From IMG/VR virus record IMGVR_UViG_3300044641_006043, positions 1-26,965 of that record: DNA of 26,965 bases; one strand, given 5' to 3'. The position numbers were made by a program, and so were the translations under genes. The notes beneath the pieces were generated by a model that saw only the letters and a list, made by a program, of their open reading frames with translations, did no database searches and was not told the origin of the DNA. Source of the stretch: a virus. Shown piece after piece: positions 1 to 26,965 of the stretch. The stretch's first letter is position 1, and each line of letters opens with the position of its first letter.

Positions 1-42
1 CTGGACTACAGCTCTTACTTCGACAAGCTGCTAGCCCGTTGA
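1..42 (+). CDS. 3' end of an upstream gene (partial)
   Basis: The first frame is open from base 1 to a TGA at 40-42 and encodes the C-terminal tail LDYSSYFDKLLAR. Only 13 codons are visible, so neither family nor function can be assigned. The codons are ordinary for this phage, and a short gap with a -10-like motif separates it from the next gene on the same strand. It could be a chance open frame, but its clean stop just before an intergenic region favours a real gene end. Confidence 0.5.
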   Translation: MDYSSYFDKLLAR

Positions 43-46
43 CACC

Positions 47-57
47 TGGTATAGAAT
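47..57 (+). promoter_or_regulatory. extended -10-like element upstream of the nuclease gene
   Basis: TGGTATAGAAT carries the TGn extension followed by TATAGA and lies 23 bases before the start codon at 80. The TTGACA at 39-44 is only 5 bases upstream of it, far too close to act as its -35 box. If this is a promoter it is of the extended -10 kind. The purine-rich AAGGGGAAG at 60-68 may be a distant ribosome binding site. Confidence 0.3.
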
Positions 58-79
58 CCAAAGGGGAAGAACTATTCAA

Positions 80-922
80 ATGCCTTCAAATACGCAAGAC
101 ACACTGGCATCACTGCGTAAATGGAGACTGGAACAAGACAACAGTGGCCCATTCAGGGTCTACAGGGACATTAACGGCAATATCTACCATAGTGTTACAC
201 ACATCCTGAAGGAAACAAGCGATAAAACCGGACTGGAACGCTGGGAAGCCCGCCTGGGACCCGTAGAGGCAAGCTGCCAACGGGACATAGCAGCCACCCG
301 AGGCAATATGGCCCATTCACAGGCCGAGTATCTCCTAAAGACCGCCATGCAGCTGGCACGTTCCACTGCAAACAAGCGCAACTCCATTCGCTGGGACGAA
401 CAGGGCTTGGCGCGTATCCCAGGCCCCATCACCCAGTGGGCATTGAAAAGGGTCCGCCCCAATGTCCCCAGGGTTGGCTGGAGCGCATCAGGCTATGCCC
501 GCGGCCTATCCGACTGGATCACCGAGAACGTTACCGAGATTTTCGCCAGTGAATTCAGCGTGCACCACCCAGCCGGCTTCGCTGGGACGGCTGATGCCCT
601 AATCGGCCTCAAGAACAACGAACTGGTGATCGCAGACTGGAAAACAAGCGTGGGACGTAAAACTAAAACCGACGAACACAACCAGGAACGTCTACCACCT
701 CGACATTCCTACATCGATCAGTGTGGGGCTTATTCATTGGGCTTAAAGCACCTCACGGGCTTAAAACCGACTGGAGCAGCCATCATCTTGGCGCGTCGTT
801 GCGGTGAGCCCAACGTTCACTACATGTCGGCCGCCGAAATTAAAGAGGCTGAAGACTCATTCATGGCTCGTGTGGAGCTGTATTTCGACAATCTCGCGCA
901 AACCATTCAAGTCTCAGGCTGA
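80..922 (+). CDS. PD-(D/E)XK superfamily nuclease (RecB/Cas4-like exonuclease)
   Basis: This 280-residue protein is probably a metal-dependent DNA exonuclease used in phage DNA replication or recombination. Visible motifs match the RecB-like branch of the PD-(D/E)XK fold: a helical part with RGNMAHS (His79), an acidic position near Glu158, GFAGTADAL with Asp172, LVIADWKTS with Asp186 and Lys188 as the D-x-K core, and YIDQCGAYSLGL with Gln214 and Tyr218, the typical downstream QxxxY motif. HSVTHIL near residue 37 resembles the conserved N-terminal motif of phage exonucleases in this group. Length fits a stand-alone phage nuclease. The first ATG is taken. It is followed by a homing endonuclease gene and may be the last gene of an early replication module. 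The nuclease fold is well supported; substrate polarity is unknown. Confidence 0.82.
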   Translation: MPSNTQDTLASLRKWRLEQDNSGPFRVYRDINGNIYHSVTHILKETSDKTGLERWEARLGPVEASCQRDIAATRGNMAHSQAEYLLKTAMQLARSTANKRNSIRWDEQGLARIPGPITQWALKRVRPNVPRVGWSASGYARGLSDWITENVTEIFASEFSVHHPAGFAGTADALIGLKNNELVIADWKTSVGRKTKTDEHNQERLPPRHSYIDQCGAYSLGLKHLTGLKPTGAAIILARRCGEPNVHYMSAAEIKEAEDSFMARVELYFDNLAQTIQVSG

Positions 923-929
923 TACTCAC

Positions 930-938
930 TGGTACAAT
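930..938 (+). promoter_or_regulatory. extended -10-like element upstream of the HNH gene
   Basis: TGGTACAAT lies just after the nuclease stop and 60 bases before the HNH start. It has the same TGnTACAnT form as elements at 2021-2029 (minus), 3373-3381 and 12908-12916. No convincing -35 box is visible. The call rests on the recurring motif and intergenic position. Confidence 0.35.
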
Positions 939-943
939 GGTTG

Positions 944-971
944 CCTGAGCGTGGTTCGTACCCACCTCAGG
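944..971 (+). promoter_or_regulatory. hairpin in the leader of the HNH gene
   Basis: CCTGAG-c-GTGG pairs with CCAC-CTCAGG around the 7-base loop TTCGTAC, giving ten base pairs with one bulged C. GGTTG (939-943) and CAACC (977-981) could extend the structure. No T-tract follows, so it is not a standard terminator. It would sit in the 5' untranslated region of the HNH gene if transcription starts at the motif at 930-938. It may limit translation or protect the message. Confidence 0.4.
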
Positions 972-997
972 CTGGACAACCTACCTAACAGGCCGTC

Positions 998-1471
998 ATG
1001 TCACAGTCTACATACCCTGCTGTCGAGCTTCTCTGGGAGAAGTACAGCTACAACCCATTCACTGGAACGCTACACAAGCGCAAAAGCGGCATTCAAGTGA
1101 AGGGTTTTACAACCTCAAACAAGCGTGGCTGGTGCATTCATCTCACCTGGCACGGTAAGCGGATTCAGACAAGCTACGGCCGTGCTGTCTACGCCTGGTG
1201 CACTGGTGCGTGGCCCGTTAATCAAATCGACCACATCAACCGCCAGCCCCGTGACAATCGCATCAGTAACTTGCGCGATGTAACCAACCGCGAGAATTGC
1301 CAGAACCGCGGCAACTTTGGGCATTGGCTGGAGCGTGAGCAGTGCTGGCAAGCCCGAATCAGGATCGACGGTAAGCTGAAATACTTAGGCCGCCACAAGA
1401 CACGAAAAGAGGCTCAGCAAGCCTACAGAGAAGCTTGCAGAGCCCATGGGTTGCCTGTTCTTCAGGATTAG
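998..1471 (+). CDS. HNH homing endonuclease with AP2-like DNA-binding domain
   Basis: The 157-residue protein has the layout of free-standing phage HNH endonucleases. Residues ~60-104 hold the HNH core, with IDHIN (Asp78, His79, Asn81), DNRISNLRDVT (Asn87, Asn91) and ENCQNR (Asn100). Residues ~108-148 form an AP2/ERF-like three-strand-plus-helix domain (CWQARIRIDGKLKYLG followed by EAQQAY). Such proteins cut unoccupied sites in related phages and spread their own gene. The N-terminal region is basic and probably also binds DNA. The usual first His of the core (HRLV type) reads GRAVYAW here. The gene stands alone between two terminator-like structures, as expected for an intergenic selfish gene rather than an intron-borne one. 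ATG at 998 is the first start after the leader hairpin. Confidence 0.85.
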   Translation: MSQSTYPAVELLWEKYSYNPFTGTLHKRKSGIQVKGFTTSNKRGWCIHLTWHGKRIQTSYGRAVYAWCTGAWPVNQIDHINRQPRDNRISNLRDVTNRENCQNRGNFGHWLEREQCWQARIRIDGKLKYLGRHKTRKEAQQAYREACRAHGLPVLQD

Positions 1472-1522
1472 TACATAGCAGAAGACAAAGCACCGAGCAC
1501 ACTGGAACCGTGAACGTTTCCG

Positions 1523-1547
1523 AGGGGAGCTGGGGGTTGGCTCCCCT
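1523..1547. terminator. shared bidirectional hairpin between convergent genes
   Basis: AGGGGAGC and GCTCCCCT form an 8-bp stem around the loop TGGGGGTTG. It lies 52 bases after the HNH stop on the plus strand and 2 bases after the stop of the convergent minus-strand gene. On the plus strand it is followed by a weak T-rich run (TCTTACTT); on the minus strand no U-tract follows. It probably stops both converging transcripts, at least partly. Confidence 0.5.
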
Positions 1548-1549
1548 TC

Positions 1550-1990
1550 TTACTTGGAGCGCACACGCGATGGTCGAGCTTTGCCTGCGTCCTTACGGGT
1601 TGCGCGGCGCTTTTGGTTCTCCACAGGATCAGCGGCTTGATCTTGTGGAATCTGTGGAGAACCGGCTTCGGCCAGAACCTGCTCAACAGTGAGAGTCTGC
1701 TGGCTTACTTTGGCGCGGCTGAGCACTTCCTCGAATGCTGCAGCCTGGCGCAGCTGCTCCTGGCGCTTGTGGAGGTTCGGCAGGGTTTCCAGGTTCCAGC
1801 GACTGGAGCCGATGTTTGAAGCCTCGCCGCGGTTCTCGCTCAGCCAAACCAGGATGCTGTCATCACAGGGATGGTTCTGGGCCAACCAGAGTTTGTCGCC
1901 CCATTCGATCTTGAGGCGCCTGGCAGCCTCGCGGATTTGCTCGCGAGATTCCTTGCGCTGGCGCTGTGTGACCCATTCGCCGTTTGCCAT
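1550..1990 (-). CDS. unknown 146 aa protein, the only minus-strand gene
   Basis: I do not recognise the family. The protein is charged and mostly helical: a basic N-terminal helix (QRQRKESREQIREAARRL), a WGDKLWLAQNHP segment, a middle helix rich in Gln, Ala and Glu, and a very basic tail (KRRATRKDAGKARPSRVRSK). The tail suggests nucleic acid binding. The gene is believable because it has an upstream TGCTACACT element, a GGGA ribosome-binding-like run just before the ATG, and a hairpin right behind the stop. It runs against every other gene in the window. Lone reverse genes next to late modules are often regulators, but nothing here proves that. The overlapping plus-strand frames are its shadows. 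Confidence 0.7.
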   Translation of the reverse strand: MANGEWVTQRQRKESREQIREAARRLKIEWGDKLWLAQNHPCDDSILVWLSENRGEASNIGSSRWNLETLPNLHKRQEQLRQAAAFEEVLSRAKVSQQTLTVEQVLAEAGSPQIPQDQAADPVENQKRRATRKDAGKARPSRVRSK

Positions 1991-2020
1991 GGTTCCCTAT
2001 AGGTGAGGGTTTACTGTGCA

Positions 2021-2029
2021 AGTGTAGCA
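2021..2029 (-). promoter_or_regulatory. extended -10-like element for the minus-strand gene
   Basis: Read on the minus strand this is TGCTACACT, with TACACT as the -10 hexamer, 31 bases upstream of the ATG at 1990. It matches the plus-strand elements at 930, 3373 and 12908. Occurrence in the correct orientation in front of the only reverse gene is good support for the motif being a real promoter part. Confidence 0.45.
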
Positions 2030-2133
2030 TACCAGGCAAGGCCGCTAGACCACATTGCAGAGTGTAACAAGAACAGGAGACGCAGCCTGGCCAGCTGGTA
2101 CGCTTACCGCAAGCCCAACACAGGCAACCCCGC

Positions 2134-2481
2134 ATGATCATCACCCCCGCAACCCGCAACGGCTGGAACTTCGCCGCCGATGCTGAGCTATCCGTTCTGG
2201 ATATCCGCGAACTTGAGGCCAACACCGGCTATTGCTGGACCGTTGAGACTCGCTACGCCGGACCTACCGACACCAAGGGCTCCCGTGTGCTGGTTTCGTT
2301 CGTAGGCAGCCGTAAGGGCAGCAAGACCTACAGCTGGGACCACGAGCTAACCACCGGCCAGAATCACCTGGCGGCTGCCGTTGCTTGGATGCAACAGCTG
2401 AGCAGTCTGAATGGTGCGCCGTCCTACAGCCTGGTGAGCAAGGCCAGCACCGCCAAGGGCTACGTGTTCACGTTCTGCTAG
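2134..2481 (+). CDS. unknown 115 aa protein
   Basis: No family is recognised. The protein has a compact alpha/beta look: RNGWNFAADAELSVLDIRELEANTGYCW, then a strand-rich part (SRVLVSFVGSRKGSKTYSWDHE), an amphipathic helix (GQNHLAAAVAWMQQL) and a C-terminal strand ending in VFTFC. There is no signal peptide or membrane helix. Codon use is strongly C-ended, as in the capsid and tail tube genes, which hints at good expression. It is transcribed away from the minus-strand gene across a 143-base divergent gap and is followed by its own terminator, so it is probably a single-gene unit. No clear ribosome binding site precedes the ATG. Confidence 0.7.
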   Translation: MIITPATRNGWNFAADAELSVLDIRELEANTGYCWTVETRYAGPTDTKGSRVLVSFVGSRKGSKTYSWDHELTTGQNHLAAAVAWMQQLSSLNGAPSYSLVSKASTAKGYVFTFC

Positions 2482-2495
2482 GTGGTACACCCACC
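2481..2495 (+). promoter_or_regulatory. small hairpin before the terminator
   Basis: GGTGG and CCACC form a 5-bp stem around TACAC, overlapping the last base of the 2134-2481 stop codon. It sits 8 bases before the strong terminator and may protect the transcript end. A chance structure cannot be excluded. Confidence 0.2.
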
Positions 2496-2503
2496 GATCA
2501 ACG

Positions 2504-2529
2504 GCCCGGCCCAAGCGGTCGGGCTTTTT
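2504..2529 (+). terminator. rho-independent terminator
   Basis: GCCCGGCC and GGTCGGGC form an 8-bp stem (one G-U pair) around CAAGC, followed directly by TTTTT. It ends the transcript of the 115 aa gene. Its T-tract overlaps the ATG at 2528, so that ATG is unlikely to start the next protein. Confidence 0.85.
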
Positions 2530-2564
2530 GCTGTGCGGCCTGCGGCCGCTTGCAAACGTGAGAG

Positions 2565-2575
2565 CGTATCATACG
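2565..2575 (+). promoter_or_regulatory. palindrome over a -10-like hexamer
   Basis: CGTAT-C-ATACG is a perfect 11-base inverted repeat that contains TATCAT (2567-2572), a good match to a bacterial -10 box. It lies 13-25 bases before the candidate GTG starts at 2588 and 2600 of the next gene. A bound regulator here would block the polymerase. Confidence 0.35.
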
Positions 2576-2599
2576 GCTAGCGAGTTTGTGACTCTAACC

Positions 2600-3055
2600 G
2601 TGCTGGAATCCGAAGGCCAGGAAGTACAGAAGCCTACAACCGTGGCCAACGATGAAAATAAGCGCTGGCGCGGTGGACGCAGCACACAGGCCCGTATGGA
2701 TGAGCGGGTGAACTATGCCTACTCGTTGCTGCTGGAGGGCAACACTAGACGCGCTAATGCTGAACTTGTTGCTTCTCGCTTCAATATCTCTATTCGTACT
2801 GCGCACGATGACATCGCAAAAGCGATGAAGCTTTTAAGAGAAGAAAGACTGGAAGATCGCACTGAAATGTTGAACATTATTACTGCTTCACGGTTAGCTG
2901 TACTTAAGAAGGCAATTCGTAAAGGTAACTATCAAGTAGCGTGTCACCTTTTAGATAGCCTTGGTAGGGCTGCTGGAGAGCTAACGCAGGAAGTGGCGAG
3001 CCAAGCTGCGCCACGCCTGGAAATTGTGGTGGAAGACAAGCGGGCCGACGCCTAG
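2600..3055 (+). CDS. terS: HTH protein, probable terminase small subunit
   Basis: The open frame reaches back to an ATG at 2528, but that ATG lies in the previous terminator. I place the start at GTG 2600 (GTG 2588 or ATG 2696 are alternatives). The N-terminal part is polar and disordered. From MDERVNYAYSLLLEG onward it is helical, with a helix-turn-helix-like stretch (ELVASRFNISIRTAHDDI followed by AKAMKLL), a second helical unit (ASRLAVLKKAIRKGNYQVA) and a C-terminal ELTQE...LEIVVED tail. This order of a DNA-binding head and a helical oligomerisation part, plus a position shortly before terL, fits a small terminase subunit that recognises the packaging site. A transcription regulator is the alternative. 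Codon use turns AT-rich in the second half. Confidence 0.6.
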   Translation: MLESEGQEVQKPTTVANDENKRWRGGRSTQARMDERVNYAYSLLLEGNTRRANAELVASRFNISIRTAHDDIAKAMKLLREERLEDRTEMLNIITASRLAVLKKAIRKGNYQVACHLLDSLGRAAGELTQEVASQAAPRLEIVVEDKRADA

Positions 3056-3064
3056 CCTGCGACA

Positions 3065-3120
3065 GTAGACGGCTGAGCAACTGGCGCAATCCGCCTCGCC
3101 TTGGCCGTCTCCTTCTGTAT
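3065..3120 (+). terminator. possible weak terminator after the HTH gene
   Basis: AGACGGC (3068-3074) pairs with GCCGTCT around a long loop of about 30 bases, followed by CCTTCTGTATTGTT. The stem is good, but the loop is large and the T-run broken, so termination would be partial at best. The last bases run into the palindrome at 3121-3134. Confidence 0.3.
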
Positions 3121-3134
3121 TGTTACAGGGTAAC
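3121..3134 (+). promoter_or_regulatory. 5-3-5 palindrome on a -10-like element
   Basis: TGTTACAGGGTAAC holds the inverted repeat GTTAC-AGG-GTAAC (3122-3134) and overlaps TGTTACAGG, which has the TGnTACA form of the recurring motif. It lies 18 bases before the ATG at 3152. The arrangement matches GTGAC-AGA-GTCAC at 3380-3392. Confidence 0.4.
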
Positions 3135-3151
3135 GGACACCAACCGCCACC

Positions 3152-3319
3152 ATGAACAACCGCAAGTTCTCTGCCTCCAACCTCGGCTACAGCTGCGCAA
3201 TGCTGTTTACCGTTGCAGGCATCATCTCGATGGGCCTCGACAACGCAACCCGGCTGGAGCGATGCGAGGCTAGCGGCCGCCCGGCTGCTGAGTGCAGGCT
3301 TGTTGTGCTCGGTCGATAA
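3152..3319 (+). CDS. 55 aa single-pass membrane micro-protein
   Basis: ATG at 3152 opens a 55-codon frame ending with TAA at 3317-3319. The N-terminus is basic (MNNRKFSASN), followed by a hydrophobic stretch of about 18 residues (CAMLFTVAGIISMGL) and a polar tail with two cysteines (RCEASGRPAAEC). This predicts one membrane helix with the Cys-containing tail on one face. I do not recognise the family. Support comes from the fit between two regulatory palindromes, normal codon use and the sense of the hydrophobic pattern. Possible roles are a small inner-membrane effector of host functions or a lysis-control peptide; neither is shown. Confidence 0.55.
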   Translation: MNNRKFSASNLGYSCAMLFTVAGIISMGLDNATRLERCEASGRPAAECRLVVLGR

Positions 3320-3329
3320 GCTTTGCTGA

Positions 3330-3346
3330 TGTTACACAGTGTGACA
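3330..3346 (+). promoter_or_regulatory. 8-1-8 inverted repeat, operator-like
   Basis: TGTTACAC-A-GTGTGACA is an inverted repeat with one mismatch. Its left arm again contains TGTTACA, the -10-like form. It follows the 55 aa gene by 10 bases and precedes the promoter-like site of the 50 aa gene by 26 bases. A dimeric DNA-binding protein would fit such a site. Confidence 0.4.
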
Positions 3347-3372
3347 GCATCACCCACCACGTGCTGCTAGTG

Positions 3373-3392
3373 TGCTACAGTGACAGAGTCAC
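3373..3392 (+). promoter_or_regulatory. extended -10 element fused to a palindrome
   Basis: TGCTACAGT (3373-3381) is an extended -10-like box. The palindrome GTGAC-AGA-GTCAC (3380-3392) begins on its last two bases and would cover the transcription start. The ATG of the 50 aa gene follows at 3408. This is the classic geometry of a repressed promoter. Confidence 0.45.
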
Positions 3393-3407
3393 AAGGCACA
3401 CCACGCC

Positions 3408-3560
3408 ATGAACATTACCGACCGCAGCTCCAAGGCCGAGATCGTCTCCGCCGCGCTGGAGCTGACCGACCACCAGGCCGCCACCATCGAGCGGCTCCAC
3501 CAGCAACAGCGGATCCTCTGGGCCGCAGTCGCAGCGCTCACCGCGTGGGCACTACTCTAG
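3408..3560 (+). CDS. 50 aa small protein with C-terminal membrane helix
   Basis: ATG at 3408 starts a 50-codon frame ending in TAG at 3558-3560. The first 36 residues are polar and helical (MNITDRSSKAEIVSAALEL followed by TDHQAATIERLHQQQ). The last 14 or so are hydrophobic (ILWAAVAALTAWALL), giving a tail-anchored layout. The family is not recognised. A promoter-operator-like site lies 16 bases upstream and a strong terminator begins 9 bases downstream, so it looks like a self-contained transcription unit. That framing is the best evidence that it is real. A longer frame starting at 3380 in another phase is its shadow. Confidence 0.6.
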   Translation: MNITDRSSKAEIVSAALELTDHQAATIERLHQQQRILWAAVAALTAWALL

Positions 3561-3569
3561 CACACCACA

Positions 3570-3596
3570 AGCCGGGGGGTAGTCTCCGGCTTTTTT
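3570..3596 (+). terminator. rho-independent terminator
   Basis: AGCCGGGG and CTCCGGCT form an 8-bp stem with one G-U pair around GGTAGT, followed by TTTTTTA and more T-rich sequence. It closes the 50 aa gene unit. Confidence 0.85.
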
Positions 3597-3625
3597 ATTT
3601 TTCTTGTGCGGCTTAGGGAACCTAC

Positions 3626-3634
3626 TGATATAAC
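3626..3634 (+). promoter_or_regulatory. extended -10 promoter element
   Basis: TGATATAAC has a TGn extension and a near-consensus TATAAC hexamer. It is the best -10 box in the window. It lies 49 bases upstream of the Cys-repeat peptide and may also feed the terminase gene. A second similar box, TAACCT at 3655-3660, follows after TGTGC. Confidence 0.45.
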
Positions 3635-3682
3635 CTCAATTCTTTCTACTGTGCTAACCTACCCCTTACACTCACACACGAC

Positions 3683-3895
3683 ATGCTGACCGTCGCTTTT
3701 CTGCTGGCGCAACTACCGCCCATCCAAAAAATCGGCACCACCTGCCCTCTCAACTACTACACAAGCGCGGGTTACTGCGTGTACAACTCCAACGGACTGG
3801 CCCCCCGCCGCGAATCCATCCCCCGCACCTCAACCACCTGCCCCCTGGGCACCTACACCAACGGCAACTACTGCAGCTGTCGCCCCACCTACTGA
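3683..3895 (+). CDS. small secreted-looking Cys-repeat protein
   Basis: The 70-residue product begins with a short hydrophobic stretch (MLTVAFLLAQLPP) that resembles a minimal signal or anchor. Two repeats follow: GTTCPLNYYTSAGYCVYN (about residues 22-39) and STTCPLGTYTNGNYCSC (about 50-66). Each has the form TTCPL-x-x-Y-T-x-x-x-YC. Paired cysteines in repeats suggest disulfides, hence a place in the periplasm or on the virion. Small proteins with CP..Y..G.YC repeats are, as I recall, known from picocyanobacterial genomes, so this may be host-derived or host-like. Its job in the phage is unknown. It sits alone between a terminator and terL. Confidence 0.6.
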   Translation: MLTVAFLLAQLPPIQKIGTTCPLNYYTSAGYCVYNSNGLAPRRESIPRTSTTCPLGTYTNGNYCSCRPTY

Positions 3896-3950
3896 CGGGG
3901 GCAGGGTCGAAATTCCTGTAATACCCTAGAAGGTACCCGTCTACTACAAA

Positions 3951-5201
3951 ATGCCCGAATCTGCTGGAGCACTGACCCTTCGCCACGCCCAGGGTCAAGT
4001 CTTCAACAGTCGAAAACGCTTCAGAGTGCTGGTAGCTGGCCGTCGATTCGGCAAAAGTTACCTGTCATGTATCGAGTTATTGCGTGGGGCCATCGAGAGG
4101 CCGGGCGAAACCTTCTTTTATGCCGCCCCTACATACCGGATGGCGAAAGACATTGCCTGGAAGGTAATGAAAAAGCTAGTCCCGAAGGCCTGGATCAAAT
4201 CGAAGAACGAGACGGACCTAAAAATCGAGCTGGTGAACGGCTCAACCATCGAATTGAAGGGCACTGAGAACGCAATGGCGCTCCGCGGCCGCAGTTTGGC
4301 GGGCGTGGTGCTGGACGAAGCCGCGTTCATGTCCAGCGAAGTCTGGTTCGAGGTCATCCGCCCGGCCCTCGCCGACAAACAGGGCTGGGCCTTATTCATC
4401 TCCACCCCGGACGGCACAGCTAGCTGGTTCTACGAACTCTGGCAATACGCCGACAGCGGCGATGAGAACTGGAGCCGCTGGCAATTCACGACTATTCAGG
4501 GCGATAACGTCCCGCCAGAGGAAATTGAAGCGGCCCGCGGCCAACTCGACGCCCGCACCTTCCGCCAAGAATTCGAGGCTAGCTTCGAGAATCTCAGCGG
4601 TCTCGTTGCAGTCTCATTCGGTGACGAAAACATCTCAACCGAATCCGCCGACATTTCCGTACTACCCCTCCTACTGGGGGTGGACTTCAACGTGGACCCA
4701 ATGTCGGGCATATGCGCGGTCAAAAAAGACGACACGCTCTACGTATTCGACGAAATCATGATGACTGGTGGCGCGACCACCTGGGATTTCGCAGAAGAGG
4801 TAACGCGCCGTTTCGGCGTGGATCGCCGAGTGATCGCCTGCCCCGACCCCACTGGCGGCGCCCGCAAAACCAGCGGCGTCGGTTTAACAGACCACAACAT
4901 CTTGCGCCGCAGCGGTTTTAGCGTTTCCAGCCCCAAAGCCCCCTGGAAAATCCGCGACAAGATCACCGCCGTCAACACCGCACTCCTCGATGCGACTGGA
5001 ACCCGCCGCACAGTGATCCACCCCCGCTGCAAGGAACTCATCAAGTCCCTCCGCACGCTGACCTACGCCCCTGGAACGGGCCTACCCAACAAAAACCTAG
5101 GCGTGGACCACGCTTTCGACGCCTTCGGCTACCTCTGCCTACAACAATTCAACCTTGCAAATATCGGCACCCTGGGCCAGACCAACTATCGCCTGTACTA
5201 A
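3951..5201 (+). CDS. terL: terminase large subunit
   Basis: This is the DNA-packaging motor ATPase and genome-cutting nuclease, 416 residues, of usual length. The ATPase part shows a Walker A variant AGRRFGKS (29-36), Walker B VVLDEAAF (119-126, Asp122, Glu123) and the coupling motif ISTP (150-153). The RNase H-like nuclease part shows GVDFN (Asp245), VFDE (Asp267) and VDHAFDA (Asp387, Asp390), a full acidic set. It works at the portal vertex with the small subunit. ATG 3951 is preceded by TACTACAAA rather than a ribosome binding site. Small genes separate it from the portal gene. All catalytic residues appear intact. Confidence 0.95.
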   Translation: MPESAGALTLRHAQGQVFNSRKRFRVLVAGRRFGKSYLSCIELLRGAIERPGETFFYAAPTYRMAKDIAWKVMKKLVPKAWIKSKNETDLKIELVNGSTIELKGTENAMALRGRSLAGVVLDEAAFMSSEVWFEVIRPALADKQGWALFISTPDGTASWFYELWQYADSGDENWSRWQFTTIQGDNVPPEEIEAARGQLDARTFRQEFEASFENLSGLVAVSFGDENISTESADISVLPLLLGVDFNVDPMSGICAVKKDDTLYVFDEIMMTGGATTWDFAEEVTRRFGVDRRVIACPDPTGGARKTSGVGLTDHNILRRSGFSVSSPKAPWKIRDKITAVNTALLDATGTRRTVIHPRCKELIKSLRTLTYAPGTGLPNKNLGVDHAFDAFGYLCLQQFNLANIGTLGQTNYRLY

Positions 5202-5205
5202 CTAG

Positions 5206-5214
5206 CCGTAGACT
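5206..5214 (+). promoter_or_regulatory. weak -10-like motif after terL
   Basis: CCGTAGACT followed by GAATTA resembles GCGTAAACT-GAAGTA at 13485 and CGCTACACT-GAAACA at 10064. It lies four bases after the terL stop and 20 bases before the next ATG. On its own it is weak; the shared ...ACTGAA form is the reason to list it. Confidence 0.25.
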
Positions 5215-5234
5215 GAATTATCTGCCATAGGTAC

Positions 5235-5414
5235 ATGGCCAAAAAGCCCACCAAAGCGGAGAAAAAGGTCTCCAAGGTGATGCGCGAATACGGCGCTGGA
5301 ACACTTAAGTCCAGCTCGGGCAAGAAAGTAACCAGCCGCCAGCAAGCAATCGCCATTGCGCTATCAGAAGCTGGCAAGTCCAAGCCCAAAACTACAAAAA
5401 AGGGGAAAAAGTAG
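5235..5414 (+). CDS. DUF6496-like small basic protein
   Basis: A 59-residue Lys-rich protein from ATG 5235 to TAG 5412-5414. The core (KVMREYGAGTLKSSSGKKVT followed by SRQQAIAIALSEAGK) is the pattern I recognise as DUF6496: KVM.E...G.L.S.SGKKV....QAIAIALSEA. The tail KPKTTKKGKK is almost all basic. The family's function is not known; such peptides occur widely in phages and bacteria, often in tandem with other small basic genes. The charge suggests DNA association or a packaged protein. The next gene starts two bases after its stop. Confidence 0.75.
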   Translation: MAKKPTKAEKKVSKVMREYGAGTLKSSSGKKVTSRQQAIAIALSEAGKSKPKTTKKGKK

Positions 5415-5416
5415 TC

Positions 5417-5578
5417 ATGGCCGCCAAGAAAAAAGGCTTGTACGCCAATATCGATGCCAAGCGCAAGCGCATTGAAGCTGGATCCGGCGAAAAGATGCGC
5501 AAACCAGGCAGCAAGGGTGCCCCAACCGCGGCAGACTTCAAGAAAGCGGCTAAGACCGCCAAAAAACCGAGGAAGTAA
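5417..5578 (+). CDS. conserved small basic phage protein
   Basis: A 53-residue protein from ATG 5417 to TAA 5576-5578, with AGGGG (5401-5405) upstream as ribosome binding site. It carries the pattern GLYANIDAKRKRIEAGSGEK followed by MRKPGSKGAPT and an alanine/lysine tail (KKAAKTAKKPRK). I recognise this as a peptide family common in tailed phages of marine and freshwater bacteria, often near terminase or structural genes. Its function has not been established as far as I know. With the preceding gene it forms a pair of very basic peptides, which may bind DNA or RNA. Confidence 0.7.
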   Translation: MAAKKKGLYANIDAKRKRIEAGSGEKMRKPGSKGAPTAADFKKAAKTAKKPRK

Positions 5579-5580
5579 CC

Positions 5581-5931
5581 ATGGCCGCAGTAGCAAACAC
5601 CGCTATCGACCGCTTCACCAACCTGGTGGAGTACACCGGCGGCACGCTATCCGCTGTAGACCAGTGGATGGAAGTTCCCGCCCAATCTTCCAGTTATACC
5701 TTTGCTGCCACAGTTACCGGAGGCGCCAACTTCCAACTGGCACTCGAATGCAGCTTCAACGGCAACGGCAACTGGTTCACTATCGATAACGGCAAAACTA
5801 TTAACTCCAACGGTCAATACGTTTACTTTTACGACGGCAAACCTGCGGCCAAAATCCGTATGCGCGTCGCATCCATCTCATCTGGAACGCCCTCAATCGT
5901 TCCCCACATTGCAGTCGCCTATCACGGTTAA
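5581..5931 (+). CDS. unknown beta-rich protein, possible virion decoration protein
   Basis: A 116-residue protein with GAGGAAG at 5569-5575 as ribosome binding site. It alternates polar and hydrophobic residues throughout (SSYTFAATVTGGANFQLALE, then WFTIDNGKTI, YVYFYDGK, KIRMRVASISSG, PHIAVAYHG), as in a beta-sandwich. Cysteine is nearly absent, and there is no signal or membrane helix. The placement between terL and portal and the fold type suggest a minor virion or capsid decoration protein; this is inference. The family is not recognised with certainty. Its stop overlaps the next start (TAATGA). Confidence 0.65.
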   Translation: MAAVANTAIDRFTNLVEYTGGTLSAVDQWMEVPAQSSSYTFAATVTGGANFQLALECSFNGNGNWFTIDNGKTINSNGQYVYFYDGKPAAKIRMRVASISSGTPSIVPHIAVAYHG

Positions 5932-6125
5932 TGATCCAAACAATCAACGGAGGCTGTATTCACGTCGAAATCGACGCTGAGGACGGCCTCACCCACGCCA
6001 CATTCGTATTCAAGACCCCACAAAACCCGGAAATTATCGGTGGCTTCGTAACCAAGCTCGTGCAAGGCATCGAAGTGCTGGTACCAATCAACGATCCCGA
6101 CGACGAGGAGGAGGACGATGATTGA
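5931..6125 (+). CDS. small acidic protein
   Basis: A 64-residue protein overlapping the previous stop by one base. Residues 1-50 look like a small beta fold (INGGCIHVEIDAEDG, ATFVFKTPQNPEIIGGF), and it ends in a very acidic tail (NDPDDEEEDDD). The DNA for that tail supplies the GAGGAGGAGG ribosome binding site of the next gene at 6118, an economical double use. It is strikingly opposite in charge to the basic peptides just upstream, so it may pair with them or with another basic surface. No known function. Confidence 0.65.
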   Translation: MIQTINGGCIHVEIDAEDGLTHATFVFKTPQNPEIIGGFVTKLVQGIEVLVPINDPDDEEEDDD

Positions 6126-6390
6126 GTACCGAGGCGAAAAGTTCGAGGGCTACAACAAACCAAAGCGCACGCCAAAACACCCAGATAAATCACACGTTGT
6201 CCTAGCAAAAGAGGGCGACAAAGTAAAACTTATCCGTTTCGGCCAACAGGGTGTGTCTGGATCACCCAAGCAAGCGAACGAGAGCGAGGCGGACCGCAAA
6301 CGCCGCGAAGCTTTCCTTGCTAGACACGCAGCTAACATTAAGAAGGGCAAAATGTCGGCTGCCTACTGGAGCGCCCGCGAAAAATGGTGA
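6118..6390 (+). CDS. conserved phage protein of the 'GYNKPKRTP...FGQQGVSGS' type
   Basis: A 90-residue basic protein that overlaps the previous gene by 8 bases. Recognised segments are FEGYNKPKRTPKHPDKSHVV, VKLIRFGQQGVSGS, SEADRKRREAFLARHAANI and the end KKGKMSAAYWSAREKW. I know this pattern as a small protein widespread in tailed phages next to terminase and portal genes. Its role is not established; a part in packaging or in the virion is plausible from position. A strong ribosome binding site lies within the acidic tail codons of the preceding gene. Confidence 0.72.
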   Translation: MIEYRGEKFEGYNKPKRTPKHPDKSHVVLAKEGDKVKLIRFGQQGVSGSPKQANESEADRKRREAFLARHAANIKKGKMSAAYWSAREKW

Positions 6391-6394
6391 CTAA

Positions 6395-7936
6395 ATGACC
6401 TACTCAGTGCCCGGCCAGATCCGCACCCATATCGTCGCCACGACCTACGAGGGCAGCGGCGATAGCCCCTTTGTGCGTACAGCAGCAGTGCTGGACATGC
6501 TGAAGGGCTGGGAAGTGATGAAAGCGGTTAGCCGCGGCACGGAGTATCTGCGCGAAAACAGCGAAGCCTTCCTCCCACTGGAACCACGGGAGGACTACCG
6601 GGCCTATTTAAGCCGCGTAAACCGAGCTGTATTTTCGCCTTACACGCAGCGTTTGATCCGTGCAGCTACGGGTCTGATCCTGCGCCGGCCGATCATGCTG
6701 GAAGGCGACCCATACTGGCGCGAAATTTTTGCCCGCGACGTTGACGGCTGCGGTTCCGATCTGGACGAATACGCCCGCCGCCTGCTGCTGACAAGCATCA
6801 CCTACGGCCACGCACACACACTGGTCGACTTCCCAGCCCCGTCTGGCGCCCGCAGTTTGGCCGAAGAGCGTGCCATGGGCCGCCGCCCGTACTGGGTAGA
6901 AGTCGACCCCGCCAACGTCTACGGCTGGCGCCTAGACCGCGACGCCGCATACGGCACCTTGACCCAGGTGCGCATCTACGAAAAAGCGATTGTCCCCGAG
7001 GGCCGCTTCGGCGAAAAAACCTACGAACAAATCCGCGTCATCGAACCGGGCCGCTACGAGGTCTACCGCCAGCGCAGCCCACTCCAGCCAATCCAAAGCT
7101 ACGGCCCCGGCTTCCTGGAGCCCAACTCCCAAAGCTCGGACTACGAGATTGTGGAGTCCGGCGTCTACAGCCTCGGCGAAATCCCCCTTGTGACGCACTA
7201 CGCGAACAAGGTGGACACGATGGTTAGCCGCCCACCGCTGCTGGACGTGGCCTACCTAAACCTGGCTCACTTCCAACGCCAAGCCGACCTAATCCACAGC
7301 CTCCACATTGCCTCCCAGCCGTTGCTGGTCCTTGAGGGCTGGGACGACCAAACCAAGGACATGGCAGTAAGCGTGAACTACGCGATTGCCACCCAACCGG
7401 GCAACAAGGTCTACTACGTGGAGCCTGCGTCCGGTGCATTCGAGGCGCAGTCGAACGAAATCAAGGAACTGCAGGCGCAAATGGCGATGCTTGGCATCAG
7501 CACGCTGAGCCAGCAGAAATTTGTAGCGGAATCTGCGGATGCCCGCCGCCTCGACAAGGTCGACACCAACTCGATGTTGGCCGCAATCAGCCTCGACCTG
7601 GAGCAAAGCCTGCAGAAAGCATTTGACTACGCCGCCGAATATCTCGGGCTGGAGCCACCGGAAGTCAAGATCAGCCGTGATTTTGACGTGAACCGTCTGA
7701 TCGGCCAAGACATTACGGCGATTACAACGCTGTACGACAAGGGCGCGATCTCACTGGAGGAGATGCGTGCCATTTTGGCCGAGGGCGAAATCCTCCCGAC
7801 CGGCGACTTTGGCGATCTCCCCAGCGAAGAACCCGAAGAAACCGAAGAAATGGAAGACGTGGAAGATACCGCCATGTCCGAAGACTCTGCAGACGACTCA
7901 GAAATGGAGGATGACGATTCTTCTGCAGTAGACTAG
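6395..7936 (+). CDS. portal protein (DUF4055 type)
   Basis: The 513-residue protein is the dodecameric portal through which DNA enters and leaves the capsid. The N-terminal half has the features I associate with DUF4055 portals: YLRENSEAFLPLEPREDYRA, YLSRVNRAVFSPYTQRLIRA, TGLILRRPIML and the YGHAHTLVDFP segment. A helical clip/stem part follows, with MVSRPPLLDVAYLNLAHFQR, and a C-terminal wing-like helical part near LDKVDTNSMLAAISLDLEQS. The last ~45 residues are extremely acidic (Glu/Asp-rich with Met and Ser), which might contact basic partners. Size and place between terminase and scaffold are typical. Confidence 0.9.
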   Translation: MTYSVPGQIRTHIVATTYEGSGDSPFVRTAAVLDMLKGWEVMKAVSRGTEYLRENSEAFLPLEPREDYRAYLSRVNRAVFSPYTQRLIRAATGLILRRPIMLEGDPYWREIFARDVDGCGSDLDEYARRLLLTSITYGHAHTLVDFPAPSGARSLAEERAMGRRPYWVEVDPANVYGWRLDRDAAYGTLTQVRIYEKAIVPEGRFGEKTYEQIRVIEPGRYEVYRQRSPLQPIQSYGPGFLEPNSQSSDYEIVESGVYSLGEIPLVTHYANKVDTMVSRPPLLDVAYLNLAHFQRQADLIHSLHIASQPLLVLEGWDDQTKDMAVSVNYAIATQPGNKVYYVEPASGAFEAQSNEIKELQAQMAMLGISTLSQQKFVAESADARRLDKVDTNSMLAAISLDLEQSLQKAFDYAAEYLGLEPPEVKISRDFDVNRLIGQDITAITTLYDKGAISLEEMRAILAEGEILPTGDFGDLPSEEPEETEEMEDVEDTAMSEDSADDSEMEDDDSSAVD

Positions 7937-7958
7937 AACTGCACCGTATTACTTCACA

Positions 7959-8135
7959 GTGGAGTCACTTGCTGAAGTTCTTCAACCGGATGGTTCTACC
8001 CGGTGGGAACTGGTCTCGCTAACTGAGGCCTCAATTCATCCTGACAAACAGGAAGAGGAAAAGCCGGCAAAGCGTAGCCGCAAGGCCACTGTGGAGTCGA
8101 CCTTCGTAGAACCATCCTTCAAAACCGACTACTAA
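7959..8135 (+). CDS. 58 aa unknown protein between portal and scaffold
   Basis: A GTG at 7959 opens a 58-codon frame ending at TAA 8133-8135. The product has a beta-like start (ESLAEVLQPDGSTRWELVSL) and a charged, basic tail (DKQEEEKPAKRSRKATVES, then FVEPSFKTDY). The in-frame codons upstream of the GTG (APYYFT) also look protein-like, so the true start could be earlier and non-canonical; a stop at 7929-7931 limits this. The frame fills the portal-scaffold gap almost exactly, with 3 bases to the scaffold ATG, which supports it. The family is not recognised. Confidence 0.55.
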   Translation: MESLAEVLQPDGSTRWELVSLTEASIHPDKQEEEKPAKRSRKATVESTFVEPSFKTDY

Positions 8136-8138
8136 TTC

Positions 8139-8858
8139 ATGGAAGAGCACGTCATTGTGGAGACGCCCGTGGCGACTCCTACCCAGCCCGTGGCTGGAGC
8201 CGACACCGCTCCAACTCCCGATTTGACCGTAGTCCGTGCGGACTACGAAGCCCAAATCAACGCGCTAAAGACTCAAGCTACGGAAGCCGAGGAGCGATTC
8301 CAAGGCATCAAATCGAAGCTTGATGAGGTCTACAAACGCCAAGACGACCAGCGCAAAAAGACGCTGGAAGATCAAGGCCAATGGAAAGACCTTTGGGAGG
8401 AAGCTAACCGCACCGCCCAAGAAAAGGAGCAGCAAATCGGTGATTTGCAGCGCCAACTTGACGATCTTCGTCAATCAAACGAGAGCGCAGCAATTCGCAC
8501 CAAAGCGATTGCAGCAATCAGCCATGCCGGCGCCATCAACGCCGAGCAAATGCTCCAGCTGGTACAAAACAATCTCCGTAAAAGCGACAGCGGCAGCGTT
8601 GTTGTACTTAACGGCGGCGTGGAGCAAGACCTAACAACGTATTTGGCTACGTTGAAAAACCCCGGCTCAGGCTATGAGCACCACTTCAAGCCGAGTGCTG
8701 CAGCTGGAATGGGCGCAAAGCCAACTACAGCAACAGTTTCGGCGTCAGGTGTATCGAACCCCTGGAAAGAAGGTTCCATCAACCTGACACAACAGATGCT
8801 AATTTCTAGTCAGGATCCTGATCTCGCAGCTGTGCTGAAGAGAGAAGCAGGCCTTTAA
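8139..8858 (+). CDS. capsid scaffolding protein
   Basis: A 239-residue protein with the classic build of a phage scaffold. It has a disordered Pro/Thr-rich N-terminus, a long coiled coil from about residue 33 to 117 (VVRADYEAQINALKTQATEA through QIGDLQRQLDDLRQSNESAA), a helical stretch with INAEQMLQLVQNNLRKS, a linker, and a C-terminal segment (NPWKEGSINLTQQMLISS, then DPDLAAVLKREAGL). Scaffold proteins guide capsid assembly and leave before or during packaging. Its place directly before the major capsid gene fits. No protease motif is visible, so it is probably not a protease-scaffold fusion. Confidence 0.85.
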   Translation: MEEHVIVETPVATPTQPVAGADTAPTPDLTVVRADYEAQINALKTQATEAEERFQGIKSKLDEVYKRQDDQRKKTLEDQGQWKDLWEEANRTAQEKEQQIGDLQRQLDDLRQSNESAAIRTKAIAAISHAGAINAEQMLQLVQNNLRKSDSGSVVVLNGGVEQDLTTYLATLKNPGSGYEHHFKPSAAAGMGAKPTTATVSASGVSNPWKEGSINLTQQMLISSQDPDLAAVLKREAGL

Positions 8859-8860
8859 TT

Positions 8861-8878
8861 AGCGCACCTGTGGTGCTT
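8861..8878 (+). terminator. possible weak terminator or mRNA hairpin before the capsid gene
   Basis: AGC-g-CACC and GGTGCT pair around TGT, with a bulged G, followed by only three or four Ts. The structure is weak and may serve as a processing or stability element upstream of the capsid message rather than as a terminator. The AAAGGTG run at 8918-8924 is a likely ribosome binding site for the capsid gene. Confidence 0.3.
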
Positions 8879-8931
8879 TACCTAGTCCGTGACTGGGGCC
8901 CCGCAAACATTACCCCCAAAGGTGTTTAGAA

Positions 8932-10011
8932 ATGGCCGCACCATTTCAGAACTATTCCGGCGGTGTCCTTCTCGCGGACATCGTCAAGCGCAATAACCTC
9001 AGCACCTATGTGTCTGAGGCCATCAAGGATCGCAGCCTCTTCCTGAAGAGCGGTGCTGTTGTTCGCAACAGCGTGCTCGACTCCCGTGAAGGCGGCACCC
9101 GCATCCAGGTCCCCGAGTTCAACCCCGTGACTCCCACCGAGGAGATCATGAATGGGACGGCTACCTGGGGTACCAGCAACAACGGCTATCTGACCCCTCA
9201 AAAGGTTGGTACCGACACCCAGATTGCAACCATCTGCCATCGTGGATTTGCTTACGCAGTCGACGATATTGCGATGCTTGCAGCGGGCGAAGACCCCATG
9301 CTGCACATCCGCAACCAGCTTGCTGATGCAATCAACAAACTGAACAGTGCCCGTCTGTTCAGCCAACTGGCCGGTCTGTTTGGCACTGCTCTGTCTGCCA
9401 ACAGCCTCGACCTGGGTGTTGCCGCCGCTTCCGGCGCCGGCGAAGCCAACTTCCTGACTGGCGCCTCTGTGGCCCGTGCACGCGCCCTCCTGGGTGAGCG
9501 CGGCGACGAACTGGACATTCTGGTGGTTCACCCCTCTGTGGGCTTCTACCTGTACCAGATTGGCCTTCTGACCTTCTCTACCTCCGCCCTTGCTGCTGCC
9601 GGCAGCGTGGTTTGGGGTGGCGGCGGCGTTGGCGTCGGCGCTCGTGCCATCGGCGAATTCGCCGGTTGCCGCGTGATCATGGATCCCCTGGTGAACACCG
9701 TTGCCCCTGGCACCGCCGGTCACCAGCGCGAGTTCTACTGCTACCTGACCCGCAGTGGAACCATCATGGAAGGCGTGCAGCAGGACCTGCGCATCGAAGC
9801 CGACCGCAACATCCTGTCCAAGCAGGACGTGCTCTCGGTCGACTACCACTCTGCCTACCACGTGATGGGCACCAAGTGGGTGGACGCAGGCGACAACCCG
9901 ACCAACACCAACCTGGCCACCGCCAACAAGTGGGGCTCCACCTACGACATCGACCTGATCCCCCTGGTTCAGCTCACCGTCAACAGCCCCCTCGACACCA
10001 CCACCATCTGA
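8932..10011 (+). CDS. major capsid protein
   Basis: A 359-residue protein, the main shell subunit, probably of HK97 fold. It follows the scaffold gene and has the layout of a phage coat: an N-arm with APFQNYSGGVLLADIVKRNN, then a strand-rich part (GGTRIQVPEFNPVTPTEEI), a helix near DPMLHIRNQLADAINKLNSA, the flexible Gly/Ala-rich part WGGGGVGVGARAI, and a C-terminal beta part (FYCYLTRSGTIMEGVQQDLR). Codon use is extremely C-ended and uniform, as expected for the most abundant virion protein. This bias also produces a long antisense open frame, which I treat as a shadow. No prohead protease is seen, so maturation probably occurs without cleavage by a known protease. Confidence 0.88.
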   Translation: MAAPFQNYSGGVLLADIVKRNNLSTYVSEAIKDRSLFLKSGAVVRNSVLDSREGGTRIQVPEFNPVTPTEEIMNGTATWGTSNNGYLTPQKVGTDTQIATICHRGFAYAVDDIAMLAAGEDPMLHIRNQLADAINKLNSARLFSQLAGLFGTALSANSLDLGVAAASGAGEANFLTGASVARARALLGERGDELDILVVHPSVGFYLYQIGLLTFSTSALAAAGSVVWGGGGVGVGARAIGEFAGCRVIMDPLVNTVAPGTAGHQREFYCYLTRSGTIMEGVQQDLRIEADRNILSKQDVLSVDYHSAYHVMGTKWVDAGDNPTNTNLATANKWGSTYDIDLIPLVQLTVNSPLDTTTI

Positions 10012-10034
10012 TAATCAGATTGCGTGTACATCAG

Positions 10035-10058
10035 GCCCCACTTCGGTGGGGCTTTTTT
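10035..10058 (+). terminator. strong rho-independent terminator after the capsid gene
   Basis: GCCCCAC and GTGGGGC form a perfect 7-bp GC-rich stem around the stable tetraloop TTCG, followed by TTTTTT. It caps the high-level capsid message. Confidence 0.95.
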
Positions 10059-10063
10059 CTTGG

Positions 10064-10072
10064 CGCTACACT
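10064..10072 (+). promoter_or_regulatory. -10-like element restarting transcription after the capsid terminator
   Basis: CGCTACACT contains TACACT, the same hexamer as the minus-strand element at 2021-2029, and is followed by GAAACA. It lies between the terminator and the GTG start at 10097, so it could drive the head-tail joining genes at a lower level. Confidence 0.35.
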
Positions 10073-10096
10073 GAAACAAAGGTGATCTAAGTAGTT

Positions 10097-10627
10097 GTGC
10101 CCGCAACGATCAACGCTACTTTGAGCAGCGCGACGGCGAACAGCTACGTCACTTTGGCTGAGGCCGACTCTTATTTCGAGACCGTTCCAGACAGCGCGAG
10201 CTGGGACAACAAGACCACGGACCAAAAAAACCGTTCTTTGATCACAGCCACCCGCTGGATCGACAGCCTGAATTTCTACGGCGACCGTTGCGACGAAGAC
10301 CAAGCCCTGAAGTGGCCGCGCAATAACTACGACTACGACCAAGTCGAACTGGACTGCTCACTAATCCCAAGCGAGATCAAATACGCAACATTTGAACTGG
10401 CACGAGCCCTAGCCAACGACACCGACGCAATCACAGGTAATAACGCCACCACAGGTCTTTACGAGGAAGTCGAACTAGGCGATCTGCGCGTCAAGTACAA
10501 CACTCGCAGCCAATCGAGCGGCTCAGTAAACAACATCTTCGACGTTTACCCTTGGTTGCAGTCTTACCTAGGCGGCTACACATTGGGCGGCACTGGCACT
10601 TACCAATTCCGCATTTACCGAGGCTGA
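10097..10627 (+). CDS. head-tail adaptor (DnaT-like connector family)
   Basis: A 176-residue protein starting at GTG 10097. The N-terminal part reads like the ring-forming adaptor family that databases often label DnaT-like: NSYVTLAEADSYFETV, then WDNKTTDQKNRSLITATRWI, DSLNFYGDR and the W/P-rich KWPRNNYDYD. A helical middle (IPSEIKYATFELARALAND) and a C-terminal arm ending in FRIYRG follow. Such proteins sit under the portal and link it to the tail. Position directly after the capsid gene, as first of four short joining genes, agrees. Function is inferred from family and gene order. Confidence 0.75.
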   Translation: MPATINATLSSATANSYVTLAEADSYFETVPDSASWDNKTTDQKNRSLITATRWIDSLNFYGDRCDEDQALKWPRNNYDYDQVELDCSLIPSEIKYATFELARALANDTDAITGNNATTGLYEEVELGDLRVKYNTRSQSSGSVNNIFDVYPWLQSYLGGYTLGGTGTYQFRIYRG

Positions 10628-10628
10628 T

Positions 10629-11006
10629 ATGTCTTTAATCGACTCCACCTTTTCAGCAATTCCCGGCCCACTAATCCAGCAGTGGGGCGAGACAGTCACG
10701 TACATCAAAACCACTACCCCACGCACCTATAACCCAACAACTGGGGCAGTCACTGGAGCTGACACAAATGTGATGCTGAAAGCGATTGTTTCGCCAGTAA
10801 ATGTGCGCGAATCCGAAGGTTTGTACCAAGCAACCGACGTGCAGTTTTTGATCGGCACCGACGAGCTTGGAACGTATTACCCGAGCGAGGCTGATCGCAT
10901 CCAATACACGCAAGCCGGCGTAACCCGCGAGGCCAAGATCATCAACGTACGAAGCTATCGCGGCGAAAACCCCGTAATCCACACCATCATTGCGAGGCCC
11001 CAGTAG
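10629..11006 (+). CDS. head-tail joining (stopper-like) protein
   Basis: A 125-residue, beta-rich protein. The segment LIQQWGETVTYIKTTTPRTY and the pattern of strands (VMLKAIVSPVNVRE, DVQFLIGTDELGTYYP, AKIINVRSYRGE) fit the small beta-barrel proteins that close the head and join it to the tail. The start is one base after the preceding stop. Place after the adaptor and before the neck protein fits the usual order. I do not see a motif that names one family beyond doubt. Confidence 0.65.
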   Translation: MSLIDSTFSAIPGPLIQQWGETVTYIKTTTPRTYNPTTGAVTGADTNVMLKAIVSPVNVRESEGLYQATDVQFLIGTDELGTYYPSEADRIQYTQAGVTREAKIINVRSYRGENPVIHTIIARPQ

Positions 11007-11563
11007 TGGCAAAATTTAGTGCTTTAGTCGAAGACATAGACAAGAAATTTTTTGCTTCTGTCTATAACGCGGTAAAAGCAGTAGGTCAGGAAGTAGTTGC
11101 GGATCTGCAGCAGCGTGGTCCAAGCTGGACAGGGCGTTTTTCTAACTCTTGGGAGCTTGCCGAAGGTAGCGTGGCGGTAAGTGGCGGTGGCGCACAGGGC
11201 GAACCAGCAGCCGTAGTTTTTCCTAAAGCTACACCGAGCTTAAAAAAGTTTTCTACTAACGCAGAAATAGTTTTTCGTATTACAAACACAACGCCTCAAC
11301 CATCCAAAGACATAGCCTTAGATAAGGCTGAAGGTACGTTTCGGCATATCACACCGAAACCGCTGACCGCTTTGGGACGCAGCAAATACGAAGAATTTAC
11401 ACAGGGCCGTGCCCCTAACTCTTTACGTGGTGCTGCTGGCACTGCAGGCCCAGGAAAATCCAGTCGTACAGCCGCATTGAATTGGTACTCTGACTATTTA
11501 AGTGGTGGCTACATTCCACGCATAATAAAAACACAACTCAGTGCCGTTGTGTCTCGGTCCTAA
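11006..11563 (+). CDS. neck / minor head-tail protein (HK97 gp10-like position)
   Basis: A 185-residue basic protein that overlaps the preceding stop by one base, using GTG. It starts with a helix (IDKKFFASVYNAVKAVGQEV followed by VADLQQRGPSWTG) and then the SWTGRFSNSW segment typical of gp10-like tail-completion proteins. A strand-rich middle and a Gly-rich loop (SLRGAAGTAGPGKSSR) follow. Position between stopper and tail terminator agrees. Codon use is clearly richer in A/T-ended codons than in its neighbours, resembling the tape-measure gene, which suggests a different origin or a lower expression level. Confidence 0.65.
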   Translation: MAKFSALVEDIDKKFFASVYNAVKAVGQEVVADLQQRGPSWTGRFSNSWELAEGSVAVSGGGAQGEPAAVVFPKATPSLKKFSTNAEIVFRITNTTPQPSKDIALDKAEGTFRHITPKPLTALGRSKYEEFTQGRAPNSLRGAAGTAGPGKSSRTAALNWYSDYLSGGYIPRIIKTQLSAVVSRS

Positions 11564-11994
11564 TGAACTACCAAGCAATTCGCGCTGCCGTCGAAAATCC
11601 GCTGCTTTCAGCCTTTGGAGCACTGAGTCCAGCAGTGCCGGTGTATTTCGACAACATCACGGCTGCTCCAGCGAACAGCACAACCGAGCATGTCAGGGTA
11701 AACGTCACCTTTGGCATCACGAACGAACCAAGCTTGACTACAAGCTTTGATTACGCACGTGGAGCGGTGGTAATCCGCATTTTCACCGAAAAAGGCCGTG
11801 GCCCTGCCCGCAACCAAACGCTTATTACGACAGCAGTAAACGTCTTAGAAACACTTAACAACAGCACAAAAAACAACACGGGCGTATTTTTCCGCGTCGG
11901 CGAGATTACAGGCCCGACTTTCTCCGCAGTGGAAGATTCACCGCTGTTTGTTGGAAGAGTTGAGGCCCCATACAGGGCTACAGTTATCTCTTAG
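11563..11994 (+). CDS. tail terminator (DUF4128-like)
   Basis: A 143-residue protein that shares one base with the preceding stop. The opening NYQAIRAAVENPLLSAFGAL and the next strand VPVYFDNITAAP resemble DUF4128/tail-terminator proteins, which cap the finished tail tube and bind the neck. Strand GAVVIRIFTEKGRGPARNQT, a helix (LITTAVNVLETLNN) and a final strand (FVGRVEAPYRATVIS) complete the expected fold. Length and place before the tail tube gene fit this role. Confidence 0.75.
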   Translation: MNYQAIRAAVENPLLSAFGALSPAVPVYFDNITAAPANSTTEHVRVNVTFGITNEPSLTTSFDYARGAVVIRIFTEKGRGPARNQTLITTAVNVLETLNNSTKNNTGVFFRVGEITGPTFSAVEDSPLFVGRVEAPYRATVIS

Positions 11995-12029
11995 AAGTTG
12001 AGCCAATAAAACGCTAACCTGTATTAAGC

Positions 12030-12042
12030 CGGGCAGTGCCCG
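12030..12042 (+). promoter_or_regulatory. short palindrome in the leader of the tail tube gene
   Basis: CGGGCA-G-TGCCCG is a perfect inverted repeat in the leader, 28 bases before the ATG at 12070. A TAACCT box (12015-12020) lies just upstream, resembling TAACCT at 3655-3660. It may be a message-stabilising hairpin or an operator. Nothing decides between these. Confidence 0.3.
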
Positions 12043-12069
12043 CCCCCACAAATACTTTTGGTACGCCCT

Positions 12070-12843
12070 ATGGCCACCACTGTTCTGTCCGGCACGTCCG
12101 GCGCCCTCTACTACAAGCCCGCTGGAACCATCGGAACTTTCGGTGAAGCCGGCGTGAACACGACCACCAACACGATCACCGTTGAGCCCTACCTGAACTT
12201 CAAGGTCAGCGACCCCGTGAAGTTCCAGCTGGTGAACTCCCAGACTGGCGGCAGCGGCAGCGGCACTCTGCCCGCTCCTCTCAGTGCTGCTACCACCTAC
12301 TACGTGCTCAGCTACACAGCTGCCACTGGTGCACTTCAAGTTTCCACCAGTGCCGGCGGCACCGCAGTCGACATTAGCGACGACGGCACCGCTGTAACCC
12401 CCAACGAGTTTGAGGTTTACTACGCCGACTTCGAGGTTGTGGGCCAAGTCCGCGACTGGAGCTTCGAGGTAACCCGTTCGGAAATCGACGTTACGACCAT
12501 CGGCCAAACCCCCGGTCAGTACGTCCCCTTCCGTAACTACATCAGCGGCTTCGGCGACGGCACCGGCACTGCCACCGTCTACATGACCAACGAGGCGGCT
12601 TCGCTCTCGAACCGTCTGGTGGAAGACGTGCTGCAGCGCCAGCAAGTGGGCGCAGCCTTCAAGCTGTACACCGACCGCGTGTTCACCGGCGGCGCTCTGA
12701 GCGAGAGCCTGAGCCGTTCGATCTCGTTCGACGCCGTGATCACCTCGGCCAGCATGAACGTGAACCCCGACGACGCCCAGTCGGTGTCGATCAACTTCCG
12801 CCCCTCCGGCGCCCCCACCTTCGACTTCAGCACCTCGGCCTGA
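12070..12843 (+). CDS. major tail tube protein
   Basis: A 257-residue protein. The start is ATG 12070; an upstream TTG at 12058 would add only four residues. It follows the terminator gene and precedes the chaperone pair, the standard place for the tube protein. Recognisable parts are ATTVLSGTSGALYYKPAGTI at the N-terminus, DWSFEVTRSEIDVTTIGQTP followed by GQYVPFRNYISG (a loop and strand pair conserved in tube proteins), and the final strand AVITSASMNVNPDDAQSVSI. Codon use is strongly C-ended, like the capsid gene, as expected for a protein present in hundreds of copies. A segment around residues 50-115 looks like an added beta domain. The gene end is imperfectly duplicated downstream. Confidence 0.85.
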   Translation: MATTVLSGTSGALYYKPAGTIGTFGEAGVNTTTNTITVEPYLNFKVSDPVKFQLVNSQTGGSGSGTLPAPLSAATTYYVLSYTAATGALQVSTSAGGTAVDISDDGTAVTPNEFEVYYADFEVVGQVRDWSFEVTRSEIDVTTIGQTPGQYVPFRNYISGFGDGTGTATVYMTNEAASLSNRLVEDVLQRQQVGAAFKLYTDRVFTGGALSESLSRSISFDAVITSASMNVNPDDAQSVSINFRPSGAPTFDFSTSA

Positions 12844-12858
12844 TAGGCTGCTGGCGCA

Positions 12859-12882
12859 GTTGAATTCAGCACCCCGGCCTAA
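12859..12882 (+). repeat. imperfect duplicate of the tail tube gene 3' end
   Basis: The 24 bases here match the last 24 bases of the tube gene (12820-12843) at 19 positions, 39 bases further on and in the same frame. The first copy encodes FDFSTSA-stop, the second VEFSTPA-stop. TGA and TAG stand between them. The second copy also supplies the left arm of the terminator at 12872. Confidence 0.6.
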
Positions 12883-12897
12883 CCGCCGGGGTTTTTT
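12872..12897 (+). terminator. strong rho-independent terminator after the tail tube gene
   Basis: CCCCGGC and GCCGGGG form a 7-bp stem around CTAACC, followed by TTTTTT. It separates the abundant tube message from the chaperone and tape-measure genes. Confidence 0.95.
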
Positions 12898-12907
12898 GTC
12901 TCTATTT

Positions 12908-12916
12908 TGCTACAGT
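12908..12916 (+). promoter_or_regulatory. extended -10-like element before the chaperone gene
   Basis: TGCTACAGT is identical to the element at 3373-3381. It follows the terminator by 10 bases and precedes the ATG at 12940 by 23 bases. It suggests re-initiation after the terminator. Confidence 0.45.
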
Positions 12917-12939
12917 AACCTTATAACCAATCAACTGGT

Positions 12940-13281
12940 ATGCCCGTTCCTGTACGCGCCATTGATCGCCTGCGCAAGGCGGCCAACCTGGAGCCAACTA
13001 AAAAGACCGTCGAACTGTCTGACGGAAGCAAATTTGAAATGTGGGTAACACCGCTGACGATGGCCGAGCGTGAGCGTGCCGAAAAGCAAGCCAAGTCAAA
13101 CGACGCCAACGCTTTCGCACTGCAACTGCTGCTCAACAAAGCCCAGGACGAATCTGGCGCGAAGCTTTTCGCAGCCGGTGAAATCGACGTGCTCAAGAAC
13201 GAAGTGAAGGACAAGGACCTGCAGGCCCTGATGCTTGCGATCATCGTTGACGACTCCGAGCCCCTGGACCCAAAGAACTAA
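12940..13281 (+). CDS. tail assembly chaperone, short form (G-like)
   Basis: A 113-residue protein read in the zero frame. It starts VRAIDRLRKAANLEPTKKTV and has a small N-terminal domain (ELSDGSKFEMWVTPLTMAER) followed by a helical region (EKQAKSNDANAFALQLLLNK, then VKDKDLQALMLAIIVDD). In siphophages the gene between tube and tape measure makes a chaperone that coats the tape measure during tail assembly. It ends at TAA 13279-13281, 4 bases beyond the slippery heptamer. Most ribosomes should stop here; a fraction slips into the GT frame. Confidence 0.85.
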   Translation: MPVPVRAIDRLRKAANLEPTKKTVELSDGSKFEMWVTPLTMAERERAEKQAKSNDANAFALQLLLNKAQDESGAKLFAAGEIDVLKNEVKDKDLQALMLAIIVDDSEPLDPKN

Positions 13282-13466
13282 GCGCCGAAATACGCAAGGA
13301 CAACTGGCTCCTATTGCAATTCGGCGTCGCCAAGGAACTCGGCAAAAGTCTGCACGAGATCCGCACTACGATGACCGCCGAGGAAATACTCGGCTGGAGC
13401 GCTTACTTCCAGATCCTCAACGAGGACCAGGAAAAGGCGATGGAAAAGGCCAAACGCCGCCGCTAA
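12940..13466 (+). CDS. tail assembly chaperone, frameshifted long form (GT-like)
   Basis: A -1 slip on C-CCA-AAG (13269-13275) joins residues 1-112 of the short form to 63 residues read in the next frame, giving about 175 residues. The new part reads ELSAEIRKDNWLLLQFGVAK, then ELGKSLHEIRTTMTAEEILG, WSAYFQILNEDQEK and a basic end (AMEKAKRRR). The EIRTTMTAEEILGW....L pattern is the known T-domain signature of tail chaperones. The frame has no good independent start covering the whole segment, and its codon use is normal for the phage. Conserved frameshifting at this gene is established for lambda and many siphophages; the ratio here is unknown. Confidence 0.85.
13269..13275 (+). other. -1 programmed frameshift site (CCCAAAG)
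   Basis: C-CCA-AAG is an X-XXY-YYZ heptamer in the zero frame of the chaperone gene, four bases before the TAA stop. After the slip, tRNAs for Pro and Lys can re-pair with CCC and AAA. No strong downstream pseudoknot is obvious to the eye. Confidence 0.85.
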
Positions 13467-13481
13467 CCCGGCGGCTTTTTT
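13456..13481 (+). terminator. rho-independent terminator overlapping the GT stop codon
   Basis: GCCGCCG and CGGCGGC form a 7-bp stem around CTAACC, followed by TTTTTT. The TAA stop of the GT frame lies inside the loop. The left arm encodes the basic end of the protein. Confidence 0.92.
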
Positions 13482-13484
13482 GTC

Positions 13485-13493
13485 GCGTAAACT
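13485..13493 (+). promoter_or_regulatory. -10-like element before the tape-measure gene
   Basis: GCGTAAACT, followed by GAAGTA, resembles the elements at 5206 and 10064. It follows a terminator and precedes the GTG start at 13521 by 27 bases. Confidence 0.3.
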
Positions 13494-13520
13494 GAAGTAC
13501 CAGACTGCGAATGAAACGCC

Positions 13521-16217
13521 GTGGCTGCCTACAGAGCCGATATTGAAATTGGCGTAAAGGGCATAAGGTTTTTAGACGAACTACAAAACAAGCTCACGCA
13601 AGTATCTAAATCCATTGAGGACTTAAATAGACAGACAGTTGTAGTGCGTAGAACTATAGCCGGAGCAGCTTCTGCCACACCTCTAGGTCCTGGCGGTGCC
13701 GGTGTAACCTCTGCTAGCGCTCAATCCGCTGCTTTTGCAGTAGAAAAGCGTATCAGTGAGTTACGGCGAGCGGATGCACAAGCTGAATTAAAAAGTGTAA
13801 AAGATCGTGCTTTTGCTGAAAACTTTATTAGTAGTGTTATATCTAAAAGATTACAAGTAAAACAACAGGAACTTGCCACAGAACAAAGAATAACGGCAGA
13901 GCAACAAAAACAAGCAGCTGCAGCGTTTAAATCTAGAGCCGGCAGTGCCGCAAGTAATGCAATTATTGGCGGCGCATTCCCATTACTATTTGGCCAAGGC
14001 GCCGGAGCGGCTGTTGGCGGCGGATTAGGTGGTGCTTTAGGTGGGGCATTCGGCGGAACCTTAGGTTTTGGTCTTTCTTTGATTGGCACAGCTATTGGCC
14101 AAGCTATTGATGATGCTCAAAAACTAAATAGAGAACTCTTAGGATTAAATGGTAGTCTGTCTTCTACAGGAGATACATCTACTACTACAGCATCAGATAT
14201 ATCCAAACTTGCATCGCAGTTAGGAATAGCAAAAGACGAAGCTCTTAAGCTTGTAGCAGCTTTTTCTGAGTTTGGTTCTGCTTCTGTAAGAGAATCTCTA
14301 GCCGCCAGTTTTGGAGCTGTAGGAGGAGAAGAGGCTTTTAATGCTCTAGCTGCCGCTATCGATAATAAGTCAACGCTAGAAGCTATCGTAAAATTACGAG
14401 ATACCATTACAGATACTCAGGCTAAAGAAGCTTTAAAGCAGCTTGAGATAAACGGATCTGCTACAGCAAATATATTTCTACAGGAGCGTCTAATTAAACT
14501 TCAGGAACAAAAACTTATTAAACAGGCAGAAGAAGTAACTATACTTGACCGTATTCTTGCAGGTTTTGCCGCTTTAGGATCACAAGGTCAATTTATTGAT
14601 CCAGGCACATTCGGTAAAGAACGAGCTGCTGATGTACGCAAAGCGGCTGCGGAACGTAAAAAAGCACAGCAACAAGCTCTCCAAGATACGCGAAACTTCT
14701 TACTGGAAGTAAACAGACTTAACGAAAAATTTACCACTAAATCTAAAAAAGCTCCAAAAGGTCCAAAAGGTCCTGAAGATCGTACAGTATCTTTACGAGC
14801 TGATTTGGACGCTTTACGCAGTATCGGTGATGCAGAGGACCGTATCCGCGATCTGCGTTTTACTGGACAGGACGCTTTAGCTGTACAAGAACAAACCGCT
14901 AAAACTCTTGCGGACATTGAGAGAGATCGTGTAAAGCAACTGGAACAGGCAAATTTTGCTAGTGAGAAATTTACAATTAACGAGATTGCAAGAGAGCGTT
15001 CTCTGCAAGCGCAGCGTGTAGCAGCCGACGAGTTAAGACAAATTGAATTTGACCGTGTAAAAAAAGCACTTGAAGCTAAAAACGCAGTCGAAGAAGCTAC
15101 GCAACCAATTCTTGAAGTCAGTCGCCAACAAAGAATACAGCTAGAAGACGCTAAAAAGTTTAACCAGTTAGTACGTGAAGGCATTCTTCCGGCTGAGGCT
15201 GAGCGGTTAATCAACTTCCAGCGCCTTGTAGAAAGTGAGCTGCAAAGTCTTGACACTACGATCGCCAGGAATGAAGCTCGAGTAACAGAATTAGAAACTG
15301 AAGTACAAGCACTTGAAGTTAAAGCAGATGCTGTTGCTTTGGAAAAAGGTGTAACAGACGAGATATTTGCGCAAATCCAAGCCCGTGGCGGGAATATCAA
15401 CAAAATCAGAGAAGAAATTGATGCTCTTCGTGCTCGCCGCGAAGCGATCGCTGGCGCAGCGGCTGCAGGTCCTGGCGCAGCGCCCACAAATCAAGAGCGT
15501 CTCCAGAGCGAAATCGGTCAGCTCCAGGGTCAGTTAAACCAGCTTGTCGATCCAGTCAATCAGCTTGTTATCGGCGCCCAAGCGATCGGCGACGCTTTCG
15601 GTCAATCCTTCCGCGACATCATCAGCGGCACGGTCCCAGTCCAACAGGCCCTGTCCAATTTCTTCGGGCAGATTGCATCCAGCTTCCTTGACAACGCGGC
15701 CCAGATCATCGCCGCCCAACTCCAGATCTTCGTCTTGCAGACACTGTTGGGTTTTGCCGGTGGAGCAGCAAAAAGTGGTGGTGGTGGCGGACTCGGCAAT
15801 CTAATTTCCGGTTTCCGACAGTACAACTTTGAAGGTTTTTCTGCTTCTTTTGCAGAAGGCGGCTTTGTCACTGGCCCCACCAATGCAATCATCGGCGAAG
15901 GCGGCGAAGCGGAATACGTCATTCCCGCCAGCAAGATGAACGCCGCGATGGCTCGCTATTCAAAAGGTGTCCGCGGCGACGCGGTTATTGCTGGCGAAGG
16001 TGGTTCTGCCCAGGCCGCTGCAGTCAGCGCCGGCCCGATGGAGCCCATCGATGTCCGCTACAGCGTGGAGCGCATCAACAACGTGGACTACGTGACCACC
16101 GATCAGTTCCAGCGTGGACTGGCGCAAGCGGCGCAGCAAGGTGCCGTGCAAGGCGAACGCCGCGCTTTGCGTACGCTTAGTAATAGCCCAGCCAATCGCC
16201 GTCGCATCGGTCTCTAA
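13521..16217 (+). CDS. tail tape measure protein
   Basis: The 898-residue protein sets tail length and is ejected at infection. It starts at GTG 13521. Long coiled coils dominate (about residues 75-140, 330-420 and 430-640). Residues ~146-195 form a glycine-rich hydrophobic segment (NAIIGGAFPLLFGQGAG and on), a motif known in tape measures that may insert into the host membrane. A second hydrophobic stretch near 715-745 (AAQIIAAQLQIFVLQTLLGF) precedes FAEGGFVTGPTNAIIGEGGE and AEYVIPASKM, the typical C-terminal motif of tape measures. Codon use is AT-rich up to about 15370 and GC-rich after it, suggesting a mosaic gene. Confidence 0.93.
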   Translation: MAAYRADIEIGVKGIRFLDELQNKLTQVSKSIEDLNRQTVVVRRTIAGAASATPLGPGGAGVTSASAQSAAFAVEKRISELRRADAQAELKSVKDRAFAENFISSVISKRLQVKQQELATEQRITAEQQKQAAAAFKSRAGSAASNAIIGGAFPLLFGQGAGAAVGGGLGGALGGAFGGTLGFGLSLIGTAIGQAIDDAQKLNRELLGLNGSLSSTGDTSTTTASDISKLASQLGIAKDEALKLVAAFSEFGSASVRESLAASFGAVGGEEAFNALAAAIDNKSTLEAIVKLRDTITDTQAKEALKQLEINGSATANIFLQERLIKLQEQKLIKQAEEVTILDRILAGFAALGSQGQFIDPGTFGKERAADVRKAAAERKKAQQQALQDTRNFLLEVNRLNEKFTTKSKKAPKGPKGPEDRTVSLRADLDALRSIGDAEDRIRDLRFTGQDALAVQEQTAKTLADIERDRVKQLEQANFASEKFTINEIARERSLQAQRVAADELRQIEFDRVKKALEAKNAVEEATQPILEVSRQQRIQLEDAKKFNQLVREGILPAEAERLINFQRLVESELQSLDTTIARNEARVTELETEVQALEVKADAVALEKGVTDEIFAQIQARGGNINKIREEIDALRARREAIAGAAAAGPGAAPTNQERLQSEIGQLQGQLNQLVDPVNQLVIGAQAIGDAFGQSFRDIISGTVPVQQALSNFFGQIASSFLDNAAQIIAAQLQIFVLQTLLGFAGGAAKSGGGGGLGNLISGFRQYNFEGFSASFAEGGFVTGPTNAIIGEGGEAEYVIPASKMNAAMARYSKGVRGDAVIAGEGGSAQAAAVSAGPMEPIDVRYSVERINNVDYVTTDQFQRGLAQAAQQGAVQGERRALRTLSNSPANRRRIGL
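15444..15451. other. HIP1 octamer
   Basis: GCGATCGC is the highly iterated palindrome of many cyanobacterial genomes. I saw a single copy in the window, in the GC-rich 3' part of the tape-measure gene. It weakly supports a cyanobacterial link. Confidence 0.4.
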
Positions 16218-16669
16218 TGGAATTTGCCTACGGCCACCTATTAGATGTTGGCCCTTCCGGGCAGGCCGCCCGCTTCCGCTTCCAGAACTACGCCATCGCC
16301 CAAAACGTAAGCGGCTACATGTTCCTCGGCTTCGGCTTCGGTGGAGCAGTCGCAACGCTGCAGGGCGACAACCTAGACGCGACGCTGCAGCTGCCTAATA
16401 CAGACATGACCCGCGCCTGGGCAACGCAAGCGCTGGAAAACCTCTGGGTCGCCAAGGTCACCACGATTTTGTGGGAGCCCAGCACCGGCGCTGTCCAGCG
16501 GAATTTGTACCAGTATTTCGGCAGCTGCGCCAGCGGTGGCTGGGACGAAACGACCTTGCAGATCAGCCTTAACTCTGTGCTGGATTCAGTGCAGGCAAAC
16601 GTACCGGCCCGCCGTCTATCCCGCAGCTTGGTGGGCAACATTCCATTTACAGCGCAGATTCGTGTGTGA
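16217..16669 (+). CDS. minor tail protein (DUF1833-like)
   Basis: A 150-residue, beta-rich protein that overlaps the tape-measure stop by one base. It has the build of proteins found between tape measure and NlpC/P60 genes (M/L position in lambda): GQAARFRFQNYAIAQNV, GYMFLGFGFGGAVATLQGDN, LQLPNTDMTRAWATQALENL and WVAKVTTILWEPSTGAVQRN. The second part (ASGGWDETTLQISLNSVLDS followed by VQANVPARRLS) resembles DUF1833. It should lie near the tail tip. The family call is tentative; the tail role is supported by context. Confidence 0.7.
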   Translation: MEFAYGHLLDVGPSGQAARFRFQNYAIAQNVSGYMFLGFGFGGAVATLQGDNLDATLQLPNTDMTRAWATQALENLWVAKVTTILWEPSTGAVQRNLYQYFGSCASGGWDETTLQISLNSVLDSVQANVPARRLSRSLVGNIPFTAQIRV

Positions 16670-17006
16670 CCATCTGATCGGCAGGCCCTACGAATACGGC
16701 GGCAATGACTGCATCCGGCTCGTGATCGACGCCCTGAACGACATGGGCATGAACCCGCCGCCGTTCAATCCCAGCTGGTACGAGATGACGCCCCGGCAGG
16801 TGCTTCAAGACCTGCGAAGGTTTTGCACTGTGATTGACGAGCCCATCTACGATGGGGACATTGCAATCTTGACAGCGGCTCCGCTGGCTTTTGGGGTGAC
16901 ATGGCAGACGGGAATTCTGTACATCAACAACCTGACCAAAAGCGTGGATTGGAAACCGGCGTCCGTCCTTTCGATCCGCCGCTCTTACCGTTTGAAATCG
17001 CGTTAA
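16662..17006 (+). CDS. NlpC/P60-like tail-tip protein without a visible catalytic His
   Basis: I start this 114-residue protein at GTG 16662, which overlaps the previous gene by 8 bases; the frame is open further upstream but not coding. HLIGRPYEYGGNDCIRLV carries the Cys of the NlpC/P60 (C40) active site (Cys17). A helix and PSWYEMTPRQVLQDLRRF follow, then YDGDIAIL, the conserved G-D strand. Where peptidases have H-V/A-G-I, this reads VTWQTGILYINN, and the only His in the protein is near the N-terminus. It sits at the K position of lambda-like tails. The fold call is good; activity on peptidoglycan is doubtful. Confidence 0.75.
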   Translation: MCDHLIGRPYEYGGNDCIRLVIDALNDMGMNPPPFNPSWYEMTPRQVLQDLRRFCTVIDEPIYDGDIAILTAAPLAFGVTWQTGILYINNLTKSVDWKPASVLSIRRSYRLKSR

Positions 17007-20000
17007 TCGAAACGCTTGGTTGCACGGAAGAGGAATATCGCAAATTCATACGCCACGCTCAGCTACGGGCTCGTGTCCGCCCTGCTGAATACGAACATAT
17101 TCCAGAGATTGATAATGAAGTCGGAACAATTATTGCTGTCGTCAGCCTTGTTATTGGTTTGGCCAGTACAGCAGTCAGCATTTTGCTGGCACCAAAAGTA
17201 CCAACGCTCGAAAATCAGCCGCGGATCCGAAACCGTCAACTCTCCGATCAGATTGGCCCAACGCGCTTCAATCAAACAACAAGCTTCGACAACGTAAGCA
17301 GCCTCGCTGAATACAATCAGCCCATTCCCATTCCTTTCGGCAAGCGGGATGTAGGCGCGGATAGTTTAAGCACTGGCGGCATCATCATTGCCCCCGCTCT
17401 TGTCTGGAGCCGCTTATTCGCCAATGGCTCGTTTCAGTCTTACGAAGGCATTTATGTTGCCGGACAGTTTGGGCTTACAACTCCACAACTAGGCGGCATT
17501 CGTGTTGGCACCACTGCCCTATCAATTCTTAATAACAACGAATATGCCTTGTACTGGTCTTCCAAAGCAGGAAGCAACAGGCCGAGTGCAATTATTGCTG
17601 GCTCATCTAGCGCCACGCTAGGCCGCCAAGTTTTCACCTCGCCTACAGCCGACGGCCAATTCAGCAGCGGGTTTTCTTTTGCCTACAACCCGCAAAACCA
17701 GTCGCAGTTCGGTACTTTCTCGCCAATACAAAACGGTACGGCATTCCGATTTAACTGGGAGATTGTTAGTGCTCCTGAAGCTTCGACGCTTGGCTCTGAA
17801 AACCAAGAACAACGCGCTGAAATTAAAGCGCGTCGCAGAAAGATTGCTGGCGCAAAAGCTGATGTACTAACTCTTTTTGATGATCAGACTGCCGAGTCGA
17901 TTGCAGCAGTAGGCCAGCCCGGCGTGGGACGGCAATACTCCAAGCGGATGGGCATCACGAGAATCAATGGACAGCCGTATTCAGTTCGCACGTTTGTAAA
18001 CGTAACCGTCGGAGCTACAGCAGTATTTACAATCAATCCCGAAAACTGGGACGCTTTTGCGGCATCTGATTTTAAAGACACAGAAGTAAATCTCACAGAT
18101 CTTGAGTCTTCTGCTGATGCTTGGCGCACACGAGCAGACGATATTTTGACCGTTGGATCTCGTTGGATTATTGGTGGAACTGTTTGGGTCGTAGAAAGCC
18201 GCACAGGCAGCATTCCCAGTAGCCAAGTCAACGTAAACCTTCGTTGCACAGAAGTTATCGGCACAGGCCAGATCGGAGCTGCTGGCACACGCGCCATTAC
18301 TGAGGCACTAGCCGGTTACGACGGCCGCGATTTTGACCCCAATACCAATATCGGTACAGGCTTCTATCCCCTATGCCGTTACAGCGAAGCGGCTATTCGA
18401 CCTGTTCGCAGAGACACGGAAGTAATCGAAATCGGCATTAAGAGCCAAGTTTGGAATCGCGCTAGCGGTCTGACAAATTTCAACGCTCTTGTGACTCCGG
18501 CCAAGTTGCTGAGACTGGATCAAAAGAACATTGCAATTACAACTCCACGACTTGATCGCTATTTCGCACGTAGTTCGTTCTTCTCAATCCTGGTACGTCC
18601 AGTCCAAAAGTTTGGGCAAGGAGAACGTGCATGGGTACGAATCCCTATCTTTTTCTGCGTTACCGGAAGCGCTCCAATCGATCAATTTAACTTGGTCCGG
18701 ATTCGCCCTCGTGTCACTGATTACTACGAATATCGAATTGTTCCGTCGCCTGGCGCCCAAGTCAATCCACCTACCAGCGACGACAGCAGCCAGAGTGCAG
18801 TCCAAAGCCAGCTGGTTCTGCAGTTAGATGCCGAAGGAATCCTCGGCGATACAAACTTTGGCCAAGACTATTCGACCGCTTATGGCGCATTCCGTATTAG
18901 CACCAAAGGCAAGTTAATCGCAGTCGGTGAATTAACAAAAAATAAAGAACTAACCACCAATGCGAGCACTGCCTTTACGGGTGGAACACCTACAACTCCG
19001 GGCACAACTACAACTACAAATACCCCTACAGCCGTCACATTCCTTAGCAGCAGCCCAACTCCTGTAGCTGCATTTAGATTTCCCGATAATGCAGTTTATT
19101 TTGAGCTTTTTGGTGATCCCAGAACAGCAGTAGTCGGCACAGTTAAATCTACAACATTTACTGTCACTCAAGCAACTAGAACCATCACCATACGCGCAGC
19201 AGCAACCCTTGTTAACGGCATTGCTGGTACGGGCACTAACGCAAATCTAAGCCAAGACTATGTGACGCTTACTGGTACCACAAGGGTCTGGAGAAATATA
19301 ACCTATTCGGTACAATCCTTTACAGGTGATTGGCCATTAAATACCCCCTTTGACTATACAAGAACATTATCCGCTGGAAACGTATTTAGGACAAGCTCAG
19401 TTTCAAGTGTGACGTTTAAATTCAGTATCTCTAATGTTTCAACTACAACTAGCACTGGCAGCCCAACGCCTAATACGCCTACATCACCGGATGGCGTATC
19501 TCGGGCGGCGCGAATTTTTGAGCAGCAATCCCAACTAGCTGATGTCAGCTTCTACCAAGAACTAACAAAATCCAACGAGTCGGGGCCAGAGCATGAAGTC
19601 GTCTACATCAATGAATACATTGCCAACCAAACACCAGCGAACTACACCGATCTTTCTACACTGGCCATCGCTGTTAAATCCAGTGGTCAAATCGGCAGCG
19701 TGGGTCAAATCCGTGCTTGGCTGCCTAGCGGCATCAATGTTCCACGCCTAATCGATAGCGGTACTGGCCCAAGCAACCTGTTTGCCGACCTGCTGTACTA
19801 CCTGCTGCTGGATCAGTCACAAGGTGTAGGCAACATTGTTCCAGAAGAACTGATCGATACTCAGTCGCTGCAGATTACCGCTCGTTTCCTGCGGGCAAAC
19901 AAGATCTTCTACGACGGCGTGATCGAAGACAGCGAAGCTCTGCGCTCGTTCATTTTCAACCTCGCGCCCCTACAACTCTGCAACTTCACAATCAAAAACG

Positions 20001-20785
20001 GTCGTTTCGGCCTGATTCCAGCGCTGCCCTACGACAGCAATTTCAATATCAGCACACGCCCAGTTCCAGTCGAACAGATCTTCACCTCGGGCAACATCAT
20101 CGAGGATTCGCTGCAGCTGCAGTACATCGATATCGCCCAGCGGACAAACTTCCGCGCTCTAGTCACCTGGCGCCAAACAGTTGACAACGATCTACCCACC
20201 CAAGCTTCGGTGATTGTCGACTGGGCCGATGTAGTCAGCAACGACCGCCCGCCAACTCAGCAGGTTTTCGATCTGACCGACTTCTGTACCAACCGCGAAC
20301 AGGCTTTGCGGACTGCCCGCTTCCTGTTGAGCATCCGCCGCCGGGTCACTCAAACCGTGACCTTCAAAACAGTGCCGGACGCACTCAGCATCCAACCCGG
20401 CTCATACATCCGTGTGATGACAACAGCCACAACGTTCAACGCCAACACAAACGGCGTAATCACCGACGCTGGATCCCTGGTAACGATCAACCCCCTGCCG
20501 AATGGCACGTATAACGCAATGGTCTACAACCCCACAACACAAGAAACATTTGAACGCTCTCTAACAATTTCAAATAACACCGTTAGCGATCCTGCCCTGC
20601 GTGGGACACTGTTCACGCTGATGAGCCAGCAAAACAGCAGCAGCATTTACCAAGTCGAACAGCTGACTTTGGATGAAGACGGTCTGATCAACGTATCCGC
20701 GATCCAAGTACCCGTCGATTCCTCTGGAGCTAGCATTGTTGCAAAGGACGTGCTGACTCCCGGCAACTTTACGTACACCGAGTGA
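16949..20785 (+). CDS. J-like central tail-tip protein
   Basis: The frame is open from ATG 16901, but I prefer TTG 16949, shortly before RPFDPPLLPFEIALIETLG, giving about 1278 residues; the start is uncertain. The protein forms the tail tip and contacts host receptor and membrane. A hydrophobic helix lies at 17114-17203 (TIIAVVSLVIGLASTAVSIL), like lambda gpI, so an I-J fusion is possible. Hub-like beta domains follow (IPIPFGKRDVGAD; LCRYSEAAIRPVRRDTEVIE). At 18976-19497 an extra domain stands between two Thr/Ser/Pro-rich linkers. Near the end, VIVDWADVV, DLTDFCTNREQALRTARFLL and TVTFKTVPDALSIQPGSYIR match the Phage-tail_3 family of J proteins. The next gene overlaps the stop. Confidence 0.85.
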   Translation: METGVRPFDPPLLPFEIALIETLGCTEEEYRKFIRHAQLRARVRPAEYEHIPEIDNEVGTIIAVVSLVIGLASTAVSILLAPKVPTLENQPRIRNRQLSDQIGPTRFNQTTSFDNVSSLAEYNQPIPIPFGKRDVGADSLSTGGIIIAPALVWSRLFANGSFQSYEGIYVAGQFGLTTPQLGGIRVGTTALSILNNNEYALYWSSKAGSNRPSAIIAGSSSATLGRQVFTSPTADGQFSSGFSFAYNPQNQSQFGTFSPIQNGTAFRFNWEIVSAPEASTLGSENQEQRAEIKARRRKIAGAKADVLTLFDDQTAESIAAVGQPGVGRQYSKRMGITRINGQPYSVRTFVNVTVGATAVFTINPENWDAFAASDFKDTEVNLTDLESSADAWRTRADDILTVGSRWIIGGTVWVVESRTGSIPSSQVNVNLRCTEVIGTGQIGAAGTRAITEALAGYDGRDFDPNTNIGTGFYPLCRYSEAAIRPVRRDTEVIEIGIKSQVWNRASGLTNFNALVTPAKLLRLDQKNIAITTPRLDRYFARSSFFSILVRPVQKFGQGERAWVRIPIFFCVTGSAPIDQFNLVRIRPRVTDYYEYRIVPSPGAQVNPPTSDDSSQSAVQSQLVLQLDAEGILGDTNFGQDYSTAYGAFRISTKGKLIAVGELTKNKELTTNASTAFTGGTPTTPGTTTTTNTPTAVTFLSSSPTPVAAFRFPDNAVYFELFGDPRTAVVGTVKSTTFTVTQATRTITIRAAATLVNGIAGTGTNANLSQDYVTLTGTTRVWRNITYSVQSFTGDWPLNTPFDYTRTLSAGNVFRTSSVSSVTFKFSISNVSTTTSTGSPTPNTPTSPDGVSRAARIFEQQSQLADVSFYQELTKSNESGPEHEVVYINEYIANQTPANYTDLSTLAIAVKSSGQIGSVGQIRAWLPSGINVPRLIDSGTGPSNLFADLLYYLLLDQSQGVGNIVPEELIDTQSLQITARFLRANKIFYDGVIEDSEALRSFIFNLAPLQLCNFTIKNGRFGLIPALPYDSNFNISTRPVPVEQIFTSGNIIEDSLQLQYIDIAQRTNFRALVTWRQTVDNDLPTQASVIVDWADVVSNDRPPTQQVFDLTDFCTNREQALRTARFLLSIRRRVTQTVTFKTVPDALSIQPGSYIRVMTTATTFNANTNGVITDAGSLVTINPLPNGTYNAMVYNPTTQETFERSLTISNNTVSDPALRGTLFTLMSQQNSSSIYQVEQLTLDEDGLINVSAIQVPVDSSGASIVAKDVLTPGNFTYTE

Positions 20786-21159
20786 TGGCGTTTCCGACCT
20801 TAAAACCAACCGGCCGCGAATTCAATCCTGGCGATTGGCCGACCAAACGGTATAACGCTCAGTCAGGGGCCGAGATCCGCATCCTGTACGGCAACCGCCG
20901 CACCAACGCGACACTCAGCCTGAGCTACGACAACATCACGGATGCCAATGCTCAGTTATTTGTTGAGGACTACGCAGACCAGCTTGGAACATTTCGCACA
21001 TTTACGTTGCCCAGCGATGTGCGAGCTGGGTGGACTGGATCCGCAACTACTATTGATGCCCCGCCCTCAGCTCTCTGGCGCTATGACTCTGCTCCCGTGG
21101 TACAGGCAGTTCGCCCTGGTCGCAGTAGCGTTACAGTAAGTTTGGTGGCTGTAATCTGA
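20785..21159 (+). CDS. minor tail protein
   Basis: A 124-residue protein; ATG 20785 overlaps the J stop by one base (TGATG), and GTG 20782 is an alternative that adds one residue. The sequence FPTLKPTGREFNPGDWPTKR, then GAEIRILYGNRRTNATLSLS, YDNITDANAQLFVEDYADQL and GTFRTFTLP is of a type I have seen next to tip genes in cyanophages. It has a beta core plus one helix. A role in the baseplate or distal tail is likely from context. It is coupled by overlap to genes on both sides. Confidence 0.7.
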   Translation: MAFPTLKPTGREFNPGDWPTKRYNAQSGAEIRILYGNRRTNATLSLSYDNITDANAQLFVEDYADQLGTFRTFTLPSDVRAGWTGSATTIDAPPSALWRYDSAPVVQAVRPGRSSVTVSLVAVI

Positions 21160-21584
21160 TGCAGAAAGCATATACCGGACGCGACGGCCGCCTGCTGATC
21201 GACGGTTCCGAGCAAATCAAGGTCACCAGCTGGAACCTGACCGGCAATCTCGAAGCACTGGAAACCACCAGCCTGGGCGACTCCCAACGCACCTATGTGC
21301 CAGGCGTCCAAGAATTCAGTGGCAGCGCCAGCCTTCTGTATTACAGCGATTCAACGGGCCGCAACGATGCCGCAACTGCACTCAAAAACATCCTAAAGAT
21401 AGGCGGCGTATCTGATACGGATACGGTTACTTTGCGTCTGCGTTTTGTCCAGGGTAACGCCACTAACGACGTTGATTTGACTGCTTGGATTACGAGCGTT
21501 TCTTTTGGTGCGAATGTTGGTGAAGTCAGCAGTGCGCAGATAAGCTTCCAGGCAACTGGAGCACTCAATGCGGTGACGATCTAA
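21159..21584 (+). CDS. tail-tube-like protein, distal paralogue 1
   Basis: A 141-residue protein starting on the overlap TGATG. GRDGRLLIDGSEQIKVTSWN, NLEALETTSLGDSQRTYVPG and VQEFSGSASLLYY match the tail-tube fold, with the same E-x-TT-x-x-D...Y...G-S-A pattern seen in the main tube protein (12070). The end, AWITSVSFGANVGEVSSAQI followed by SFQATG, parallels AVITSASMNVNP....SVSINFRPSG there. A second tube-like protein after the J gene could form a ring at the tail tip or an outer layer. Homology to the main tube is inferred by eye. Confidence 0.72.
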   Translation: MQKAYTGRDGRLLIDGSEQIKVTSWNLTGNLEALETTSLGDSQRTYVPGVQEFSGSASLLYYSDSTGRNDAATALKNILKIGGVSDTDTVTLRLRFVQGNATNDVDLTAWITSVSFGANVGEVSSAQISFQATGALNAVTI

Positions 21585-22480
21585 TGGGAATCTATTTAGG
21601 GTTAATCGGCAATATCGAGCTGACCCGCACAGCTCTTGAGGGTGCCAAGCAAAGCATCCTAAATCCTGATGATATTAACCCCCAGCAGGATCGTTTTAGC
21701 TTTGATTTTGAAGAGGGTTACCTGGTAACCGGTGACTTCATCGAAATTACAACTACTGACGGTACAAATCTTGATTTTATTGATACAACTGGCTGGGCAA
21801 ACGGAACCGTCCACTCAAGCGGCGCTTGGTACATTTTTGTCGACGAGTTGGACGGCATCAAGCTTTACACGAGTTTTGCCGCGAGTTTGGACGGTGGCAC
21901 AGCAGGCCGCGTGCCGTTGGTAGCTATTAACCGCAACATTCCAATTAACGTCATTGTTCGAGACCGCGAATCCCGAGTACTTGGCGACGTTATTGAGTAT
22001 GAACTCAACACCAACCGCGAAACAGTCGACATCACCACGCTGAGTGATGAGTATCGCCAGCAGTACAGCAGCCTGATCAGCGGCAGCGGACGACTAACCG
22101 CACGCTGGGACTACACAAACAATCGCCACGAAGAACCAGTCAACTACTTAATGCAGCTGGTACTACGCACTGAAGTTGGCTCCACTTTCCACGGCAGGTT
22201 TTACATCAAAGCGCCAGATACGCCTGCGTTTGCCGGATCTTTTTCGGCTAACCAACTAAATGACTCGCTGTGGTGGGATTTAAATGGGATTATTACGGCC
22301 TCGGCGGTGACTTTTGCGCCGGATCAGGTCATCACCAGCGTGATTGACTTTATTTCGACGGGTCCTATTCGTTTGCGGACTTCAACTCAGCCATTCAACC
22401 GTCTGCTGCAGGAGGACGCTGGCAGGGTCAAACTCGAACAAGATGGAACGTCCTTTGTCCTGTTGGAAGAGCCTGAGTAG
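21584..22480 (+). CDS. tail-tube-like protein, distal paralogue 2, with extra N-terminal domain
   Basis: A 298-residue protein overlapping the previous stop by one base. The second half shows VIEYELNTNRETVDITTLSD, EYRQQYSSLISGSGRLTARW and, near the end, GIITASAVTFAPDQVITSVI followed by DFISTGP, again the tube pattern. The first ~130 residues are different: an opening GIYLGLIGNIELTRTALEG, a loop of strands (YLVTGDFIEITTTDG, WYIFVDELDGIKLYTSF) and RVPLVAINRNIPINVIVRD. It is probably a distal tail or baseplate protein that combines a tube-like core with a binding domain. A leader with a TAGACT box follows its stop. Confidence 0.72.
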   Translation: MGIYLGLIGNIELTRTALEGAKQSILNPDDINPQQDRFSFDFEEGYLVTGDFIEITTTDGTNLDFIDTTGWANGTVHSSGAWYIFVDELDGIKLYTSFAASLDGGTAGRVPLVAINRNIPINVIVRDRESRVLGDVIEYELNTNRETVDITTLSDEYRQQYSSLISGSGRLTARWDYTNNRHEEPVNYLMQLVLRTEVGSTFHGRFYIKAPDTPAFAGSFSANQLNDSLWWDLNGIITASAVTFAPDQVITSVIDFISTGPIRLRTSTQPFNRLLQEDAGRVKLEQDGTSFVLLEEPE

Positions 22481-22484
22481 GGGC

Positions 22485-22492
22485 CTTAGACT
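22485..22492 (+). promoter_or_regulatory. -10-like motif before the fibre gene
   Basis: CTTAGACT resembles CGTAGACT at 5207-5214. It lies 36 bases before the fibre start. The fibre gene also has AAGGAAG (22515-22521) as a good ribosome binding site. Promoter status is weakly supported. Confidence 0.25.
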
Positions 22493-22527
22493 CGTTGTAA
22501 CTGTAAGCGCTAAAAGGAAGCTTCGCG

Positions 22528-25500
22528 ATGGCCGACCTGAGGATCAGCGAACTAGCCGCCCTTGCTGGTGCCAACTTGTCGGCCGGCGATTTTCTGCCCA
22601 TCGCCGATGTAAGCGCCAGCGAGACCAAAAAAATTACGGTCACCGACCTGGTAGGAAGGGCTACCACGCTGATTGCAGACGCCACAATCCCAAGCGGGAA
22701 AATTCTTTTTGGCGCCAATACGATCCCAGGCAGCTCGCTAACTAACACAAGTGTTACCGCAACCCAAATAGCGAACGATGCAGTCACTGCTGCCAAACTT
22801 GCAGACGAATCCAGCGTTGATCTAGTCACTACGCTTCCGGCTAGCGGCGCTTTTGTCGGTCAACTGGCGCTCGATACCGATGACAGCAAGATTTACTGCT
22901 GGAACGGCAGCACTTGGATCAGCGTCAAAGGTGCAGGCAGCGTTAATGCTGTCCTCGGCAGCACTGCTGGCGTCATCAACATTGTTGCCACCACAGTCGG
23001 CGACCAAGTAACAATCAGCGCAACGCTCGACAACACCAGTGCGGCCGCTCAATTTTTAGCTGGTCCAACTGCAGCAGCTGGAGCAGTCGGTTACCGCACG
23101 ATTGCTGGCGCCGACCTACCAACAGCGACAACAACCACAAAAGGCGCGGTCATTGTTAATGGCAACGGCCTAACTCTGACTGGCGATACGATCTCAATCA
23201 ATAACACCGTTACCGCAGAGGCAACCGATTATCACGTTGTTCAATACAACGCCAAAGGTCTTGTAACCGCCGGCCGCCTCGTTGATTCCAGTGATCTACC
23301 AGTCGCCACCGCCTCAACCAATGGCATCGTCAAACCTGGTACTGGCCTCGGCGTAACCGCGGGCGGCACGGTCAATCACACCAATGTGGTTGCACCTGCC
23401 ACTGGAACAAAGGTCAGCTTTGACAGCGAAGGCCACGTCACCGGCACACAGGCGCTTGTCGAAGCCGATATTCCAGGTCTGCCTGCATCAAAAATTACTA
23501 CTGGCACGCTTGACAACGGCCGGATCGGTACAAACACGATCATCGGTTCCAAGCTTGCCAACTATTCCGTTACTCAAATTGGCAGCGTGCTGCCTACCGC
23601 CGAGCACATCGGCCAGTTCTTCTTTAACCCGCTGACCCGCGATCTTTCGCTGTGGGATGGCAATGTTTATCAGCCTGTCGGTATTACTGCAGGTGAAATT
23701 GTTTTCGCTGGTACTTACAACGCAAATACAAACACTCTGAACTCAGTTACCTCAGATGGTGCTGCTGCAGGTTTTGTAAACGGCAATCCACTTCCAGCTG
23801 CTACAGCTGCCAACAGTCGCTATTACGTGGTTGTTAGTCAGCTTGGCACTGGCACAGCACCGGCACCCGCTGTCACACTGGAACCACCGGATATTTTGCT
23901 GTCCAATGGCAGCACCTACATCCTTATTGAGGTTTCACAGACCTTCACTAGCCAAAGCGCAGTAAACGTTGCTTTTACGCCTACCGGCACAATTTCAGCA
24001 GCAAACGTTCAGGCTGCAATCGCAGAAGTTGCTTCCGAATCCTTACAGACAACGGGCGGAACTATAACTGGTCAACTATTGATTGGTCCAGCTGGTACTT
24101 TCGTTTTTGAAGGTGCCACCGACAACACATTTGAGACGACACTTGGCGTAGTTGATCCCACGGCAGATCGCACCATTAATCTGCCAAACGTTTCCGGCAC
24201 TGTTATCACAACCGGAGACACTGGAACAGTCACCAGCACGATGATTGCTGATGGCACGATTACTAATACCGATATTAACGCAAGCGCAGCCATTGCTTAT
24301 AGCAAGCTCGCATCACTGACTAGCGGAAACATTGTCCTTGGTGATGCAACTAATGTCGCTACCAGTACCGCAGTAACTGGAGATGTAACTATCAGCAACA
24401 CTGGTGTTACCTCAATAGCTAGCGGAGCTATTGTAAACGCCGATATTAACGCATCTGCAGCAATTAGTTACAGCAAACTTGCATCTTTAACTAGCGGAAA
24501 CATACTTATTGGTAATGCTAGTAACGTCCCCACAAGTACGGCAGTAACTGGAGATGTAACTATTAGCAATACAGGTGTTACTTCAATATCCAGCGGTGTT
24601 ATTGTTAATGCAGAAATTAACGCTAGCGCCGCGATTGACTACAGCAAGCTAGCACCACTCACTAGCGGCAACATCCTGCTTGGTGATGCCACCAACGTCG
24701 CTACTAGTACTGCAGTAACAGGCGACATTACTATCAGCAACACCGGTGTAACTGCAATAGCTAGCGGTGTAATTGTAAACGCGGATATTAGTACAAGTGC
24801 TGCAATAGCTTACAGCAAGCTGGCTACACTGACAGCCGGCAACATTGTTCTTGGTAATGCCGGCAATGTTGCTACCAGCACTGCAGTTACTGGCGATGTA
24901 ACCATCAGCAGCTCTGGCGTAACAGCAATTTCCAGTGGCGTCATTGTCAACGCCGATATTAGCGCCAGTGCAGCAATTAGCGGTAGCAAAATCGTTGCTG
25001 GTACTACCAGTGTGGTTGGCGTTGTCCAACTTACCGATTCGACGAGTAGTACTAGCACGACGACAGCTGCCACGCCAAATTCGGTGAAGTCAGCTTATGA
25101 CCTAGCTAATGCTGCGCTGCCAAAAACCGGTGGCGTCTTAACCGGAGACCTAACACTTAATGCACAAGCAGACCTGCGTTTTGCCGATGCTGATAGCAGC
25201 AACTGGCTTGCTTTACAAGCACCAACGACTGTAACTAGCAATGTAACTTGGACGCTGCCAGCAGCAGATGGAACCGTCGGCCAAGTCCTTTCGACAAATG
25301 GCACAGGAACACTTAGCTGGCAAACATCTGCAGCTTCAATTCTTCCTTCAGGCACGCGTTTGTTATTCGTTCAAACCAATGCGCCTACCGGATGGACTAA
25401 GGACACCACTCAGAACGATAAAGCACTGCGTGTTGTCAGCGGAAGTGCTAGTACTGGCGGTACAACCGCGTTTTCAACTGTTTTCACAAGTAGAACGCCA

Positions 25501-25788
25501 GCGGGTACTGTAGGTAACACAACGCTTACTGTTTCACAAATACCAGCTCACAACCACTTCATCGCTAATACCAGCAGTAGCGGCTCCTCACTTATTTCTA
25601 CAACTACTTATCTCAATAGAAACAACGCCACAGCTGAGGCTTATGATTTAAGAGGCGGCGTTGGTGTTGCTTCAGTGGGTTTGACCAGCGATACAGGTGG
25701 TGGTACGGCGCACAACCACAGCTTCACAGGCACCGCTTTGGATTTTGCCGTACAGTATGTCGACGTTATTATTGCCACAAAAGATTAA
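22528..25788 (+). CDS. tail fibre / receptor-binding protein with tandem repeats
   Basis: A 1086-residue protein. The N-terminal segment ADLRISELAALAGANLSAGD and FLPIADVSASETKKITVTDL is a virion-attachment type I have seen in cyanophage fibres. A long Thr/Ser/Ala/Gly/Asn-rich beta shaft follows. Four 57-residue tandem repeats span 24265-24948, plus a partial fifth. Then ATPNSVKSAYDLANAALPKT, a conserved fibre motif. The C-terminal tip has LPSGTRLLFVQTNAPTGWTK, DKALRVVSG and two His-Asn-His motifs (PAHNHF at 25543-25560 and AHNHSF near 25708), as in tip domains of collar/short-fibre type that bind metal. It should trimerise and bind the host surface. Strength of the fibre call is high; receptor unknown. 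Confidence 0.88.
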   Translation: MADLRISELAALAGANLSAGDFLPIADVSASETKKITVTDLVGRATTLIADATIPSGKILFGANTIPGSSLTNTSVTATQIANDAVTAAKLADESSVDLVTTLPASGAFVGQLALDTDDSKIYCWNGSTWISVKGAGSVNAVLGSTAGVINIVATTVGDQVTISATLDNTSAAAQFLAGPTAAAGAVGYRTIAGADLPTATTTTKGAVIVNGNGLTLTGDTISINNTVTAEATDYHVVQYNAKGLVTAGRLVDSSDLPVATASTNGIVKPGTGLGVTAGGTVNHTNVVAPATGTKVSFDSEGHVTGTQALVEADIPGLPASKITTGTLDNGRIGTNTIIGSKLANYSVTQIGSVLPTAEHIGQFFFNPLTRDLSLWDGNVYQPVGITAGEIVFAGTYNANTNTLNSVTSDGAAAGFVNGNPLPAATAANSRYYVVVSQLGTGTAPAPAVTLEPPDILLSNGSTYILIEVSQTFTSQSAVNVAFTPTGTISAANVQAAIAEVASESLQTTGGTITGQLLIGPAGTFVFEGATDNTFETTLGVVDPTADRTINLPNVSGTVITTGDTGTVTSTMIADGTITNTDINASAAIAYSKLASLTSGNIVLGDATNVATSTAVTGDVTISNTGVTSIASGAIVNADINASAAISYSKLASLTSGNILIGNASNVPTSTAVTGDVTISNTGVTSISSGVIVNAEINASAAIDYSKLAPLTSGNILLGDATNVATSTAVTGDITISNTGVTAIASGVIVNADISTSAAIAYSKLATLTAGNIVLGNAGNVATSTAVTGDVTISSSGVTAISSGVIVNADISASAAISGSKIVAGTTSVVGVVQLTDSTSSTSTTTAATPNSVKSAYDLANAALPKTGGVLTGDLTLNAQADLRFADADSSNWLALQAPTTVTSNVTWTLPAADGTVGQVLSTNGTGTLSWQTSAASILPSGTRLLFVQTNAPTGWTKDTTQNDKALRVVSGSASTGGTTAFSTVFTSRTPAGTVGNTTLTVSQIPAHNHFIANTSSSGSSLISTTTYLNRNNATAEAYDLRGGVGVASVGLTSDTGGGTAHNHSFTGTALDFAVQYVDVIIATKD
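24265..24993 (+). repeat. four tandem 171-bp repeats plus a partial fifth in the fibre gene
   Basis: Units start at 24265, 24436, 24607 and 24778, each exactly 171 bases (57 codons), with a partial unit from 24949. Each unit reads like NADINASAAISYSKLASLTS, then GN-I-L-G-A-NV-TSTAVTGD, VTISNTGVT and ISSGVIV. Copies differ at many silent sites and a few residues (for example DYSKLAP in unit 3), so the expansion is not recent but the length is kept exactly. Confidence 0.93.
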
Positions 25789-25791
25789 GGA

Positions 25792-26094
25792 ATGAAGTTA
25801 GAACCCGGCAACTTCTGCCCGCTTATCCAAGCCGACTGCAAAGGTATCCAATGCAGCTGGTTCACGCAAGTGCGCGGTACAAATCCGAATACGGGGAAAG
25901 ACGTTGATGAATGGGGCTGCGCTGTCACTTGGCTGCCCGTACTGCTTATTGAAAACGCGCAACAGTCCCGGCAATCTGGTGCTGCTATTGAGTCATTTCG
26001 CAATGAGATGGTAAAAGCCCAGCAAATCAGCCAGCAAGTCTTGTTGGCCGCTACGCAGCTAAACTCACCCTTGTTAGAGGCTAACGCATCATGA
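25792..26094 (+). CDS. conserved phage protein with four cysteines
   Basis: A 100-residue protein whose ATG follows the fibre stop after 3 bases. GNFCPLIQADCKGIQCSWFT, QVRGTNPNTGKDVDEWGCAV and TWLPVLLIENAQQSRQSGAA, then IESFRNEMVKA, form a pattern I recognise as a small conserved protein of marine and freshwater phages. The Cys at 9, 16, 21 and 43 could bind a metal or an Fe-S cluster. The second half is a long helix (to QQVLLAATQLNSPLL). Function is unknown. It is the first of a coupled series (ATGA overlap with the next gene). Confidence 0.75.
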   Translation: MKLEPGNFCPLIQADCKGIQCSWFTQVRGTNPNTGKDVDEWGCAVTWLPVLLIENAQQSRQSGAAIESFRNEMVKAQQISQQVLLAATQLNSPLLEANAS

Positions 26095-26330
26095 GAGTTA
26101 CGGTAATCCCTGTCGATCACTGGGTGCGTCGCGATCAAGTATCCGCACGCCTGCCAGATTGGCCCTTCGATGATTCCGATACCCACGCGATTCAATGGTA
26201 TGACATTGAGGGCGAAATTGAATACAACGGCGATCCAAAGCCGCAAAACCAACTATTTACAGATCCAGCAATCTTGCAACCATACCTAGATGCACTAGAC
26301 CAGTACCTCAACTCAAACCCGGAAGCATGA
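26091..26330 (+). CDS. conserved small acidic phage protein
   Basis: A 79-residue acidic protein overlapping the preceding stop by four bases (ATGA). RVTVIPVDHWVRRDQVSARL, then DWPFDDSDTHAIQWYDIEGE and IEYNGD, is a sequence type found behind fibre genes in related phages as far as I recall. It looks like a small beta domain with a short C-terminal helix (PAILQPYLDALDQYLNSN). Function unknown. Its own stop overlaps the next start in the same ATGA way. Confidence 0.7.
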   Translation: MRVTVIPVDHWVRRDQVSARLPDWPFDDSDTHAIQWYDIEGEIEYNGDPKPQNQLFTDPAILQPYLDALDQYLNSNPEA

Positions 26331-26413
26331 TCTTTTCTGTTGCTTTCCTAAGCCTTTGTTTGTTGTTGCTTATAGGCTATAGCTTGTTAGCAATCAATCC
26401 TCGCGAAGACTGA
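26327..26413 (+). CDS. 28 aa single-pass membrane peptide
   Basis: ATG 26327 overlaps the preceding TGA, and its own TGA (26411-26413) overlaps the next ATG. The product MIFSVAFLSLCLLLLIGYSL followed by LAINPRED is one hydrophobic helix with a short charged end, facing the cytoplasm or periplasm. The double coupling strongly suggests real translation in spite of the small size. Lying directly before a holin-like gene, it could take part in lysis timing, but that is only positional inference. Confidence 0.6.
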   Translation: MIFSVAFLSLCLLLLIGYSLLAINPRED

Positions 26414-26550
26414 TGGCAGTAAAAAGCAAAACGGCACTGGGGCGTGTTGAGCACAAAACCGGCCGCCCCAAAACAACGTCCCAGGGCATGGGACAACACT
26501 CACGCCCTCGCCGTAAAGGTAAGAAACCTCTTCGCGGTCAAGGCCGCTAA
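26413..26550 (+). CDS. conserved small basic phage protein (KTALGRVE type)
   Basis: A 45-residue, very basic protein from ATG 26413 (overlapping the previous stop by one base) to TAA 26548-26550. It reads MAVKSKTALGRVEHKTGRPK, then TTSQGMGQHSRPRRKGKKPL and RGQGR. I recognise the KTALGRVE....GRPKKTRQG.G.HS pattern as a tiny protein widespread in cyanophages and other marine phages, usually near lysis or structural genes. The function is not known; the charge points to nucleic acid or membrane-phosphate binding. Confidence 0.75.
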   Translation: MAVKSKTALGRVEHKTGRPKTTSQGMGQHSRPRRKGKKPLRGQGR

Positions 26551-26571
26551 CCTATAAAAAAGGTCGGCAGT

Positions 26572-26628
26572 ATGCCTCGCAATGGAAAGACACGAGGAAA
26601 TACAGGCCGCCGCGCCCGAACCACCTAA
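26572..26628 (+). CDS. possible 18 aa basic peptide overlapping the holin-like gene
   Basis: ATG 26572 has an AAGG run eight bases upstream, a better spacing than that of the next ATG at 26582. It would encode MPRNGKTRGNTGRRARTT in another frame and end at 26628 inside the holin-like gene. It may be a regulatory or leader peptide that controls translation of that gene, or merely a chance frame. Evidence is thin. Confidence 0.25.
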   Translation: MPRNGKTRGNTGRRARTT

Positions 26629-26836
26629 CCCTTTTAACCAGGCTGTCCCTGCTTTACTCGCCACCGCAGTGGTGGGGCTGGGCGGTCTTTTTATTCAGGT
26701 AGCCAAGCTGGATCAATCCGTAAACACGGTTGCATCCGATATTCAAGAACTGAAAAACGACTCTAAAGAAAGGCTTAGTGATCTCGAAAACAGAGTGCGC
26801 CAGATTGAAATGACCGTCGGCCGCCACAACAAATGA
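26582..26836 (+). CDS. holin-like membrane protein with coiled coil
   Basis: An 84-residue protein. Residues 1-18 are polar, 20-40 form one membrane helix (AVPALLATAVVGLGGLFIQV), and 42-80 are a coiled coil (LDQSVNTVASDIQELKNDSK, then ERLSDLENRVRQIEM) with a basic end. This layout occurs in small phage lysis proteins placed before the endolysin gene; holin or spanin-like roles are possible. No signal peptidase or lipobox site is seen. The following gene starts on its stop codon (ATGA). The lysis role is inferred from shape and place. Confidence 0.55.
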   Translation: MERHEEIQAAAPEPPNPFNQAVPALLATAVVGLGGLFIQVAKLDQSVNTVASDIQELKNDSKERLSDLENRVRQIEMTVGRHNK

Positions 26837-26965
26837 GCGTCGTCAACACCACTGACTTCGGCAACGGCTACAGCCTGGATCAGCTGGAAAACGAACGCGG
26901 CGAACTGTACTACCGGGCCTGCCTAAACAGCGTCTGCCGTTACGCCGAGGACCACTACATCGCAA
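26833..26965 (+). CDS. 5' part of an unknown gene (runs off the window)
   Basis: ATG 26833 overlaps the preceding stop by four bases. The visible 44 residues read MSVVNTTDFGNGYSLDQLEN, ERGELYYRACLNSVCRYAED and HYIA, and the frame is open to the window end. Nothing here matches an endolysin core that I can name. C-ended codons resemble the structural genes. Confidence 0.65.
   Translation, partial: MSVVNTTDFGNGYSLDQLENERGELYYRACLNSVCRYAEDHYIA

Follow-up and report, generated by a model that had tools for sequence, protein, structure and literature searches.

A programmed slip of the ribosome back by one base, which yields the long form of a tail chaperone, is well known. In lambda, this -1 shift in the G/GT pair takes place at what we take to be the slip site, G_GGA_AAG. 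G-T frameshifting is described as conserved in PMC5009743, which also presents C_CCA_AAG as highly shift-prone in E. coli and names Z_ZZN as a minimal tetramer for slippage, and PMC3711429 reports 6 and 7% frameshifting measured for two tail chaperone genes of an HK97-like cluster. A chaperone role served by a programmed shift is likewise described for SPP1 17.5/17.5*, with a putative -1 shift on UUUUUUC (PMC6316719), and for the halovirus HSTV-2, whose shift is given as very likely +1 (PMC5009743). PMC10885494 describes training on tail chaperone frameshifts and a search for the forward motifs 'four' and 'three'. The descriptions of SPP1 and HSTV-2 do not include a single family with both directions. 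In the literature that we searched, which covered few subscription papers, we recognised no report of one tail chaperone family that changes direction.

The window analysed here, meaning the whole stretch of DNA, is a virus record of 26,965 bases from a phage related to marine cyanobacterial viruses; all features given below are on its plus strand. The G ORF (12940..13281; 113 aa, ATG start), assigned as the short tail assembly chaperone from PHROG matches and predicted fold, ends with the codons GAC CCA AAG AAC TAA. A reading made from the sequence alone had proposed a -1 frameshift on CCCAAAG, with a zero-frame stop shortly after it and a -1 frame that continues for 63 codons with a recognisable T signature. 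We found each of these elements in place. The slippery heptamer C_CCA_AAG (13269..13275) stands in the zero-frame register of G, with just the three bases AAC between it and the TAA of G (13279..13281). The -1 frame, which reads PKELSAEIRKDNWLLLQFGVAKELGKSLHEIRTTMTAEEILGWSAYFQILNEDQEKAMEKAKRRR from 13269, is open until the TAA at 13464-13466, and the T part after the slipped lysine, comprising 63 codons and the stop (13275..13466), carries the signature HEIRTTMTAEEILGW; its assignment draws on the open frame, PHROG matches and omega. The resulting GT, join(12940..13275,13275..13466), would have 112 + 63 = 175 residues, with Asp-Pro-Lys-Glu-Leu as the predicted junction peptide, the same peptide that the earlier reading had put forward.

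Like lambda G/GT, the locus has an overlapping ORF pair between the tail tube and tape measure genes, a -1 slip close to the 3' end of G and the lysine codon AAG in the A site. It differs in having CCCAAAG instead of GGGAAAG, a T of only 63 codons and an intrinsic terminator that overlaps the GT stop, and no shared Pfam family was found, since neither G nor T of the window matched Pfam. The sequences show that the heptamer is in register, that the -1 frame is open and under selection, that the site is conserved and that the surrounding genes and the fold predicted for G fit a chaperone. On these grounds the locus reads as a lambda-type G/GT pair in which a -1 slip at C_CCA_AAG very probably makes the 175-residue GT. 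The majority of ribosomes would end G at the TAA at 13279, and in a minority the tRNA-Pro on CCA and the tRNA-Lys on AAG would slip back jointly by one base onto CCC and AAA, so that GAA is read next. The efficiency probably lies between a few and about ten percent. If the lambda scheme applies, abundant G and a few GT would coat the tape measure protein, and T would recruit the tail tube protein.

Position, profile and predicted fold all identify G as a tail assembly chaperone. The pair sits directly between a major tail protein gene (12058..12843; phrog_158, E 6.1e-4; phrog_1407, E 2.7e-3) and a tape measure protein gene (13521..16217; 898 aa, GTG start), the gene order being read from PHROG matches; the latter gene had short matches, close to its end, to several tape measure families, among them phrog_10093 (E 1.8e-4). 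G matched phrog_20784 (E 1.5e-32), a family whose function is unknown, and the 'tail assembly chaperone' family phrog_344 (E 9.5e-4); among 41 aligned G relatives, these were matched by 41 and 28, respectively. A PDB sequence search with the G alignment gave no match, and the fold search alone gave one. The AlphaFold model of G, of moderate confidence (mean pLDDT 73), had as its best PDB match the HK97 tail assembly chaperone 2ob9 (Foldseek E 8.2e-4), with 10-16% identity over the aligned part. By VIA, the G model matched 2ob9 with Z 8.9 (103 residues aligned, rmsd 4.7), followed by YqbN (3klu; Z 7.2), which we take to be a prophage relative of tail assembly chaperones. T matched the tail proteins phrog_337 (E 6e-5) and phrog_14766 (E 0.002), as did 29 and 30 of 36 T relatives, respectively, although these matches span only 31-43 residues. 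The part of phrog_14766 that matches T is 123-161 of 224, placed as if a fused form existed.

The heptamer of the window, taken alone, is weak evidence for a slip site, because, at the codon use of these genes (GAC 1182/1437, CCA 172/672), about a fifth of sequences encoding D-P-K would be expected to show CCCAAAR by luck. We therefore rest the case for the site on its conservation. Relatives were collected from eight viral-contig scans, one genome scan and six phage records; as the best 80 loci were kept in six of the eight viral-contig scans, all counts describe the sequences fetched. Both parts were complete in 533 of the 547 sequences, window included, and the 14 others were dropped (eight ran off the contig, two had no G match and four no T match). 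Because a single contig in some cases contributed several loci that overlap, we counted distinct sequences, of which there were 375 covering junction plus T. The scan of bacterial and archaeal genomes matched a single MAG contig, so prophages were of no help.

In none of the 375 distinct sequences does T share the frame of G or continue it as an in-frame fusion, and in 225 of them T lies in the -1 frame. The sequence-only reading had suggested that conservation of the heptamer in relatives be checked, and an X_XXY_YYZ heptamer in register was found at 203 of these 225 junctions, mostly as CCCAAAR: CCCAAAA in 120, CCCAAAG in 45 and additionally in S-2L, where the same heptamer lies further upstream, AAAAAAC in 21 and additionally in S-H1, CCCAAAC in 7, CCCAAAAAAC in 5, AAAAAAA in 2 and GGGAAAG in 1. 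CCCAAAA or CCCAAAG stands three bases ahead of the stop in 165 of the 203, and A_AAA_AAC or A_AAA_AAA, one codon downstream, in 23 other -1 junctions. The slip-site proline is encoded by CCA in 128 of 140 distinct near relatives, as compared with 172 of the 672 proline codons elsewhere in the same genes. In thinned representatives the values were 36/39 and 49/177 (p 3e-14; because the sequences are related, this and the p-values below are indicative only). Synonymous codon choice at the slip site is thus constrained.

Four cyanophages, KBS-S-2A, S-2L, S-H1 and MED4-184, have a T homologous to that of the window by tblastn, and in each of them T follows G in the -1 frame; G is homologous in KBS-S-2A and S-2L. 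The heptamer of S-2L is identical to that of the window, whereas KBS-S-2A and S-H1 have A_AAA_AAC and MED4-184 has only A_AAG. That automatic annotation overlooks the fusion, as anticipated by the earlier reading, was borne out in the annotated cyanophage records (L159, HQ634187; L275, MW334946; L277, JF974286; L278, JF974321; L279, MK105819): none of the five, KBS-S-2A, S-2L, MED4-184, MED4-117 and S-H1, had a G-T fusion annotated in the stretches examined. The window offers a clean, uncharacterised example among cyanophage-related phages, in which annotation drops the T half.

We then considered how T is translated. The earlier reading had held that T lacks a suitable start of its own. This is so for the beginning of T, which is under selection upstream of any start codon, but not for its interior: the window has a TTG at 13314-13316 and an ATG at 13371-13373, both within conserved T sequence. 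T could accordingly be a separate small protein started in its own frame, from the TTG or from the ATG of the relatives, with ribosomes perhaps re-initiating once they have terminated on G, and with the heptamer being incidental. In 115 of the 140 near relatives, the ATG that serves as the first in-frame start occupies T codon 15, the codon that precedes the TTG position of the window, and most near relatives have AAGGA about 10 nt upstream of this ATG; moreover, the S-H1 annotation has a separate short CDS beginning inside T. T codons 6-13, however, which follow the G stop and contain no start codon in any of the 140, are conserved as protein, with an omega of 0.073 (0.098 over codons 6-15). 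Over codons 6-15, stops occur in the -1 frame in none of the 140 sequences, as compared with 11 for the zero frame and 18 for the other frame. This purifying selection indicates that translation of T is already under way upstream of the internal ATG, and we reject an independent start as the main route. Furthermore, the window has only the TTG, 13 nt from AAGGA; KBS-S-2A has no ATG, GTG or TTG there, although some of its relatives have one (L246); and the free codon choices within the heptamer are constrained, as described above. We consider a separately started T to be improbable as an account of the locus, although the ATG at codon 15 could also yield a short free T in most near relatives. 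An even less probable alternative, that G works alone and T is a decayed or unused remnant, would suit the weak family matches of T but is at odds with the maintenance of T at an omega of about 0.1 and of its out-of-frame arrangement in every distinct sequence, loss of T being visible only among the four of 547 sequences dropped beforehand for lack of a T match. Translation of T as a continuation of G, with no start of its own, is what the sequences suggest.

The 22 of 225 -1 junctions that lack an XXXYYYZ heptamer are a further point in favour of a separately started T. The sequence-only reading had named a conserved T start combined with loss of the heptamer in relatives as the pattern that would speak against slippage, and a small minority of the relatives show at most part of this pattern. 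T of the main heptamer-less group is still open in -1. Twenty-one of the 22 have C_CCN_AAG (GACCCCAAGAAC in 19, CCG in 1 and CCT in 1), the remaining one being MED4-184 with A_AAG. The main group comprises 13 distinct sequences near the window (GACCCCAAGAACTAG; GAC CCC AAG AAC TAG; L015, L022, L030, L036 and others); it shares its internal ATG with those relatives that do have a heptamer, and it also has AAGGAG, but 21 nt upstream of this ATG. A second set, the L387 group (including L388 and L395), has six distinct versions with GAC CCC AAG AAC TAA plus one CCG and one CCT version, and its sisters L397 and L398 have CCCAAAG. In L395, the CCT version, a -1 stop lies right at the junction; either the tRNAs slip together there or the fusion has been lost. 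As judged from their sequences, the heptamer-less sites seem to fit the minimal Z_ZZN tetramer (C_CCN) rather than re-pairing of tRNA-Lys. In the Prochlorococcus phage MED4-184 (L277:1992-1995), an A_AAG tetramer is the only such site before the G stop, with T in the -1 frame.

The window feature itself is ordinary and of a well known kind; the interesting part is the likely switching of direction in the family. In the other 150 of the 375 distinct sequences, T lies in the +1 frame (for example L258, L261:3322-3330, L271, L276, which is the marine virus AG-345-A17, L283, L368, L405 and L468), a class that the sequence-only reading had not foreseen. All 150 carry AAAAG in register with the zero frame and no more than 45 nt from the G stop, at one place in 145 and at two in 5, and the sequence at the junction is mostly ATG, TTA or TTG followed by AAA_AGC. 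In the zero frame, the AAA is followed by AGC in 142, AGT in 5, AGG in 2 and AGA in 1. The T frame opens exactly at the slip AAA in 142 of the 150 because a stop directly precedes it, and T is conserved from the slip codon onward in the sequences inspected; both observations argue against a separately started T. The T-frame lysine codon at the slip was AAA in 150 of 150, a codon required by the search pattern, AAG sequences being directed to an 'other' class that held none. Among the first 74 distinct +1 sequences, AAA was used at 147 of 391 other T lysines as against all at the slip site, and in a thinned set at 84 of 179 as against 33 of 33 (p 4e-10); the 68 marine +1 sequences added later are AAA-rich anyway (394 of 447 other T lysines). 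With a -2 shift, the tRNA for Ser (AGC) would have to pair anew with AAA, and we therefore prefer a +1 shift for this class.

The two classes appear to share their pivot. An acidic-x-Lys motif occupies the site in 150 of 150 +1 members (DMK 73, DLK 37, ELK 33, DTK 7) and in 213 of 225 -1 members (DPK 194), and the slip lysines of -1 and +1 sequences fall in one alignment column in 10 of 10 cases; the matching lysine codon thus looks like the pivot, at which many relatives seem to slip forward. The G proteins of KBS-S-2A (-1) and L261 (+1) are 72% identical.

We next asked how often the direction had changed. A tree of G plus T required two changes with 83 representatives and four with 80 representatives of a larger set. 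On the 83-row tree, a single +1 clade, and with it a single origin of +1, was rejected (AU p 0.004, for a tested group that had been named after the first tree was seen). The G-only and T-only trees, both from short alignments, each required five changes, at least three of which were forced, in the G-only tree by well supported branches. The proposal that the ancestry of T alone sets the direction is unsupported, as the T-only tree (60 columns) still needs changes. A quick first tree that included very divergent rows had unreliable long branches; L269, L273, L274, L275, L276, L277 and L279 were left out of the 83-row tree, the same rows except L276, together with rows having a G part below 85 residues, were left out of the 80-representative tree, and L395 was left out of the T tree.

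The nearest pair of opposite direction, L417 (-1) and L405 (+1), has the same first 104 G residues, with 303 of 312 nt identical (97%). Between the two, DNA identity of 95% ends some 15 nt upstream of the slip codon, and in T nothing further was found to match; the junction areas lie at about 2321-2352 in L405 and about 799-818 in L417. The pattern suggests a recombination in which slip site and T were jointly replaced, although L405 is a single contig and a chimeric assembly is possible. The near identity of G next to junctions of opposite direction suggests that slip site and T are exchangeable as a unit.

Taken together, these results make it likely that one homologous tail chaperone family switches its frameshift direction around a shared, conserved lysine codon, that of the acidic-x-Lys at the end of G. 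The -1 slip would take place on C_CCA_AAR or A_AAA_AAC, the +1 slip on AAA_AG, in most cases AAA_AGC. Several switches would have taken place, at least one of them apparently by transfer of a slip site and T cassette onto a near-identical G, and a small group would shift -1 with C_CCN_AAG and no heptamer. The production of the same fusion by -1 or +1 at one lysine codon provides a natural experiment on frameshift direction, for which the P-site codon, the A-site codon and tRNA-Lys are candidate determinants.

We also examined RNA structures around the junction. A possible stimulatory hairpin (13282..13327; 13282-13289 with 13320-13327) is predicted 6 nt after the heptamer, with z of -1.88 (65 nt) and -2.95 (100 nt) against dinucleotide shuffles. 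Covariation among 88 relatives gave no double changes, and 85.9% of the hairpin cells were paired as compared with 85.4% in shuffles, 18 of 500 of which were as high. Synonymous resampling across relatives gave no excess of pairs (7.94 with random codons, 7.75 observed). Since the test and control means of the first resampling were nearly equal, it was rerun with another seed and a larger set, giving a mean z of 0.31 at the site and 0.20 in the control (-1.27 for the window alone), again with no excess. With neither covariation nor an excess over resampling, we do not claim the hairpin as a stimulator; it remains a predicted candidate with no sign of selection beyond the protein code of T.

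An intrinsic terminator (13456..13481) consists of a hairpin (13456-13475) and a T-run. Its loop (13463-13468) spans the GT stop TAA at 13464-13466, just as the earlier reading had stated. This arrangement is present in 125 of the 140 near relatives and in 0 of 100 others (1 lacked the length for this test). T ends with Arg-Arg-Arg in 136 of the 140 and in 59 of the 100; since this ending occurs in both sets, the terminator seems to reuse codons that are present anyway. Another intrinsic terminator (12871..12897) follows the major tail protein gene and precedes G, and both terminators have CTAACC-like loops (hairpins 12871-12892 and 13456-13475) and bracket G/GT. The paired terminators may separate G/GT expression from that of the major tail and tape measure genes.
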